A stretch of DNA of 64,000 nucleotides, taken from Streptomyces sp. TLI_105. Its GTDB lineage: Bacteria > Actinomycetota > Actinomycetes > Streptomycetales > Streptomycetaceae. Each line of letters opens with the position of its first letter. Within the stretch, counting starts at the first letter, position 1. Under the pieces are notes generated by a model that did no database searches, had not been told where the DNA came from, and was given only the letters and a program-made list of their open reading frames with translations. Made by a program: the position numbers and the translations under genes. The stretch is from the NCBI RefSeq assembly GCF_900105415.1, contig NZ_FNSM01000001.1:5233501-5297500 (forward strand). Direction: 5' to 3'. Below, one piece after another: positions 1-64,000 of the stretch.

Positions 1-1096
1 GGTGGGCGTTGCGCTCCGGGTCGAAGAGCGTCCAGCGGGCCTTGCCGTCCGCCTTCGCCCAGTACAGCGTGGTGTCCGCGGCCTGCATCAGGGCGGTCGC
101 CGTCGTCCCGGGCGCCGCCCGCTCGACCACGCCGATCGAGGCGGAGACCGAGAGCCGCTGGCCGCCCAGGTCGAAGGGGTGCTGCAGCGCGTCGAGCACC
201 GAGCGCGCCAGGTCCGCCAGTTGTTCCGTGCCGGTGGAGTCCTCGACCAGGATCGCGAACTCGTCGCCGCCGAGCCGCGCCACGAGGTGGCCGCCGTTGC
301 GGGTGTAGCCGTCGCTGTCCGCGCACTCCGTCAGCCGGGTGGCGACGGCGGCCAGGAGCCGGTCGCCGACCCGGTGGCCGAGGGTGTCGTTGACCGCCTT
401 GAAGCCGTCGAGGTCCAGGTAGCAGAGACCGATCCGCCCTGTTCTGCCATAGCCGTACGACTCGTATGACTCGTGTGACTCATGCGACCGGGGGGACTCC
501 TGGGAGCCGTACTGCGCACTGGCCTCGGCGACCGCGGCGTCCTGGGCCGCGACCTCCAGGGCCGCCGAGAGGCGCTCGAAGAACAGTGCCCGGTTGGGCA
601 GCCGGGTCACCGGGTCGTGCATCTGGAGGTGGCGCAGCCGGGCGTGGAGCTCGCGCCGCTCGCTGATGTCCGCGATCGACAGCAGGACGCGCCGGCTGTC
701 GGGCACGGGAGCGACGGTGACCTCGGCCCACAGCGAGCGCCCGTCGGCGTGCTTGAGGCGTCGGGTGCAGCGGAAGCGGGAGCGGCGGCCGCCGAGCACC
801 TCGCGGTAGGCGTGCCAGGTGCGGCCGTCGGAGGCGAGGTCGACGAGGTCGGCCGCGGCCTGCTCCCGGAGCGCCGCGGGCTCGGTGCCGAGGAGGGTCC
901 CGAAGGAGTCGTTGGCGGCGATGACGACGCCGTCCTCGTCGACCACGGCCATGGCGAGCTGGGCGACCCGGAAGGCGGCGCGGTAGTCGCGGAGTTCGGC
1001 CGTCCGGCGCGCGAGGTGACGCTCCGTGAGTGCGGGTTCGGCCGCGTGTGTCTCCGCCGGCTCTGGGTGCACCGGTCCTTCGGGGGTTCCGCTCAC
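1..1096 (-). CDS. cdgA: PAS-GGDEF cyclic-di-GMP enzyme, C-terminal part outside the window
   Basis: Probable c-di-GMP synthase. The minus-strand frame is open from the window edge to a GTG at 1094-1096. A PAS fold (about residues 35-150) is followed by a GGDEF domain. The domain opens with RLPNRALFF, has the metal-binding stretch YLDLDGFKAVND, and its signature LGGDEF (residues 275-280) is coded at 257-274, so the cyclase site looks intact. The C-terminus is cut off; relatives usually continue into an EAL phosphodiesterase domain, which cannot be seen here. An odd Ser/His/Glu/Tyr-rich insert (coded about 440-510) lies inside the GGDEF domain. The symbol rests on gene order relative to adpA and orn, as for BldD-controlled cdgA (SCO2817), not on a search. 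It is divergent from the protease gene at 1451. Confidence 0.8.
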   Translation of the reverse strand, partial: MSGTPEGPVHPEPAETHAAEPALTERHLARRTAELRDYRAAFRVAQLAMAVVDEDGVVIAANDSFGTLLGTEPAALREQAAADLVDLASDGRTWHAYREVLGGRRSRFRCTRRLKHADGRSLWAEVTVAPVPDSRRVLLSIADISERRELHARLRHLQMHDPVTRLPNRALFFERLSAALEVAAQDAAVAEASAQYGSQESPRSHESHESYESYGYGRTGRIGLCYLDLDGFKAVNDTLGHRVGDRLLAAVATRLTECADSDGYTRNGGHLVARLGGDEFAILVEDSTGTEQLADLARSVLDALQHPFDLGGQRLSVSASIGVVERAAPGTTATALMQAADTTLYWAKADGKARWTLFDPERNAH

Positions 1097-1450
1097 CGCT
1101 CGCTCCCGTGTGCAGTCGGGCCGGTCACATGTGGTCGGGATGGTCGGCCAAGGAAGAGTGAGCCGATCATAGAGCCAGCCGGGGGAGCGTTCCAGCTCCG
1201 AGGCGTCCGTGAGGGGCCTCCGGCGCTGTGAGGCTGCCCACCGGACCGGCCCGCCCGATCGTTTCTGCACGGGTCTGACACGGGCCGTCGCGGGCATGAC
1301 CGAATGTGACTTTCCGTGAGCTGAACCGCGCTCGTGTCGCGTCGACCCCATGGCGCGCCCTCACCCGACCGGGGCAGCGGAAACATGCGAAACGCCGCAA
1401 ACCATCACAAGGTGGGTGGGGTGTCCCGCATTCCCGATCCGGAGGTCCAC
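1097..1450. promoter_or_regulatory. Divergent intergenic region between cdgA-like and M6 protease genes
   Basis: A 354-bp gap that must hold promoters for both divergent genes. On the minus strand a good -10 match, TATGAT, lies at 1166-1171. For the plus-strand gene a strong ribosome binding site (GGAGG, 1441-1445) precedes the GTG at 1451. BldD is known to control cdgA in S. coelicolor, but I could not identify a convincing BldD box by eye. No further gene is visible. Confidence 0.4.
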
Positions 1451-2701
1451 GTGAGGGCTCAGCAGCCACCCGGGGGAGTGGAACGCTCACGACTGCGTGC
1501 CGGCGCGGCGGCCTTCACCGCGCTCGCCGCCCTGGCCGCCACGGGGCTCGTCGCGGGCCCCGCCGTCGGCGCGCCCTCGGCGAGTCCCTGCGCCCTGCCC
1601 CGTACCGCCGCCCACCACTCGCTCGGCCTCGACACCTGGAACAGCTCCTACCCCCGGCCGAACCAGGACCTCGACGCGGTCATGATCTTCCTGTCCTTCC
1701 CGGACTCCGCACCGCTCACCGAACCGGCCGAACTCGCCGCCGACCACTTCCCCGCCACCAGCGAGTACTTCGCCCGCGCCTCCTACGGACGCTTCGACCT
1801 GCGCCCGCACCCCCGGCCCTCCTGGACCCCGATGCCGCACGCGTCGGAGGGGTACGCCATACGGCGTGACTGGGACGCCGGGAAGCGGGCCGCCTACCTC
1901 CGCGACGCGATCGCCGCCGCCGACAAGGACGTCGACTTCTCGCGGTACGACATCGTCTACCTGGTCGCCGACCCGGACGCGCCCGGCGTGGACTCCGACG
2001 CGACCAAGGTCGTCAACCTGGAGCACCCGCTGGAGGCCGACGGCACCGAGATCAAGCGCGTCGTCACCGTCTTCGAGCGGCACCCGCCCGACCGCAACGT
2101 CCTCGCCCACGAGACCGGCCACGTCTTCGACCTGCCCGACCTCTACCACCGGCCGGTGGACGGCAAGGGCGACTGGGACACCCATGTGGGTGACTGGGAC
2201 GTCATGGGCAGCCAGTTCGGACTCTCCCCGGACCTCTTCGGCTGGCACAAGTGGAAGCTCGGCTGGCTCTCCCGCGCCCAGATCGCCTGCGTCCAGGGCT
2301 CCGCCTCCCGGCTGGTCAGCCTGGAGCCGATCGACGTCCCGCCCCCGGCCGGCGGCACCCTCGGCACCCGGCTCGCCGTCGTCCGCACCGGCCCCGACAG
2401 CGTCCTGGCGATCGAGGCCCGGAGCAGTGCCGGGAACGACGCCGACACCTGCACCGAGGGCGTGCTCGTCTACCGGGTCCGCAGCAGCGCGGCCTCCGGC
2501 GACGGCCCGGTCGAGGTCGTGGACGCGCACCCGGCCACCCAGGCGTGCGCGGACCGCTCCGTCTACCCGCCGCTCGCGGACGCCCCCCTGGAGGAGGGCG
2601 AGACCCTGACCGTGCCCGGGACCGGGGTCCGCGTCGAGGTCACCGACCGCACCGAGGCGGGCGACTGGACGGTGAAGATCACCCCTCCCAGAGGGGCCTG
2701 A
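1451..2701 (+). CDS. Secreted M6-family-like zinc metalloprotease
   Basis: Predicted secreted metallopeptidase of 416 residues. The GTG at 1451 is chosen because GGAGG sits five bases upstream. The frame is open further 5' (to 1334), but that part lacks a signal-peptide character. An N-terminal signal peptide has basic residues followed by a hydrophobic Ala/Leu stretch ending around GPAVGA. The zinc motif HETGH is at residues 220-224 and is followed by VFDLPD, giving the HExxHxxxxxD pattern of M6/immune-inhibitor-A-like enzymes. The C-terminal half has a beta-rich look. Transcription ends at a strong hairpin (2714-2743) just before tRNA-Lys. Substrate is unknown. Confidence 0.8.
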   Translation: MRAQQPPGGVERSRLRAGAAAFTALAALAATGLVAGPAVGAPSASPCALPRTAAHHSLGLDTWNSSYPRPNQDLDAVMIFLSFPDSAPLTEPAELAADHFPATSEYFARASYGRFDLRPHPRPSWTPMPHASEGYAIRRDWDAGKRAAYLRDAIAAADKDVDFSRYDIVYLVADPDAPGVDSDATKVVNLEHPLEADGTEIKRVVTVFERHPPDRNVLAHETGHVFDLPDLYHRPVDGKGDWDTHVGDWDVMGSQFGLSPDLFGWHKWKLGWLSRAQIACVQGSASRLVSLEPIDVPPPAGGTLGTRLAVVRTGPDSVLAIEARSSAGNDADTCTEGVLVYRVRSSAASGDGPVEVVDAHPATQACADRSVYPPLADAPLEEGETLTVPGTGVRVEVTDRTEAGDWTVKITPPRGA

Positions 2702-2713
2702 TCCGGAGAACGA

Positions 2714-2743
2714 AGAAGCCCCTCGCTTCCGCGAGGGGCTTCT
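2714..2743. terminator. Bidirectional hairpin between protease gene and tRNA-Lys
   Basis: Perfect 13-bp stem (2714-2726 with 2731-2743) with a TTCC loop, placed between two convergent transcription units. There is no long T-tract, as is usual in Streptomyces. Confidence 0.8.
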
Positions 2744-2751
2744 CCTGTCTG

Positions 2752-2825
2752 TGCGCCGCCAGGGACTCGAACCCCGGACCCGCTGATTAAGAGTCAGCTG
2801 CTCTAACCAACTGAGCTAGCGGCGC
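2752..2825 (-). tRNA. tRNA-Lys (anticodon CTT)
   Basis: The minus strand folds into a full cloverleaf. The acceptor stem GCGCCGC pairs with GCGGCGC, the D arm is GCTCAG, the anticodon stem GCTGA/TCAGC holds the loop CTCTTAA (anticodon CTT), and the T arm contains GGTTCGAGTCC. The discriminator is A and no CCA is encoded. The 5' end overlaps the stop codon of the upstream protein gene by 10 nt. Confidence 0.95.
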
Positions 2826-3445
2826 CTGCTGACGTCGTAGACATTAGCATCCGGATCGGCGGGAGGAAAAATCGATACCCGCACGTCGGCGGCGGAGGCC
2901 GCCCGGACGGCCCGCACGCAGGCCCAGAGCACGACCTCGGGGCCGGGCAGCCACGGGTGCCGGGTGTCCGGGGCCACCAGCCAGCGGGGCCCGGCGGAGC
3001 CGGACGGCACGAGGGCCGGCACGGTCACCGCGTCCCCGAGCCCGTGACAGAGCGGTCGGGGGACCGCCTCCCCCCATTCCTCCCAGTCGAGCAGGGCCGG
3101 CAGCCGCTGGGCCGTCCCCGGCGCGGCGAACAGCATCATCCGGCCCCGGTGTGTCGCGACGGGCCCCGAGCCGGGGCCCTCCTCCCACAGCCGGTCCAGC
3201 ATCCGGCGGCCGAAGACCGGGTCCACGTTGACGACGTCGAAGACGGACCCGCAGGGCAGCGCCGCCGGGGAGGCGGGGCGGGACTCCCAGCGGGTGAGCG
3301 CGGCGCCCTCGCGGCCCCCGGCGGCCGAGGCGAGCCAGGCGGCCCCGTCGGCGGTCACCCGGGCCGTCTGGTGCCGTCCCTCGTCGCCCTGCCGGAGGAA
3401 CCGGAAGATGTCGTGCGGGGTCTCGTCGCGCAGCCAGGTCGTCAT
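2816..3445 (-). CDS. Conserved Streptomyces protein, possibly primase/polymerase-like fold
   Basis: A 209-residue protein. I chose the ATG at 3443-3445 (start MTTWLRDETPHD); the frame is open further upstream. It has the look of small streptomycete proteins often labelled bifunctional DNA primase/polymerase: an N-terminal AAWLASAA-like stretch, a central VFDVVNVD and a late WLVAPDTRHPWLPGP. I see no complete catalytic triad, so that label is weak and the function is unknown. No signal peptide or membrane segment is apparent. The stop codon lies inside the 5' end of tRNA-Lys on the same strand. Confidence 0.65.
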   Translation of the reverse strand: MTTWLRDETPHDIFRFLRQGDEGRHQTARVTADGAAWLASAAGGREGAALTRWESRPASPAALPCGSVFDVVNVDPVFGRRMLDRLWEEGPGSGPVATHRGRMMLFAAPGTAQRLPALLDWEEWGEAVPRPLCHGLGDAVTVPALVPSGSAGPRWLVAPDTRHPWLPGPEVVLWACVRAVRAASAADVRVSIFPPADPDANVYDVSRRR

Positions 3446-3623
3446 GGATCCAGGTCTACCCGGTGTGATCACCCGATTGCCGAGGGTTCCCGGAATCCCG
3501 GACAGGAGGGGTGGGGGAGGAGTATCGTGCCCCCTCGGCATATGCCAGGGGTGGTTTTCGGTCAGGCGTACGCCTCCGAGCCACGCGCGTGAGGGCGCGT
3601 GGCGCGTTCCACCAGGCCCCGGC

Positions 3624-3980
3624 TCAGTCCTCCGTCGGCTGTCCGTTCGTCCGGATCAGGTCACGGCCGAACTCGATCATCTTCCGGGCGTAGTCCTCGG
3701 TCCACGCCGCCCGCTCGGCGACGTCCGCCGCCGTCAGCCGGTCGAACCGGCGCGGATCCGCCAGCTGCGCGGCCGCGATCGCCTGGAACTCGGTCGCCCG
3801 GTCCGTCGCCGCCCGGAACGCGAGCGTCAGCTCCGTCGCCCGGGACAGCAGCTCGCGGGGGTCCTCTATCGACTCCAGATCGAAGAAGTGCTCCGGGTCG
3901 GCGGTCGCCTCGGCAGGCTCGAAGATCAGCGGTGCCGGCCGAAGCCGCCGCTGTGTGCTCCGCTCCGCGGGTTCCGCCAT
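3624..3980 (-). CDS. Conserved hypothetical protein, 118 aa
   Basis: The ATG at 3978-3980 follows a strong ribosome binding site (GGAGGAGAAGG). It is a small acidic, helix-rich soluble protein. The middle (DPRELLSRATELTLAFRAAT) and end (EDYARKMIEFGRDLIRTN) look like amphipathic helices. No known motif, signal peptide or membrane segment is recognised. It is transcribed in the same direction as the helicase gene 137 bp upstream, so it could be the last gene of that operon. Confidence 0.65.
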   Translation of the reverse strand: MAEPAERSTQRRLRPAPLIFEPAEATADPEHFFDLESIEDPRELLSRATELTLAFRAATDRATEFQAIAAAQLADPRRFDRLTAADVAERAAWTEDYARKMIEFGRDLIRTNGQPTED

Positions 3981-4117
3981 CGTCCTTCTCCTCCTCGCAC
4001 AGGCACGGCCCGGACTCCCGGGCCGTCTCCCATTGTCTCGCGCCCCGCAAGAGCGCGAACCTTTCCCCGTACGCCCCCGCGGTCCCTCCGGGCCCCGGTT
4101 TCGACCCGCGGGACGGG

Positions 4118-5449
4118 TCAGGGAGTCCAGGTCACCCGGTGTTCCTCGAGGTGGGAGAGGACCGCGTGGTTCGCCTCCCAGCCGTCGGGGAACGAGACCG
4201 CGACCCCCAGCCGCACCGGATCCGTCGACGGGTGCTCGTCGAGGAGCTCCGCCACGCCCGCCCGGCACACCACGACGCACGCGTGCCGGTGCCGGGAGGC
4301 CAGCACGCACAGCCGGCCCGTCTCCAGGTGGAAGGCGGTCGCGTCCGGGCGGCCCGACAGCGGATGGAGGACCACCGTCACGTCGTACTCACGGCCCTGG
4401 AGCCGGTTCGCCGTGTCCACCGTCACGCCCGTCACACCGAGGTCCGCGAGCGCCGCCCGGACCGCCGCCGCCTGGTCGCGGTGGGCGGTGCCGACGGCGA
4501 TCCGGTCCGGGGTGAGCGGCACCGGGATCTCGGAGCGCTCCGAGACCGCCGCGCCGCCCCGGTCCAGGAGCCGACGCACGAGCAGGGCGATCGCGCCGAC
4601 CGCCTCGGGGTCGGTGCGGGGGGTGTGCCGGGCCGGGAGTTCGAGCAGGCCCCAGCCGGACTCGGCGGCCTCGTCGAGGACCCGGTCGGGACCGGAACCG
4701 TCCGAGGGAACCCCGAAGGAGAGCCTCCGGTCCCCGTGCCCGGTGCCGCTGCGGAACGGCGTGTACGGGTAGAAGGCGTCCGACACCAGCGGCGCCGCCG
4801 TGGCCGGCAGCCGCCAGGAGACCGGCAGCCGGTGCTGCGGCAGCTCCGGGTTGTGCGCGAGCAGCGTGGAGACGGCGCTCGCCGAGGGGTCGTACGTGAG
4901 CCCCGCCCACTGCTCCGCGCCCACCACCGAGAACGGGTCGAGCTGCCCGGGGTCGCCCACGAACAGCGCCCGCTCGAAGAGCCCCGCCACGGCGAGCAGC
5001 GCGTCCGAGCGCATCTGGTACGCCTCGTCGACGATCGCGTGCGCCCACGGCTCGACGTTCTTCACGTGCCCCCACTTGGCGGCCGTGGACAGGACGACCG
5101 GCAGCCCGGTCAGCTCGCCCGCCTTCGCCGACTTCCGTACGTTGGCCAGGTCGTCGAGCGCCTTGTCGTACGGGTCGGAGTCGTTCGAGTGCAGCCGGCC
5201 GACCTCCAGGTCCGGCTCCTTCTCCGCGAGCCGCAGCACCAGGTCGTCCACCTGCGCGTTCGTCTGGGCGACCACCATCAGGGGGCGCCCGGCGGCGGCC
5301 AGCTCCAGGGCGGCGCGGACCACGAGCGTCGACTTGCCGGCACCCGGCGGGGAGTCGACGACGACGCCCCGCGCGGTGCCGTGCAGGGTGTCCGCCAGGA
5401 TGGCGGAGGTCGCGCGGGCGGCCTCGGCGGACGGGTCGAACACGGTCAC
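4118..5449 (-). CDS. Small superfamily 1 (Upf1/Dna2-like) helicase
   Basis: Predicted ATP-dependent nucleic-acid helicase, 443 residues. Motifs in order: Walker A PPGAGKST (34-41), motif Ia AQTNAQVDDL (61-70), Walker B with DEAYQM (141-146), motif III GDPGQLDPF (165-173), and late motifs VDTANRLQGREYD and LASRHRHA. It is much shorter than UvrD or RecB because the large insertion subdomains are missing, fitting the AAA_11/AAA_12 (SF1B) type. It starts with GTG at 5447-5449. It is the third gene of a minus-strand set after an Fe-S RecB-like nuclease and an unknown protein, which suggests joint DNA processing. The 5' end overlaps a 38-bp tandem repeat. The in vivo role is unknown. Confidence 0.85.
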   Translation of the reverse strand: MTVFDPSAEAARATSAILADTLHGTARGVVVDSPPGAGKSTLVVRAALELAAAGRPLMVVAQTNAQVDDLVLRLAEKEPDLEVGRLHSNDSDPYDKALDDLANVRKSAKAGELTGLPVVLSTAAKWGHVKNVEPWAHAIVDEAYQMRSDALLAVAGLFERALFVGDPGQLDPFSVVGAEQWAGLTYDPSASAVSTLLAHNPELPQHRLPVSWRLPATAAPLVSDAFYPYTPFRSGTGHGDRRLSFGVPSDGSGPDRVLDEAAESGWGLLELPARHTPRTDPEAVGAIALLVRRLLDRGGAAVSERSEIPVPLTPDRIAVGTAHRDQAAAVRAALADLGVTGVTVDTANRLQGREYDVTVVLHPLSGRPDATAFHLETGRLCVLASRHRHACVVVCRAGVAELLDEHPSTDPVRLGVAVSFPDGWEANHAVLSHLEEHRVTWTP

Positions 5450-5557
5450 GGCAGGTCCTCGGGGATCACGGCGTCGGGCAGGGTCACGGCAGGTCCTCGG
5501 CGGTCACGGCGTCGGACGGAGTCACAGCACGTCATCGGGGGTCACGGCGTCGGGCAG
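5444..5557. repeat. Three tandem 38-bp repeats between two operon genes
   Basis: Units start at 5444, 5482 and 5520 (period 38). The third unit encodes the last residues and stop codon of the upstream gene (stop at 5522-5524), and the first runs into the start codon of the helicase gene. The period is not a multiple of three, so the copies do not extend the reading frame. Confidence 0.85.
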
Positions 5558-7111
5558 TTCCACGGCGTCCGTCCGGGGCGGGCCGCCGTGTGTCCAGGGT
5601 GTCTCCCCCGGGTCCGGCAGCTTCGGCCCGACCCGCTGGTCGTGCTCGAACAGCGTCCAGGCGATCCGCTCGCCCTTCTCCGGCACGGAGCCCTCCGCGG
5701 GCTCCTTGGACCGGCCCATACGGTCCAGGATCCGCAGGAGCAGCGAGCCGTCCTCCTCGTACCGCACGAACTCCGCCGCCTGCGGCTTGCCGTCCAGCGA
5801 GCGGTACACCCTCGCCTTCTCGCCCAGGTGCGGCCGGTCGTCCGTGCGGACCGTGACGAGCGGGCGCGGCGCGGGCCGCTTCGACTCCGTCCACGCCATC
5901 GTCACCTCGACCACCTCGGCCGAGAACGCCTCGCCCGCGAGCCGCCGCCCCGCCAGGACCAGCGGGTCGTCCAGGGCCTCCTGCGCCTCCAGCTGGCCCT
6001 GCGCCTGCTCGCGGGCGGCGAGCTTCGAGGCCGCCGTCACGGCGTCGTCCCGGCGCGGCTGCGGCGGCTCGCCGGCCGCGACCCGGTCCCGGTGGCCGGT
6101 GAAGGACCAGCGGTCGCGGGTCCAGCGGTCCTCGACCCTGGTGCCCTCCGGCAGATCCCGCAGCAGCTCGACCGCCCGCCAGACCGCGTCCCAGGTCGGC
6201 TTCAGCTGCGAGGCGATCAGCCGGCGCAGCTCCCGCTCGGCCCCGTGCAGCTCGGCGAGGCCCGTGTCGGCGCTCTCGCCGTCCTCGGCCGCGCCGAGCG
6301 CCTGCCGGGCCCGGTCGTACCGCTCGATCGCCGGCGCGAGGAGCTTGTTGTCGAAGGCCGGGTCGGTCGCGGGCCCGGCGGGCGGGCACAGCAGCTGCCC
6401 CTGGGCGTCCCGGCCGACCTCGGCCCGCAGCGCCCCCTCCGGGCCGGACTCCCCGTCCCGCGGGTCGATCCAGGCGAGCAGCGCGCCCAGGTGCTGGTCC
6501 TCCAGGGACGACTGGCCGGTCGCCCAGTGCCGGTTGAGCAGGTCCGTCGCCGCGAGGAGCAGCGAGGAGCCGGGCACCCGGGCCCGCTCGCCGAAGTGCG
6601 TCAGCCACCGGCCGAGCAGCGGCACCCGCGGCGGCGCCGGGAACGGCGTCTCCGGGTCCTGCTCGGCCGTCCGCCGGAACCGCGTCGACCGCCCGAGCAG
6701 CCGCACGTACTCGATGCCCGCCCGGCTCGGCACGATCAGCTGCGGCGCGTCGGCGCACAGCTCGACCTCGACCTTCACCTTCTTCCCGGTCTCCGGGTCG
6801 ACCTCGTTCCTCTCCGCCGCCTCGACGACGTCCGTGAACGAGTCGACGTACGGCAGGATCTCCTCGGCCAGGTCCGCGAGGAACGCGAACCGCAGGTCAC
6901 GGTCCCGGGGTTGCGGCACCACCAGGAGCCGCGGCTCCTCCGGATCGGTGCCGACCAGAGCGCCCAGCGGGGCGCCCGCCTCACCGGCCGTCGTCAGCGG
7001 CACCAGGACCAACGGCCGCGCGGACAGCCGTCGGTGCCGGACCGTGGCGAGCGGCTGCGCCCGCCCCGACTCGACGGCCTCCATCCGGGCGAGCGTCGAG
7101 ATCAGCGACAT
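5522..7111 (-). CDS. Uncharacterised protein between nuclease and helicase genes
   Basis: A 529-residue protein of unknown function. The ATG at 7109-7111 overlaps the end of the nuclease gene by 10 nt, so translation is probably coupled. No signal peptide, membrane segment or catalytic motif is recognised. The N-terminal region (about 20-130) looks globular and beta-rich (RPLVLVPL, RLLVVPQP). The middle is charged and helical with possible coiled coil, and the C-terminal region resembles a small beta domain (KARVYRSLDG, GSLLLRILDRMG). Its fixed place between a nuclease and a helicase suggests a structural or DNA-binding subunit of the same complex; that is inference from position only. Confidence 0.75.
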   Translation of the reverse strand: MSLISTLARMEAVESGRAQPLATVRHRRLSARPLVLVPLTTAGEAGAPLGALVGTDPEEPRLLVVPQPRDRDLRFAFLADLAEEILPYVDSFTDVVEAAERNEVDPETGKKVKVEVELCADAPQLIVPSRAGIEYVRLLGRSTRFRRTAEQDPETPFPAPPRVPLLGRWLTHFGERARVPGSSLLLAATDLLNRHWATGQSSLEDQHLGALLAWIDPRDGESGPEGALRAEVGRDAQGQLLCPPAGPATDPAFDNKLLAPAIERYDRARQALGAAEDGESADTGLAELHGAERELRRLIASQLKPTWDAVWRAVELLRDLPEGTRVEDRWTRDRWSFTGHRDRVAAGEPPQPRRDDAVTAASKLAAREQAQGQLEAQEALDDPLVLAGRRLAGEAFSAEVVEVTMAWTESKRPAPRPLVTVRTDDRPHLGEKARVYRSLDGKPQAAEFVRYEEDGSLLLRILDRMGRSKEPAEGSVPEKGERIAWTLFEHDQRVGPKLPDPGETPWTHGGPPRTDAVELPDAVTPDDVL

Positions 7112-8256
7112 GCCGCCACCCCCGCCAGGGCCTCGTCGCGCAGCGCCCGCGCCCGGCGCAGCGCCGCCACCGCCGGGTCCTCCGGGTCGCCGGCCTCGCC
7201 GCGCGCCGCCGCCAGGACCGCGCCGACCGTCGTCAGGCCGCCCAACTCCCCCCGTACGGAACGGCCCAGGGTCTCCACCGCGCCCGCCTCCCGGGAGCGC
7301 GCCCGGCAGTGGAAGGCCAGCTCGCAGGCGGCCAGGCACTCCGGCGCGTACTGATGGGGGACGCACTCCACGGCCGCCGTCAGCTCCTCCGCCGTCCGCT
7401 CCACCACGTCGAAGCTGATGCCCTCCGGCAGGGCCCGCGCGATCTCGTCGATCCGGGTCAGCCGGGCCAGCTGACGCCGGGTCACCGACCGCTGCTTGCG
7501 CACGTCGACCACCGACGCCGTCGGCACGTTCGAGAAGTCCTTCGGGCAGACGAGGAGCACCGACTGCGCGACCCGCGCGCCCTCCGTACGGGCCGCCACC
7601 CGATCCAGGGCCAGCACGTACACGGCGGCCTGGCGGGCCGCCGCGCCCACCTTCGCCGCGTCGGCCGAACCGTCGATCATCGGGAACGACTTGATCTCCA
7701 CCACCGTCCAGCCGCCGTCGGGGTGCACCACCACCGCGTCCGGCTCCAGATAGACGGGGGAACCGGCGACCTCCAGGGCGAGCAGCGGATGGTCGAGCAG
7801 CGCCCAGGCTCCGGCAGCGGTCGCCTCCCGCAGGGCGAGCGCCGTGCGCGCCACCCGCCCCTCGGGCCCGGCGGCGGCCAGGTCGGGCACGGACACCTCG
7901 CCCGGCTCCTCCACGCCGATCAGGCGCAGCAGTTCGCGCCCGCCGTCCGCCTTGACCTTCGCCTCGAAGGAGTTGCCCCGCACGATCGCGAACTGCGACT
8001 GCCCGAACGGCGCGGGCGAGCCGAGCTTCGCGGCCAGCGCCGACTTGTCGACGCCGGCGCCGTCGAGGATGGCCCGCCGACGGCAGCCCGGATTGGCCGC
8101 GAGCGCCGCGAGGGCCCGCGCGTCCATCGGACGCGGCACGACGCCCGGTCCACGCAGCTCAGCGAGTTGCTGCCTGCTGGTCGTCTGCGGTGTTCGGGAC
8201 AGACCGCTGTCCAGGGATGCGCTCACCCGTGGAAGTCTCGCATCCGCCACTGACAA
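7102..8256 (-). CDS. RecB/Cas4-like PD-(D/E)XK nuclease with probable 4Fe-4S cluster
   Basis: Predicted DNA exonuclease. Counting from the TTG at 8254-8256, visible motifs are E98 (NSFEAK), D173 (EPD), E187-I-K189 and the RecB-type QxxxY (Q209, Y213). This is the full active-site set of Cas4, Dna2 and RecB nucleases. One cysteine (C58, PGCRR) precedes the nuclease fold and four follow it (C298, C307, C311, C317), matching the split cysteine pattern that holds a 4Fe-4S cluster in Dna2, AddB and Cas4. The start is uncertain: an in-frame GTG at 8224-8226 is also possible and neither has a clear ribosome binding site. It is the first gene of the nuclease/unknown/helicase set. Confidence 0.8.
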   Translation of the reverse strand: MSVADARLPRVSASLDSGLSRTPQTTSRQQLAELRGPGVVPRPMDARALAALAANPGCRRRAILDGAGVDKSALAAKLGSPAPFGQSQFAIVRGNSFEAKVKADGGRELLRLIGVEEPGEVSVPDLAAAGPEGRVARTALALREATAAGAWALLDHPLLALEVAGSPVYLEPDAVVVHPDGGWTVVEIKSFPMIDGSADAAKVGAAARQAAVYVLALDRVAARTEGARVAQSVLLVCPKDFSNVPTASVVDVRKQRSVTRRQLARLTRIDEIARALPEGISFDVVERTAEELTAAVECVPHQYAPECLAACELAFHCRARSREAGAVETLGRSVRGELGGLTTVGAVLAAARGEAGDPEDPAVAALRRARALRDEALAGVAACR

Positions 8257-8998
8257 CCGGGGGCGCTTCCGCCCTCCCGCCGATCCGGTCGGCGAGCCGC
8301 AGCGCGTACGGGGCGAGCAGCAGACCCGCGCCCATCACGGCCGCCCCGGCGACCGCGTCGAGCAGGTAGTGGTTGGCGGTGCCCATCACGACAAGGGCCG
8401 TGACCAGCGGGTACGCCACCCCGAGGGCCTTCGTGAGCGGCGTCCGCCCGTACCGCCACAGCATCACCCCGCACCACAGCGCCCAGCCGACGTGCAGGCT
8501 GGGCATCGCCGCGTACTGGTTCGTCAGACCGCCGAGCCCGCGCGGTGCGCTGGCCTCGCCGCCCCACCAGCCGTACGCGCTGAAGTGCGCCATCGTGTCC
8601 GTGAAGCCGTGGGCCGCGTCGAGGAGCCGGGGCGGGCAGGTCGGCAGCAGCGTGAAGCCGACGAGGCCGAGCAGGGTGGAGAGCATCAGCCAGGTGCGCG
8701 CGGCCCGGTAGTGCGCGGGGCGGCGGCGGAAGAGCCACACCAGGACCGCCGGGGTCACCAGGTAGTGCAGCGAGGCGTACGCGAAGTCCGCCGGGACCCC
8801 GAGCGCGGGGACGTCCGTGAACAGCCGGTTCAACGGGTGCTCGGCGTCGATCCCGAGACCCTCCTCGAACCGCAGGACCGCGAGCCCGTGCGCCGTGGCC
8901 GAGGCCTCGTCGCCCTTCACCAGGAGCCGCCCGCCCGAGTAGGCCGCGTACACGACGGCGATCAGGGACAGCTCCGCCCACCAGCGTGGCTTGCGCAT
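8159..8998 (-). CDS. PAP2-superfamily membrane phosphatase or phosphotransferase
   Basis: A 279-residue polytopic membrane protein starting at the ATG 8996-8998 (GGGGGA upstream). It has about six hydrophobic segments. The PAP2-type catalytic pieces are visible: PSLHVGW with the first histidine, and NHYLLDAVAG with the second His and an Asp. The layout resembles the Aur1/inositol-phosphorylceramide-synthase-like branch, which acts on lipid phosphates at the outer membrane face. The substrate cannot be told from sequence. The 3' end overlaps the nuclease gene by up to 98 nt (if that gene starts at 8256), so they may be co-transcribed. Confidence 0.85.
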   Translation of the reverse strand: MRKPRWWAELSLIAVVYAAYSGGRLLVKGDEASATAHGLAVLRFEEGLGIDAEHPLNRLFTDVPALGVPADFAYASLHYLVTPAVLVWLFRRRPAHYRAARTWLMLSTLLGLVGFTLLPTCPPRLLDAAHGFTDTMAHFSAYGWWGGEASAPRGLGGLTNQYAAMPSLHVGWALWCGVMLWRYGRTPLTKALGVAYPLVTALVVMGTANHYLLDAVAGAAVMGAGLLLAPYALRLADRIGGRAEAPPVVSGGCETSTGERIPGQRSVPNTADDQQAATR

Positions 8999-9141
8999 GA
9001 ACGAGTCCCCCGGTCGGTGATCGGCCCGGGGGAGGGGACGCGAGGCGGCCCCCGGGGGTTGCCCGGACGCCACCGCGCATTCACGTCGGCGATGATGGGA
9101 GAGGCACGTCCGCACCGTGAAACCCCTGGAGCGTCCTTCCC

Positions 9142-9738
9142 ATGGCACCGCGCATCCTGCTCGCCCGGCACGGCCAGACCGAGTGGTCCCTTCTCGGCCG
9201 GCACACCGGCAGGACCGACATACCGCTGCTCGACGAGGGACGGCGCGGGGCGAAGCTGCTCGGCGAGCGCCTGCACCGGGGCCCCTGGCAGGGGCTGCCC
9301 GACGTGGAGGTGCGCACCAGCCCGCTCGTCCGGGCCAGCGAGACCTGCGAGCTCGCCGGCTTCGGGGACAGGGCCCAGCCCTGGGACGCGCTGATGGAGT
9401 GGGACTACGGGGCGTACGAGGGGCTGACCCCGCCCGAGATCCGGAAGATCCAGCCGGACTGGTTCATCTGGCGCGACGGCGTCGCCGAGGGGGAGACGCT
9501 CGCCCAGCTGTCGGACCGCGCCGACGAGGTCGTGGAGTGGGCCCGCTCCGCCGACCGGGACGTCCTGGTCTTCGCCCACGGCCACATCCTGCGCTCGATC
9601 GGCGCGCGCTGGCTCGGCGAGGACGTCTCCTTCGCCTCCCGCATCCGCCTGGACCCGACGAGCCTCTCGGTCCTCGGCTGGGCGTACGACGCCCCGGCGA
9701 TCGAGCGCTGGAACGACACGGGGCACCTGGAGCAGTAG
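9142..9738 (+). CDS. Histidine phosphatase (phosphoglycerate-mutase-like) family protein
   Basis: A 198-residue cytoplasmic protein. The phosphohistidine motif ARHGQTEW is at residues 8-15 and the second histidine region VFAHGHILR occurs in the C-terminal third. A catalytic acid is likely in WDYGAYEG. The length and motifs fit small broad-range phosphatases such as CobC, GpmB or 2-carboxy-D-arabinitol-1-phosphatase types. The substrate cannot be assigned. It is divergent from the PAP2 gene and convergent with the regulator at 9926, with a tandem-repeat array between the two stop codons. Confidence 0.85.
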
Positions 9739-9776
9739 GCCCGGCCGGCAAGGGCCGGGGCGGTCCAGGGTCCCCG

Positions 9777-9940
9777 GTCGGTACGCGCGCCCGGCGTCGG
9801 TACGCGCGCCCGGTGTCGGTACGCGCGCCCGGTGTCGGTACGCGCGCCCGGCGTCGGTACGCGCGCCCGGCGTCGGTACGCGCGCGGCGTCGGGACGCGC
9901 GCCCGGCGTCAGTACGCGCCCGGCGTCAGTACGTGCCGGC
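9777..9940. repeat. 19-bp tandem repeat array, about nine units
   Basis: Units of the form GTCGGTACGCGCGCCCGGC start at 9777, 9796, 9815, 9834, 9853, 9872, 9889, 9908 and 9925. The first five are exactly 19 bp and differ only at the last base. Later units are 17-19 bp and diverged. The last unit carries the final codons and stop (9926-9928) of the minus-strand regulator gene. There are no unique spacers, so this is not a CRISPR array. Confidence 0.9.
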
Positions 9941-11215
9941 CAGGACCCGGCTGGTCTCCGAGAGCAGGTCGCGGATCCGGGCCGAGGCGATGCCGTCGAG
10001 GGAGTCCACGACGCGCCGCGCCTCCGCCGCCGCCTCGTCCCGGCGGCCGGCGTGCGCCAGGTCCTTGGCGAGGTGGGCCCGGTAGAGCGCGAGGTTCCGG
10101 GCGAAGTGCGGGTTCTGCAGGACCACCGCCCGGTGGGCGTGGCGCGCCGCCCGGCCCCACTCGCCGAGCGCCGACCAGCACCCGGCCTCCAGCGCCTCCC
10201 GCTCCGGCTCGCCGAAGAAGGACATCCACTCGGGGTCGCCCTCGGCCGGGCCCCGCTCGAAGTGCTGGTGCGCGCGGCCGAGGGCCTGCTCGCAGGCGGA
10301 GCGGTCGCCGAGCCCCGCCCACCCGCCCGCCTCCCGCAGCGACAGCAGCGAGAGCAGCCGGGCCGAGTCCAGCGGCTGCGCGGCCCGCAGGCCCGCCTGG
10401 GCCGCCCGGACCGCCTCGCGGTAGCGGCCGGTGTCCCGGGCCAGGAACGAGGTGTTGCAGAAGGCGTGCGCCTCCAGGGCCGCGTTCCCCGCCACGCGCG
10501 CGGTGGCCAGCGCCTCCGCGTAGTGCGAGCGCGCGTCCTCGTGCCGGCCCGAGTCGTGGGCCAGCCAGCCGACGGAGAGGGAGAGCTCGCCCGCGCCCGC
10601 GTGCAGCCGGTCCTCGGTGGAGCGGCGGGTCATGGTGCCGGCGTCGAGGAGCGCGTACGCGGTACGGAGCGGCTGGGCGGCCACCTTGTAGAGCCCGTCG
10701 GCGCCGTGCCGGTCGTCGAGCAGTCGGATCCGCCGCACGGCGTCCTCGACGGCCCGCACCTCGGTCTCGCCGATCCGGTGGGTGCCGCGGGGGGAGGGGA
10801 TCGCGACGGCGGGGCCGCCGAGTCCCAGCGAGGCGGCCGCCAGGGTGGCGGAGCCGCTCGTCATGAATGCGCGACGCAGCACGTCGCTCTCCTCATCGTT
10901 CCGGGTGGTGATGGCGTCGGGAGGCGCTGCCCCGGCCGGGACGGCCTGCCGCCGGCCGCGCACCGTCTCCCGCGCGGAGAACCCCAGGTCGGAGAGGCTC
11001 AGACCGGGGAACATGTGCAGGAAGACCCGCTCGTACGCGTAGTTGGGGCAGCGGATCTCGCCCGCCTCCACGCGCCCGATGTAGCGGGCGTCGCACGCGA
11101 CCTGTTCGCCGATCTCCCGTGCCGCCCGGCGGACCGCCGCGGCGAACTCCGCCGGCGAGTGCTGTCCGCGGAGCCGACGGAAGGCGAGATTGGGAACTGC
11201 CCGTGACATCGCCAT
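9926..11215 (-). CDS. NsdA-like regulatory protein with HTH-like N-terminus and TPR-like repeats
   Basis: A 429-residue cytoplasmic protein. The N-terminal 80 residues (FAAAVRRAAREIGEQV ... YIGRVEAGEIRCPNY) look like an XRE-type helix-turn-helix. The rest is helical with tetratricopeptide-like repeats (e.g. GRHEDARSHYAEALA, GRYREAVRAAQAGL). This layout is shared by NsdA and similar streptomycete regulators that affect sporulation and antibiotics. The start is the ATG at 11213-11215 with AGGAG upstream; an in-frame ATG at 11209 is possible. The final codons lie in a tandem-repeat array. Targets are unknown. Confidence 0.75.
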   Translation of the reverse strand: MAMSRAVPNLAFRRLRGQHSPAEFAAAVRRAAREIGEQVACDARYIGRVEAGEIRCPNYAYERVFLHMFPGLSLSDLGFSARETVRGRRQAVPAGAAPPDAITTRNDEESDVLRRAFMTSGSATLAAASLGLGGPAVAIPSPRGTHRIGETEVRAVEDAVRRIRLLDDRHGADGLYKVAAQPLRTAYALLDAGTMTRRSTEDRLHAGAGELSLSVGWLAHDSGRHEDARSHYAEALATARVAGNAALEAHAFCNTSFLARDTGRYREAVRAAQAGLRAAQPLDSARLLSLLSLREAGGWAGLGDRSACEQALGRAHQHFERGPAEGDPEWMSFFGEPEREALEAGCWSALGEWGRAARHAHRAVVLQNPHFARNLALYRAHLAKDLAHAGRRDEAAAEARRVVDSLDGIASARIRDLLSETSRVLAGTY

Positions 11216-11439
11216 GGCCGAGCCCTCTCCTGGTGCTGCCGGGTTTCCGGCGGCAAGAACGTACCTGCTGTGACCGGATGCGTACGCTGAGTTTGGCTAC
11301 AAATCGGATATCTCGCCTGCGATCTGCCATGAACTGCCATCCTTTGCGGCGGCATCCCGCCGTAGCCGTTGACGCGCACGGGCGTTGAACCGTAATGGGG
11401 AGACGGAACGTGTCTCCTTCGGAGCGAGGAGGGGTCCCC

Positions 11440-11937
11440 ATGACGGAGATCGGTTCGCAGGCGGCCACGCGGCACGTGTCCACCCCGGAGGCCGCACACC
11501 ACGTACCCGCCCCGGACGTCACACGTCACGCCCCCGCGCCGGAGGCCGACGGGCCCCGGCCCGTCGCCGGACCCTGGGACCTGGTGACCGTCCCGGTCCG
11601 CCAGGGCCTGGAGGCCGTGGACATCCTGCGCCGCGCCGCCGCCCCCGCCGTCGGACCGGTCGTCCACGACGGCGCCTGCGACACCCTCGGCTTCCTGGTG
11701 CCGCCCGGCACCGCCGCCGCCTGGGACCTGCCGGGCAGCGCCTGTACGCGCACCTCGGGGCGGGGCCTGCGCCTCCCCGAGCTGCCGGAGCTCCCCGAAC
11801 CGGCGGGCGACGCGCCCCGCCCCGCCGGCTGGCTGCTGCCCCCGGGCGACACCGACCCCGTCACCGACCCCGCCGTCCTGCGCGAGGCGCTCGGCGAGGC
11901 GGCCCGGCTCATCGAGGCGGCCGACGGCTGCCACTGA
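11440..11937 (+). CDS. Conserved hypothetical protein, 165 aa
   Basis: The ATG at 11440 is preceded by GAGGAGGGG. The N-terminal 45 residues are low-complexity (His/Ala/Pro-rich). The globular part begins near WDLVTVP and includes VDILRRAAAP, GPVVHDGACDTLGFLVPPG and WDLPGSACT, typical of a small streptomycete family without assigned role. No membrane segment or signal peptide is seen. It is divergent from the NsdA-like gene and 44 bp upstream of the methyltransferase gene, so it is probably co-transcribed with it. Confidence 0.65.
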   Translation: MTEIGSQAATRHVSTPEAAHHVPAPDVTRHAPAPEADGPRPVAGPWDLVTVPVRQGLEAVDILRRAAAPAVGPVVHDGACDTLGFLVPPGTAAAWDLPGSACTRTSGRGLRLPELPELPEPAGDAPRPAGWLLPPGDTDPVTDPAVLREALGEAARLIEAADGCH

Positions 11938-11981
11938 GCCGCTGGGGGGTGTCTTGTCGGCCGTGCCCCGATAATGGGGCC

Positions 11982-12848
11982 GTGGCCAGGAACAAACAGC
12001 GGGACCGGGCGGCGGCGGCCGTCCCCGTCGTCGAGACCGTCGACGGCGGCCTCGCCGAACTCATACCCGACCGGGAACGCCCGCGCGGCTGGACGCTGCT
12101 CATCGACGGCGCACCGCAGTCGCACGTCGACCTCGACGACCCGGCCCGCCTCACCTTCGAGTACCAGCGGCGCCTCGGCCACATCGCCGACCTCGCCGCC
12201 CCGCCGAACCGTTCCCTCCAGGCCGTCCACCTCGGCGGCGGCGCCTTCACCCTCGCCCGGTACGTCGCCGCGACCCGGCCCCGCTCCACCCAGCAGATCG
12301 TGGAGCTCGACGCGCCCCTGGTCCAGCTCGTCCGCCGGGAACTGCCCCTCGACGCCGGGGCCCGCATCCGGGTCCGCTCCACCGACGCCCGCGCCGGTCT
12401 CGCCAAGGTCCAGGACGGCTGGGCCGACCTCGTCATCGCCGACGTGTTCAGCGGGGCCCGCACCCCGGCCCACCTGACCAGCACCGAGTTCCTCGCCGAG
12501 GTACGGCGGGTGCTGAGGCCCGGCGGCTTCTACGCGGCGAACCTCGCCGACGGCCCGCCCCTGACCCATCTGCGCGGCCAGATCGCCACCGCCGCCGCCG
12601 TCTTCCCCGAACTGGCGCTCACCGCCGACCCGACGGTCCTGCGCGGCCGCCGCTTCGGCAACGCGGTGCTGCTCGCCTCGGACCGCGAGCTGCCGGTGGC
12701 CGAACTGACCCGCCGGGTCGCCACCGATCCGCACCCGGGGCGCGTGGAGCACGGCCGGGCCCTCGCCGACTTCGCCGGGGGAGCGGCGCCCGTCACCGAC
12801 GCGAGCGCCAAGCCCTCGCCCGTACCCCCGGCGTCCGCCTTCCGCTGA
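11982..12848 (+). CDS. Spermidine-synthase-like methyltransferase-fold protein
   Basis: A 288-residue Rossmann-fold protein. The GTG at 11982 starts VARNKQRDR. The glycine-rich nucleotide loop VHLGGGAFTLARY, the acidic strand end IVELDAPL, and the motif WADLVIADVFSG followed by VRRVLRPGGFYAANLAD match the spermidine synthase/SAM-dependent methyltransferase fold. The usual polyamine-binding residues are not clear, so the enzyme may not make polyamines. No partner MFS domain is fused. Its 3' end is 3 bp from the end of the convergent gene at 12852. Confidence 0.8.
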   Translation: MARNKQRDRAAAAVPVVETVDGGLAELIPDRERPRGWTLLIDGAPQSHVDLDDPARLTFEYQRRLGHIADLAAPPNRSLQAVHLGGGAFTLARYVAATRPRSTQQIVELDAPLVQLVRRELPLDAGARIRVRSTDARAGLAKVQDGWADLVIADVFSGARTPAHLTSTEFLAEVRRVLRPGGFYAANLADGPPLTHLRGQIATAAAVFPELALTADPTVLRGRRFGNAVLLASDRELPVAELTRRVATDPHPGRVEHGRALADFAGGAAPVTDASAKPSPVPPASAFR

Positions 12849-12851
12849 GAC

Positions 12852-13481
12852 TCAGGTCTGCCGGTCGTCGATCTCCACGCGGGGCGCGCTGTCGTGCCAC
12901 ACGCAGAAGACCGACAGCTCGCGGCCGTCCTCGGTGAACGTGACCCGGATCCAGGTCGGCTGCTTCCACACCTGCATCTGCCAGCCGGACGCGGGCGTCG
13001 CCGAGACCAGTTCCGCCGAGGTCTCCCCGAGGTCGAAGGTGACCCGGCCGCCGTCCACGGTGTAGGTCTTCACGCCCGCGCCGGAGCCCGTGCCGGAGTC
13101 CGACCCGGATCCCGTGCCGGAGGCCGGTTCCGAGGTCGGCGCGGCGGGCGTCCGCGTCGTGGGGTCCGGGCGGCGCGAGGGGGTCGCGGACGGGGTGGCC
13201 GGGGGCGTGCGGGCCTCGCTCGGCGTGGACGTCGGGGTGGCGGGCGCGGAGGGCTCGGCGCTCTCGGGCCGCCGGGTGGAGGAGCTCCCCGGGTCGCCCC
13301 CGGAGGCAGCCGTTCCGATGGCGGGGCCGGCCGGGAGGGGCAGTGCGCGGGGCGGGTCGTACACCGTGCCGGACAGCACCGTGTGCACCCCCCACCAGGA
13401 CAGGGTGACCGCCGCGCCGGTGGCGAGCGACCAGGCCAGGGCGTGAACGAGTCCTCTTCGCACCGGGACATAGTGCACCAC
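12852..13481 (-). CDS. Membrane-anchored or secreted protein with Ser/Thr/Pro linker
   Basis: Up to 209 residues. A short basic N-terminus (VRRGLVHAL) precedes one hydrophobic segment (ATGAAVTLSWWGVHTVL), then about 90 residues of Ser/Thr/Pro/Ala low-complexity linker, then a compact C-terminal domain of about 75 residues (VTFDLGETSAELVSA ... WIRVTFTEDGRELSVFCVW) with one Cys. It is probably exported with the C-terminal domain outside the membrane. The start is uncertain: GTG at 13481, 13478 or 13463 are all possible without a strong ribosome binding site. The function is unknown. It is divergent from the response regulator gene. Confidence 0.65.
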   Translation of the reverse strand: MVHYVPVRRGLVHALAWSLATGAAVTLSWWGVHTVLSGTVYDPPRALPLPAGPAIGTAASGGDPGSSSTRRPESAEPSAPATPTSTPSEARTPPATPSATPSRRPDPTTRTPAAPTSEPASGTGSGSDSGTGSGAGVKTYTVDGGRVTFDLGETSAELVSATPASGWQMQVWKQPTWIRVTFTEDGRELSVFCVWHDSAPRVEIDDRQT

Positions 13482-13550
13482 CGGACAAAGGTCCGTACCG
13501 GAGGGTGGACCTTGCTCGCGGCCTCACCCGAATGGCGTACGGTGCCGCCC

Positions 13551-14258
13551 ATGGCAAGTGTGCTCGTGGTCGAGGACGACCAGTTCGTGCGCTCCGCCCT
13601 CATCCGGCAGCTGTCCATGTCTTCTGCGGAATCCCACACCGTACGGAGCGTCGGCACGGCTCTGGAGGCGCTGCGCGAGGTCGCCCATTTCCGCTTCGAC
13701 GTCGTGATCCTGGACCTCGGTCTGCCCGATCTCGACGGGTCCGAGGCGCTCAAGATGCTGCGCGGGATCACCGACGTCCCGGTGATCATCGCGACCGCCC
13801 GGGACGACGAGGCCGAGATCGTACGGCTCCTCCACGCCGGGGCCGACGACTACCTCGTGAAGCCCTTCTCCGTCGACCACCTCTCCGCCCGCATGGCCGC
13901 CGTCCTGCGCCGCTCCCGGGCCGCCGGGGAGCTGCCGCCCTCCCGGGCCCTCCGCGTCGGCGGGCTCACCGTCGACCCGCTGCGCCGTCAGGCGGAGCTC
14001 GACGGGACGCCGTTGGACCTGACCCGGCGCGAGTTCGACCTGCTCGCCTTCCTCGCCGGGCGGCCCGGCGTCGTCGTCCCGCGCAAGGAGCTGCTCGCCG
14101 AGGTCTGGCAGCAGTCGTACGGGGACGACCAGACCATCGACGTCCACCTGTCGTGGCTGCGCCGGAAGTTGGGCGAAACGGCCGCCCGACCCCGCTATCT
14201 GCACACCCTGCGCGGGGTCGGCGTGAAGCTGGAGCCGCCCCGGGAGCCGCAGCCGTGA
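13551..14258 (+). CDS. OmpR/PhoB-family response regulator
   Basis: A 235-residue two-component regulator. The receiver domain has the acidic pair D9/D10, the phosphate acceptor D55 (VILDLGLPD) and K104 (LVKPF). The C-terminal winged helix shows LTRREFDLLAFLA, VPRKELLAEVW and the recognition helix IDVHLSWLRRKLGE. It ends with a 4-bp GTGA overlap with the histidine kinase gene, so the two are translated together. A direct repeat at 15677-15694 upstream of the chitinase gene is a candidate binding site. Signal and regulon are unknown. Confidence 0.95.
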   Translation: MASVLVVEDDQFVRSALIRQLSMSSAESHTVRSVGTALEALREVAHFRFDVVILDLGLPDLDGSEALKMLRGITDVPVIIATARDDEAEIVRLLHAGADDYLVKPFSVDHLSARMAAVLRRSRAAGELPPSRALRVGGLTVDPLRRQAELDGTPLDLTRREFDLLAFLAGRPGVVVPRKELLAEVWQQSYGDDQTIDVHLSWLRRKLGETAARPRYLHTLRGVGVKLEPPREPQP

Positions 14259-15652
14259 GATGGGCGCTCGTCAAGGTGTCCCTGGCCGTCACCGCCATGG
14301 TCGTCTTCGCCTTCGCCATCCCCCTCGGCCTCGTCGTCAAGGAGATGGCCCGCGACCGGGCCTTCTCCAACGCCGAACGACGGGCCGCCGGCCTCGCCCC
14401 CGTCCTCGCGATCACCACCGACCGCGACGAACTCGACAAGGCCGTCGCCACCACCGAGGACGGAGCCGCCGGCCGGCTCGCGATCCACGTGCCCGCCCCC
14501 GGACCCGGCGGCACCGCCCTGGAGATCGGCACCCGCCGCGCCGACCCCCAGGAGCTCGCCGCCACCCGCAGCCTCGGCCGCGCCTCCATCGCCGAGGTCC
14601 CCGGCGGCTTCGCCCTGCTCCAGCCCACCGCGCTCAGCAGCGGCCAGGTCGCCGTCGTCGAACTCTTCGTCCCCGATGACGAGGTCAGCAACGGCGTCGC
14701 CACCGCCTGGCTCGTCCTCGCCGGCGTCGGCATCGCCCTCGTCGTCGGCTCCGTCGCCGTCGCCGACCGCCTCGGCGTCCGCATGGTCCGGCCCGCCCAG
14801 CGGCTCGCCGGCGCCGCCCACGACCTCGGCGAGGGCAGGCTCGGCGCACGCGTCCCCGAGGAGGGGCCGCCCGAACTCAAGTCGGCCGCCGTCGCCTTCA
14901 ACTCGATGGCCGACCAGGTCGTGCAGCTCCTCGCCAACGAGCGGGAGCTGGCCGCCGACCTCTCCCACCGGCTCCGCACCCCGCTCACCGTGCTCCGCCT
15001 CAACACGGCCTCGCTCGGCTCCTCGCCCGCCGCCGAGCAGACCCGAGCGGCCGTCGAACAGCTGGAGCGCGAGGTCGACATCATCATCCGCACGGCCCGC
15101 GAGGCGAAGCCGCAGACCCAGGCGACCGGACCCGGCGCCGGCTGCGACGCCGCCGAAGTGGTCCGCGAGCGGATGGAGTTCTGGTCGGCGCTCGCCGAGG
15201 ACGAGGGCCGCCGGGTGCGGGTCGCGGGCGTCGAGCGCCCGGTCCGCATCCCCGTCGCCCGGCCCGAACTCGTCGCCGCCCTCGACGCCCTGCTCGGCAA
15301 CGTCTTCCGCCACACCCCCGAGGGCACGGCCTTCTCCATCGACGTCCACAACGGGGACGACGCCGTCATCGTCCTCGTCTCCGACGCGGGCCCCGGCATC
15401 GCCGACCCCGCCGCCGCCCTGGCCCGCGGCAACAGCGGCGGCCGGGACGGCTCCACGGGCCTGGGCCTCGACATCGTGCGGCGGATGGCGGAGGCCACCG
15501 GCGGCGACGTCCGCATCGGCCACTCGGTCCTCGGCGGTACGGAGGTACGGATCTGGGTCGGCCTTGACGGTCGGCGCACGGGCGACGGCACGGGCCGGCG
15601 CGGCCACCGGCCCGCCCGCCGGCGCAGGGCCTCGGGGACCCGCCGGGCGTGA
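14255..15652 (+). CDS. Sensor histidine kinase partner of the response regulator
   Basis: A 465-residue membrane kinase starting at GTG 14255. Two membrane segments (about residues 5-28 and 148-170) enclose an extracellular sensor of about 120 residues. A HAMP segment and the H-box DLSHRLRTPLTVL follow, with His238 as phosphorylation site. The ATP-binding domain shows the N-box (GNVFRHTPEG), G1 (DAGPGIA) and G2 (STGLGLDIVRRM). The Arg-rich C-terminus is a short tail. It overlaps the regulator gene by 4 bp. The secreted chitinase gene lies 142 bp downstream. Confidence 0.95.
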   Translation: MRWALVKVSLAVTAMVVFAFAIPLGLVVKEMARDRAFSNAERRAAGLAPVLAITTDRDELDKAVATTEDGAAGRLAIHVPAPGPGGTALEIGTRRADPQELAATRSLGRASIAEVPGGFALLQPTALSSGQVAVVELFVPDDEVSNGVATAWLVLAGVGIALVVGSVAVADRLGVRMVRPAQRLAGAAHDLGEGRLGARVPEEGPPELKSAAVAFNSMADQVVQLLANERELAADLSHRLRTPLTVLRLNTASLGSSPAAEQTRAAVEQLEREVDIIIRTAREAKPQTQATGPGAGCDAAEVVRERMEFWSALAEDEGRRVRVAGVERPVRIPVARPELVAALDALLGNVFRHTPEGTAFSIDVHNGDDAVIVLVSDAGPGIADPAAALARGNSGGRDGSTGLGLDIVRRMAEATGGDVRIGHSVLGGTEVRIWVGLDGRRTGDGTGRRGHRPARRRRASGTRRA

Positions 15653-15676
15653 ACCTTTTCTGGTTCCGATGCCTCC

Positions 15677-15694
15677 CTTAAGCGGAGCCTAAGA
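15677..15694. promoter_or_regulatory. Direct repeat, candidate OmpR-type regulator binding site
   Basis: CTTAAGC (15677-15683) and CCTAAGA (15688-15694) form a direct repeat with 11-bp spacing, one helical turn, as bound by OmpR/PhoB-type dimers. It lies between the kinase gene and the chitinase gene, about 100 bp before the latter's start. The link to the neighbouring regulator is inference. Confidence 0.45.
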
Positions 15695-15794
15695 ATCCCG
15701 ACGACGGCGCCAGGGGCGGCAATTGTCCGTTTTTCCGGCGCTAGCGTGCTGCCGCACCCCACCCCCACCCCCGGCACGCAGAGGCAGGCACGCG

Positions 15795-17306
15795 ATGGGC
15801 AGCAGTTCGCACCGGCGCAGGACGAGCACCCGGACCAAGGTCGTCGGAGCGGTCGTCGCGGCCGCCGTCGCCGGAGGCGCGGCCTTCGCGCTCACCGGCA
15901 CCGCCCAGGCCGCCGCCGTCGGCGCCGCCTACACCCGGACCAGCTCCTGGACCGGCGGCTACACCGGCCAGTACGTCGTCACCAACGAGACGACCACCAC
16001 CCAGTCCGACTGGACCCTGGAGTTCGACCTCCCGGCAGGCACCACCATCGGCTCCCTGTGGAACGGCGAGCACACCGTCTCCGGCAACCACGTCACCGTG
16101 AAGCCCGCGAGCTGGAACAGGCAGCTGGAGCCCGGCCGGTCCGTCACCGTCGGCTTCGTCACCTCGGCCACCGGCCGGGCCGGCGACCCCACCGGCTGCC
16201 TCGTCAACAAGGCCGCCTGCTCCGCCGGAGGCGCCACCCCCACCCCGAGCGGCCGCCCCACCGAGCAGCCCACCGCGACGGCCTCCCCCAAGCCGACGGC
16301 CACCGCGACGGTGAAGCCCACGCCGACCGCCACCGCCACCACGAGCCCGAAGCCCACCGCCACGACGACCGCGCAGCCCACGCCCACGCCCACCACGACC
16401 GGCGCACCCGCCGCGGGAGCCAAGTACGCCCCGTACGTCGACACCTCGCTCTACCCGGCGTACGACCTGCTCGCGACCGCCGACGCCACCGGCGTGAAGG
16501 AGTTCAACCTCGCCTTCATCACCTCCGGCGGCTCCTGCGCCCCGCTGTGGGGCGGCGTCACCGACCTCGCGAACGACAAGGTGGCGGCTCAGATCGGCGC
16601 CCTGCGCGCCAAGGGCGGCGACGTCCGCGTCTCCTTCGGCGGTGCCGCCGGCCACGAGCTGGCCCTGAACTGCTCGACCTCCTCGGCGCTCGCCGCCGCT
16701 TACGGCAAGGTCGTCGACCAGTACCGGCTCACCAAGCTCGACTTCGACATCGAGGGCGCGGCCCTCCCGGACACCGCCGCCAACACCCGCCGCTCGCAGG
16801 CGATCGCCCAGCTCCAGAAGTCCCACCCGGGCCTGGACGTCTCCTTCACCCTGCCGGTCATGCCCGAGGGCCTGACCCAGCCGGGCGTGGACCTGCTGGC
16901 CGACGCCAAGCGGAACGGGGTCCGCGTCGACGCCGTCAACATCATGGCGATGGACTACGGGCCGGCGTACAGCGCCGACATGGGCACGTACGCCGTCCAG
17001 GCCGCGACCGCGACCCAGGCCCAGATCAAGGGCGTCCTCGGCCTCTCCGACGCGGCCGCCTGGAAGGCCGTCGCGGTCACCCCGATGATCGGCGTCAACG
17101 ACGTCGCCTCCGAGGTCTTCACGGTGGAGGACGCCACCCAGCTCGTCGACTTCGCGAGGTCCAAGGGGATCGGCCGGCTCTCGATGTGGTCCTCGGCCCG
17201 TGACAAGCAGTGCGCGGCCGGCGCCGTGACCTACGCCGACCCCACCTGCTCCTCGATCCTCCAGCAGCCGCTGGCCTTCACGAAGGCCTTCGGCACCTAC
17301 AGGTAG
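15795..17306 (+). CDS. Secreted GH18 chitinase with CBM2-like domain
   Basis: A 503-residue extracellular chitinase. A signal peptide (basic start, then a hydrophobic Ala/Val stretch ending GTAQAAA) is followed by a CBM2-type cellulose/chitin-binding domain (about 38-137: QYVVTNETTTTQSDWTLEFD, SWNRQLEPGRSVTVGF), a Thr/Pro linker of about 70 residues, and a GH18 catalytic domain from about 215. The catalytic strand LDFDIEG places the proton donor at E320, with D316 and D318 as in DxxDxDxE, and MAMDYGPAY is the substrate-facing strand. It resembles the bacterial family lacking the large alpha/beta insertion. The nearby two-component pair may control it. Confidence 0.92.
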   Translation: MGSSSHRRRTSTRTKVVGAVVAAAVAGGAAFALTGTAQAAAVGAAYTRTSSWTGGYTGQYVVTNETTTTQSDWTLEFDLPAGTTIGSLWNGEHTVSGNHVTVKPASWNRQLEPGRSVTVGFVTSATGRAGDPTGCLVNKAACSAGGATPTPSGRPTEQPTATASPKPTATATVKPTPTATATTSPKPTATTTAQPTPTPTTTGAPAAGAKYAPYVDTSLYPAYDLLATADATGVKEFNLAFITSGGSCAPLWGGVTDLANDKVAAQIGALRAKGGDVRVSFGGAAGHELALNCSTSSALAAAYGKVVDQYRLTKLDFDIEGAALPDTAANTRRSQAIAQLQKSHPGLDVSFTLPVMPEGLTQPGVDLLADAKRNGVRVDAVNIMAMDYGPAYSADMGTYAVQAATATQAQIKGVLGLSDAAAWKAVAVTPMIGVNDVASEVFTVEDATQLVDFARSKGIGRLSMWSSARDKQCAAGAVTYADPTCSSILQQPLAFTKAFGTYR

Positions 17307-17370
17307 CCGGACTCCCGAGTCCCCCACACCGCGCGCCCCGGCCGGAACCACCCCACCGCCGACCGGGGCG

Positions 17371-17434
17371 CGCACCCTTTCCCGGGCGTACGGGGGAGGG
17401 GCGCCCCCTTTCCCGGCCGTACGGGGAGGGTGCG
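17371..17434. terminator. Repeat-rich hairpin region downstream of chitinase gene
   Basis: An 8-bp inverted repeat (17371-17378 with 17427-17434) encloses two near-identical direct repeats of about 25 bp (17375-17400 and 17406-17430), each itself partly palindromic around CGTACG. It probably ends chitinase transcription; the direct duplication is unusual for a terminator. Confidence 0.5.
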
Positions 17435-17504
17435 TCCCCCTCGTGCCGTCGAACGTCTTCGACGCTTCCCGGACCTTGACCGTGTTCCGACAGACCCCCC
17501 ATGG

Positions 17505-17518
17505 CGGGAGCGCTCCCA
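17505..17518. promoter_or_regulatory. CebR-like operator
   Basis: CGGGAGCGCTCCCA differs at one base from the CebR consensus TGGGAGCGCTCCCA and contains a perfect 12-bp palindrome (17506-17517). CebR is the LacI-type repressor of cellulose/cello-oligosaccharide genes in Streptomyces. The site sits about 20-35 bp upstream of the CBM2 remnant, where a promoter would lie. Confidence 0.7.
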
Positions 17519-17534
17519 TCCACTCTTCGACGGG

Positions 17535-17762
17535 ATGTCCATGCGCAGAACGCGCCCTCCGCTCGCGGGGCTCGCCCTCGGCGCGGGCCTCCTCGCGGGG
17601 GCGGCCCCCGCGAGCGCCGCCCCCACCCGGACCGGCACCGCCGTCACCGCTCGGAACGCCGACTGGAACGGCACCGTCGTCCCCGGGGCCGCCGTCTCCT
17701 TCGGCTTCATCGGCACCTGGACGGGCACCAACCCGCCCCCGACGGCCTTCAACTGCGCATGA
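17535..17762 (+). pseudogene. Remnant of a secreted CBM2 protein (signal peptide joined to CBM2 tail)
   Basis: A 75-codon open frame: a good Sec signal peptide (MRRTRPPLAGLALG ... AAPASA) is joined almost directly to the last third of a CBM2 domain (NADWNGTVVPGAAVSFGF, then GTWTGTNPPPTAFNCA). The two CBM2 end features are intact, but the rest of the module and any catalytic domain are missing. The simplest reading is an internal deletion in a cellulase-type gene that kept its CebR-like operator and a terminator. A functional mini-protein cannot be excluded because the frame is intact. Confidence 0.7.
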
Positions 17763-17770
17763 GAACGACT

Positions 17771-17800
17771 CAGGCCCCGGTTCTTTCGAACCGGGGCCTG
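17771..17800. terminator. Strong hairpin terminator
   Basis: Perfect 13-bp stem (17771-17783 with 17788-17800) and a TTTC loop, between the CBM2 remnant and the convergent tRNA-His. Confidence 0.85.
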
Positions 17801-17809
17801 AACCATCAG

Positions 17810-17883
17810 GGTGAGTAACGGGACTCGAACCCGCGACATCCTGGACCACAACCAGGTGCTCTACCAGCTGAGCTATACCCACC
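17810..17883 (-). tRNA. tRNA-His (anticodon GTG)
   Basis: Minus-strand cloverleaf. The acceptor GTGGGTA pairs with TACTCAC (one G-T pair). The anticodon stem CCTGG/CCAGG encloses TTGTGGT, anticodon GTG. The T arm has GGTTCGAGTCC. The extra G at position -1 (17883) opposite C73 (17810) is the identity element of histidine tRNA. No CCA is encoded. Confidence 0.95.
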
Positions 17884-18009
17884 ACGACCGGCGGTTTTCC
17901 CGAAGGTTTCCCCGACCGGCCGAGAAGAAGTCTACAGGGTTCTGGAGGGTGCTCGCGCCACCGTTTCCCGAGGGGGTCTCCCGGGGCTTCCGGGGGCGCG
18001 AGCGGACGG

Positions 18010-18612
18010 TCACTCCGCGGGCAGGACGTGACGGGCCGCGATCTTCTTCGCGGTCTCCGAGTCCGGGCCGGGCTGCGGGACGAAGACCGCCTCGCGGTAG
18101 TAGCGCAGCTCCGCGATGGACTCGCGGATGTCGGCGAGCGCCCGGTGGTTGCCGTTCTTCTCCGGACTGTTGAAGTACGCCCTCGGGTACCAGCGGCGGG
18201 CCAGCTCCTTGACCGAGGAGACATCGACGATCCGGTAGTGCAGATGGCTCTCCAGGGCGGGCATGTCGCGCGCGAGGAAGCCGCGGTCCGTGGAGACCGA
18301 GTTCCCGCACAGCGGCGCCTTGCCCGGTTCCTTGACGTGTTCGCGGATGTACGCGAGGACCTGGGCCTCCGCGTCGGCGAGCGTGGTGCCGCCGGCGAGC
18401 GCGTCGAGCAGCCCCGAGGCCGTGTGCATCTGGCGCACGATCTCGGGCATGGTCTCCAGGGCCGCGTCCGGCGGGCGGATCACGATGTCCACCCCGTCGC
18501 CGAGCACGTTCAGTTCCGAGTCGGTGACCAGCGCGGCCACCTCGATGAGTGCGTCGTCCGTCAGCGAGAGCCCGGTCATCTCGCAGTCGATCCACACCAT
18601 GCGATCGTTCAT
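18010..18612 (-). CDS. orn: Oligoribonuclease
   Basis: A 200-residue DEDDh 3'-5' exoribonuclease that degrades very short RNAs, including pGpG from c-di-GMP turnover. Exo motif [10 protein letters not shown] carries D and E near residue 10, motif II is [12 protein letters not shown], and motif [14 protein letters not shown] carries the H and D. Length equals the family norm. It lies directly downstream of adpA in the same orientation, as in other streptomycetes (there called ornA), with a 147-bp gap. Loss in S. coelicolor and S. griseus affects growth and sporulation (known for orthologues). Confidence 0.97.
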
Positions 18613-18759
18613 GCGTCCTACCTTAGGGCGTGTCCAGCCGATCGGTCCGGGCCCGTGGGCCTTCGAAACCGCTCCCGGCGGGCCGACGGGCCCCCGGGGG
18701 AGGTGTCCCCGAGGGCCCGTCGGTCCTGCGTCGCGCCGCTTGTGGCGGCGGCGGTCCTG

Positions 18760-19920
18760 TTACGGCGCGCTGCGCTGGCCCGGCAGGGCCGGGCGGCCGG
18801 AGGCGTACACGTCCGACTGCGGCTTGCCCGGTTCCAGCGGCCTGCGGAGCCCCGCCGAGCCCTGGGCCGGCACCGCCGCTTCGAGCACCGCCGTGCCGGC
18901 CTCGCCCTGCGGCCGCCGGGCGCGGTACGCCGCGCGGTAGGCGGCCGGCGAGGAGCCGAGCTGGCGCCGGAAGTGGCCGCGCAGCGCCACCGGGGAGCGG
19001 AAGCCGCACCGGCCCGCGACCTCGTCGACCGAGTAGTCGGAGGTCTCGAGCAGCCGCTGCGCCTGCAGCACCCGCTGGGTGATCAGCCACTGGAGCGGGG
19101 CGGACCCCGTCAGCGAGCGGAACCGGCGGTCGAAGGTCCGCCGTGACATGTAGGCGCGCGCGGCGAGCGTCTCCACGTCGAACTGCTCGTGGAGGTGCTC
19201 CAGCGCCCAGGCGACGACCTCGGCCAGCGGGTCGGCGCCGATCTCCTCTGGTAAAGACCTGTCGAGGTAGCGCTCCTGACCGCCGCTGCGCCGCGGCGGG
19301 ACGACCAGCCGGCGCGCCAGCGCGCCCGCGGCCTCGGTGCCGTGGTCGGTCCGCACGATGTGCAGACACAGATCGATTCCGGCCGCGGTGCCGGCGGAGG
19401 TCAGCACGTCCCCGTCGTCGACGAAGAGCTCCCGCGGGTCCACGTGGACCGACGGATAGCGCTTGGCGAGCGTCGGCGCGTACATCCAGTGCGTGGTCGC
19501 CGGGCGGCCGTCGAGCAGTCCGGCCGCGGCCAGGACGAACGCCCCGGTGCACAGCCCGACGATCCTGGCCCCCTCCTCGTGCGCGCGGCGCAGCGCTTCG
19601 AGCGCCTCCGGCGGCGGCGGCGAGGTGATCGACCGCCAGGCCGGGACGACGACGGTGCCCGCCCGGCCGATGGCCTCCAGGCCGTACGGCGCGGTGAGTT
19701 CGAGCCCGCCGGTGGTCCGCAGCGGGCCCTCCTCGCCGGCGCAGACGAGCAGCCGGTAACGGGGCACTCCGGCGTCCTGCCGGTCGATGCCGAACACGGA
19801 GAGCGGGATGGAGCTCTCGAAGATGGGGCCGCCGCTGAACAGCAGCACCGCGACGACTTCGCGACGGCGGCGCCCGGACAGCTTCCGTGCGACCTCCGGT
19901 GCGGCGGAGTCCTGGCTCAT
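18760..19920 (-). CDS. adpA: AdpA, AraC/XylS-family master developmental regulator
   Basis: A 386-residue global regulator of morphological differentiation and secondary metabolism. The N-terminal ThiJ/PfpI (DJ-1)-like dimerisation domain spans about residues 20-195 (VGLCTGAFVLAAAGL nucleophile-elbow region; ATTHW). The C-terminal AraC domain (about 230-330) has two HTH motifs: LAARAYMSRRTFDRRFRS and VDEVAGRCGFRSPVALRGHF. Leu223, between the domains, is encoded by TTA (19252-19254), so translation needs the rare bldA tRNA, exactly as in known adpA genes. The ATG is at 19918-19920. It is followed by orn. Confidence 0.97.
   Translation of the reverse strand: MSQDSAAPEVARKLSGRRRREVVAVLLFSGGPIFESSIPLSVFGIDRQDAGVPRYRLLVCAGEEGPLRTTGGLELTAPYGLEAIGRAGTVVVPAWRSITSPPPPEALEALRRAHEEGARIVGLCTGAFVLAAAGLLDGRPATTHWMYAPTLAKRYPSVHVDPRELFVDDGDVLTSAGTAAGIDLCLHIVRTDHGTEAAGALARRLVVPPRRSGGQERYLDRSLPEEIGADPLAEVVAWALEHLHEQFDVETLAARAYMSRRTFDRRFRSLTGSAPLQWLITQRVLQAQRLLETSDYSVDEVAGRCGFRSPVALRGHFRRQLGSSPAAYRAAYRARRPQGEAGTAVLEAAVPAQGSAGLRRPLEPGKPQSDVYASGRPALPGQRSAP
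19252..19254 (-). promoter_or_regulatory. TTA (bldA-dependent) codon in adpA
   Basis: In-frame TTA at codon 223, between the two domains. In Streptomyces TTA is read only by the developmentally controlled bldA tRNA-Leu, so this codon makes AdpA synthesis bldA-dependent (established for adpA orthologues). I noticed no other TTA codon in the window, but did not check every codon. Confidence 0.95.
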
Positions 19921-20341
19921 GACGCTAAGCCCCCCTCGGTGTTCGCGTCTCCCTGGTCGTGTCGCTCCTGCACGTTTCCCCTCGGTTTTGCACGAGACCC
20001 CAGTCTTCGGTACCCATGATCGAATCTACTGTGTCCCGTGGCGCCGGCGTGACAAGTTCTCCATCCGGTGGATTGTCGACAAGGCAACTTGGCGTGAAGC
20101 GATCGATCGCGAAGTCTTGCGTCCGACGGCCGCCAGGGGAAGGGGCGGGGTGGCGAACGCCCCCGTACGCGGGGGGTGCGGGCCCCTGGGGCAAGGCTTC
20201 CGCGGCCCTCGGCACCGGGCTTGGCCAACCGTTCCGCCAAGGACGCGCCGTCGACCTCAAGTTGGCTGAAAACATATGGGGTCGGGTGTACGAACCTGTC
20301 AACTCGAAGGGGGGTGGAGCCGGCTCCGGGCCCCTCGGAGG
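19921..20341. promoter_or_regulatory. Long adpA upstream region
   Basis: A 421-bp gap upstream of adpA without a credible gene. It is clearly less GC-rich than its surroundings around 19990-20120. A sequence TGGCGTGAAG near 20090 matches nine of ten positions of the AdpA consensus (TGGCSNGWWY), compatible with the autoregulation known for adpA. Long leaders with complex control are usual here. I could not locate the start points. Confidence 0.5.
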
Positions 20342-20563
20342 CTAGTGCCGGCGCCCCGGCCGGACCGTCTCGGACCGCAGTCCGCGTTCCGAGCGGCGCA
20401 GCAGCAGCCGGCAGGCCGCCGTCACCGAGACGAGCCCGAGCGCGGTCCCGGCGGCCCCGCCGAGCGAGGTGCCGTAGACGACGAGCACCACGGGGACCAG
20501 CACGCAGCAGAAGACCGCCCAGCGGACGACGTCACCGGCCTGCTCCGCCGCGCCCGCGCCCAT
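20342..20563 (-). CDS. Small membrane protein, 73 aa
   Basis: The start is the ATG at 20561-20563 with a GGGAA-type ribosome binding site. The frame stays open upstream, but that part is Pro/Ala-rich and non-globular. Two hydrophobic segments are visible (WAVFCCVLVPVVLVVY and GGAAGTALGLVSVTAACRLLL), ending in an Arg-rich tail, probably cytoplasmic. No known motif; function unknown. It sits upstream of adpA in the same direction. Confidence 0.6.
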   Translation of the reverse strand: MGAGAAEQAGDVVRWAVFCCVLVPVVLVVYGTSLGGAAGTALGLVSVTAACRLLLRRSERGLRSETVRPGRRH

Positions 20564-21152
20564 CGCCGTTCCCTTTCCCGTTCCCGGCTCCGGGTCCGCG
20601 CCGGCGGTCGGGGGGAGGGCGGGCGCCCGGCGCCGGGAACGGGGCGAGCCGAGGGAGGGGGCGGGGGCGGCGGGGGTGGCGGAGGTCTGGCCGACGGCGG
20701 TCGATGGTGCGGGCACGGGCGGTCTCCCTGCGACGGTGGGACGGTTCTGCGGTGAAGGGTGGAGGTGGGCCGGGTCTGTGGTGACGGTGGGTTGATCCGT
20801 GACGACGGAGGGGCGGATCCTCGGCGACGGCGGGCCGGACCTGTGGCAACGAGGAGCGGAACCTTCCGGTCACTCTCGGCGACGTCCGTTTGGCCCCCGT
20901 ACGGACGCCTGTAGGGCACATCCGGCATTGCCAGATCGCGAACCCCTCGTGCATGCTCCCTGGAACGCCGCGCGCGAGCGGCGGGCACGCCGGGAGTGGC
21001 ACGGCGGGCTCTGGGCAGGAGAGGAGTGTCGCCGTACCCTTGGGGGTATGGGCTTGGGAAGATGATTCCCGGACACAGCTCCGCCGTCACCCGTCGTTCG
21101 TCCCCCCTTTTCCCCGTCCCTTCCCACGAGGACCCTCTTCGCCGAGACACCG
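20564..21152. other. 589-bp intergenic region before the universal stress protein gene
   Basis: I see no convincing gene here. The region must hold the promoters of the divergent small membrane protein gene and the usp gene. A short inverted repeat, GGGAA-N5-TTCCC, lies at 21056-21070, about 80 bp before the usp start. The part nearest the membrane protein gene is open in its frame but Pro-rich, and could be an unusual N-terminal extension. Confidence 0.4.
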
Positions 21153-21674
21153 ATGGCCGGTCACGAATTCCCCGAACCCGCGGACCGCAAGCGCGTCGCC
21201 GACTCCACGGTCGACCCCCTCGCGGTAGAACAGCCACGTCATGCCTGCGACCCGGCCTTCCGGCACGGGGTGGTCGTCGGCTTCGACGGCTCCACGTCCA
21301 GTGAGCGCGCCCTCGCGTACGCCATCGGCATGGCCCGCCGCTCCGGATCGGGCCTGATCATCGTGCACGTGGCCAACCGGCTGCCCACCACGGTGTGGGC
21401 CGGCTGCGAGCCCCCGGTCTTCGTCGACGTGCCGGACCACCGCACCGAGGTCCTCGGCCTGGAACTGGCCTGCGCCGAGCACCTCTCCGAGGTGCCGTGG
21501 ATCCTGGTCGAGCGCGGCGGGGACATCTGCCACGAGCTGGAGGAGGTCGGCCGGGAGTACTCGGCCGACGCGATCGTGGTCGGCTCCACGCACGGGATCG
21601 TCGGCCGGATCTTCGGCTCGGTCGCCGGCCGCCTCGCGCGCCGCGCCCAGCGGCCCGTCATCGTCATCCCGTAA
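21153..21674 (+). CDS. Universal stress protein (UspA family, single domain)
   Basis: A 173-residue cytoplasmic protein with one Usp domain (about 37-173). The first strand and loop VVVGFDGSTSSERAL carry the nucleotide-contacting Asp. The C-terminal GSTHGIVGRIFGSVAGRLARRAQRPVIVIP contains the ATP-binding pattern G-2X-G-9X-S, so it is probably an ATP-binding Usp. The N-terminal 36 residues are polar and low in structure. Such proteins respond to stress or oxygen limitation in actinobacteria; no regulator site is visible. Confidence 0.9.
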   Translation: MAGHEFPEPADRKRVADSTVDPLAVEQPRHACDPAFRHGVVVGFDGSTSSERALAYAIGMARRSGSGLIIVHVANRLPTTVWAGCEPPVFVDVPDHRTEVLGLELACAEHLSEVPWILVERGGDICHELEEVGREYSADAIVVGSTHGIVGRIFGSVAGRLARRAQRPVIVIP

Positions 21675-21849
21675 CGCGCCCGCGGACTCCTCCCGTTTCG
21701 TACGGCCCGTCAGGTCACTCCCTCAACTGCCGTCATCCGGCCATAAATTCGGCCTTCCTCAGGTGAATTGTGTGCTTGTGAAGGGTACATAAAGGTCACG
21801 GAACGCAGCAGCTCACGCAGGACAACTGCACACCTGAAGGGAGCCCGCC

Positions 21850-22413
21850 GTGAACAACGAAGTCGCCGCGGGAAACACCACCTCCACGCTCGGCCACCTG
21901 GCACTCGGACTGACCCTGCTGGCCTTCGGCCTGGGCGGAACCGGTGTCATCGACAACGTCGCGGCAGCGGATGCCGCCGGTCTCGCCACCTGGGTCGGCG
22001 GCGTGACGCTCTTCCTCGTCGGACTGCTCGCCCTGCGCGCGGGCGACAAGGGCGAAGGCACGGCGTACGCGGCGCTCGGCGCCTTCTGGTTCACCTGGGG
22101 CAGCGGAGCCGGCGGGCACGCCTCGGCCGACGCCATGGGCCTCTTCCTGCTCCTGTGGGCGCTCCTCGCGCTCACGCTGACCATGGCCTCCGCGGGCAGC
22201 GGACTCTTCGGACAGGGCGTGTACGGGCTGCTGTTCGTCGCGCTGCTGCTGCTCGGCATCGGCACCCTCGTCGACAACGGCGGCCTCGGCAAGGCGGGCG
22301 GCTGGGTCGCCGCCGTCGCGGGTCTGGTCGCCTGGTACGGCGCCACGGCCGCGGTCGCCGGCTGGCCGACGGCCCTGCGCCGTGCGGCGGGCGGTGCCCC
22401 GGCCGCGGGCTGA
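21850..22413 (+). CDS. GPR1/FUN34/YaaH-family membrane protein (acetate/succinate transporter-like)
   Basis: A 187-residue polytopic membrane protein with about six hydrophobic helices (e.g. LALGLTLLAFGLGGTG, TWVGGVTLFLVGLLAL, LFLLLWALLALTLTMA). The size, six-helix layout and FWFTWGSGAG segment fit the SatP/YaaH acetate-succinate transporter family. The canonical N-terminal NPAPLGL signature is not conserved (here LGHLALGL), which is common in actinobacterial members, so transport of acetate is inferred. A GAAGGGAG ribosome binding site precedes the start. A strong terminator follows. Confidence 0.8.
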   Translation: MNNEVAAGNTTSTLGHLALGLTLLAFGLGGTGVIDNVAAADAAGLATWVGGVTLFLVGLLALRAGDKGEGTAYAALGAFWFTWGSGAGGHASADAMGLFLLLWALLALTLTMASAGSGLFGQGVYGLLFVALLLLGIGTLVDNGGLGKAGGWVAAVAGLVAWYGATAAVAGWPTALRRAAGGAPAAG

Positions 22414-22434
22414 GGGCCGGAACGTCCGGAAGTA

Positions 22435-22477
22435 CAGCGGTCCCCGTGCACGGGAGGTGTGTGCACGGGGACCGCTG
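22435..22477. terminator. Strong 17-bp hairpin terminator
   Basis: Perfect 17-bp stem (22435-22451 with 22461-22477) and a 9-nt loop. It lies between the plus-strand YaaH-like gene and the minus-strand glmS gene and probably serves both. Confidence 0.9.
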
Positions 22478-22571
22478 CGTGTCCGGCCGAGGCTCCGGGG
22501 GACAGGCCCGGAGGGGCGCGGCGGCGGGGGACAGGCCCGGCGCCGCGCCTCGGCCGCGACGGCGTGGAGAC

Positions 22572-24389
22572 CTACTCGACGGTGACGGACTTCGCCAGGT
22601 TGCGCGGCTTGTCGATGTCACGGCCCATGGCGAGCGCCGTGTGGTAGGCGAGGAGCTGGAGCGGGATGCCCATCAGGATCGGGTCCAGCTCGTCCTCGTT
22701 CTTCGGGACGACGATGGTGTGGTCGGCCTTCGCCTGCGGCTGGTGCGCGACCGCGAGGATGCGGCCGCTGCGGGCCTTGATCTCCTCCAGGGCGGCGCGG
22801 TTCTTCTCCAGCAGGTCGTCGTCGGGGACGATCGCGACGGTCGGCAGGGCCGGCTCGATGAGGGCGAGCGGGCCGTGCTTCAGCTCGGAGGCCGGGTACG
22901 CCTCGGCGTGGATGTAGGAGATCTCCTTCAGCTTGAGGGAGGCCTCCAGGGCGACGGGATAGCCGCGCACACGGCCGATGAACATCATCGACTGGGCGCC
23001 GGCGTACTCCGCGGCGATCTCCTTGATCTGCTCCTCGGTCTTGAGGATCTCCTCGATCTGCGAGGGCAGCTTGCGCAGGCCCTCGATGATCCGCTTGCCG
23101 TCGGTGACGGACAGGTCGCGGATGCGGCCCAGGTGCAGGGCGAGCAGCGCGAAGGCGGTGACCGTGTTGGTGAAGCACTTGGTGGAGACGACGCAGACCT
23201 CGGGGCCGGCGTGGACGTACACGCCGCCGTCGGCCTCGCGGGCGATGGCGGAGCCGACGACGTTGACGACGCCGAGGACGCGGGCGCCCTTCCGCTTGAG
23301 CTCCTGGACGGCCGCGAGCACGTCGTAGGTCTCACCGGACTGGGAGACGGCGATGTAGAGGGTGTCGGGGTCCACGACCGGGTTGCGGTAGCGGAACTCC
23401 GAGGCCGGCTCGGCGTCGGCGGGGATGCGGGCCATGGACTCGATGAGCCCGGCGCCGATGAGGCCGGCGTGGTACGAGGTGCCGCAGCCGAGGATCTTGA
23501 TGCGGCGGATGGTGCGGGCCTCGCGGGCGTCGAGGTTCAGGCCGCCCAGGTGCACGGTGGAGAAGCGGTCGTCGATCCGGCCGCGCAGCACGCGGTCGAC
23601 CGCGTCGGGCTGCTCGGAGATCTCCTTGTGCATGTACGTGTCGTGGCCGCCCATGTCGTAGGAGGCGGCCTCCCACTCGACGGTCTCGGGGGTGGCCGTG
23701 GTGGAGGCGCCGGAGACCGTGTAGGTGCGGAAGTCGTCGGCCTTGAGGGTGGCCATCTCGCCGTCGTTCAGGGTGACGACCTGGCGGGTGTGGGCGATCA
23801 GGGCGGCGACGTCGGAGGCGACGAGCATCTCCTTCTCGCCGATGCCGAGGATGACCGGGGAGCCGTTGCGGGCCACCACGATGCGGTCGTTGAAGTCGGC
23901 GTGCATGACGGCGATGCCGTAGGTGCCCTCGATGACCTTGAGGGCCTCGCGGACCTTCTCCTCCAGCGTCTCGGCCTGGGAGCGGGCGATGAGGTGGGTG
24001 ATGACCTCGGTGTCCGTCTCGGAGGCGAAGACGACGCCGTCGGCCTCCAGCTTGGCGCGGAGCTCCTGGGCGTTGTCGACGATGCCGTTGTGGACGACCG
24101 CGACCTTGTTCTCGGGGTCCAGGTGCGGGTGCGAGTTGATGTCGCTCGGGGCGCCGTGCGTGGCCCAGCGGGTGTGGGCGATGCCGGTGGTGCCGGTGAA
24201 GCGCTTGGGGACCTTGGCCTCCAGGTCGCGGACGCGGCCCTTGGCCTTCACCATCTTCAGGCCGGAGGCCTTCGGGCTGGTGACGACCATGCCGGCCGAG
24301 TCGTAGCCCCGGTACTCGAGCCGTGCCAGGCCTTCCAGCAGCAGCGGGGCGACGTCGCGCTTACCGATGTAACCGACAATTCCGCACAT
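22572..24389 (-). CDS. glmS: Glutamine-fructose-6-phosphate aminotransferase (isomerizing)
   Basis: A 605-residue enzyme making glucosamine-6-phosphate from fructose-6-phosphate and glutamine, the first step to UDP-GlcNAc and cell wall. The N-terminal class II glutaminase starts with the catalytic Cys2 (MCGIVGYIG) and has HTRWATHG and HNGIVDN. Two SIS sugar-isomerase domains follow (GCGTSYHAG, SQSGETYD; EASLKLKEISYIHAEAYP), with the C-terminal NLAKSVTVE typical of the family. Length is normal. It lies 37 bp downstream of a small conserved gene, likely in one operon. No glmS riboswitch-like structure was recognised. Confidence 0.97.
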   Translation of the reverse strand: MCGIVGYIGKRDVAPLLLEGLARLEYRGYDSAGMVVTSPKASGLKMVKAKGRVRDLEAKVPKRFTGTTGIAHTRWATHGAPSDINSHPHLDPENKVAVVHNGIVDNAQELRAKLEADGVVFASETDTEVITHLIARSQAETLEEKVREALKVIEGTYGIAVMHADFNDRIVVARNGSPVILGIGEKEMLVASDVAALIAHTRQVVTLNDGEMATLKADDFRTYTVSGASTTATPETVEWEAASYDMGGHDTYMHKEISEQPDAVDRVLRGRIDDRFSTVHLGGLNLDAREARTIRRIKILGCGTSYHAGLIGAGLIESMARIPADAEPASEFRYRNPVVDPDTLYIAVSQSGETYDVLAAVQELKRKGARVLGVVNVVGSAIAREADGGVYVHAGPEVCVVSTKCFTNTVTAFALLALHLGRIRDLSVTDGKRIIEGLRKLPSQIEEILKTEEQIKEIAAEYAGAQSMMFIGRVRGYPVALEASLKLKEISYIHAEAYPASELKHGPLALIEPALPTVAIVPDDDLLEKNRAALEEIKARSGRILAVAHQPQAKADHTIVVPKNEDELDPILMGIPLQLLAYHTALAMGRDIDKPRNLAKSVTVE

Positions 24390-24426
24390 AAAGGTGAAAC
24401 CCCTCCAGGTTGGTGATGAGTGCTGC

Positions 24427-24702
24427 TCAGCCGTAGACGATGCGGCGCAACTGTCGGAGCGAGAGCTCCGGTGGCGCCACCGCCCGGTGCGGCAGCTCCG
24501 CCGCGATCCGTTCGAAGATCTCGGCGTTCACGGCGCCGCCGGACTGCAGTTCGCGGTGACGGCGGCGGACGAACTCCTCGGTCGTCTCGTCGAAGTACGC
24601 CAGCACGTCGAGCACCACCCGGGCGGCCTCACCGCGCTGGAGCGCGGTGCTGCGGACCAGGTGGTCGATGAGGTCGTCGTGCGACGGGCGGCGTTCGAGC
24701 AC
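24427..24702 (-). CDS. Conserved small protein upstream of glmS, 91 aa
   Basis: A soluble helical protein (DDLIDHLVRSTALQRGEAA, VVLDVLAYFDETTEEFVRRRHRELQ, LSLRQLRRIVYG). The start is uncertain: the GTG at 24700-24702 gives VLERRPSHDD; the frame is also open to an ATG at 24777. It resembles small streptomycete proteins of unknown role found beside glmS. It is 37 bp upstream of glmS in the same direction, and a 16-bp palindrome sits at 24745-24760 in its likely promoter. Confidence 0.6.
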   Translation of the reverse strand: MLERRPSHDDLIDHLVRSTALQRGEAARVVLDVLAYFDETTEEFVRRRHRELQSGGAVNAEIFERIAAELPHRAVAPPELSLRQLRRIVYG

Positions 24703-24744
24703 CCGTGCATACTGAGGGGTCGCCGGGGCCCTTCGCAAGAATCT

Positions 24745-24760
24745 TGCCCGAATTCGGGCA
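24745..24760. promoter_or_regulatory. 16-bp perfect palindrome
   Basis: TGCCCGAATTCGGGCA, a perfect palindrome between the divergent glmS operon and hexosaminidase gene. It could be an operator for either; no known consensus is recognised. Confidence 0.4.
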
Positions 24761-24792
24761 GGAGGAGCGCGATCCATCCCCTCTTTCGGCCT

Positions 24793-24808
24793 CTTGGTCC
24801 AGACCTTG
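24793..24808. promoter_or_regulatory. DasR-responsive (dre)-like element
   Basis: The core TGGTCCAGACCT (24795-24806) matches 10 of 12 positions of the DasR core TGGTCTAGACCA. DasR is the GntR-type repressor of GlcNAc and chitin genes in Streptomyces, released by glucosamine-6-phosphate. It lies about 90 bp upstream of the GH20 hexosaminidase start, a sensible target. Confidence 0.65.
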
Positions 24809-24895
24809 AACCCGGACAGGGGCGGCGGTACGCAGGGCGACCGAGGGGATATACAGAACGACGGACGTGTCGATCACCCGAAGGGGAGCCCGCCT

Positions 24896-26536
24896 GTGAG
24901 ACAGCGCCTGACGATTCCGCGCCTGATCGGATCCCTGCTCCTGTTCGCGACCGCCGGCGTCGGCTGCGGAGAGGCCGCCGCCGACACCGACGCCACCGAC
25001 GGCAAGGCACCCGGGAGCGCCGCCGCCGAACCCGAGGTCCGCCCGCTCGGCCGCATCGTGCCCGTACCGGCCTCCGTCACCCCCGAGGGCGAGCCCTACA
25101 CCCTCACCGCCGCCACCCGCATCGGCGTCGACGCGAGCTCCGGCGAGTCCCAGGCCCTCGGCCGCTACCTCGCCGGACTCCTCCGCCCCGCCACCGGCTT
25201 CCCGCTCCCCGTCGTCGACGACCGCGCCGCCGGCCACGGCATCCGGCTCCGCCTCGACCCCGACGAGACCGGCCTCGGCGACGAGGGCTACCGGCTCCGC
25301 TCCGCGCCCGACGGCCTCACCCTCACCGCCCGCGAACCCGCCGGCCTCTTCCGCGGCGTCCAGACCCTGCGCCAGCAGCTCCCCTCCGCCGTCGAACGGA
25401 AGAGCGTCCAGCCGGGCCCCTGGAAGATCGCCGGCGGCACCGTCACCGACACCCCGCGCTACGCCTACCGGGGCGCCATGCTCGACGTCGCCCGCCACTT
25501 CTTCACCGTCGACGAGGTGAAGCGGTACATCGACCAGCTCGCCCTCTACAAGGTCAACACCCTCCACCTGCACCTCTCCGACGACCAGGGCTGGCGCATC
25601 GCCGTCGACTCCTGGCCCCGCCTCACCACCCACGGCGGCTCCACCGAGGTCGGCGGCGGCACCGGCGGCTTCTACACCAAGGCGCAGTACCGCGAGATCG
25701 TGGAGTACGCCGCCTCCCGCTACCAGGAGGTGATCCCCGAGATCGACATGCCCGGCCACACCAACGCGGCCCTCGCCTCCTACGCCGAGCTCACCTGCGA
25801 CGGCGTCGCCCCGCCCCTCTACACCGGCACCAAGGTCGGCTTCAGCTCCCTGTGCGTCCCCAAGCCCGTCACGTACGACTTCGTCGACGACGTCGTCCGG
25901 GAGATCGCCGCCCTCACCCCCGGCCGCTACCTCCACATCGGCGGCGACGAGGCCCACTCCACCAGCCACGCCGACTACGTGACCTTCATGGACAAGGTGC
26001 AGCCGGTCGTCGCCAAGTACGGCAAGACCGTCGTCGGCTGGCACCAGCTGACCGGCGCCACCCCCGCCGAGGGCGCCCTCGTCCAGTACTGGGGCCTCGA
26101 CCGCACCCCCGCCGAGGAGAAGGAGAGGGTCGCCGCGGCCGCCCGCAACGGCACGGGCCTGATCCTCTCGCCCGCCGACCGCACCTACCTCGACATGAAG
26201 TACACCAAGGACACCCCGCTCGGCCTCGCCTGGGCCGGATACGTCGAGGTCCGCAGGTCGTACGACTGGAACCCCGCCACGTACCTCCCCGGCGCCCCCG
26301 AGGACGCCGTCCGGGGCGTCGAGGCCCCGCTGTGGACCGAGACCCTCGCCTCCACCGGCGACCTCGACGTCATGGCCTTCCCGCGCCTCCCGGGCATCGC
26401 CGAACTCGGCTGGTCCCCGGCGGCCGCCCACGACTGGGACACCTACAAGGAACGCCTCGCCGAGCAGGCCCCGCGCTTCGACGCGCTGGGCATCACCTGG
26501 TACCGCTCGCCGGAGGTGCCCTGGCCCGCCGAGTAG
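24896..26536 (+). CDS. GH20 beta-N-acetylhexosaminidase, probable lipoprotein
   Basis: A 546-residue secreted enzyme removing terminal GlcNAc from chito-oligosaccharides. The GTG at 24896 is preceded by AAGGGGAG. The N-terminal signal (RQRLTIPRLIGSLLLFATAG) ends in VGC, so Cys may be lipidated although the -3 residue is unusual. A GH20b-like domain (about 55-185) is followed by the catalytic barrel from about 190 (YRGAMLDVARHFF, LSDDQGWR), with the catalytic pair D351-E352 in GGDEAHS. The dre-like site upstream suggests DasR control. Convergent with desD. Confidence 0.93.
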   Translation: MRQRLTIPRLIGSLLLFATAGVGCGEAAADTDATDGKAPGSAAAEPEVRPLGRIVPVPASVTPEGEPYTLTAATRIGVDASSGESQALGRYLAGLLRPATGFPLPVVDDRAAGHGIRLRLDPDETGLGDEGYRLRSAPDGLTLTAREPAGLFRGVQTLRQQLPSAVERKSVQPGPWKIAGGTVTDTPRYAYRGAMLDVARHFFTVDEVKRYIDQLALYKVNTLHLHLSDDQGWRIAVDSWPRLTTHGGSTEVGGGTGGFYTKAQYREIVEYAASRYQEVIPEIDMPGHTNAALASYAELTCDGVAPPLYTGTKVGFSSLCVPKPVTYDFVDDVVREIAALTPGRYLHIGGDEAHSTSHADYVTFMDKVQPVVAKYGKTVVGWHQLTGATPAEGALVQYWGLDRTPAEEKERVAAAARNGTGLILSPADRTYLDMKYTKDTPLGLAWAGYVEVRRSYDWNPATYLPGAPEDAVRGVEAPLWTETLASTGDLDVMAFPRLPGIAELGWSPAAAHDWDTYKERLAEQAPRFDALGITWYRSPEVPWPAE

Positions 26537-26547
26537 CGGGCAGGACG

Positions 26548-26586
26548 ACGGGCCCCGGCGGAGGACCGTACTCCGCCGGGGCCCGT
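26548..26586. terminator. Bidirectional hairpin terminator
   Basis: Perfect 16-bp stem (26548-26563 with 26571-26586) and a 7-nt loop, placed between the convergent hexosaminidase gene and desD. Confidence 0.9.
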
Positions 26587-26603
26587 GTCGGTCTCGGGAG
26601 GGC

Positions 26604-28373
26604 TCAGGCGAACCGGGCGATCGGGTTCACCAGGTCGCCGACCAGCTGGAGGGCCGCCGACGGGTCCGCCAGGTCGACCATCTGCCTGTTGTTGCGGAGC
26701 TGGAGGCGGTTGAGGGCGGAGAGGGCGAAGGTCTGCGCGAACATGTCGTACCGCGCGAACCTCTCCGCCAGTTCCGGCTTCGACTCCTGGTAGGCGCGCA
26801 CGCACTCCGCGACCGTGCGCCAGAAGTCGTCCTCGTCGAGGACGCCCTCCGCCGCCAGGGTCGCGCCCAGGAAGCGGAAGAAGCAGTCGAAGACGTCCGT
26901 GAAGACCGAGAGGAGCTTCATGTCCTCCGGGACCTCGGCACGGACGCGCTCCACCGCCGGCGGGAGGACCGCCGCCGGGTCCATCACGCAGATCTCCTCC
27001 GCGATGTCCTTGAAGACCGCCCGCTCGACCGCCCCCCGCTCGTCCAGGACCAGGATCACGTTCTCGCCGTGCGGCATGTAGACCAGGTCGTACGCGTAGA
27101 AGCAGTGCAGGATCGGGAGGAGGTACGCGTCCAGGTACTTCCGGAGCCACTCCCTCGGCCTCAGGCCCGACTCCTTGACCAGCGCGCCCGCGAAGGACGC
27201 GCCCGCGTGGTCCAGGTGGAGGAGGGAGGCCATCGTCGCCAGGCGCTCGCCCTCGGCGAGGGACGGCACCGGGGACTCGCGCCAGAGCGCGGCCAGCATC
27301 TTGCGGTAGGGGGAGTAGCGGTCGGTGGCGGCCTCGTACTCCAGGTGCCGGTAGCCGACCGCCGCCCGCTCGCGGATGATCGAGAACCGCGCCGCCTTCA
27401 GCGTGGCGTCCGCCTCGACCAGACCGTGCAGCCAGTCGTTGATCGCCGGCGTGGCCTCCATGTACGCGGCCGACAGGCCCCGCATGAAGCCCATGTTGAG
27501 GACGGACAGGGCTGTTTTGACGTAGTGCTTCGTCGGGTCCGAGGCGTTGAAGAAGGTGCGGATCGACTGCTGCGCCAGGTAGGTGTCGTCGCCCTCGCCC
27601 AGGTACACCAGGCGCTGCTGCGCCACCTCGGCGGCGAAGGTGACGGACAGCTTGTTCCACCACTGCCAGGGGTGGGCCGGCATGAGGAGGTAGTCGGCCG
27701 GGTCGAGACCGCGCTCGGTGAGGGTCGCGGCGAAGCCGTCCACCGTCGCGTCGCCGAGCTCGGCGCGGATGAACGCCTCGTACGAGATGTCCGCCCCGGC
27801 CGTGAAGGTGGCCCGGTCGCGGCGCGCGGCCAGCCAGATCAGCCGGATCCCGCTCGCGGCCTCCGGGGCGTACGCCCGGTACTCGTCGACGCCGAAGCCC
27901 AGCCGGCCGTTGTTGGCGACGAAGCAGGGGTGGCCCTCGGTCATCCCGGTCTCGATCGCCTGGAAGCCGGCGCGGGCCAGTTCGGCGGAGGCCACGGGCG
28001 GCTTGGTCGACTTGTAGGCCGTGCCGGCCAGGGTGGAGGAGATCTCCTCCAGGTAGACCGGGAGGATCTCGTCGCTCAGGCCGAGGGAGCCGCGCAGCTC
28101 GGTGACGAACTGCAGAGCGTCCAGGGGGAGCTGTTCGTCGCCCCGGTGGCGGCTGATCGAGTCCGGGTAGACCTGCCAGTGGTCGAGCGCGAAGCGGTCG
28201 GCGGTGAAGCGGTACTCGGTCGCGCCGTCGTCGCTGAGGACCTGGTAGCGGCTCTCGCCCAGCTCCTTGGGGTGGAGCAGCCGCTCGTGGGCGAACTCGG
28301 CGAGGCCCTTGCGGATCAGGGCGCGGTTGGCGGCGGCCCAGCGCTCGGGGGTGAGGTGTGCGACGGGGTTCAC
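26604..28373 (-). CDS. desD: DesD, NIS siderophore synthetase (desferrioxamine)
   Basis: A 589-residue IucA/IucC-family synthetase. It uses ATP to join and cyclise N-hydroxy-N-succinyl(or acetyl)-cadaverine units into desferrioxamine E or B. Family stretches are visible: ISSTLAGTAYKSTKPP (ATP site region), HPWQWWNK, SIRTFFNASDPTKHYVKTAL, and KDIAEEICVMD in the FhuF-like C-terminal part. Length is normal. The GTG at 28371-28373 overlaps desC by 4 bp. It is the last gene of the siderophore operon, ending at a terminator shared with the hexosaminidase gene. Confidence 0.96.
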   Translation of the reverse strand: MNPVAHLTPERWAAANRALIRKGLAEFAHERLLHPKELGESRYQVLSDDGATEYRFTADRFALDHWQVYPDSISRHRGDEQLPLDALQFVTELRGSLGLSDEILPVYLEEISSTLAGTAYKSTKPPVASAELARAGFQAIETGMTEGHPCFVANNGRLGFGVDEYRAYAPEAASGIRLIWLAARRDRATFTAGADISYEAFIRAELGDATVDGFAATLTERGLDPADYLLMPAHPWQWWNKLSVTFAAEVAQQRLVYLGEGDDTYLAQQSIRTFFNASDPTKHYVKTALSVLNMGFMRGLSAAYMEATPAINDWLHGLVEADATLKAARFSIIRERAAVGYRHLEYEAATDRYSPYRKMLAALWRESPVPSLAEGERLATMASLLHLDHAGASFAGALVKESGLRPREWLRKYLDAYLLPILHCFYAYDLVYMPHGENVILVLDERGAVERAVFKDIAEEICVMDPAAVLPPAVERVRAEVPEDMKLLSVFTDVFDCFFRFLGATLAAEGVLDEDDFWRTVAECVRAYQESKPELAERFARYDMFAQTFALSALNRLQLRNNRQMVDLADPSAALQLVGDLVNPIARFA

Positions 28374-28924
28374 AGGGCGGCTCCGACGGCGGTCTCGAAC
28401 TGGGCGCGGGTGCAGAAGCTCAGCAGGGCCTTCTTCTCGGGCTTCTGTATCTCGCGCTCGGGCACGAAGCCGACGGCCTCGTTGAGCGCGTGGACGGCCT
28501 TGTTGCGGACGTCGGGCTCGACGACCACGCGGGCGGTCGCCGGGTCGGCGAACAGCTCCGTCATCACGGCGGTGATCACGGTCCGGGTGAAGCCGTGCAC
28601 GGGGGTGTCGGTGGGCGCGACGAGGAAGTGCATCCCGACGTCGCCGGGCCGCGCCTCGTACAGCCCGACCAGCTCGACCCGAGAGGGGTCGTACCGCTCC
28701 ATCAGGAAGGCGGGCTCGCCGTCGACGAGGCCGATGAAGGCGTCGTGGTGCGGGTTCGCGGCGATCGCCATGTACTCGCGCTCGACGTCCTGGAGCTTCG
28801 CGTCCTGCATCATCCAGAAGGCGGCCTTGGGGTGGGTGACCCAGGGGTGGATCAGCTCGGCGTCCTTCAAGGGGTCGAGGGGACGTATGTGGACGCCACC
28901 AGGAGATGTGTTGGTGCGGGACAT
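28370..28924 (-). CDS. desC: DesC, N-acyltransferase of desferrioxamine biosynthesis
   Basis: A 184-residue GNAT/IucB-type acyltransferase. It acylates N-hydroxycadaverine with succinyl- or acetyl-CoA. Recognisable parts are HIRPLDPLKDAELIHPWV, FWMMQDAKLQDVEREYM, VGMHFLVAP and the CoA-binding region VVVEPDVRNKAVHALNEAVGF. It starts at ATG 28922-28924 with GAAGGAAG upstream. In other streptomycetes it directly follows desB; here about 950 bp containing a tnpB remnant on the other strand separates them. Confidence 0.95.
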   Translation of the reverse strand: MSRTNTSPGGVHIRPLDPLKDAELIHPWVTHPKAAFWMMQDAKLQDVEREYMAIAANPHHDAFIGLVDGEPAFLMERYDPSRVELVGLYEARPGDVGMHFLVAPTDTPVHGFTRTVITAVMTELFADPATARVVVEPDVRNKAVHALNEAVGFVPEREIQKPEKKALLSFCTRAQFETAVGAAL

Positions 28925-29019
28925 GCAATCTTCCTTCGAGGGCTGGTCGGATCCGGGCCTGGGAGAGGGTGGAGGACCAAGGGGCGGACAAACGTGACGA
29001 GGACCGTGTCGCACATGTG

Positions 29020-29877
29020 TCCCGTGGCGTCCGGGGCTTGAATTCATGCGGATTTCGGAGGCAGCCTCAGGCACATGACAGAGGGGGTGGTGAAGAGGGC
29101 GTTCAAGTACCGCTTCCATCCGACCGACGAGCAGGCAGCACAGCTCTTGCGCACCTTCGGTTGCGTCCGGAAGGTCTACAACCTTGCCCTGGCAGAACGC
29201 GATCGTGTGTGGCGGGATGAGCAGCGAGGGCTGAGGTACGGAGACACTTCGGCCTTGCTGACTCGGTGGAAGCAGGCCGATGAGTACGCATACCTCCGAG
29301 AAGTGTCCTGTGTTCCGTTGCAACAGGCGTTGCGACACCAGCAGGCCGCTTTCGCCGGTTTCTTCGCCAAGCGATCGAAGTACCCCCGGTTCAATCGGAG
29401 GCGTGACCTCCTGCACCGACTGACCACCCGACTCGTTCGTGACAACCAAACGATCGTGATCGAGGATCTGGCCGTACGGAACATGGTGCGGAACCACTCG
29501 CTCGCACGGGCGATCTCCGACGCGTCCTGGGCGGAGTTCCGCAGTCTGCTGGAGTACAAGTGCCAGTGGTACGGGCGAGAGCTGGTCGTCGTCGACCGAT
29601 GGCTCCCGAGCAGCAAGCTCTGTTCGGCCTGCGGTACGGCGAAAGCGCATCTCGCACTGAACGAGCGCACCTTTCGGTGTGACAATCCCGCGTGTGGCCT
29701 GGTCCTGGACCGGGACGTGAACGCGGCACGCAACATCCTGGCCGCCGGGCTGGCGGTGACAGTCTGTGGAGACGGTGGAAGACCTCAACGGAACTCTCCG
29801 GGCGGGCAGCGGTCGACGAAACGGAAAACCCAGCCAGTGATGGCGGGAACCCTGGGCCTCGCAGGGCCCGGGCAAGG
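29020..29877. mobile_element. Degenerate IS200/IS605-type (tnpB-only) element between desC and desB
   Basis: The interval is occupied by an internally deleted tnpB in opposite orientation to the des genes. Codon use is less GC-extreme than in the neighbours. The right end probably lies just before the desB stop codon (29878), since sequence to the right is desB. The left end is somewhere between 28960 and 29075 and cannot be fixed by eye. No target duplication is expected for this family. No TnpA (Y1 transposase) gene is present. Confidence 0.6.
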
Positions 29878-29923
29878 TCAAACCGCGAACTCCTGGAAAG
29901 CGATGGTCTTCTCTACCTGGTAG
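29075..29923 (+). pseudogene. tnpB: Internally deleted TnpB (RuvC-like RNA-guided nuclease)
   Basis: A 282-residue frame versus about 380-400 for intact TnpB. The N-terminal helical domain (AFKYRFHPTDEQAAQLLRTF ... FFAKRSKYPRF) jumps directly to the late bridge region (RRDLLHRLTTRLVRDN). About 120 residues are lost, including the first RuvC motif (GVDxG) with its catalytic Asp. The second RuvC Glu (IVIEDLAV), the zinc ribbon (CSACG, CDNPACG) and the third Asp (DRDVNAARN) remain. A working nuclease is unlikely. The last 15 codons run antisense into desB, so the native stop was lost or lies outside the original frame. Confidence 0.85.
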
Positions 29924-31152
29924 TACTCGGACCCCAGCATCTCCCCGATGATGTACGCGTTGCGGTACGGGCCCATGCCCAGGTCGGGCGAGGTGATCGA
30001 GTGGGTGTGCACGCCGGCGTTCTGCAGGAAGATCCCCCGGCCGGTGGTGTCGATCGCGTAGTTGCGGGCCACGTCGAAGCGGCCGTGGCCGTCGAAGCGG
30101 AGACGGTCCTCGACCGGCTTCAGGAAGGCGGGGACGGCGTACTTGTAGCCCGTGGCGAGGATCAGGCCCTCGGTCTCGACGGTGAAGTCCTTCTCCTGCT
30201 CCTCCTGGCGGAAGCCGAGCGTGTACGTGCCCGTCGTGGAGTCGTACGCGGCCGTGTGCAGGGCCGAGTTGGTGAGCAGGCGGGTGGGGACCGGGCCGTC
30301 CAGGTTCTTCTGGTAGAGCAGGTCGAAGACGGCGTCGACGAGCTCGCCGTCGATGCCCTTGAAGAGGCCCTTCTGCTGGGTCTCCAGGCGGTAGCGGGTC
30401 TGCTCGGGCAGCGCGTGGAAGTAGTCCACGTACTCCGGGGAGGTCATCTCCAGGGTGAGCTTGGTGTATTCGAGCGGGAAGAAGCGGGGGGAGCGGGTTA
30501 CCCAGTTCAGCTTGTAGCCGTGGGTGTCGATCTCGCTCAGGAGGTCGTAGTAGATCTCGGCGGCGCTCTGGCCGCTGCCGACCAGGGTGATCGACTTCTT
30601 CTTCTGGAGCTCCTCCTTGTGCGGGAGGTAGCGCGAGTTGTGGATCAGGTCGCCGCCGAGGTCCCGGCAGGCCTCCGGGACGTACGGCGGGGTGCCGGTG
30701 CCGAGGACGATCCGGCGCGACCGGAACGTTTCTCCGGCGGCCGTGGTCACCGCGTACAGCTCGGCGGTCTCGTCGTACGTGACGGTGGTGACCGTGGTGG
30801 AGAAGCGGATCGAGGTGAGCTTCCCGGCGGCCCAGCGGCAGTAGTCGTTGTACTCGGTGCGCAGCGGGTAGAAGTTCTCGCGGATGTAGAAGGAGTAGAG
30901 CCGGCCCTTCTCCTTCAGGTAGTTCAGGAAGGAGTACGGGGAGGTCGGGTCCGCGAGGGTGACCAGGTCCGACATGAACGGGGTCTGGAGGTGGGCGCCG
31001 TCGAGGAACATCCCCGAGTGCCACTCGAAGTCCGGCTTGGACTCCAGGAAGACGCCGTCCAGCTCGGCGATCGGCTCGGTCAGGCAGGCGAGTCCGAGGT
31101 TGAACGGACCGAGCCCGATGCCGATGAAGTCGTGGATCTCAGGCGTGGACAA
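29878..31152 (-). CDS. desB: DesB, cadaverine N-monooxygenase
   Basis: A 424-residue FAD/NADPH-dependent N-hydroxylating monooxygenase (lysine/ornithine monooxygenase family). It converts cadaverine to N-hydroxycadaverine. The FAD-binding motif [12 protein letters not shown] (12-23) and the NADPH site [15 protein letters not shown] are clear, as are [22 protein letters not shown] and the C-terminal [13 protein letters not shown]. Its start overlaps desA by 14 bp, so the two are coupled. The stop codon abuts the tnpB element. Confidence 0.96.
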
Positions 31153-32578
31153 GGTTCTCTCCCAGGTACTGCTCGGCGTGGCCGGCTATCAGATCGAGGA
31201 CGGCGGCGATGTCGGCCGCGGTGGTCTCGGGGTTGAGCAAGGTGAACTTGAGGTACTGGCGGCCGTCGACCTTGGTGCCGGCGACGACGGCCTCGCCCGA
31301 GGCGAACAGGGCCTTGCGGGCGTGGAGGTTGGCCCGGTCGATGTCGTCGGGGGAGGTGACGGCCTCGGGGACGTAGCGGTAGACGAGGGTGGAGAGCTGC
31401 GGCTCGACCACGACGTCGTAGCGCGGGTCGGCGGCGAGCAGCTCGAAGCCCTCGCGGGCCAGGTCGCAGACCTCGTCGAAGAGCTCGCCGATGCCGTCGG
31501 CGCCCATCACGCGCAGGGTCATCCAGAGCTTGAGCGCGTCGAAGCGGCGGGTGGTCTGGAGGGACTTGTCGACCTGGTTGGGGATGTGCTCGGCCTGCGT
31601 CCGCCGGGGGTTGAGGTAGTCCGCGTGGTAGGTCGCGTGGCGCAGGGTGGCGCCGTCGCGGACCAGGACGGCGGAGGAACTCACCGGCTGGAAGAAGGAC
31701 TTGTGGTAGTCGACGGTGACCGAGTCGGCCCGCTCGATGCCGTCCAGGAGTCCGCGCCGGGTCCGGGAGGCGAGCAGTCCGCAGCCGTAGGCGGCGTCGA
31801 CGTGCATCCAGGCGCCGTACTCGGCGGCCAGGTTCGCGATCTCGGGGAGCGGGTCGATGGAGCCGAAGTCGGTGGTGCCGGCGGTGGCGACGATCGCCAT
31901 CGGGATCAGGCCCTCGGCGCGGCAGGCCTCCAGCTCGGCGGCGAGGACGACGGACTGCATCCGCTTGTTCCGGTCGACCGGGACGGAGACGACGGCGTCG
32001 CGGCCGAGGCCGAGCAGCTGGGCCGACTTCTGGACGCTGAAGTGGCTGCACTCGGAGGAGAAGATCCGCAGTTTCGACAGGTCGGCGGTGCCGGTCTCCT
32101 CGCGGGCGAGGAGCAGGGCCTGGAGGTTGGACTGGGTGCCGCCGCTGGTGAAGACGCCGTCGGCGAGCGGGCCGAGGCCGATCCGGCCGGTGGTCCAGTC
32201 GATCAGCTTCCGCTCGATGAGGGTGCCGCCGGCGCTCTGGTCCCAGGTGTCGAGCGAGGAGTTGACCGCAGAGAGGACGGCCTCGGCGAGGACGGCGGGG
32301 ATGACCACCGGGCAGTTGAGGTGCGCGAGGTAGCGGGGGTGGTGGAAGTAGACGGCGTCGCGGAGGTAGACGTCCTCCAGCTCGTCGAGGGCGGCGGAGG
32401 CGTCGCCGAGCGGCCGGTCGAGGTCGACGGCGTCGACGGCGGGGGCCAGCTCGGCGGGCGTCACGCCCGTGAACGGGCCGCGCGTCGTCGTGAGTTTCCT
32501 CGCCACCCGCTCCACTCCTTCGGTGACGGAGCGTCGGTAGCTCTCCGCCGTCGTGTCGTTGAGCAGGTGGGAACGCAT
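31139..32578 (-). CDS. desA: DesA, PLP-dependent lysine decarboxylase
   Basis: A 479-residue group II decarboxylase making cadaverine from lysine, the first step of desferrioxamine synthesis. The PLP lysine is K293 in DYHKSFFQP. Other family parts are [14 protein letters not shown], the histidine stacking on PLP in [16 protein letters not shown], and HVDAAYGCG. Length is normal. It is the first gene of the operon, with a perfect iron box (32616-32634) starting 38 bp upstream, so expression should rise when DmdR1/IdeR loses iron. Confidence 0.97.
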
Positions 32579-32615
32579 GTGGGGCCCTTCCGGGAGCGGA
32601 CTCGGTCGGTCTTAG

Positions 32616-32634
32616 TTAGGTTAGCCTAACCTAA
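32616..32634. promoter_or_regulatory. Iron box (DmdR1/IdeR operator) of desA
   Basis: TTAGGTTAGCCTAACCTAA is a perfect 19-bp palindrome that matches the actinobacterial iron-box consensus (TTAGGTTAGGCTAACCTAA) except around the centre. It lies 38 bp upstream of the desA start codon. Confidence 0.96.
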
Positions 32635-32645
32635 CTTCGCATCAC

Positions 32646-32679
32646 AACGGCCCCCAACCCGGAAGGGTTGGGGGCCGTT
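32646..32679. terminator. Hairpin terminator downstream of desF
   Basis: Perfect 15-bp stem (32646-32660 with 32665-32679) and a GGAA loop, between the desF stop and the desA iron box. It separates desF from desA transcription. Confidence 0.9.
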
Positions 32680-32706
32680 GGCCCTGTGGGGGGTGCGGGG
32701 GTGGGC

Positions 32707-33612
32707 TCAGGCCGCGCCCTGCGTCCGGCTCCGAGCCGTCGCGTCCTGGCTCGCCGCCTCCTGGGCCTCGTCCTGCGCCGCCTCGTCCGGCACCTCGCGC
32801 AGGGCGTCCTCGGACAGGCCCTTGCGCCAGTAGCCGACGAACGTGACCCGGCGGCGGTCGAGCCCCCGCTCCCGCACGAAGTGGCGGCGCAGCGCCTTCA
32901 CGGCCCCCGACTCGCCGGCGATCCAGACGTACGGGGCCCGCCCGGGCAGCTCGGTGCCGGACACCGCGTCGACGGCGGACGGCGCCCCCTCCTCCCGTAC
33001 GAGCCAGGTGACCGTGGCGTCCGCCTCGGTCGCGAGCTCCATCCGGTCGCCGGAGTACGGCACTTCCAGGAACACCCGGGCGCGGGTCTCGGCCGGCAGC
33101 CACTCCAGGATCGCGGAGGCGGCGGGCAGGGCCGTCTCGTCGGCCCAGATCAGTACGGAGTCGGCGTCCTCGGGCAGCTGGAAGCGGACGCCCGTGTTCG
33201 CGGCGACCGCCGGGCCCAGGACCACCACCCGGTCGCCGGGCTCGGCGCGGCCGGCCCAGCGGCAGGCCGGGCCGCCGTCCTCGTGGAGGGCGAAGTCGAT
33301 GTCGATCTCGTTCGGCTCGGTGCGCTGCTCGCGGACGGTGTACGAGCGCATCACGGCCCGCACGTCGTCGGGCATGGCCCGCCAGGCGCCCAGGATCGCG
33401 TACATGTCCGGGTCGTCCAGGGGCGGCAGGACCGGCGCGTCCTGGCCGGGGTGCGGCAGGAAGAGGGAGAGCGACTGGTCGCGGCCCCCGGCGGCGAAGC
33501 CCTTCAGGTCGTCCCCGGTGAAGGTGATCCGGACCAGGGACGGGCCGAGCCGCCGCGTCCGGTCGACCTGGAGGGAGAAGAACTGGAAGGGGGCGGTCTC
33601 GGTGTTCGTCAT
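32707..33612 (-). CDS. desF: DesF, siderophore-interacting FAD-binding reductase
   Basis: A 301-residue protein of the ViuB/SIP family, proposed to release iron from imported ferrioxamine by reducing it with NAD(P)H. The FAD-binding barrel (about 10-135: SLVRITFTGDD, RSYTVREQR) precedes the SIP C-terminal domain (WADETALPAASAILEWLP; AGESGAVKALRRHFVRERG; VGYWRKG), all typical. The start is the ATG at 33610-33612. The C-terminal tail of about 35 residues is Ala/Glu/Gln-rich. It has its own iron box upstream and terminator downstream. In S. coelicolor the equivalent pairs with desE. Confidence 0.93.
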   Translation of the reverse strand: MTNTETAPFQFFSLQVDRTRRLGPSLVRITFTGDDLKGFAAGGRDQSLSLFLPHPGQDAPVLPPLDDPDMYAILGAWRAMPDDVRAVMRSYTVREQRTEPNEIDIDFALHEDGGPACRWAGRAEPGDRVVVLGPAVAANTGVRFQLPEDADSVLIWADETALPAASAILEWLPAETRARVFLEVPYSGDRMELATEADATVTWLVREEGAPSAVDAVSGTELPGRAPYVWIAGESGAVKALRRHFVRERGLDRRRVTFVGYWRKGLSEDALREVPDEAAQDEAQEAASQDATARSRTQGAA

Positions 33613-33652
33613 GGGTCGGGGCACCTTCTTGGTCGGCCCGGGCAAGTCGAAG

Positions 33653-33671
33653 GTAGGTTAGCCTAACCTCA
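33653..33671. promoter_or_regulatory. Iron box (DmdR1/IdeR operator) of desF
   Basis: GTAGGTTAGCCTAACCTCA matches the iron-box consensus at all but the outermost and central positions, with a perfect palindrome at 33655-33669. It starts 41 bp upstream of the desF start codon. Confidence 0.92.
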
Positions 33672-33777
33672 TATTGATCAACAGTGGGGGCTTCGCTTGC
33701 CAGGGCCGGGCTGAATCGGGAGAGGGGGCCGGAGCGATCGCGGCCGGCCGGCGCGACACGGCCGGCACGACACACGG

Positions 33778-33809
33778 AAGGGGCGCGCGGCCGAAACCGC
33801 GCGCCCCTT
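33778..33809. terminator. Hairpin terminator of the acyl-CoA degradation operon
   Basis: Perfect 13-bp stem (33778-33790 with 33797-33809), 6-nt loop, 15 bp downstream (minus strand) of the acyl-CoA dehydrogenase stop codon. Confidence 0.88.
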
Positions 33810-33824
33810 CTCGTCCGTTCCGGG

Positions 33825-34985
33825 TCAGGCCGGCAGGCCCAGCTCCCGGGCGATCAGCATCCGCTGGACCTCGCTGGTGCCCTCGCCGATCTCCAGGATC
33901 TTCGAGTCGCGCCACATCCGGGCCACCGGGTACTCGTTCATGAAGCCGTAGCCGCCGTGGATCTGGGTCGCCTCGCGGGCGTTGTCCACTGCCACCGTGG
34001 AGGAGTACAGCTTCGCGATCGCCGCCTCCTTCTTGAACGGCTCGCCCAGCACGAGCCGCGAGGCCGCGTCCCGCCAGCCGATCCGGGCCATGTGCGCCCG
34101 GGTCTCCATGTCGGCGATCTTGAACTGGATGGCCTGGTTCTCGGCGATCGGCCGCCCGAAGGCCTGCCGCTCGTGCGCGTACTTCACCGACTCGTCCACA
34201 CAACCCTGCGCGAGGCCCGTCGCGAGCGCCGCGATCGCGACCCGGCCCTCGTCCAGGATCCGCAGGAACTGCGCGTACCCCCGGCCCTCCTCGCCGAGGA
34301 GGTTCTCCACCGGGACGCGGACGTCGTCGAAGGAGAGCTCACGGGTGTCCGAGGCGTTCCAGCCGACCTTCGAGTACGGGGCGGCGACCGTGAAGCCCGG
34401 GGTGCCGGACGGCACGATGATCGAGGAGATCAGCGGACGCCCGTCGGGCTTGCGGCCGGTGACCGCCGTGACCGTCACCAGACCCGTGATGTCCGTGCCG
34501 GAGTTGGTGATGAAGCACTTCGAGCCGTTGATGACCCAGTGGTCGCCGTCGCGGACGGCGGTGGTGCGGGTGCCGCCCGCGTCCGAACCGGCACCCGGCT
34601 CGGTCAGGCCGAACGCGCCGAGGACCTCGCCGGAGCACAGCTTCGGCAGCCACGCGCGCTTCTGCTCCTCCGTGCCGAAGCGGTAGACCGGCATCGCGCC
34701 CAGCGAGACGCCCGCCTCCAGGGTGATGGCCACGGAGGAGTCGACCCGGGCCAGCTCCTCCAGGGCGATCCCGAGGGCCAGGTAGTCGCCGCCCATGCCG
34801 CCGTACTCCTCGGGGAACGGCAGCCCGAACAGGCCCATGCGGCCCATCTCGCGGACGATCTCGTACGGGAACTCGTGCCGCTCGTAGTAGTCGCCGATCT
34901 TCGGCGCCACGACGTCGTGGGCGAACTCCTCGACGGTACGGCGGAGTTCCTCGTGCTCTTCGGTGAGCCGGTGGTCGAGGGACAT
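33825..34985 (-). CDS. Acyl-CoA dehydrogenase (isovaleryl-CoA-type by context)
   Basis: A 386-residue FAD flavoenzyme of the acyl-CoA dehydrogenase family. Visible parts: FGLTEPGAGSDAGGTRTTA (FAD/substrate loop), FITNSGTDI, QAFGRPIAENQAIQFKIADM and IHGGYGFMNEYPVARMWRD near the C-terminus. The ATG at 34983-34985 is 8 bp after the HMG-CoA lyase stop. With methylcrotonyl-CoA carboxylase-like subunits and HMG-CoA lyase in the same operon, isovaleryl-CoA is the likely substrate (leucine breakdown), although a broader short-chain role is possible. Confidence 0.92.
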   Translation of the reverse strand: MSLDHRLTEEHEELRRTVEEFAHDVVAPKIGDYYERHEFPYEIVREMGRMGLFGLPFPEEYGGMGGDYLALGIALEELARVDSSVAITLEAGVSLGAMPVYRFGTEEQKRAWLPKLCSGEVLGAFGLTEPGAGSDAGGTRTTAVRDGDHWVINGSKCFITNSGTDITGLVTVTAVTGRKPDGRPLISSIIVPSGTPGFTVAAPYSKVGWNASDTRELSFDDVRVPVENLLGEEGRGYAQFLRILDEGRVAIAALATGLAQGCVDESVKYAHERQAFGRPIAENQAIQFKIADMETRAHMARIGWRDAASRLVLGEPFKKEAAIAKLYSSTVAVDNAREATQIHGGYGFMNEYPVARMWRDSKILEIGEGTSEVQRMLIARELGLPA

Positions 34986-34993
34986 GTCTTTCG

Positions 34994-35929
34994 TCACTCC
35001 TTGTGGGAGAGGGCGCGGACGGTACGGGAGGGGCTGGGCCGGCCCAGCTGTTCGGCCATCCACACGCTCGTGGCGGTGAGGGCGGCCAGATCGACCCCGG
35101 TCTCGATGCCGAGACCGTCGAGCATCCACACGAGGTCCTCGGTGGCGAGATTTCCGGTCGCGCTCTTCGCGTACGGGCAGCCGCCGAGGCCGCCGGCGGA
35201 GGCGTCGACGGTGGTCACCCCGTGCCGCAGGGCGGCCAGGGTGTTGGACAGCGCCTGCCCGTACGTGTCGTGGAAGTGCACGGCGACGCGGGAGACGGGC
35301 ACCCCGGCCTCGGTCAGGGCCGTCAGCAGGGCCTGGACGTGCCCTGGCGTGGCGACGCCGATCGTGTCCCCGAGGCTCAGCTCGTCACAGCCCATGTCGG
35401 CGAGGGCCTTGGTGACCCGGACGACCTGCTCGACCGGCACGGCACCCTCCCAGGGGTCGCCGAAGCACATCGAGAGGTAGCCGCGCACCTTCAGCCCGGC
35501 CTCTATGGCCCGGGTGACGGTCGGCGCGAACATCGCGAGCGCCTCGTCGACGGTCCGGTTCAGATTGGCCTTCGCGAAGGACTCGGTCGCCGAGGCGAAC
35601 ACGGCGACCTCACGGGCGCCCAGCGCGAGGGCGCGGTCGAGACCGCGCTCGTTCGGCACGAGCACGGGCAGCCGGACCGGGAGGTCACGGACGAGCGGGA
35701 ACAGCTCCTCCGCGTCGGCGAGCTGCGGCACCCACTTCGGGTGCACGAAGCTCGTCGCCTCGATCGTCGTCAGACCGGCGGCCGCGAGCCGCCGCACGAA
35801 CTCGGCCTTCACCTCGGTCGGGACGGCCGTCTTCTCGTTCTGCAGCCCGTCCCGGGCACCGACCTCGTGGATCCGCACCCGGGTGGGCAGGGACGGGTCG
35901 GGCACGGTCATCGGCAGTCCGGTGCTCAT
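34994..35929 (-). CDS. hmgL: Hydroxymethylglutaryl-CoA lyase
   Basis: A 311-residue TIM-barrel lyase cleaving HMG-CoA to acetyl-CoA and acetoacetate, the last step of leucine degradation. The opening [16 protein letters not shown], the metal-site region [12 protein letters not shown] and the signature around the catalytic Cys, [20 protein letters not shown], are all present. Length is normal. The ATG at 35927-35929 overlaps the biotin carboxylase gene by 4 bp (ATGA). Confidence 0.95.
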
Positions 35930-37878
35930 GCGTCCTCCTCCTCGCGGGGCGTCACCACGGCCAGGATCTGGTCCATGGCGACGGTGGTGCCGGGCGTGAC
36001 GTCCAGCTCGGTGACGGTGCCGGCGTGCGGGGCGGAGATGACGTGCTCCATCTTCATCGCCTCGACCACGAGCAGGCTCTGCCCGGCCTCCACCTCGTCC
36101 CCGACGGCCACCTTCACGACCGTCACGGTCCCGGGCATCGGCGCGGCGAGCGTGTCGGCACCCCCGTGCCGGGCACCGGAGAGCGCGGCCTCGACGGGGT
36201 CGTGGTCGAGCACGTGCCAGGAGTCCCCGTCCCGGCCGAGCCAGGCGTCCGCACGGTGGAAGGTGTGGGTCATGCCGTCCACGGTGACCGTCACCGTGGT
36301 GTCCGTGACCCGGGCCCCGGTGGGGGCCTCCGCCGTCGCGGGTTCGAGTCCCGGCACTCGGAACGGGAAGGCGAGCGGCTTCGCCGTGCCGCCGAGGCGC
36401 CAGCCGCTCGGCACCGCGAACGGGTCCGTCCAGCCGTCCCGGGGCGCCGGGGCCAGCTCCGCGAGCCGTACGGCGGCCGCCGCCGCGTACACCTCGTCCG
36501 GCACGCCCTGCGGGACCAGGCTCTCCGCGTCCCGCTCCACCAGGCCCGTGTCCAGGTCGCCCGAGACGACGTCCGGGTGGGCGAGGAGGCGGCGCAGGAA
36601 GCCCGCGTTCGTGGGCACGCCCAGGGTGACCAGCTCGCCGAGCGCGGCACGCAGCCTGCGCAGGGCCGTGGGGCGGTCCGGGGCGTGCACGATGACCTTG
36701 GAGAGCATCGGGTCGTAGAGGGAGGAGACCTCGGTGCCCTCGGCGAGACCCGAGTCCGTGCGGACGCCGTTGCCCTGCGGCTCGTGCAGGGCGAGGACCG
36801 TGCCGCCCGACGGGAGGAAGCCCCGGGAGGGGTCCTCCGCGCAGATCCGGGCCTCGATCGCCCAGCCGTCCAGGCGGACGTCGTCCTGCGTGAACGGCAG
36901 CGGCTCGCCGGAGGCGACGCGCAGCTGCCACTCCACCAGGTCGATGCCGGTGATCAGCTCGGTCACCGGGTGCTCGACCTGGAGGCGGGTGTTCATCTCC
37001 ATGAAGTAGTACGAGGCGGGGTCGCCGCCCGGCACGATGAACTCGACCGTGCCCGCGCCCACATAGCCGCAGGAGCGCGCCGCCTCGACCGCCGCCGCGC
37101 CCATCGACGCCCGGAGCTCCGGGGTGAGCAGGACGCTCGGCGCCTCCTCGATGATCTTCTGGTGGCGGCGCTGGAGCGAGCACTCGCGCTCGCCGAGGTG
37201 GATCACGTTCCCGTGGGCGTCCGCCAGGACCTGGATCTCGATGTGCCGGGGCCGGTCGATCCACCGCTCCACGAGCAGCGTGTCGTCGCCGAAGGAGGAA
37301 CGGGCCTCGCGCCGGGCCGCCGCGATCTCGTCGTCGAGCGTCGACAGGTCGCGGACCAGCCGCATGCCCTTGCCGCCGCCGCCCGCGCTCGGCTTGAGCA
37401 GGACGGGCGCGCCCAGCTCGCGGGCCGCCGCCTCGAGCTCGGGATCGGCGGCGCCCGGGACGACCGGCACACCGGCCGCCTTGACGGTCTCCTTCGCACG
37501 GATCTTGTCGCCCATGAGGGAGATCGCGGTGGCGGACGGGCCGATGAAGACGAGGCCGGCGTCCGCGCAGGCCTGCGCGAAGGCGGCGTTCTCCGCCAGG
37601 AACCCGTAGCCGGGGTGCACGGCCTGCGCCCCGGTGCGCCGGGCCGCGTCGAGCAGCGCCGGCACGGACAGGTACGACTCGGCGGCCGGCGGCGGACCGA
37701 TCCGTACCGCCGTGTCCGCCTCCCGCACGTGCCGGGCGTCGGCGTCCGCGTCGCTGTAGACGGCCACCGAGCGCACGCCCATCTCCCGCAGGGTGCGGAT
37801 GACGCGGACGGCGATCTCGCCCCGGTTGGCCACGAGGACGGTGTCGAACATGCTCTGCATCTTCTGGGGGCCCTTCAC
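35926..37878 (-). CDS. accA1: Biotin-dependent acyl-CoA carboxylase alpha subunit (methylcrotonyl-CoA type)
   Basis: A 650-residue fusion of biotin carboxylase and biotin carrier. The biotin carboxylase part (about 10-455) has [17 protein letters not shown], the ATP-grasp loop [27 protein letters not shown] and [14 protein letters not shown] linker/BT region follows, then the carrier with EAMKMEH (biotinylated K609). The GTG at 37878 overlaps the beta-subunit gene by 4 bp; an ATG at 37860 is an alternative. It provides the carboxylation step between isovaleryl- and HMG-CoA metabolism. The symbol follows the S. coelicolor/S. avermitilis style and is from context. Confidence 0.93.
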
Positions 37879-39482
37879 ATCCGGAAGACGCCGAACTGGG
37901 GGTCACCCAGGGGCGCGTTGGCACAGGCGGTCAGGGCGAGGCCGAGGACCTGCCGGGTCTCCAGCGGGTCGATGACCCCGTCGTCCCACAGCCGGGCGGT
38001 CGCGTAGTAGGCGCTGCCCTGCGTCTCGTACTGCTCGCGGATCGGGGCCTTGAAGGCCTCTTCCTCCTCGGCGCTCCACCCGTCGCCGAGCTGGTCGCGC
38101 TTGACGGTCGCGAGGACGGACGCGGCCTGCTCGCCGCCCATGACCGAGATCTTCGCGTTGGGCCACATCCACAGGAAGCGGGGGGAGTAGGCCCGGCCGC
38201 ACATCGAGTAGTTGCCGGCGCCGTACGAACCGCCGACGACGACCGTCAGCTTCGGCACCCGGGTGGTGGCCACGGCCGTGACCATCTTGGCGCCGTGCTT
38301 GGCGATGCCGCCGTGCTCGTACGCCTTGCCGACCATGAAGCCGGTGATGTTCTGCAGGAAGACGAGCGGGATCCCGCGCTGGTCGCACAGCTCGATGAAG
38401 TGCGCGCCCTTCTGGGCCGACTCGGCGAACAGGATGCCGTTGTTGGCGACGATGCCGACCGGGTGGCCGTGGATCCGGGCGAAGCCGGTGACCAGCGTCT
38501 GCCCGTACTCGGACTTGAACTCCTGGAAGCGGGAGCCGTCCACGACCCGGGCGATGACCTCGCGCACGTCGTAGGGGGTGCGGGAGTCGACGGGCACGGC
38601 CCCGTACAGCCCGTACGGGTCGACCTTCGGCTCCTCGGCCGGCTCGACCGACCAGGGCAGCGGGCCGCGCTCGGGCAGCGTGGCCACGATGTTCCGGACG
38701 ATGCGCAGCGCGTGCGCGTCGTCCTCGGCGAGGTGGTCGGTGACGCCGGAGATCCGCGAGTGGACCTCGCCGCCGCCGAGCTCCTCGGCCGTGACGACCT
38801 CGCCGGTGGCGGCCTTCACGAGCGGCGGCCCACCGAGGAAGATGGTCCCCTGGTTCCGTACGATCACGGCCTCGTCGCTCATCGCGGGCACGTAGGCGCC
38901 ACCGGCCGTGCAGGAGCCCATGACCGCCGCGATCTGCGGGATGCCGGCACCGGACATCCGGGCCTGGTTGAAGAAGATCCGCCCGAAGTGCTCCCGGTCC
39001 GGGAAGACCTCGTCCTGCATCGGCAGGAAGGCGCCGCCCGAGTCGACCAGGTAGAGGCAGGGGAGACGATTCTCCAGCGCCACCTCCTGGGCCCGCAGGT
39101 GCTTCTTCACCGTCATCGGGTAGTACGTGCCGCCCTTGACGGTCGCGTCGTTCGCCACGATCACGCACTCGCGTCCGGAGACCCGGCCGATGCCCGCGAT
39201 GACGCCGGCCGCCGGGGCCTGGTCGCCGTACATGCCGTTCGCCGCCAGCGGGGCCAGCTCCAGGAACGGCGAGCCCGGGTCGAGGAGCGTGTCCACCCGG
39301 TCCCGCGGCAGCAGCTTGCCGCGCGCGGTGTGCCGGGCCCGGGACTTCTCACCACCGCCCAGGGCGGCCGCCGCGAGCTTGGCGCGCAGGGTCGCCGCCA
39401 GCTCGTGATGGGCCGCCTCATTGGCCTGCCAGGCCGCGGACGCGGGATCCGCCGCGCTCGTCAGCACAGGTGCCTGCTGCAT
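37875..39482 (-). CDS. accD1: Acyl-CoA carboxylase beta subunit (methylcrotonyl-CoA type)
   Basis: A 535-residue carboxyltransferase. The N- and C-terminal crotonase-like domains show [67 protein letters not shown] and [15 protein letters not shown], which are characteristic of methylcrotonyl-CoA carboxylase beta rather than acetyl/propionyl-CoA carboxylase. It is the first gene of the operon, with two 16-bp operator-like palindromes directly upstream. It pairs with the alpha subunit encoded next. Confidence 0.95.
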
Positions 39483-39502
39483 CCCTCGAGCTCCCTTGCT
39501 CG

Positions 39503-39547
39503 GTTAATGAGCGTTAACGTATGTCGCCCAGGTTAACGACCGCTAAC
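39503..39547. promoter_or_regulatory. Double TetR-type operator between accD1 and the TetR gene
   Basis: Two related 16-bp inverted repeats, GTTAATGAGCGTTAAC (39503-39518) and GTTAACGACCGCTAAC (39532-39547), 29 bp apart start to start. Both fit GTTARYGANCGYTAAC. They cover the divergent promoter region, so the TetR protein probably represses both the operon and itself. Confidence 0.8.
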
Positions 39548-39569
39548 CGGGTTGTCTAGAATTGAATCC

Positions 39570-40157
39570 ATGACCACGAGCCCCACTCGGACCGACGCCC
39601 CGACGCGACGCGAGCAGATCCTCAAGGAGGCCGCCCGCCTCTTCGCCGAGCGCGGCTTCCACGGCGTCGGCGTGGACGAGATAGGGGCGGCCGTCGGCAT
39701 CAGCGGCCCCGGCCTCTACCGCCACTTCCCGGGGAAGGACGCGATGCTCGCCGAGCTCCTCGTGGGCATCAGCGAGCGGCTGCTCGACGGCGGCCGTCTG
39801 CGGGCCGTCGAATCGGACGGTGACCCGCGCGCCCTCCTGGCCTCCCTCATCGACGGGCACATCGACTTCGCCCTCGACGACCGGCCCCTGATCACCCTCC
39901 ACGACCGCGAGCTCGACCGCCTCAAGGACGAGGACCGCAAGCGGGTCCGGCAGCTCCAGCGGCAGTACGTCGAGCTGTGGGTCGCCGTCGTGCGCGAGCT
40001 CTACCCCGACACGGGCGAATCGGAGTCCCGCACCGCCGTCCACGCCGTCTTCGGCCTGCTCAACTCCACCCCGCACCTGGCGGCCCTCGGCCGCCGGCCG
40101 ATGGAGGACCTGCTGCGGAGGCTCGCGCACGGGGCGTTCGGCGCGCTGGGCGCGTAG
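39570..40157 (+). CDS. TetR-family repressor of the acyl-CoA operon (AccR-like)
   Basis: A 195-residue regulator. The N-terminal TetR HTH (about 10-57) reads REQILKEAARLFAERGFHGVGVDEIGAAVGISGPGLYRHFPGKDAML. The C-terminal ligand-binding domain is helical. The ATG at 39570 follows the operator pair by 22 bp. Divergent to accD1-accA1-hmgL-acyl-CoA dehydrogenase, it most likely senses a short-chain acyl-CoA. From memory, a similar TetR regulator (AccR) of this operon type is known in S. avermitilis. Confidence 0.92.
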   Translation: MTTSPTRTDAPTRREQILKEAARLFAERGFHGVGVDEIGAAVGISGPGLYRHFPGKDAMLAELLVGISERLLDGGRLRAVESDGDPRALLASLIDGHIDFALDDRPLITLHDRELDRLKDEDRKRVRQLQRQYVELWVAVVRELYPDTGESESRTAVHAVFGLLNSTPHLAALGRRPMEDLLRRLAHGAFGALGA

Positions 40158-40223
40158 GGCCGTGCGGTCCAGAGCTCGGAACGGGTTGCCCTCCGCCTCC
40201 GGGGCTCGGACAGAATGACCCCC

Positions 40224-41000
40224 ATGCCGATACTCAGCCGCCCCGCCCTCGTCGAGCACCTCGTCCGCACCCGGATCGCGGGAGACGTCGCCACCCCGCG
40301 CGACAACAACCTCTCCCACTACCGCAAGCTCGCCAACGGTGACCGGCACTACTGGCTCGGCCTCGAACTCGGCGACCGCTGGACCGACGAGCAGGACGTG
40401 CTCGCCGTCATGGCCGAGCGGTGCGGCGTCGTCGACGACCCGGCGCACCGGGTCGGCCAGGACACCATCGACCCCGAACTCACCGTCGACGGCCTCGACC
40501 GGATGGCCGCCCGGCTGCGCAAGGCCGCCGCGGGCCGCGAGCGGGTCCTCTTCGCGACCGGCCACCCCGGCTCGCTCATCGACGTCCACAGCCGGGTCGC
40601 CGCCGCGCTGCGCGCCCAGGGCTGCGACGTCGTCCGCATCCCCGGCGGGCTCGTCGCCGACGAGGGGTACGTCGTGCAGTTCGCCGACGTCGCCGTCTTC
40701 GAACGCGGTGCGAGCCTGTGGCACACGCACTCGCCCGAGCCGATGAACGCGATCCTCGACGCGCTCGGGGAGGCCGGACGACCGGACCTGGTGATCGCGG
40801 ACCACGGCTGGGCGGGCCGCGCGGGCCAGCGGGGCATCGACTCCGTGGGCTACGCCGACTGCAACGACCCCGCGCTCTTCATCGGCGAGGCGGAGGGCAC
40901 GATGCAGGTCGCGATCCCCCTGGACGACCACGTCCTGGACCCCCGCTTCTACGAGCCGCTGACGGCGTACACCCTGAACGCGGCGGGGCTCGCGGGCTGA
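40224..41000 (+). CDS. Phosphatase-family protein (streptomycete type)
   Basis: A 258-residue soluble protein starting at ATG 40224. It resembles actinobacterial proteins annotated simply as phosphatase (Pfam Phosphatase family). Conserved-looking stretches are LFATGHPGSLIDVH, IPGGLVADEGYVV, SLWHTHSPEPMNAIL, and VIADHGWAGRAGQRGIDSVGYADCNDPALF. No signal peptide. The substrate is unknown. It follows the TetR gene by 66 bp in the same direction. Confidence 0.75.
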   Translation: MPILSRPALVEHLVRTRIAGDVATPRDNNLSHYRKLANGDRHYWLGLELGDRWTDEQDVLAVMAERCGVVDDPAHRVGQDTIDPELTVDGLDRMAARLRKAAAGRERVLFATGHPGSLIDVHSRVAAALRAQGCDVVRIPGGLVADEGYVVQFADVAVFERGASLWHTHSPEPMNAILDALGEAGRPDLVIADHGWAGRAGQRGIDSVGYADCNDPALFIGEAEGTMQVAIPLDDHVLDPRFYEPLTAYTLNAAGLAG

Positions 41001-41013
41001 CCCGCCCCGCCCG

Positions 41014-41958
41014 TCAGCGCGCCTGGCGGGAGGTGGGGTCCAGGTACACCCGGCGGACGGCCGGGATCCGCTCGCGCAGCCGCGCCTCGGCGCGGTCGCA
41101 GGCCCGTTCGATCTCCTCGGCCGTCGACCCGTCCCGGAAGTCGATCTTCGCGGCGACCAGGGCCTCGTCCGGACCCTGGATCAGGGTCGTCAGGTCGACC
41201 ACCGCGATCACGTGCTCGTCCGCGAGCAGCTCCTCGTGCACGGCCTCCCGCAGGCGCGGCGGGAGCGCCCGGCCGACCAGGAGCTCCGCGTTGGAGCGGC
41301 CCAGGACCCAGGCCACGTACACCAGCAGCGCGCCGATGAGGATCGAGGCGACGCCGTCCCAGACGCCCGAGCCGGTGAGCTGGCCGCCGATCAGGCCGCC
41401 GGCCGCGAGCAGCAGGCCGGCCAGCGCCGCGGAGTCCTCCATGACGACGGCCTTCACGGTCGTGTCCGGGGTGCGCCGCAGGTAGCGGATGAAGGGGGTG
41501 CGGGTGCGCCGCGCCTCGGCCCGGACCTGGCGGACCGCCGTCCGCAGCGAGAAGCCCTCCAGGACGAAGGCGACGGCGAGCACCACGTACGAGACGACCG
41601 GATCGCCCAGGTCCTCGCCGCGGGTGAGGGTGTGGACGCCGTCGTACACGGAGAAGACCGCGCCGCCGACGAAGGTGGCGACCGCGGCCAGCAGCGCCCA
41701 CACGTACCGCTCGCCCGCATAGCCCAACGGATGGTCCTCGTCCGCCGGTTTCTCGCTGCGCTTGAGCGCGGCCAGGAGCAGCACCTCGGTGACCGTGTCG
41801 GCCACCGAGTGGGCCGCCTCGGAGAGCATCGCGCTGGATCCGCTGATGAGGCCCGCGACGGCCTTGGCGGCGGCGATGCCGAGATTGGCCGCCGCCGCCA
41901 CGATCACCGTGAAGGTGCTCTCACCGTTCTTCGGCCTGTCCGCCGTGATTTCCGCCAT
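41014..41958 (-). CDS. Cation diffusion facilitator family metal transporter
   Basis: A 314-residue inner-membrane protein with about six hydrophobic segments. Transport-site residues appear in SEAAHSVADTVTE (H and D of TM2) and VVMEDSAALAGLLLA (TM5, ED instead of the usual HxxxD). The DHPLGYAGERYVWAL motif is typical of the family. The C-terminal cytoplasmic domain (about 235-314) has VVDLTTLIQGPDEALVAAKIDF. It probably exports zinc, manganese or similar ions; the TM5 site variation leaves specificity open. Convergent with the phosphatase gene. Confidence 0.88.
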   Translation of the reverse strand: MAEITADRPKNGESTFTVIVAAAANLGIAAAKAVAGLISGSSAMLSEAAHSVADTVTEVLLLAALKRSEKPADEDHPLGYAGERYVWALLAAVATFVGGAVFSVYDGVHTLTRGEDLGDPVVSYVVLAVAFVLEGFSLRTAVRQVRAEARRTRTPFIRYLRRTPDTTVKAVVMEDSAALAGLLLAAGGLIGGQLTGSGVWDGVASILIGALLVYVAWVLGRSNAELLVGRALPPRLREAVHEELLADEHVIAVVDLTTLIQGPDEALVAAKIDFRDGSTAEEIERACDRAEARLRERIPAVRRVYLDPTSRQAR

Positions 41959-41979
41959 GGTCGGACTTATGCCCGGTCG

Positions 41980-42849
41980 TCAGCGCGGGACGCGGACCAC
42001 ACCCTCCTGGATGACGGAGATCGCGAGCTGCCCGTCCCGGGTGTAGATCCGGGCCTGGCCGAGGCCGCGCCCGCCGGACGCGGTCGGCGACTCCTGGTCG
42101 TACAGGAGCCACTCGTCGGCCCGGAAGGGGCGGTGGAACCACATGGCGTGGTCCAGGGAGGCCCCGACCACGTCGCCGACGGCCCAGCCGCCGCGCCCGT
42201 GGGCGAGGAGGACCGAGTCGAGCAGGGTCATGTCGGAGACGTAGGTGGCGAGGACGACGTGCAGCAGCGGGTCGTCGGCCAGCTTGCCGTTCGTACGGAA
42301 CCAGACCTGCGAGCGCGGTTCGCGCGGCTGCCCGACCGTCCCCCACGGGGGCGCCTCTGCGTAGCGCAGGTCGACCGCCGCCCGCGCCTCGATCAGCCGG
42401 TCCGCGACCTCGCGGGGGAGGTGGCGGGGGAGCATCTCGGCCGGCGTGGGCAGGGACTCCGGGTCCGGGGCGGGCGGCATCTCCACCTGGTGGTCGAGCC
42501 CCTCCTCGTACGTCTGGAAGGACGCCGAGAGGTGGAAGATCGGCTGCCCGTGCTGGACGGCCACGACGCGCCGGGTGGTGAAGGAGCGTCCGTCGCGGAT
42601 CCGGTCGACCGTGTAGACGATCGGCGCACCCGGGTCGCCGGGGCGCAGGAAGTACGCGTGGAGCGAGTGCGCGAGGCGGTCCCCGGGCACGGTCCGGCCC
42701 GCCGCCACCAGCGCCTGGGCGGCCACCTGGCCGCCGAAGACGCGGGGGACGAGCGCGGACCGGGACTGCCCCCGGAAGATGTCCCGCTCGATCCGCTCCA
42801 GGTCGAGCAGATCGAGCAGGTCGTCCAGCGCGGTGTGTGCCTCGGGCAC
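41980..42849 (-). CDS. tesB: Acyl-CoA thioesterase II (TesB family)
   Basis: A 289-residue double hot-dog thioesterase hydrolysing acyl-CoAs. Family features are FRGQSRSALVPRVFGGQVAAQAL, LHAYFLRPGD, SFTTRRVVAVQHGQPIFHLSASF and the C-terminal GASLDHAMWFHRPFRADEWLLY carrying the catalytic Asp. It starts at GTG 42849 immediately after the TGA of the acyl-CoA dehydrogenase gene, so translation is coupled. Confidence 0.93.
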   Translation of the reverse strand: MPEAHTALDDLLDLLDLERIERDIFRGQSRSALVPRVFGGQVAAQALVAAGRTVPGDRLAHSLHAYFLRPGDPGAPIVYTVDRIRDGRSFTTRRVVAVQHGQPIFHLSASFQTYEEGLDHQVEMPPAPDPESLPTPAEMLPRHLPREVADRLIEARAAVDLRYAEAPPWGTVGQPREPRSQVWFRTNGKLADDPLLHVVLATYVSDMTLLDSVLLAHGRGGWAVGDVVGASLDHAMWFHRPFRADEWLLYDQESPTASGGRGLGQARIYTRDGQLAISVIQEGVVRVPR

Positions 42850-44007
<1,158 letters not shown>

Positions 44008-44082
44008 GGTGCGTCTCCTCCGATGTGCGGGCCAGTTGTCTAAGCGCTTGCTCAGGCTGTCGTCAACGAAGTTACCCAGCGG

Positions 44083-45243
44083 TCACCCACCCTGTCCAGA
44101 CTCCTCGTCTGTGATCCAGGCCCGCCCCACGGAGTCGTACCCGTACACGGGCCGCCCCTTCGCCCCGCTCGTGCGAAAGGGCGCGCCGTCCTCGTCCCCG
44201 ATCCGGACCGTGCCCCGGCGCCCCTCCGAGCTCCACTCCAGCTCCAGGTACCAGCGGCAGTCGCACCCCGCCGCCCCCGCCGAGACCAGCAGCTCCTCCG
44301 GCTCGGCGGCGCTGACCGCGTACGGGAAGGAGACCGCCGGGAGGGTCCGGCCCTCCTCCCCGGAGGCGTCGTACCCGTCCAGCGCCCGCGCCACCGGCCG
44401 CGGCCGGTCCAGGTCCACCTCGAAACGGCGCGGCGTCACCGCCCCGCCGCACCCCTCGTCCATCCGGTACGCCGCCCACGGCAGCGGCGCGCCCCGCTCC
44501 ACCACCCGCACGTGCAGCGCCTGGAGCACCACCGCTGCCGCGCCCTTCCCCTGCACCGACACCCGCACCAGCGTCTCCCCGCCGTCCACGGCCCCCTGCG
44601 CCGCCGCCCAGCTCCGCGCGTCGGCCGCCTCCGGCGGGGGAGGGGGCGTCCGCCCCACGAGGTAGGTGTGCCCGCACCCGTTCTTCCAGATGTCCGAGGC
44701 GACCGTCCACGTCAGCGGCGCCGGTGGTTCGGCGGCCCGCTCCCGGGTCTTCCCGGGCAGGAGTACGGCTCCGAGCGTCACCGCCCCCACGACCGCCAGC
44801 GACCCGCCGACCACGCCCACCCACCCCCACCGGCGCCTCCGCCGCTCGGACGGGAGGCCCGGCACCCGCGCGTGCACGGGTTCCAGCTCGGACTCGGGCG
44901 CCGCCTCCGGGGCCGGCGCGGGCCCCGGAGCCGGCTTCGGCTCCGGGCCGGGCCCGGGCGTCGGCTCCGCGCCGAGTTCCGGTGCCGGAGAGCGGCGGGC
45001 GCCGTCCGCGCGGGTCCAGGCCACCTCCAGGGCCCGCCGCTCCTCCTCGTCCGCCCCGCACAGCAGGGCGAGGCGGTCGACCACAGCGAACCCCTCCGGG
45101 ACGGTCGCGCCGGAGCAGTAGCGGTGGAGGGTGGACGCGCTGACGCTCAGGCGCCGGCCCAGCGCCTCGTAACTCCTCCCGTCCCGCGCCTTCAGTGCGC
45201 GCACGAGCCCCGCGAACTCCTCGACGGCGGCGTCCTTCGGCAT
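44083..45243 (-). CDS. HTH regulator fused to a transmembrane segment and extracellular domain
   Basis: A 386-residue one-component membrane regulator type. The N-terminal XRE-like HTH (about 5-70: YEALGRRLSVSASTLHRYCSG) precedes a Glu/Pro/Ala-rich linker (about 85-125), one membrane helix (GWVGVVGGSLAVVGAVTLGAV), and an extracellular domain of about 210 residues with four cysteines that could form disulphides. The ATG is at 45241-45243. Similar streptomycete proteins are common; signal and targets are unknown. It is divergent from the secreted protein gene at 45409. Confidence 0.75.
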   Translation of the reverse strand: MPKDAAVEEFAGLVRALKARDGRSYEALGRRLSVSASTLHRYCSGATVPEGFAVVDRLALLCGADEEERRALEVAWTRADGARRSPAPELGAEPTPGPGPEPKPAPGPAPAPEAAPESELEPVHARVPGLPSERRRRRWGWVGVVGGSLAVVGAVTLGAVLLPGKTRERAAEPPAPLTWTVASDIWKNGCGHTYLVGRTPPPPPEAADARSWAAAQGAVDGGETLVRVSVQGKGAAAVVLQALHVRVVERGAPLPWAAYRMDEGCGGAVTPRRFEVDLDRPRPVARALDGYDASGEEGRTLPAVSFPYAVSAAEPEELLVSAGAAGCDCRWYLELEWSSEGRRGTVRIGDEDGAPFRTSGAKGRPVYGYDSVGRAWITDEESGQGG

Positions 45244-45408
45244 TCCATCCCCCTCGCCCCTGCATCCCACCCTTCACGTCCTTGCACGTCAGCGGGGGTG
45301 GAATGGTTCCGGGACGGAGGGAGGGCGCGTTGCCGTTGCCCAGGGGCGGGCGGGGGCCCGACGCTGGTGGCGCACTGATCGAACGACCCGACGGGGGATC
45401 GCACCACC

Positions 45409-46014
45409 ATGAGCAAGCTCCGTACCGCACTCGCCGCCACCGCCGCCACCGCCCTGGGCCTCGCGGCCCTCGCCACCGCCCCGGCGCAGGCCGCCGCCCA
45501 GCCCGCCTTCCTCGCCGCCTCCCAGATGCCGCCGTCGTCGACGCCGTGGACCGCCACCCAGGTCTTCACCGGCGTCCCGGAGAACGGCGGCGTCCTCTGC
45601 GCCCCGTACAAGATCCCGGCACAGAACACCCGCTACCGCGAGTTCACCACCGAGCTCGACACCAACGGCGTCCAGATCACCACCGTCGCCCGCACCGAGG
45701 CCGACGCCGTGAAGCTGGTCGACACCCTCCGCAAGGCCCTCGCCGGCTGCGGCCCCCTGCTGGAGCGACAGAACCCGGGCCTGCACGCCGTCAGCGCCTA
45801 CCACGGCAAGCTCGCCGTCGAGGAGGGCGCCTGGGTCTACAGCCTGGACACCGCCGACCCGCAGATCGGCATCACCGACATCCACCTCTTCTCCGTCGGC
45901 CGCGACGGCCGCACCGTCACCCTCGTCCGCTGGGGTCAGATGGGCGACTTCGAGGACGCCCCGCTGACCGCCTTCCGCACGACGACGAAGACGGCGGTGA
46001 ACAAGCTCTGGTGA
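45409..46014 (+). CDS. Secreted protein, possibly PknH-like sensor fold
   Basis: A 201-residue exported protein with a clear signal peptide (MSKLRTALAATAATALGLAA, cleavage near AQA-AAQP). The mature part has two Cys (VLCAPYK and LAGCGPLL) suited to a disulphide. The pattern with REFTTELDTNG and DTLRKALAGC resembles the extracellular sensor domain of PknH-type kinases and lipoproteins, but this is only a visual impression. Function unknown. It is 17 bp from the end of the convergent PucR gene. Confidence 0.7.
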   Translation: MSKLRTALAATAATALGLAALATAPAQAAAQPAFLAASQMPPSSTPWTATQVFTGVPENGGVLCAPYKIPAQNTRYREFTTELDTNGVQITTVARTEADAVKLVDTLRKALAGCGPLLERQNPGLHAVSAYHGKLAVEEGAWVYSLDTADPQIGITDIHLFSVGRDGRTVTLVRWGQMGDFEDAPLTAFRTTTKTAVNKLW

Positions 46015-46030
46015 CGGGAGCCCGTCCGGG

Positions 46031-47551
46031 TCAGGGAACGCGGAGCGCGAACCACAGCTCCATCCGTACGTCCGGATCGTCCAGGTCCCGGTCGAGCAGT
46101 GCCGCGCAGCGGGCGATCCGCTGACGGACGGTGTTGCGGTGGATCTCCAGGGCCACCGCCGTCCGGTCCCAGCTGCCGTGGAGGGAGAGCCAGACCCGGA
46201 GCGTCTCGGCGAGGGGTTCGGTGAGGGGCGCGAGGAGCGCGCGGGCGTACGCGGCGGCCTCGTCGCGGTCCACCAGCGCGGCGAAGCCGTGGGCGCGGTG
46301 CCGGACGAGCGCCGCCCTGGAGGCCTCCGCCCTGCGCAGCGCCCGCGCCGCCTGCGCGTCCCCGGCCGCGAGCTCCGGGGCCGCCACGGGGGCGCTCGCC
46401 CCGAGCGTCCAGCCCTGCTGCGCGGTGACGGCGGTGGAGGAGGGGAGGAGGAGCCGTACGGTTCCGGGGCGCGCGTGGCCGGGAGCGCCCGGCCCCGAGC
46501 CCGTGCCGCCCTCTGTGCCCGCTCCCGCCCCCGCGCCTGTGCCCGTGCCCGCGTCCACCAGCGGCGTCCCCAGCGCCGCCGCCAGGCTCGCCGCCGCGAA
46601 CGGCGTGCCGTCGCCGCCCCGCGCGTGGACCACCGTCCAGGGGTCCGGCCCCAGGCTGCCCGCGACCTCCGCCGGGGCCGCGCCGAGCAGCAGCCGCACC
46701 AGGGCCCCGTCCCGCACGGTCACGTCCGCGCCCCGGTGCGGGGCCGTGAGCAGGGAGAGCAGAACCACCGCCACGCCCGCGATCGTGTGGTCGCCCGGAC
46801 CGCGCCGCTCCGTCGCCACCCCCAGGGTCAGGCCGTCCCCGCCGCCCAGGGCGTACGCGGCGAGCCGCAGCCCGCCGCCGTCCCCGCTCGCCGAGGCCGG
46901 CCCGCCCGGGCGCGGCCCGAGCACCCCCGCGAGCTCCCGCAGCGCCCGCGCCGCCTCCTCCGGGACCTCCCGGCCGGCCGCCGCCGACTCCGTGCCGTCC
47001 GCGCCGAACAGCACGGCCCGGCCGCCGAGGCGCGAGGCGAGCGCGCCCAGCACCGCGGGGACCGGGGCCGGTCGCGCGGCCGCCGCCGCCAGGGACTGCT
47101 GGGCCTCGGTCACCCGGCGCAGCTCGTGCAGCCGGGCCTCCGCCATCAGTCGCCACAGCGCCCGCGCCACCGCCGTGAACGGGGTCCGGGGCGGGACCTC
47201 CACGAGCGGCAGGCCGTGCCGGTCGCACGCCGCGACGAGTTCCGGCGGCACCGTGTCCCACACCGGCGTCACCCCGAAGGCGAGCGCCGCCGCCCCCGCC
47301 TCCACGACCCGGGCGACGTAGTGCGCCGGGTCGGTGAGCTGCACGCCCGCCGTCATGAGCAGCTCGCCGCCGAGCAGGTACGGATAGGGGTCGGCCATCT
47401 CCGAGGTGTGCACCCAGTGCAGCGGAACGTCCTCGGGCCCGGCGAGCAGCCGCAGGCCCAGGTCGGGGCGGGCGAGCAGCGCGGCGAGCGGCACCGGTGG
47501 CGCCGGGGGAGTGGAGCCGGTCTCGGAGGGGGGCGACGGGGTCATCGACAT
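46031..47551 (-). CDS. PucR-family transcriptional regulator
   Basis: A 506-residue activator-type regulator. The N-terminal PucR domain (about 15-140: LAALLARPDLGLRLLAG, WVHTSEMADPYPYLLGGELLMT) and the C-terminal PucR-type HTH (LRVWLSLHGSWDRTAVALEIHRNTVRQRIARCAALLDRD) are clear. The middle holds a GGDEF-like regulatory region and an odd Gly/Ala/Thr low-complexity run (coded about 46490-46560). The ATG at 47551 follows GAAGGG. It is divergent from the symporter gene, so it most likely controls that operon. PucR proteins usually respond to nitrogen-rich substrates. Confidence 0.9.
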   Translation of the reverse strand: MSMTPSPPSETGSTPPAPPVPLAALLARPDLGLRLLAGPEDVPLHWVHTSEMADPYPYLLGGELLMTAGVQLTDPAHYVARVVEAGAAALAFGVTPVWDTVPPELVAACDRHGLPLVEVPPRTPFTAVARALWRLMAEARLHELRRVTEAQQSLAAAAARPAPVPAVLGALASRLGGRAVLFGADGTESAAAGREVPEEAARALRELAGVLGPRPGGPASASGDGGGLRLAAYALGGGDGLTLGVATERRGPGDHTIAGVAVVLLSLLTAPHRGADVTVRDGALVRLLLGAAPAEVAGSLGPDPWTVVHARGGDGTPFAAASLAAALGTPLVDAGTGTGAGAGAGTEGGTGSGPGAPGHARPGTVRLLLPSSTAVTAQQGWTLGASAPVAAPELAAGDAQAARALRRAEASRAALVRHRAHGFAALVDRDEAAAYARALLAPLTEPLAETLRVWLSLHGSWDRTAVALEIHRNTVRQRIARCAALLDRDLDDPDVRMELWFALRVP

Positions 47552-47724
47552 GGGCCCTTCGTACATCCCCCGCCCGGACAGTGGAGGAAACGTACACTTC
47601 AACGTCGCTTTCCGGCCACTTACTGTCGTCTCATCCCAGGGCCGCGGGTACGGGCGGATGTCCCCGCGATCAGCACCTGGGCACTCCCCCGCACGACACG
47701 CCACCGAGGTGAGAAGGAGGGCCC

Positions 47725-49203
47725 ATGGCCGTCGACTACACAGTGATCGTCCTGTACTTGGCCGGCATGCTCGCGATGGGCTGGTGGGGCATGCGCCGCG
47801 CCAAGTCCAAGAGCGAGTTCCTGGTGGCCGGCCGCCGCCTCGGGCCCTGGATGTACTCCGGGACGATGGCCGCCATCGTCCTCGGCGGCGCCTCCACCAT
47901 CGGCGGCGTCGGCCTCGGCTACAAGTACGGCCTCTCCGGCGCCTGGATGGTCTTCGCCATCGGCCTCGGCCTGCTGGCCCTCTCCGTCTTCTTCTCCGCG
48001 CGCATCGCGCGCCTGAAGGTCTACACCGTCTCCGAGATGCTCGACCTGCGCTACGGCGGCAGGGCCGGCGTCATCTCGGGCGTCGTGATGTGGGCGTACA
48101 CGCTGATGCTCGCCGTCACCTCGACCATCGCGTACGCCACGATCTTCGACGTCCTCTTCGACCTGCCCCGGACCCTCGCGATCGTCCTCGGCGGCACCAT
48201 CGTCGTCGCCTACTCGACCCTCGGCGGCATGTGGTCCATCACCATCACCGACATGGTGCAGTTCGTGGTGAAGACCATCGGCGTGCTGCTCCTGCTGCTG
48301 CCGATCGCCGTCGTCAAGGCCGGCGGCTTCGAGGGGATGCGGGAGGCGCTGCCCACCTCGTACTTCGAGCCGCTCGGCATCGGCGGCGAGACGATCTTCA
48401 CCTACGTGCTGATCTACACCTTCGGCATGCTGATCGGCCAGGACATCTGGCAGCGGGTCTTCACCGCCCGCACCGACAAGGTCGCCAAGTGGGGCGGCAC
48501 CGTCGCCGGCACCTACTGTCTCGCGTACGCCCTCGCCGGTGCCGTCATCGGCACGGCGGCCAAGGTGCTCTACCCGAAGCTGCCCAGCGCCGACGACGCC
48601 TTCGCCACCATCGTCAAGGACGAGCTGCCGATGGGCGTCCGGGGCCTCGTCCTCGCCGCCGCCCTCGCCGCCGTGATGTCGACCTCATCCGGCGCCCTCA
48701 TCGCCTGCGCCACCGTCGCCAACAACGACATCTGGTCGCGCCTGCGCGGCGCCGTCGCGAAGAAGGACGAGAACGACCACGACGAGGTGAAGGGCAACCG
48801 CCTCTTCATCCTGATCATGGGCATCGTCGTCATCCTCGTCGCCATCGCCCTCAACGACGTCGTCCAGGCCCTCACCGTCGCCTACAACCTGCTGGTCGGC
48901 GGGCTCCTCGTGCCGATCCTCGGCGGCCTGCTGTGGCGCCGCGGCACCGTCCAGGGCGCGCTCGCCGCGGTCACCGTCGGCGGCCTGGCCGTCATTGGCC
49001 TGATGTGGACTTACGGAATCTTGGCAAATGAGCCTGTTTACTATGGTTTGTTGGCCTCGCTCGCCACTTATGTGATCGTTTCCCTCGCGACCCGCCCGAC
49101 GGACGCCACCGTGCTCGCGAACTGGCGCGCGCGCCTCGCGGGCCAGGACACCACGACCGAGCCCGGAACCGAATCACCGGAACCGGCACCCGCGACCGCC
49201 TGA
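47725..49203 (+). CDS. Sodium:solute symporter (SSS family)
   Basis: A 492-residue membrane transporter with about 13 hydrophobic helices. Family features: [13 protein letters not shown] near the start, [19 protein letters not shown] (sodium/substrate site region) and [22 protein letters not shown]. It heads a plus-strand operon with a ureohydrolase and a ThDP enzyme, so the substrate is probably a guanidino compound or related amine (inference). A stretch at about 49003-49085 uses codons rich in A/T (TTG, AAT, GTT, TAT), unlike the rest. A ribosome binding site (GAGAAGGAGGG) is at 47710-47720. Confidence 0.93.
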
Positions 49204-49216
49204 CGGCGGCCGCACC

Positions 49217-49241
49217 CCGGGCGTCGAGACCCGACGCCCGG
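49217..49241. terminator. Hairpin between symporter and ureohydrolase genes
   Basis: A 10-bp stem (49217-49226 with 49232-49241) and a 5-nt loop in the 73-bp gap. It could attenuate or process the operon transcript rather than end it. Confidence 0.55.
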
Positions 49242-49276
49242 ACCCGCTTGAGACACACCCCAGGAGGACCCCGACC

Positions 49277-50254
49277 ATGAGCAGCAGCGACCAGAACGCC
49301 TTCCGCGGCCCGATCGACTCGTCCCGCGTCCCGCGGTACGCCGGTCCCGCGACGTTCGCCCGTCTGCCGCGCCTCGACGAGGTCGGCACCGCCGACGTCG
49401 CCGTGGTCGGCGTCCCCTTCGACACCGGCGTCTCCTACCGCCCCGGCGCCCGCTTCGGCGGCAACGCCATCCGCGAGGCCTCCCGCCTGCTCCGCCCCTA
49501 CAACCCCGCGCAGGACGCCTCCCCCTTCGCCCTCGCCCAGGTCGCGGACGCCGGCGACATCGCCGCCAACCCGTTCAACATCCACGAGGCCGTCGAGACC
49601 ATCGAGGCCGCCGCCGACGACCTCCTCGGCACCGGCGCCCGCATGATGACCCTCGGCGGCGACCACACCATCGCCCTGCCGCTGCTCCGCTCCGTCGCCA
49701 AGAAGCACGGCCCCGTCGCCCTGCTCCACTTCGACGCGCACCTCGACACCTGGGACACCTACTTCGGGGCCGAGTACACCCACGGCACCCCGTTCCGCCG
49801 CGCCGTCGAGGAGGGCATCCTCGACACCTCCGCCCTCTCCCACGTCGGCACCCGCGGCCCGCTCTACGGCAAGCAGGACCTCACCGACGACGAGAAGCTC
49901 GGCTTCGGCATCGTCACCTCCTCCGACGTCTACCGCCGCGGCGCCGACGAGGTCGCCGACCAGCTGCGCCAGCGCATCGGCGACCGCCCGCTGTACATCT
50001 CCATCGACATCGACTGCCTCGACCCGGCCCACGCCCCCGGCACCGGCACCCCCGAGGCCGGCGGCATGACCTCCCGCGAGCTCCTGGAGATCCTCCGCGG
50101 CCTCTCCTCCTGCAACCTGGTCTCCGCCGACGTCGTCGAGGTCGCCCCGGCCTACGACCACGCCGAGATCACCGCGGTCGCCGCCTCCCACACGGCGTAC
50201 GAACTGACGACGATCATGAGCCGCCAGATCGCCGCCGCGCGGGACGCGAAGTAA
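49277..50254 (+). CDS. Agmatinase-family ureohydrolase (agmatinase or guanidinobutyrase)
   Basis: A 325-residue binuclear manganese enzyme that hydrolyses a guanidino group to urea. All metal-binding motifs are present: [19 protein letters not shown] and [22 protein letters not shown]. The C-terminal [21 protein letters not shown] is typical of the agmatinase/guanidinobutyrase branch rather than arginase. The usual annotation is SpeB, but the neighbouring symporter and ThDP decarboxylase-like enzyme fit 4-guanidinobutyrate (GbuA role) equally well. It has a good ribosome binding site (AGGAGG) and a terminator follows. Confidence 0.92.
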
Positions 50255-50260
50255 CCTCCG

Positions 50261-50293
50261 CGGCGCGGGTCGGGCGGTGCCCGACCCGCGCCG
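50261..50293. terminator. Strong hairpin after ureohydrolase gene
   Basis: Perfect 15-bp stem (50261-50275 with 50279-50293) and a 3-nt loop, 7 bp after the stop codon. Confidence 0.85.
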
Positions 50294-50301
50294 CCGTCGG
50301 G

Positions 50302-50342
50302 CTGTGGGCACGCGTTCCGCGGGGCGGAACGGGTGGGCACGG
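50302..50342. repeat. Single copy of the GTGGGCA interspersed palindromic repeat
   Basis: CTGTGGGCA, an inner inverted repeat (GTTCCGC with GCGGAAC) and GGGTGGGCAC closely match the unit at 59041-59082, 8.7 kb away. It lies between the ureohydrolase terminator and the ThDP enzyme gene. Confidence 0.75.
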
Positions 50343-50391
50343 CCCACCCACCGGCCCGCACCCGACCACCGAGCCACGCCAAGGGACGACC

Positions 50392-52074
50392 ATGACCCAC
50401 GACCACGACCTCGTGCTGCGGCCCACGGTCGCCCAGACCGAGGCCGCCCTCAACCCGCCCGCAGGGCGGAACGGCGGCGACCTCGTCGTCGAGACCCTCA
50501 CCGGCCTCGGCGCCACCACCGTCTTCGGCCTCCCCGGCCAGCACGCCCTCGGCATGTTCGACGCCCTCCGCCGCTCGACGCTGAAGTACGTCGGCCTCCG
50601 CGTCGAGAACAACGCCGGCTTCGCCGCCGACGCGTACGGCCGGATCACCGGCGAGGCCGCCCCGCTGCTGCTCTCCACCGGACCCGGCGCGCTCATGTCG
50701 CTCGCCGCGCTCCAGGAGGCGGCGGCCGCCTCCGCCCCCGTCCTCGCCATCGGCAGCCAGGTCCCGGTGGCCGGTCTCGGCGGCGGCCGGCACGGCTACC
50801 TCCACGAGCTCCGCGACCAGCAGGCCTCCTTCCGGGACGTCGTGAAGTCCGTCCACACGGTCCGTACGCAGTCCCAGATCCCCTCCGCGATCGCGGCGGC
50901 CTGGGAGTCGGCGCTCACCGCCCCGCACGGGCCGGTCTGGGTGGAGATCCCGCAGGACGTGCTCCTCGCCGAGACGAGCCTGCCGGTGGTCACCGCCATG
51001 GACGCGACGCCCGAGGAGGTCGTCCCGCGCCCCGAGCTGACGGCGGTCGCCGCGCACCTCCTGGCGAACGCCGAGCGGCCCGCGATCATCGCGGGCGGCG
51101 GGGTCGTCCGCTCCGACGCCTCCGGCAAGCTCCTCGCGCTCGCGGAGCGGCTCGACGTCCCCGTCGTCACCACCTTCGGCGGCAAGGGCGCCTTCCCCTG
51201 GGAGCACCCGCTGTCGCTCCAGTCCTGGCTGGAGGACCGGCACACCACGGACTTCCTGGAGGACGCCGACGTCCTCCTCGTCGTCGGCTCGGGCCTCGGC
51301 GAGCTGTCCTCGAACTACCACACGTTCGCCCCGCGCGGCCGGGTGATCCAGATCGAGGCCGACGCGGGCAAGCTGGAGTCCAACCACCCGGCGCTCGGCA
51401 TCCACGCGGACGCCCGCCTCGCGCTCCAGGCGCTCCTGGAGACGGTCGGGGAGCGCACGGACCCGGCCGCCGCCGAGCGGGTCGCCGCCGTCCTGGGCAA
51501 GGTCCGGGACCGGATCGCGGCCCAGGACCTCGGCCCGGAGCAGCGGATCGTCGCGGCGGTCCGGGAGGCGCTCCCGGACCGGGCCCCGAGCTTCTGGGAC
51601 ATGACGATCCTGGCGTACTGGGCGTGGTCGGCCTTCGACGCGCGGCACCCGAACACGATGCACTCCGCCCAGGGCGCGGGCGGCCTCGGCTACGGCTTCC
51701 CCGCCGCCCTCGGCGCGGCCGCCGCCGACCCCTCCCAGCCGGTCCTGGCGGTCTCCGGCGACGGCGGCGCGATGTACTCGATCGCGGAGCTGGCGACGGC
51801 GAAGCAGTACGGCCTCGACGTGACCTGGCTGATCGTCGACGACGGCGGCTACGGGATCCTGCGGGAGTACATGACGGGCGCGTTCGGCGAGGCCACGGCC
51901 ACCGAGCTCACCCGCCCGGACTTCGTCGCCCTGTCCGAGTCCTTCGGCGTCCCCGCCGCCCTGACGACCCCGGAGACCCTGGCGACGGACCTCGCGAAGG
52001 CGCTCGCCACCCCGGGCCCGTCGGTGGTGGTCCTCCCGGCCCTCCTGAGGATGTTCGAGCCGACGCACCTGTGA
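50392..52074 (+). CDS. ThDP-dependent enzyme, acetolactate-synthase/2-ketoarginine-decarboxylase-like
   Basis: A 560-residue thiamine-diphosphate enzyme with the three-domain POX/AHAS layout. The Pyr domain has GLPGQHALGMFD and the activating Glu in RVENNAGFAADAYGRITG. A central Rossmann domain follows (about 195-330). The PP domain has the ThDP motif GDGGAMYSIAELATA ending VDDGGYG, with Asp where Asn is usual. Such proteins are often labelled acetolactate synthase, but a biosynthetic ilvB-type is unlikely next to a ureohydrolase and symporter. AruI of the arginine transaminase pathway (about 560 residues) is an alternative that fits the neighbours. The reaction is not proven. Confidence 0.85.
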   Translation: MTHDHDLVLRPTVAQTEAALNPPAGRNGGDLVVETLTGLGATTVFGLPGQHALGMFDALRRSTLKYVGLRVENNAGFAADAYGRITGEAAPLLLSTGPGALMSLAALQEAAAASAPVLAIGSQVPVAGLGGGRHGYLHELRDQQASFRDVVKSVHTVRTQSQIPSAIAAAWESALTAPHGPVWVEIPQDVLLAETSLPVVTAMDATPEEVVPRPELTAVAAHLLANAERPAIIAGGGVVRSDASGKLLALAERLDVPVVTTFGGKGAFPWEHPLSLQSWLEDRHTTDFLEDADVLLVVGSGLGELSSNYHTFAPRGRVIQIEADAGKLESNHPALGIHADARLALQALLETVGERTDPAAAERVAAVLGKVRDRIAAQDLGPEQRIVAAVREALPDRAPSFWDMTILAYWAWSAFDARHPNTMHSAQGAGGLGYGFPAALGAAAADPSQPVLAVSGDGGAMYSIAELATAKQYGLDVTWLIVDDGGYGILREYMTGAFGEATATELTRPDFVALSESFGVPAALTTPETLATDLAKALATPGPSVVVLPALLRMFEPTHL

Positions 52075-52091
52075 CGGGTGCGAGCGACCCG

Positions 52092-52164
52092 CCCGGTCCG
52101 TGGGGGGCCGGGCGGGGTCGCCCGCTCACCCGGCCGTGGGGGGCCGGGCGGGGCCGCCCGCTCA
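52092..52164. repeat. Two tandem 36-37-bp repeats
   Basis: Units at 52092-52128 and 52129-52164 are nearly identical. The second ends exactly with the stop codon (52162-52164) of the minus-strand gene. Both are very GC-rich and contain a possible hairpin (GCCGGGCGGGG / CGCCCG). Confidence 0.8.
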
Positions 52165-52533
52165 GTCGACGAGCCCCTCCCAGGCCTTCCGGTACGCGGC
52201 GAGCTGCGCCTCGTACCCCTGGCGGAAGTGCTCCGTCTGCGGGGTGAGGTTCTCGCGGCTCATGGCCTCCGGGGGTATCAGCAGCGCCACGTCGGCGAAG
52301 GCCACCGCCGCCGCCTCGGCGACGGCCCCGCCCCGGCCGCGGGCGGCCAGCACGTCCAGGCCCGCGGTCCGCAGGAAGCCCTCGAAGACCGTCCGCGGCC
52401 TGCTGGTCGTGTCCTTCAGCTCCCGGTCCGTCGCCGGGGTCACCCGGCCGGCCGACGCGAACCCCCGCACCGCCCGCAGCGCCGCGTACAGCCGTCCCCA
52501 CTGGTACGGCCTGCCGTCCTCGACCTTCCCCAC
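52162..52533 (-). CDS. Conserved hypothetical protein, 123 aa
   Basis: The GTG at 52531-52533 follows a strong ribosome binding site (AAGGGGAGG). It is a soluble, helical protein: YQWGRLYAALRAVRG, TVFEGFLRTAGLDVLAARG, AVAFADVALLIPPEAM, FRQGYEAQLAAYRKAWEGL. The opening resembles streptomycete proteins annotated as replication- or phage-associated small proteins, but no domain is recognised. It is hidden within a much longer antisense frame of the ABC transporter region. The stop lies in a tandem repeat. Confidence 0.65.
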   Translation of the reverse strand: MGKVEDGRPYQWGRLYAALRAVRGFASAGRVTPATDRELKDTTSRPRTVFEGFLRTAGLDVLAARGRGGAVAEAAAVAFADVALLIPPEAMSRENLTPQTEHFRQGYEAQLAAYRKAWEGLVD

Positions 52534-52683
52534 GGACCTCCCCTTCCCCTCCGCCCACGGCACCGCCCGTCCGGCGGCCCGGGGACTTCCTACCCGCTCC
52601 GGCGGGAATTGTTGCGGCGGGATGAAATCGCACGTCGGCCGTGTTGGGCCTTCCGGTAGAGCAGGACGAACGGGAGGCCACTC

Positions 52684-55600
52684 GTGGCGGCGGTGGGGCA
52701 CAAAGAGCCGGATCGGAAACAGCAGGGCTGGGCGCGCAGGCTGGCCGGGTACGCGTGGCGGTACAAGGCGAACACGCTGCTCGCCCTGGGGTCCTCCCTC
52801 GCGGGCATGGCCGTGCTCGCCCTCGTGCCGCTCGTCACTAAGGTGATCATCGACGACGTCATCGGGGCGAAGACCCGGAGCCTCGGCGTCTGGACGGGGC
52901 TGCTCATCGGCGCCGCCGTCCTCGTCTACCTCCTCACCTACGTCCGCCGCTACTACGGCGGGCGCCTCGCCCTCGACGTTCAGCACGACCTGCGGACCGA
53001 CATGTACGGCACGGTCACCCGGCTCGACGGGCGCCGGCAGGACGAGCTGTCCACCGGGCAGGTCGTCGGACGGGCCACCAGCGACCTCCAGCTGATCCAG
53101 GGTCTTCTCTTCATGCTCCCGATGACCATCGGGAACATCCTGCTGTTCCTCATCTCGCTGGCCGTCATGGCCTGGCTGTCGATCCCGCTCACCCTCGTCG
53201 CGCTCGCCGTCGCCCCCGCCCTCTGGTGGATCGCCAAGCGCAGCCGCACCCGCCTCCACCCCGCCACCTGGCACGCGCAGCAGCAGGCCGCCGTCGTCGC
53301 CGGCGTCGTCGACGGGGCCGTGACCGGCGTCCGGGTCGTCAAGGGCTTCGGCCAGGAGGACCAGGAGACCGGCAAGATCCGCGAGGCCGGGCGGAAGCTC
53401 TTCGCCGGGCGCCTGCGGACGATCCGGCTGAACTCCAAGTACACCCCCGCCCTCCAGGCCGTGCCCGCCCTCGGCCAGGTCGCGGTCCTCGCGCTCGGCG
53501 GCTGGCTGGCCTACCGGCACCAGATCACCCTCGGCACCTTCGTCGCCTTCTCCTCCTACCTGGCCTCCCTCGTCGGCCCGGTCCGCATGCTCGCCATGGT
53601 CCTCACCGTCGGCCAGCAGGCCCGCGCCGGCGTCGAGCGGGTCTACGACCTCATCGACACCGAGCCGGTGATCAAGGACGGGACCAAGGAGCTTCCGGCG
53701 GACGCGCCCGCCACCGTCGAGTTCGACGACGTGTCCTTCGCCTATGAGGGCGCCTCCGGCAAGACCAAGCCCGTCCTCGACGGGTTCTCCCTGGAGATCC
53801 GGCCCGGCGAGACCGTCGCCGTCGTCGGCGCCTCCGGCTCCGGCAAGTCGACCGTCTCGCTCCTCCTGCCCCGCTTCTACGACGTCACCCACGGCGCCGT
53901 CCTCGTCGGCGGCCACGACGTCCGCGAGCTCACCCTCGACTCCCTGCGCGCCGCCGTCGGCCTGGTCCCCGAGGACTCCTTCCTCTTCTCCGACACGGTC
54001 GCCGCCAACATCGCGTACGGCGTCCCCGACGCCACCCGCGAGCAGATCGAGACCGCCGCCCGCGCCGCCCAGGCGGACCGTTTCATCGCCGAGCTGCCCG
54101 AGGGCTACGACACCAAGGTCGGCGAGCACGGCCTCACCCTCTCCGGCGGCCAGCGCCAGCGCGTCGCACTCGCCCGCGCGATCCTCACCGACCCCCGGCT
54201 CCTCCTCCTCGACGACGCCACCTCCGCCGTCGACGCCAAGGTCGAGCACGAGATCCACGAGGCCCTGAAGTCGGTGATGGCGGGCCGCACGACCCTGCTC
54301 ATCGCACACCGCCGCTCCACCCTCGGCCTCGCCGACCGCATCGCCGTCCTCGACGAGGGCCGCCTCGCCGACATCGGCACCCACGCCGAGCTGGAGGAGC
54401 GCTCCCCGCTCTTCCGCCGCCTCCTCACCGACCCCGAGGAGCTCGGCGCCGTCTCGCCCGGCCACGTCACGCCGCCGGAGCTCCCCGAGGACCGCACGCT
54501 GCGGGCCGAGCTGGACGCCGAGTTCGACGCCGAGCGGGGCATCACCCCCACCCTGTGGGTACGGGACGAGACCACCGGCCGCGAGAGCCCCGCACCCGGG
54601 GCGACCCCCGAGCTGCTCGCCGCCGTCGAGGCCCTGCCGCCTGCCACCGACACCCCCGGCATCGACGAGGCCCGGGCCGTGGCCCCCGAGGACGCGTACG
54701 GCCTGCGCCGGCTGCTGCGCGGCTTCGGCGTCCCGCTGCTCATCAGCCTCGGTCTGGTCGCCCTCGACGCGGGCGCCGGCCTGCTCCTTCCGGTCCTGAT
54801 CCGGCACGGCATCGACGAGGGCGTGAACCGGCTCGCGATCGGCGCCGTCTGGGCGGCCTCCGCGCTCGCCCTGGTCACCGTCCTCGTGCAGTGGGTCGCG
54901 CAGACCGCCGAGACCCGGATGACCGGCCGCACCGGCGAGCGGGTCCTCTACGCGCTGCGCCTGAAGATCTTCGCCCAGCTCCAGCGGCTCGGCCTCGACT
55001 ACTACGAGCGCGAGCTCACCGGCCGGATCATGACCCGGATGACCACGGACGTCGACGCCCTGTCGACGTTCCTGCAGACGGGTCTCGTCACCGCCTTCGT
55101 CTCGGTCGTCACCTTCTTCGGGATCATGGTCGCGCTGCTCGTGCTCGACCTCCAGCTCGCCCTGGTCGTCTTCGCGACCCTGCCGGTCCTCGCCGTCGGC
55201 ACGTACTACTTCCGCCGCTCCAGCGTGAAGGCGTACGAGCTGGCGCGCGAGCGGATCAGCGTCGTCAACGCCGACCTCCAGGAGTCGGTCTCCGGCCTGC
55301 GGATCGTGCAGGCCTTCCGCCGCGAGCAGTCGGGCGCGGCCCGGTTCGCGGAGCGCAGCGACTCGTACCGCGAGGCGCGCGTCCGGGGCCAGTGGCTGAT
55401 CTCGGTCTACTTCCCCTTCGTGACCCTGCTGTCCTCGGTCGCGGCCGCCTCCGTCATGATCGTCGGCGCGAACCGCATCGAGGCCGGCACCCTCACCACC
55501 GGCGCCCTCGTCGCCTACCTCCTCTACATCGACCTCTTCTTCGCCCCCGTGCAGCAGCTCTCGCAGGTCTTCGACGGCTACCAGCAGGCCGCCGTCTCGC

Positions 55601-56433
55601 TGAAGCGGATGCAGGAGCTCCTCCAGGAGCCCACGTCGACGGCCGCCGCCGACGCGCCCCTGGACGTGCTCTCGCTGCGCGGCGAGATCGCCTTCGAGGA
55701 CGTGTCGTTCGCGTACGGGGAAGAGGAAGAGGCCCTCACCGGGATCGACCTGCGGATCCCCGCCGGGCAGACCGTCGCCTTCGTCGGCGAGACCGGCGCC
55801 GGGAAGTCCACCCTGGTCAAGCTGGTCGCCCGGTTCTACGACCCGACGAGCGGCCGGGTCACCGCCGACGGCACCGACCTGCGGGACCTCGACCTCACCG
55901 CGTACCGCCACCGGCTCGGCGTCGTCCCCCAGGAGGCGTACCTCTTCGCCGGGACGATCCGCGACGCCATCGCGTACGGCCGCCCCGAGGCGACCGACGC
56001 CGAGGTCGAGGCGGCGGCCCGCGCGGTCGGCGCGCACGACATGATCGCCACGCTCGACGGCGGCTACCTCCACGAGGTCGCCGAGCGCGGCCGGAACCTC
56101 TCCGCCGGGCAGCGCCAGCTGATCGCCCTCGCCCGCGCCGAGCTCGTCGACCCGGACGTCCTGCTCCTGGACGAGGCCACGGCGGCCCTGGACCTGGCGA
56201 CCGAGGCCCAGGTCAACCAGGCCACCGACCGGCTCGCGGGCCGCCGTACGACGCTCGTCGTCGCGCACCGGCTGACGACGGCCGCCCGCGCCGACCGCGT
56301 GGTCGTCATGGACCACGGCCGGGTCGTGGAGGACGGCACCCACGACGAGCTCCTCGCCCTGGGCGGCCGGTACGCGACGCTGTGGAACACCTTCATCGGC
56401 GAGGCGGAGGAGGCGGAACCGGAGCGGGTGTGA
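52684..56433 (+). CDS. Fused double ABC exporter (two TMD-NBD units)
   Basis: A 1249-residue ABC exporter with two complete half-transporters in one chain. Unit 1: six-helix membrane domain (about 30-325), NBD with Walker A GASGSGKST (382-390), LSGGQ and Walker B LLLLDDATS, where D511 replaces the catalytic Glu. Unit 2: membrane domain (about 690-970), NBD with Walker A GETGAGKST (1035-1043), the altered signature LSAGQ and Walker B LLLDEATAAL with catalytic E1164. One ATP site is therefore likely degenerate, as in heterodimeric exporters. It starts at GTG 52684 with GGGAGG upstream. Multidrug or lipid export is plausible; substrate unknown. Confidence 0.95.
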   Translation: MAAVGHKEPDRKQQGWARRLAGYAWRYKANTLLALGSSLAGMAVLALVPLVTKVIIDDVIGAKTRSLGVWTGLLIGAAVLVYLLTYVRRYYGGRLALDVQHDLRTDMYGTVTRLDGRRQDELSTGQVVGRATSDLQLIQGLLFMLPMTIGNILLFLISLAVMAWLSIPLTLVALAVAPALWWIAKRSRTRLHPATWHAQQQAAVVAGVVDGAVTGVRVVKGFGQEDQETGKIREAGRKLFAGRLRTIRLNSKYTPALQAVPALGQVAVLALGGWLAYRHQITLGTFVAFSSYLASLVGPVRMLAMVLTVGQQARAGVERVYDLIDTEPVIKDGTKELPADAPATVEFDDVSFAYEGASGKTKPVLDGFSLEIRPGETVAVVGASGSGKSTVSLLLPRFYDVTHGAVLVGGHDVRELTLDSLRAAVGLVPEDSFLFSDTVAANIAYGVPDATREQIETAARAAQADRFIAELPEGYDTKVGEHGLTLSGGQRQRVALARAILTDPRLLLLDDATSAVDAKVEHEIHEALKSVMAGRTTLLIAHRRSTLGLADRIAVLDEGRLADIGTHAELEERSPLFRRLLTDPEELGAVSPGHVTPPELPEDRTLRAELDAEFDAERGITPTLWVRDETTGRESPAPGATPELLAAVEALPPATDTPGIDEARAVAPEDAYGLRRLLRGFGVPLLISLGLVALDAGAGLLLPVLIRHGIDEGVNRLAIGAVWAASALALVTVLVQWVAQTAETRMTGRTGERVLYALRLKIFAQLQRLGLDYYERELTGRIMTRMTTDVDALSTFLQTGLVTAFVSVVTFFGIMVALLVLDLQLALVVFATLPVLAVGTYYFRRSSVKAYELARERISVVNADLQESVSGLRIVQAFRREQSGAARFAERSDSYREARVRGQWLISVYFPFVTLLSSVAAASVMIVGANRIEAGTLTTGALVAYLLYIDLFFAPVQQLSQVFDGYQQAAVSLKRMQELLQEPTSTAAADAPLDVLSLRGEIAFEDVSFAYGEEEEALTGIDLRIPAGQTVAFVGETGAGKSTLVKLVARFYDPTSGRVTADGTDLRDLDLTAYRHRLGVVPQEAYLFAGTIRDAIAYGRPEATDAEVEAAARAVGAHDMIATLDGGYLHEVAERGRNLSAGQRQLIALARAELVDPDVLLLDEATAALDLATEAQVNQATDRLAGRRTTLVVAHRLTTAARADRVVVMDHGRVVEDGTHDELLALGGRYATLWNTFIGEAEEAEPERV

Positions 56434-56526
56434 CTGCTTCCGAGCAGCGGGTCTGAGTACGGGGGATCCACCGGGTGAGTACCCCGGCGGATTCCCCGCC
56501 GGCACCCCACGGGGTTGCATCGGGGC

Positions 56527-56883
56527 ATGAGCCACGAGACCCGCGCCCGCGCCACCGCCTCGCCCGCCGTTCCCTCGGCCTCCGAGGTGGCCGGCCGGCG
56601 CCTGCGGAAGCTGTCCCTGATCTGGGCGGGCCTCTTCGTCCCGGCGACCGTGCTCGCCGGCATCGTCGCCCTCACCACGGAGAACGCCGCCCGCTGCCTC
56701 GAGTACGGGGACGGTTGCGGCTCCACCCCCGGCTACGTGTACCTCGGGAGCCTCGCCGTGGCGGCCGTGGCCTTCGTGATCGCCCAGAGCACGGCTCGTA
56801 CGTCCGTCGCCCGGACCGCGTTCCGCGTCCAGTTCGGCGCGGAGGCCGTCTTCGTGATGCTGGTCATGACGACCTTCGGATAG
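56527..56883 (+). CDS. Small membrane protein, 118 aa
   Basis: The ATG at 56527 starts MSHETRARATASP. Three hydrophobic segments (LIWAGLFVPATVLAGIVAL; YVYLGSLAVAAVAFVIA; FGAEAVFVMLVMTTFG) are visible, with a two-Cys loop (RCLEYGDGCGS) between the first two. No family is recognised. It lies downstream of the ABC exporter in the same direction with a 93-bp gap. Confidence 0.65.
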   Translation: MSHETRARATASPAVPSASEVAGRRLRKLSLIWAGLFVPATVLAGIVALTTENAARCLEYGDGCGSTPGYVYLGSLAVAAVAFVIAQSTARTSVARTAFRVQFGAEAVFVMLVMTTFG

Positions 56884-56962
56884 CGGGAGGCATGCGGAGG
56901 CAACCATTCCCAGCCCTCGTGCGTCGTACGGCCGTACGACGACTCGCCCGGGAGAGGAACGC

Positions 56963-57367
56963 ATGACCACAGACGCCGGCTCGGTCCGGACACTCGCCCG
57001 CGTCCTCGTCCCGCTCCTCGCCGCCCTCGCGCTGCTCCTCCTCCCCGGACCCGGACCCGGCGGCGGGACCGCCGACGCCGCCTCCGTCTGCCACGGCCGG
57101 CCCACCCGGACGATCACCTTCGCCACCGGGGAACTGCGCCTCTACCGGACCCGCCAGTACGTCTGCGCCGTCACCGTCGCCAAACGGCCCGGCCCCCGCC
57201 GCCCGATGGTCGTCTCGCTCCAGCCGCGCGGCGCCCGCCCCGTCGTCCGGGCCGGACGCTTCGACCGGCAGGCGGGTCCCCTGACCGTCCACGCCCTCAA
57301 CCGCTGCGTCAAGGCGACCGGTTCGGTGGCGGGCCGGGGCACGGCGACGGGCTGGATCCTGTGCTGA
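56963..57367 (+). CDS. Small secreted protein, 134 aa
   Basis: The ATG at 56963 has GAGAGGAA upstream. A signal peptide (LARVLVPLLAALALLLLPG) is followed by a mature part of about 95 residues with four cysteines (VCHG, YVCAV, NRCVK and the terminal Cys), suggesting two disulphides. Beta-rich pattern. No known family; function unknown. Confidence 0.7.
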   Translation: MTTDAGSVRTLARVLVPLLAALALLLLPGPGPGGGTADAASVCHGRPTRTITFATGELRLYRTRQYVCAVTVAKRPGPRRPMVVSLQPRGARPVVRAGRFDRQAGPLTVHALNRCVKATGSVAGRGTATGWILC

Positions 57368-57466
57368 TGTGCGGATAAGTCCAGGAGTAAGGATCAACTG
57401 GGTCTGGCGGTCCACACGTTGCCCCCGCTAGGTTCGCGACACCGTTGTGAACCAAGGGGAGGGTGA

Positions 57467-58918
57467 ATGCGCAAGTCGCTGAGATGGGCGCTGTCGCTTT
57501 CGGTGCTCATAGGCACCGTCGGGTCGACCGGTGTGGCTACCGCCGCGGACACGGAGACCGGCAGCGCGACCGTCGTCGACTCGCAGAGCACGAGCACCGA
57601 CATCAAGGACCGCATCCTGGCGATCCCCGGGATGAGCCTGATCGAGGAGAAGCCGTACGCCGGCTACCGCTACTTCGTCCTGGAGTACGTCCAGCCGATC
57701 GACCACCACCGCCCGTGGGCGGGCACGTTCAAGCAGCGGATCTCGATCCTCCACAAGGACACGAGCCGCCCCACCGTCTTCCGCACCAGCGGCTACGGTC
57801 TTTCCACCACGCCGAGCCGGACCGAACCGACGCGGATCATCGACGGCAACCAGGTCTCCATGGAGTACCGCTTCTTCACGCCGTCCCGCCCGCAGCCCGC
57901 CGACTGGTCGAAGCTCGACATCTGGCAGGCGGCCAGCGACCAGCACCGCATCTACACGGCGCTGAAGTCGATCTACGGCCAGAAGTGGCTCTCCACCGGC
58001 GCCTCCAAGGGCGGCATGACCGCCACGTACTACGAGCGCTTCTACCCGCGCGACATGGACGGCGTCGTCGCCTACGTAGCCCCGAACGACGTGGTCAACA
58101 AGGAGGACTCGGCCTACGACCGGTTCTTCGAGACCGTCGGCACGAAGGACTGCCGCGACCGCCTGAACAACATGCAGCGCGAGGCCCTCGTCCGGCGCGA
58201 GCCGCTGGAGAAGAAGTACAAGGCCTGGGCCGAGTCCGAGGGTGCCACCTTCAACACGGTCGGCTCGCTCGACAAGGCCTACGAGGCCGTCGTCCTCGAC
58301 TTCGTGTGGGGCTTCTGGCAGTACTACGGCCAGGACGTCTGCGACCAGATCCCGGACGCGGCGACCGCGAGCGACGACACCGTCTACGAGACGATCGACG
58401 CCTACTCCGGCTGGTCCGCCTACACCGACCAGGGCCTCGAGTACTACACGCCGTACTACTACCAGGCGGCCACCGAACTCGGCTCGCCCACCATCAAGCA
58501 GCCGCACCTGAACGGCCTGAGCCGCTACGGCTACCAGCCGGCCAGCAGCTTCGTGCCGCGCGAGATCCCCATGAAGTTCAAGCCGCAGGCCATGCGGGAC
58601 GTCGACGACTGGGTCCGCAAGAACGCGAACCAGATGCTCTTCGTCTACGGCGGCAACGACCCGTGGGGCTCCGAGCAGTTCCGCCTCGGCAAGGGCGCGC
58701 GCGACAGCTACGTGTACGTGGCGCCGGGCGCCAACCACGGGGCGAACGTCGCCGGGCTCGTCGAGTCCGAGCGCGCCAACGCGACCGCCCGCATCCTGGC
58801 CTGGGCCGGGGTCTCCGCCCCGGCGGTCCAGGCGGCGCAGCCGCTGGCGGCCTTCGACGCGCGCGTCGACGTGGCGGTCGACGAGGACGCGACCAGGGAA
58901 CACGGCCTGCGACCGTGA
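57467..58918 (+). CDS. Secreted S37-family aminopeptidase (prolyl tri/tetrapeptidyl type)
   Basis: A 483-residue secreted serine peptidase. After a signal peptide (about 1-27), the alpha/beta-hydrolase body shows the nucleophile motif GASKGGMT with Ser180, the strand FVYGGNDPWG with a candidate catalytic Asp, and GANHGANV with the His. The S37 family (PS-10/tripeptidyl aminopeptidase) removes tri- or tetrapeptides from N-termini and is known from streptomycetes. Length is normal. A ribosome binding site (AAGGGGAGG) is present and a hairpin terminator follows. Confidence 0.9.
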   Translation: MRKSLRWALSLSVLIGTVGSTGVATAADTETGSATVVDSQSTSTDIKDRILAIPGMSLIEEKPYAGYRYFVLEYVQPIDHHRPWAGTFKQRISILHKDTSRPTVFRTSGYGLSTTPSRTEPTRIIDGNQVSMEYRFFTPSRPQPADWSKLDIWQAASDQHRIYTALKSIYGQKWLSTGASKGGMTATYYERFYPRDMDGVVAYVAPNDVVNKEDSAYDRFFETVGTKDCRDRLNNMQREALVRREPLEKKYKAWAESEGATFNTVGSLDKAYEAVVLDFVWGFWQYYGQDVCDQIPDAATASDDTVYETIDAYSGWSAYTDQGLEYYTPYYYQAATELGSPTIKQPHLNGLSRYGYQPASSFVPREIPMKFKPQAMRDVDDWVRKNANQMLFVYGGNDPWGSEQFRLGKGARDSYVYVAPGANHGANVAGLVESERANATARILAWAGVSAPAVQAAQPLAAFDARVDVAVDEDATREHGLRP

Positions 58919-58924
58919 CCTGCC

Positions 58925-58952
58925 GTGGGGGTGCGGCCGTCCGCACCCCCAC
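58925..58952. terminator. Hairpin terminator of the S37 peptidase gene
   Basis: Perfect 12-bp stem (58925-58936 with 58941-58952) and a CCGT loop, 7 bp after the stop codon. Confidence 0.9.
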
Positions 58953-58961
58953 TCACCTCCG

Positions 58962-59030
58962 TTGTGGGCAGCCGCTCCACCGGGCGGTGCCCCCCCTTGT
59001 GGGCGCGCCCGCCGGGGCGGTGCCCACCCC
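58962..59030. repeat. Two degenerate units of the GTGGGCA repeat
   Basis: Units beginning TTGTGGGCA at 58962 and TTGTGGGCG at 58997 resemble the first half of the palindromic element at 59040. They lack its inner GTTCCGC/GCGGAAC arms and look like decayed copies in direct orientation. Confidence 0.6.
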
Positions 59031-59039
59031 CGTGCCCCC

Positions 59040-59247
59040 GTTGTGGGCAATCGTTCCGCTGGGGCGGAACGGGTGGGCACAACGGAACGGCGCCCTTGCC
59101 GGCGCCAGAGGCTTTCGCGCCTGAACCCGCACCCCGTTGCGCGCTGCGCTGTCGGTGCGGGTCCAGGCGCGGAACGCGGAGGCGCCGCTAAGGGGCGCCG
59201 TCCCGTGTGCCCACCCGTCCCGCCCCAGCGGGACGATTGCCCACACG
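59040..59247. repeat. About 205-bp imperfect palindrome, MITE-like
   Basis: The two ends are inverted copies of one unit (59041-59082 and 59206-59246), each starting with GTGGGCAATCGT and containing its own inner inverted repeat. The arms continue inwards as further inverted matches (GGCGCC, CGCGCCTG, ACCCGCAC and their complements) to a centre near 59144. The whole 58953-59394 gap between convergent genes holds no credible gene. Confidence 0.75.
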
Positions 59248-59394
59248 GGCAGGGGGGCGGGGGCACCGCCCCGCAGACGCGCGCCCGCACGGGCGGGGGC
59301 GGGGGCGCCGCCCGGCCAGGCGCGCGCCCGCATCGGGGTGGGTGGGGGAGCGGCGCCGCCCGCGCGACGAGTCGTCAGGGCGCCGCCCCGTCGG

Positions 59395-61218
59395 TCAGCG
59401 GGTGTACGACAGGCCGTAGCCCACCGGGTACAGCACCCGCCCCGGGTCCTCCGCGTCCTGGATCGGGACCGGCAGGCGGCCGAGGGGCCGGGCCCGGCCG
59501 GCCAGGACGCGGGCGGCGGCCCGGAGTTCGACGTCCGTCCAGGAGTAGGCCGCGAGAGAGGCCCGCTGGCCACCGAGGCGCGCGATGTCGTACGGGTTGC
59601 GGATCGCGACCGTCACGACGGGCACCCCGGTGGCGACGAGCCGCGCGACGAGCGTCCGCTGCGGGCTGGTCGCGCCGACGTTGTACGTGCCGACCACGAC
59701 CACGTCCTTGCCGGCCGCCCCCCTCACCGCCTCCTCGATCTTCGCGGCCGTCGGGGTGATCCCGGTGGAGAGCGCGGTCGCGGTGAAGCCGAGCTCCGTC
59801 AGGGCGGTCGCGAGCGTCGTGGTCGGCGGGCCCGTGGTGCCGGACGGCGAGGCCGGGTCGGCGCCGACGACGAGGACCGAGCGGTGGGTGGCCGGGCTCA
59901 GCGGCAGGAAGTCGTCCTCGTTGAGCAGCAGGGTCGTGGTCGCCTCGGCGATCCGGTCGGCGTGGGCGAGGTGCTCCTCGCTGCCGACCACGCGCTCGAC
60001 GCCCGCCCGGGTGGCGTACGCCTGCCGGAAGAGGCCGAGCTTCGCCTTGAGCCGCAGGATCCGCAGGATCGATTCGTCGAGCCGGGCCTCCGTCAGTTCG
60101 CCGTCCCTGACGGCCTTGAGGACCGCGTTCCAGGCCACGTCGAGCTTGGGCGGGTTGAGCAGCTGGTCCACCCCGGCCTTCAGGGCGAGGACCGGGACGC
60201 GCTCGTCGCCGTACTTGGTGCGTACGCCCTCCATGCCGAGGGAGTCGGTGACCACCACGCCGTCGTAGCCGAGCTGTTCGCGCAGGATGCCGGTGAGGAT
60301 GGGCCGGGAGAGGGTCGCCGGGTCCTCGCTGGGGTCGAGCGCGGGGACCACGATGTGCGCGGTCATGATCGAGTCGATGCCGGCGCCGATCGCCGACCGG
60401 AACGGCGGCGCGTCGAGCTCCGCCCACTGCTCCCGGGTGTGGGTGATCGTGGGCAGGCCGTAGTGGCTGTCGACGGCGGTGTCGCCGTGGCCGGGGAAGT
60501 GCTTGGAGGTGGCCGCGACCCCGGCCCGCTGGTACCCCTTGACCTGCGCGGCGACGAGTCCGGCGACCGCCTGCGGGTCCGCGCCGAAGGAGCGGACGCC
60601 GATGACGGGGTTGGCCGGGTTGACGTTCACGTCGGCGACGGGGGCGTAGTTCTGCCGGATGCCGACGGCGACGAGTTCCTCGCCCGCGATCTGGGCGGCC
60701 TTGCGGGCGTCCGCGTGCGAGCCGCCGGCACCGAGGGCCATCGCGCCGGGCAGCAGCGTGGCCGGCTTGCCGACCCGGCAGACGATGCCGTGCTCCTGGT
60801 CGGTGGAGATGAGCACGGGCACGGGGGTGGGCTGCGCGAGCGCGGCCTGCTGGATGCCGTTGGAGAGTTCCGCGATCTGCTGGGGGTTGCGGGTGTTGTG
60901 GGCCCAGGCGAAGTAGATGATCCCGCCGACGTGGTAGCGCTCGATCAGTTCGGCGGCGGTGCGGACGCCGATCTCGGCGAGGTTGGCGTCGATGTCGGCT
61001 TGGTCGGGGGCGGTGGCGGAGTGGCCGTAGACCCGCATCACGAAGAGCTGGCCGACCTTCTCCTCCAGCGACATCCGGTCGATGATCCGCTGGAGTCCGC
61101 GGTCGTTCGTCTCCGCGTGGGCGGCGGGGGAGAGGGTGCCGGTGACGGCCGCCGCGGCGGCTGCGGCGGTCACCGTGAGGAGGGTGCGTCGGGAGGGGGC
61201 GGGGGCGCGGTGGTGCAC
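59395..61218 (-). CDS. Secreted GH3 beta-N-acetylglucosaminidase (NagZ-like)
   Basis: A 607-residue exported glycosidase. It starts at GTG 61216-61218 (GAAGGAG upstream). A twin-arginine-like signal (APSRRTLLTVTAAAAAAA) indicates export. The GH3 barrel has the NagZ His/Asp motif KHFPGHGDTAVDSHYGLPTI, typical of beta-N-acetylglucosaminidases, and the nucleophile region VVVTDSLGMEGV. A second GH3 C-terminal domain (about 400-600) is present, unlike single-domain NagZ. It probably trims chito- or muropeptide-derived GlcNAc outside the cell, with the GH18 and GH20 enzymes in the same window. Confidence 0.92.
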   Translation of the reverse strand: MHHRAPAPSRRTLLTVTAAAAAAAVTGTLSPAAHAETNDRGLQRIIDRMSLEEKVGQLFVMRVYGHSATAPDQADIDANLAEIGVRTAAELIERYHVGGIIYFAWAHNTRNPQQIAELSNGIQQAALAQPTPVPVLISTDQEHGIVCRVGKPATLLPGAMALGAGGSHADARKAAQIAGEELVAVGIRQNYAPVADVNVNPANPVIGVRSFGADPQAVAGLVAAQVKGYQRAGVAATSKHFPGHGDTAVDSHYGLPTITHTREQWAELDAPPFRSAIGAGIDSIMTAHIVVPALDPSEDPATLSRPILTGILREQLGYDGVVVTDSLGMEGVRTKYGDERVPVLALKAGVDQLLNPPKLDVAWNAVLKAVRDGELTEARLDESILRILRLKAKLGLFRQAYATRAGVERVVGSEEHLAHADRIAEATTTLLLNEDDFLPLSPATHRSVLVVGADPASPSGTTGPPTTTLATALTELGFTATALSTGITPTAAKIEEAVRGAAGKDVVVVGTYNVGATSPQRTLVARLVATGVPVVTVAIRNPYDIARLGGQRASLAAYSWTDVELRAAARVLAGRARPLGRLPVPIQDAEDPGRVLYPVGYGLSYTR

Positions 61219-61243
61219 TGATGCTCCTTCCGGCCGTGCAAGG

Positions 61244-61260
61244 TTGAAGGAAACTTCCAA
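61244..61260. promoter_or_regulatory. Imperfect palindrome upstream of the GH3 gene
   Basis: TTGAAGGAAACTTCCAA, an interrupted inverted repeat 26 bp before the start codon. The AAACTTCC core resembles motifs upstream of other streptomycete glycosidase genes, but no regulator can be named. Confidence 0.35.
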
Positions 61261-61332
61261 GGTGTCACGGATAGCCCGAAAGTAACTGCCAGGTCAAGGA
61301 CCCGCGCAGGAATCGGAGGCCCCGGCCGCCGA

Positions 61333-61521
61333 TCACCCCGCGGAGGCGATCGAGGGCCAGAGCTCCTGGAGCGTACGGACCGTCTCCCGGATCGCCGGGC
61401 GCCGCGCCGCACCCGTCCGCCACATGGCGTGCAGCCGGCGCGTCGGTATCGGATCGAGCCGCACCGGCGCCACCTCCGGCGGCAGCGTCCCGCGCCCCAG
61501 GCGCGGGACCAGGGCGATCTT
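61333..61521 (-). pseudogene. C-terminal remnant of a LysR-family regulator
   Basis: The last roughly 60 codons (IALVPRLGRGTLPPEV, RLHAMWRTGAARRPAIRETV) match the end of LysR effector domains. The HTH and most of the sensor domain are gone. Upstream of IALVPRL the frame continues but no longer looks like LysR. The tnpB element lies where the rest of the gene should be. Confidence 0.7.
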
Positions 61522-61669
61522 TCTGGTCGGCCGTTCCACCGTCGTCTGGAAGTGGATCGTTGGGGTCGGACTCGTCCTCGGCGTGGTCAGGTTCGGGCTG
61601 CTCACCACAGGCGTGGACCTCGGCGCCCTGGCCGGACTCTCCTCCTTCGCCGCCCCCATCCGACGCGCT

Positions 61670-63005
61670 CAACTTCGTGACTCCTCCCCCTCGTGAACGA
61701 GGGGGCTTCTCGCTATGCCAGATGGGCTTCGCGACGGACCAGCCCGGCCCGTAGAACGTTCACGGCTCCCACCGTGTCCGCGTGCGCGGTGTGACCGCAC
61801 GAGACGCAGCGGAACTTCTCCTGCGTGGGCCGGTTCTCCCTGGCGGCGTGCCCGCATTCGGGGCAGGTGCGGGAGGTGTTGCGGGGGCCCACGGCGATCA
61901 CTTCCCGTCCGGCGCTTTCAGCCTTGGCGTGCAGGATCGTCAGGAACACCCCCCATCCGGCATCGTTGATCGAACGGTTCAGCCCGGCCTTGGCGGCGGC
62001 CCCGTTGGGTAGGAAGCTGCCCGGCTGTTCGGGGTCCGGCTTCGGCGCCGAGGGCTTGAGCATGTTGCGGACGTTGAGGTCCTCGTGCGCGATGAAGTCG
62101 TGTTCCCGCACGAGGTCAAGGGCGGTCTTGTGGGCGTGGTCGAGGCGCTGGCGTCGGACCTTGCGGTGCAGGTCGGCGACCTTCTGAACGGCCCGCCGGT
62201 GGTTCTTGGTGCGCTTGTCGCGGCGGGTGCGGGGGAAGCGGGACAGAGCCCGCTGTGCGGCTTCGAGCCTCGCGGCAGCGCGCCGGCCGTGGCGCGGGTT
62301 GGGCACGAACCCGCCGTCTGAGTCGGCGAGGAAGTTGGCTATGCCCAGGTCGATGCCGACCACGCTTCCGGTCGCGGGCGGCGGCTCGGGCCGGTCCTGC
62401 TCGGCGGTGAGGACGACGTACCACTTGCGTCCCTCGCGCTTGACGCTGACGGTCTTGACCTTGCCGACCACCGGCCGATGCTGGTGGACCTTGACATGCC
62501 CGACGCCCTGGAAGCGGACACGGGTGACCGGGTCGTGCGGGGTGGAGTCCCAGCGGCAGCCGTCGCCGTCCTTGGGGAAGTCCACCGTGTCGAACCAGTG
62601 CACACCTCGGAAGCGAGGATAGCCCGGCGTCTCGCCGGCCTTGGCCCGGCGGAAGAAGGCGGAGAACGCCTTGTCGAGGCGCCGCAGGGTGGCCTGCTGG
62701 CTGGAGAACGACCAGCGTCCCTGACGCTCCGGGTCGAACGCCCGGATCTCCTTGAGCTGCGCGACTGCGTCCCGTACCTCACGCTCGTTTTCGAGACATG
62801 CCGGTAGGCCTCACGTCGCTCCTGGAGCGCACCGTTGTACAGGGAGCAGTGATCCCGCAGCATCTCGCCGAGTGCGACTCGCTGACCCACGGTGGGCCGC
62901 ATGAGGAACTTGTACGCACGAATCACCCGGCCCACCCCCTCGCCGCCACCATAGGGCGGGCCACCGACAGCAACGGTCCTCCTGGCGACAAGTCGCCACG
63001 CCGAA
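61670..63005. mobile_element. IS200/IS605-type tnpB-only element (approximate ends)
   Basis: About 1.3 kb containing a tnpB gene with a subterminal hairpin at each side: a perfect 8-bp stem at 61686-61705 after the tnpB stop, and GGCGAC-AA-GTCGCC at 62984-62997 before its start. Hairpins of this type mark IS605 ends. The flanks are broken genes (LysR left, EamA right). No tnpA is present. Exact ends cannot be fixed without a comparison. Confidence 0.65.
61713..62925 (-). pseudogene. tnpB: Frameshifted TnpB (RuvC-like RNA-guided nuclease)
   Basis: The gene starts at GTG 62923-62925 (VIRAYKFLMRPTVGQ). The reading frame shifts near 62758-62766, where one base appears missing (CAGTCGCGCAG where CAGTCGGCGCAG would keep frame), and continues as AQLKEIRAFDPERQGRWSF. 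The C-terminal two thirds is intact: RuvC-I GIDLGI, RuvC-II HEDLNV, zinc ribbon CPECG/CVSCG and RuvC-III HADTVGAVN. All three catalytic acids survive, so only the frameshift inactivates it, unless internal initiation or slippage occurs. It belongs to a different TnpB subgroup from the copy at 29075. Confidence 0.85.
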
Positions 63006-63009
63006 GGTT

Positions 63010-63407
63010 GCCCTCTTCCACTCCTGGAGGGTCCCGAGCGCGACCTCGAAGCCCTGCGCGGGCTCGACTGGACCGGCGTCGGCGTCATCGTCTACGCCGC
63101 GTGGATCACGACCGTCTTCGGCTTCGGCGCCTGGGGCTGGCTCCTCCGCCGCCACCCCGCCTCCTCCGTGGCCCCCTTCTCCCTCCTCGTCCCCGTCTTC
63201 GGCATGTCCTCGGCCGCGCTGTTCCTGGGGGAGGGCGTGAGCCCCCTCCGCTGGTGCGCGGCCGCGCTGCTCGTGGGGGGAGTGGCGCTGACGTCCTTCG
63301 CGCCGCGACGGGGCGCGGGAGGGGGCCCGGGCCGGAAAGCCGTGGCGTCCGGCGAGCCCGGGGTCGTATCGTTCCCGCGTTCCGCCCGTGAGGAAAGGCC
63401 CGTATGA
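63010..63407 (+). pseudogene. C-terminal remnant of an EamA/DMT-family exporter
   Basis: From about 63010 the frame reads LLEGPERDLEALRGLDWTG and then two to three membrane helices (VGVIVYAAWITTVFGFGAWG; FSLLVPVFGMSSAALFLGEG; WCAAALLVGGVALTSF). This is the last quarter of a drug/metabolite exporter. The N-terminal helices are missing and the tnpB element lies in their place. The last codon overlaps the next gene's start (ATGA). Confidence 0.75.
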
Positions 63408-64000
63408 CCTTCGAGAACATCGTCGTCGACAGCACCGAACCCGCCCCCGGGACCGTCCTGCTGGCGGGCATCCCCGGGAGCGGGAAGAGCACCGTCTCGG
63501 CGGCCCTCGCGGCCCGTTTCGCCCGGGCCGCGCACATCGAGGTCGACCACCTCCAGGAACTGATCGTCCAGGGCGGCCACTGGCCGAGCCCGGACGGCGA
63601 CCCGGAGGCGGACCGGCAGATCCTGCTGCGCGCCCGCAACGGCTGTCTCCTCGCGGACAGTTTCGTCGCGGCGGGCTTCCTGCCGGTCCTCGACGACGTG
63701 GTCGTGCGCCGCTCCCACCTGGACTTCTACCGCGCCCACGCGAAGGCGGCCCCGCTCCATGTGGTCATCCTGGCCCCCGGCCCGGACAAGGCCTGGGAGC
63801 GCAACAACGCCCGCCACAAGAAGCTGACCACGAACTGGGCCTTCCTGGACGAGGCCATGCGCGCCGAACTCTCCGGCGAGGGCGTCTGGATCGACAACGC
63901 GGAGCAGACGGTCGAGGAGACGGTCGACGCGGTCCTCGCGGCGACGGGCCTGACCGCCTACGCCGACGCGACGCCGAACGGCTCGGCCTCCCCCTGCGCC
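63404..64000 (+). CDS. P-loop kinase-like ATPase, C-terminus outside the window
   Basis: At least 199 residues, open to the window edge. Walker A GIPGSGKST lies near residues 23-31, IEVDHLQELIVQGGHW follows as a substrate-side region, and VLDDVVVRRSHLDFYR looks like Walker B. The layout suggests the zeta-toxin/chloramphenicol-phosphotransferase/AAA_33 type of small-molecule or nucleotide kinase. Substrate unknown. The ATG at 63404 has GAGGAAAGG upstream and a 4-bp ATGA overlap with the truncated exporter gene, so it was probably the second gene of that operon. Confidence 0.8.
   Translation, partial: MTFENIVVDSTEPAPGTVLLAGIPGSGKSTVSAALAARFARAAHIEVDHLQELIVQGGHWPSPDGDPEADRQILLRARNGCLLADSFVAAGFLPVLDDVVVRRSHLDFYRAHAKAAPLHVVILAPGPDKAWERNNARHKKLTTNWAFLDEAMRAELSGEGVWIDNAEQTVEETVDAVLAATGLTAYADATPNGSASPCA

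Follow-up and report, generated by a model that had tools for sequence, protein, structure and literature searches.

A putative split Dna2-like nuclease-helicase encoded by three Streptomyces genes, with sister copies beside Wadjet and pPIWI-RE genes

Described systems and the operon in the window

The motors of AddAB, AdnAB and RecBCD are UvrD-like SF1A helicases that are fused to the nuclease, and the cleavage of plasmids by Wadjet is established. In eukaryotes, the resection set consists of Mre11-Rad50 and Dna2 (abstract of PMC4783781). Excerpts of PMC10482375 place Wadjet in 42% of Actinobacteria genomes versus 7% elsewhere, and the excerpts consulted yielded nothing on the fate of the plasmid after the Wadjet cut. 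pPIWI-RE is a predicted restriction system with a published three-gene island of REase, DinG helicase and pPIWI-RE; the excerpts of PMC3702460 that describe it make no mention of a trio like the one analysed here. This trio is encoded in the window, by which we mean the whole stretch of 64,000 nucleotides that was analysed, part of an 8.88-Mb Streptomyces genome. Its genes, which we term NUC, MID and HEL, and their neighbours are:

Upstream gene, 8159..8998, minus strand: PAP2-like by eye; its 3' end overlaps the longest NUC reading
NUC, 7102..8256, minus strand: putative Fe-S RecB/Cas4-type PD-(D/E)XK nuclease, 384 codons from a TTG, start uncertain
MID, 5522..7111, minus strand: 529-aa middle protein, matching no known family
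HEL, 4118..5449, minus strand: compact SF1B Upf1/Dna2-like helicase core (assigned by sequence), 443 aa
Conserved hypothetical gene, 3624..3980, minus strand: 118 aa, downstream of HEL in Streptomyces core loci

A sequence-only reading of this DNA had proposed a three-gene operon with the second gene overlapping the first by 10 nt: all three open reading frames were found at the proposed places on the minus strand (384, 529 and 443 codons), and the overlap was confirmed at 7102-7111. Read as 384 codons, NUC has a TTG start codon and shares 98 nt with the upstream gene; it is possible that the true start lies further in. In 6/8 fetched core loci the 118-aa gene follows HEL, an arrangement absent from the lineage W and P loci (see below) that were compared; its product has no family at a credible E-value in Pfam, PADLOC, NCBIfam or PHROGs, and it is probably a unit separate from the trio. 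Imperfect repeats of ~40 bases were seen by eye at window positions 5450-5560, around the MID stop and before HEL, and ARAGORN places a tRNA-Pro at 13226-13313 within long overlapping reading frames, a call that may be false.

The three proteins: conservation and predicted folds

The order NUC-MID-HEL was found in every one of the 28 loci first examined (the window copy is among them, and three places are represented twice), and column conservation was strong across homologues of MID (n=29) and NUC (n=27): conservation of the trio, in columns and in shared gene order, exceeds chance. Order and short overlaps are maintained in widely separated genera. The earlier reading had made its proposal hinge on conservation of this order outside close relatives, and the order is indeed kept far beyond Streptomyces.

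In NUC, the RecB-type active site that had been read from the first gene is present with all its residues (E98, D173, E187-x-K189 and Q209-xxx-Y213). These are retained in the window NUC and in 8/8 rows of the core lineage, whilst in lineage W E98, D173, E187 and K189 are found in 48/48 rows and Q209 in 47. The claim of one N-terminal and four C-terminal cysteines held for the former, C58 being conserved, and failed for the latter: only C307, C311 and C317 are conserved at the C-terminal end, with the other C-terminal cysteines of the window NUC showing no conservation. The conserved set is thus four cysteines, C58 plus C-x3-C-x5-C, which occur in every aligned NUC row having a letter there and which are putative Fe-S cluster ligands. 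Pfam returned PDDEXK_1 below cut-off only (E 0.006), and no match to NUC was found among 50,697 phage records. The AF2 fold of NUC (pLDDT 92.8) matches Cas4, Exo5, AddB and Dna2, and also AddA, AdnA and RecB; the likeness of the 384-residue protein to RecB/Cas4 nucleases that had been anticipated is therefore present at the level of predicted structure.

MID, described before as an unrecognised 529-residue protein, has remained one: all of its family matches in Pfam, PADLOC, NCBIfam and PHROGs are sub-threshold (best E 0.017), and no credible relative of solved structure was found by sequence for MID, NUC or X, a further gene product introduced below. The AF2 model (pLDDT 89.7, pTM 0.85) predicts, at residues ~31-378, an exonuclease fold of RNase H-like type in which the DxE motif is absent, followed by a barrel at 392-489 that in the model resembles helicase domain 1B. 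A D-x-E pattern is present in 0/113 MIDs versus 11/14 fused proteins of the TIGR03491 family. Foldseek matches of MID are moderate: none has E < 0.001, the top rows are other proteins, and ferredoxin-reductase-type barrels score as high as 1B against the MID barrel. As a plasmid gene MID was rejected, since only 3/72,556 plasmid records have it, one of these being an 11.85-Mb record; a phage origin was likewise rejected, with no relative of the lineage W MID in IMG/VR and none of 153 pattern matches confirmed.

The third gene had been called a compact SF1 helicase, and Pfam matches above cut-off agree (AAA_11, AAA_12, AAA_30 and Viral_helicase1). The nearest solved sequences are SMUBP-2 and DNA2, with UPF1 also matched, so that HEL is best described, by sequence, as an SF1B Upf1/Dna2-like helicase. 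Its Walker A lies at approximately residues 33-40, and because the motor begins this early there is no 1B barrel N-terminal to it in the same chain; the nearest relatives of HEL possess a 1B domain, and here a 1B-like barrel is predicted in MID instead. PADLOC gave only cross-matches (best E 1.6e-8), all to the helicase portions of larger proteins, NCBIfam a 'PLuB system helicase-like' model below cut-off (E 6e-15) and PHROGs phrog_25411 (E 2.5e-16). Membership of the trio in a known defence family was rejected, as Pfam, PADLOC, NCBIfam and PHROGs assign no system and NUC and MID are without a PADLOC match; an AddAB-type identity was rejected on the HEL match to UvrD_C_2, which is far below cut-off. 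Taken together, sequence, gene order and predicted folds support the earlier view of nuclease, middle protein and helicase as a split Dna2-like module.

The Streptomyces core lineage and the linked lineages

MID is present in 377/392 Streptomyces genomes and in 14/396 genomes across the phylum. A fully supported branch of the MID tree sets off each of three groups: the Streptomyces core lineage (with the window copy), lineage W and lineage P. All eight fetched core loci (8/8) show the trio order, and in none of them (0/8), as beside the window trio, did the defence query set reveal a defence gene; the role of the core copy is thus an extrapolation, and it may be chromosome-end or break processing, or action in trans. 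The window holds no match to Jet genes, and in its genome neither a type I/II JetA nor gene X was found, the same search finding X in 4/4 control genomes. The genome does carry a type III JetA-B-C-like operon (C1, ~6.857 Mb; L285:6706-14492), 1.6 Mb from the trio; at this operon and at those of two other Streptomyces (L286, L287) tblastn gave no match to JetD. A type III JetA-like gene is found in 193/199 Streptomyces genomes, among the listed rows mostly 44-47% identical to the W type. Twelve of the 199 genomes lack MID and six lack JetA3, and since both are absent only in 2 incomplete genomes, MID and type III JetA are not lost together.

Lineage W was collected by searching GTDB representatives with W MIDs as queries, 80/118 relatives being kept; two plasmids and further genome loci were added. 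After removal of loci whose MID is incomplete (L123, L137, L141) and of repeat entries for one place, 41 loci resulted, with three identical S. turgidiscabies contigs counting as three. The hosts are Streptomycetaceae, a Catenulispora MAG, Nocardia, Pseudonocardiaceae, Actinomadura and Streptosporangiaceae. Here the trio forms part of a block, SbcC-SbcD/X-NUC-MID-HEL, in which NUC, MID and HEL are found in all 41 loci, SbcC in 39, SbcD in 40 (some as pieces) and X, a protein of ~280 aa without a family, in 40. SbcD is present only as a shortened piece next to an intact trio at L081 (= L018) and L027. Some W copies lie near the ends of linear replicons: L175 and L221 at both ends of the same chromosome, L026 on a linear plasmid and L103 7 kb from the start of its chromosome.

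A Wadjet operon of type I, II or III adjoins the block in 38/41 W loci. Types were assigned to 37 loci (type I.a 14, I.b 6, II 8 and III 9), mostly from tblastn searches that used one or two queries for each type, with HMMs confirming examples; in the 38th, L082, a JetB of type II (E 3e-239) lies at a distance of 5.6 kb from HEL. In 25 loci, HEL is followed by JetA at a distance of 64-452 nt, measured to the start of the BLAST match, and Wadjet lies beyond SbcC instead in two Nocardia loci and 8/9 type III loci. JetD was found in 25/37 loci; the stretches fetched for the other 12 break off within Jet genes, and JetD3 is present when one of them (L219) is extended. At L217, a candidate JetD reading frame has no PADLOC match, yet tblastn finds JetD2. 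The three loci without Wadjet have a UvrD-like neighbour (L103), a HamB-like helicase (L108) and HsdM (L112). Mapped onto the bootstrapped MID tree, the 35 typed rows require no fewer than 10 switches of Wadjet type, compared with a mean of 14.7 and a lowest value of 11 after shuffling; as some branches are weak, the count applies to this particular tree. Even sister loci differ in type (L091, I.a, versus L094, II). The pattern recurs outside lineage W: L152 is type I.b with SbcCD, L144 is type III, and L049 has SbcCD with JetA2-JetB2 ~2 kb beyond SbcC.

In 199 Streptomyces genomes, JetA above cut-off was found as type I in 7 and as type II in 73. With the near-universal type III JetA-like gene included, which raises the chance rate, there is about one JetA per 6 Mb, and chance would place one in 0.3% of 20-kb stretches, versus the 38/41 observed. 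The reverse check covered 60 other type I and II Wadjet loci, namely all 8 type I rows (L229 being below cut-off) and 52 of the 91 listed type II rows, some of which are pieces of one gene; four block-linked type II rows (G443, G022, G596, G221) were left out and 35 more lay outside the sample. The whole block was found at one locus (L228) and HEL pieces only at another (L227), a Wadjet I.a locus whose fetched stretch perhaps holds a decaying copy. Since 58/60 loci are without the block, Wadjet does not need it. Within this Streptomyces sample, block or remnant accompanies 2/2 type I.a Wadjets that are 76-84% identical to the W type (L228, L227) and 0/5 other type I Wadjets at 45-52% identity, and L231, a type II operon sharing 56-66% identity with the W type, is without the block. 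Among the type III places listed, a second MID adjoins, by coordinates, only two, at 94-100% identity (G494, G541). The block nearly always accompanies a Wadjet, and most Wadjets do without the block.

Lineage P comprises 14 Streptomyces loci, all with X, NUC, MID and HEL (14/14) and none with SbcCD (0/14). Genes of pPIWI-RE type are divergent from X in 11/14, and the PIWI gene itself was confirmed in 3/3 extended loci; no pPIWI-RE gene was seen at L166, which is cut by the contig end and has a DUF6119 neighbour, L170 or L173. The island also carries a PDDEXK_1 protein (E 1e-23). The catalytic residues of NUC are lost in 13/14 P loci with the four cysteines kept in all, so catalysis appears to be dispensable there: at E98, D173, E187 and K189, nine loci have H-D-L-R and four have E-Q-E-R. 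As the two patterns form two clades, decay was separate in each, perhaps after a shared K189R. The single intact NUC, at L173, is basal on the tree, with no pPIWI-RE in view.

In many Micromonosporaceae loci (L121-L160, L047), NUC-MID lacks an adjoining HEL, which is found elsewhere in the genome at 79-86% identity in 8/8 genomes checked. At L116:11577-13919, a GmrSD-like (HEC-05-like) gene separates MID from HEL, and HsdM-HsdM and HsdR come next. A pPIWI-RE DinG-type gene was noted close to a type II Wadjet JetA at L251/L283 and L257.

Function, alternatives and relation to known systems

Sequence, conservation, predicted folds, gene order, linkage and the repeated re-pairing with Wadjet types are the observations from which we infer complex formation, polarity, catalysis, cooperation with JetABCD and the role of the core copy. 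On balance, and with appreciable doubt, we consider NUC-MID-HEL to be a split Dna2-like machine for DNA-end resection that has been recruited to destroy DNA cut by defence systems. The three proteins would be pieces of one nuclease-helicase: HEL would be an SF1B motor without its 1B domain, MID would supply the 1B-like barrel along with the exonuclease-like fold lacking DxE and is probably a DNA-handling scaffold, NUC would be an Fe-S nuclease trimming the unwound strand, and the complex would unwind and degrade DNA at ends. In the Streptomyces core it would be a chromosomal end-processing machine or work in trans. In the accessory lineages the machine and X, in lineage W together with SbcCD (Mre11-Rad50), would be coupled to Wadjet I-III or pPIWI-RE: the coupled defence would break the invading DNA, and the machine, in cooperation with JetABCD where Wadjet is the partner, would turn a cut plasmid into destroyed DNA. 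The presence of Mre11-Rad50 and Dna2-like pieces beside plasmid defences that cut DNA suggests that the block may process the resulting ends; defence genes cluster anyway, so linkage by itself is no proof of cooperation.

The strongest competitor, with a chance close to even, is that the trio serves ordinary DNA repair, as an enzyme of double-strand-break resection, flap or chromosome-end processing, the defence linkage of sister copies being a secondary capture. Near-universal presence of MID in Streptomyces, core loci of conserved order with nothing of the defence query set adjoining, and the many Micromonosporaceae loci with HEL elsewhere all speak for it, and as regards the core copy it is compatible with the resection machine favoured above; taken alone, it leaves unexplained the repeated pairing with three Wadjet types, gene X and the pPIWI-RE link. 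We regard it as unlikely that X-NUC-MID-HEL(-SbcCD) is an autonomous defence system that does no more than occupy the same islands as Wadjet and pPIWI-RE, its target being, for example, linear or protein-capped DNA beyond the reach of Wadjet cleavage. Lineage P and some Micromonosporaceae would fit this, as they adjoin pPIWI-RE, GmrSD-like or type I R-M genes and not Wadjet, as would the UvrD-like, HamB-like or HsdM neighbours of the three Wadjet-free W loci and the copies close to linear replicon ends; against it stand the Wadjet operons at nearly all W loci, the short distance from HEL to JetA in 25 of them and the restriction of block or remnant, within the Streptomyces sample, to the type I.a Wadjets closest to the W type. 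It is less probable still that MID is a separate enzyme or scaffold rather than a helicase partner, with NUC and HEL independent and the operon a functional grouping only: MID has structural matches of moderate strength, some of them to common barrels, and HEL stands apart from NUC-MID in some loci, but order and short overlaps persist across widely separated genera and HEL lacks the very 1B domain of its nearest relatives.

Extending the resection-machine reading, we tentatively propose, with the balance somewhat against the whole, a portable 'resection arm' in Actinobacteria: SbcCD, X and the trio would dock onto Wadjet types I-III or, without SbcCD, onto pPIWI-RE, which has a PD-(D/E)XK protein of its own in its island, and would destroy the invader after the first cut. 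The pPIWI-RE-docked Fe-S nuclease would decay to a non-catalytic structural subunit, and the core arm would coexist with a core type III JetABC-like operon seemingly without JetD. The Mre11-Rad50 and Dna2-like set at more than 30 Wadjet-linked loci, a parallel to eukaryotic end resection, is a deletable candidate for the step after the plasmid cut; lineage P offers a natural series of an Fe-S nuclease losing catalysis and keeping its putative cluster ligands; and a deeply conserved, unannotated Streptomyces operon makes sense as one machine in three genes.

Among the open-access papers listed, a set without subscription journals and preprints, no description of linkage of the trio to Wadjet or pPIWI-RE was found, nor was there one in the excerpts of PMC10586767, PMC10482375, PMC12624138 and PMC3702460; on TM0106 with nuclease and helicase the open-access search returned no paper. 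Neither the division into three genes nor the repeated association with pPIWI-RE and with Wadjet of three types appears to have been described, and the components are of known kinds. Wadjet (JetABCD) is the neighbour of lineage W, with NUC, MID and HEL matching no Jet model, and the three-gene pPIWI-RE island is the neighbour of lineage P. The trio resembles AddAB, AdnAB and RecBCD in coupling a RecB-type nuclease with a helicase; unlike their motors, HEL belongs with the AAA_11/AAA_12 (Upf1/Dna2) helicases and is encoded by a separate gene. In kinds and order of domains, the trio is like TIGR03491 (TM0106-type) proteins, which we take to be fusions of a RecB-like nuclease, an RNase H-like domain and a helicase; these are one chain of mostly ~1,100-1,200 aa, whereas the trio is three chains. 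Against 14 fused proteins (14 of 16 stretches, L202 and L214 being excluded because they showed no Walker A pattern), the HEL profile aligns with the helicase (probability 99.4, E 5e-22); the best NUC match (E 0.013) is in order and not significant, and of the MID matches, also not significant, the best (E 0.077) is out of order and the second (E 0.17) in order. The TIGR03491 NCBIfam model lists no match to NUC or MID at E up to 1, and is found above cut-off in 35/296 actinobacterial genomes and in 0/9 Streptomyces listed there. In Dna2 of eukaryotes, nuclease and helicase share one polypeptide, whereas the trio is three separate open reading frames and, unlike Dna2, includes the predicted exonuclease-like fold of MID and has sister copies that adjoin Wadjet or pPIWI-RE genes.
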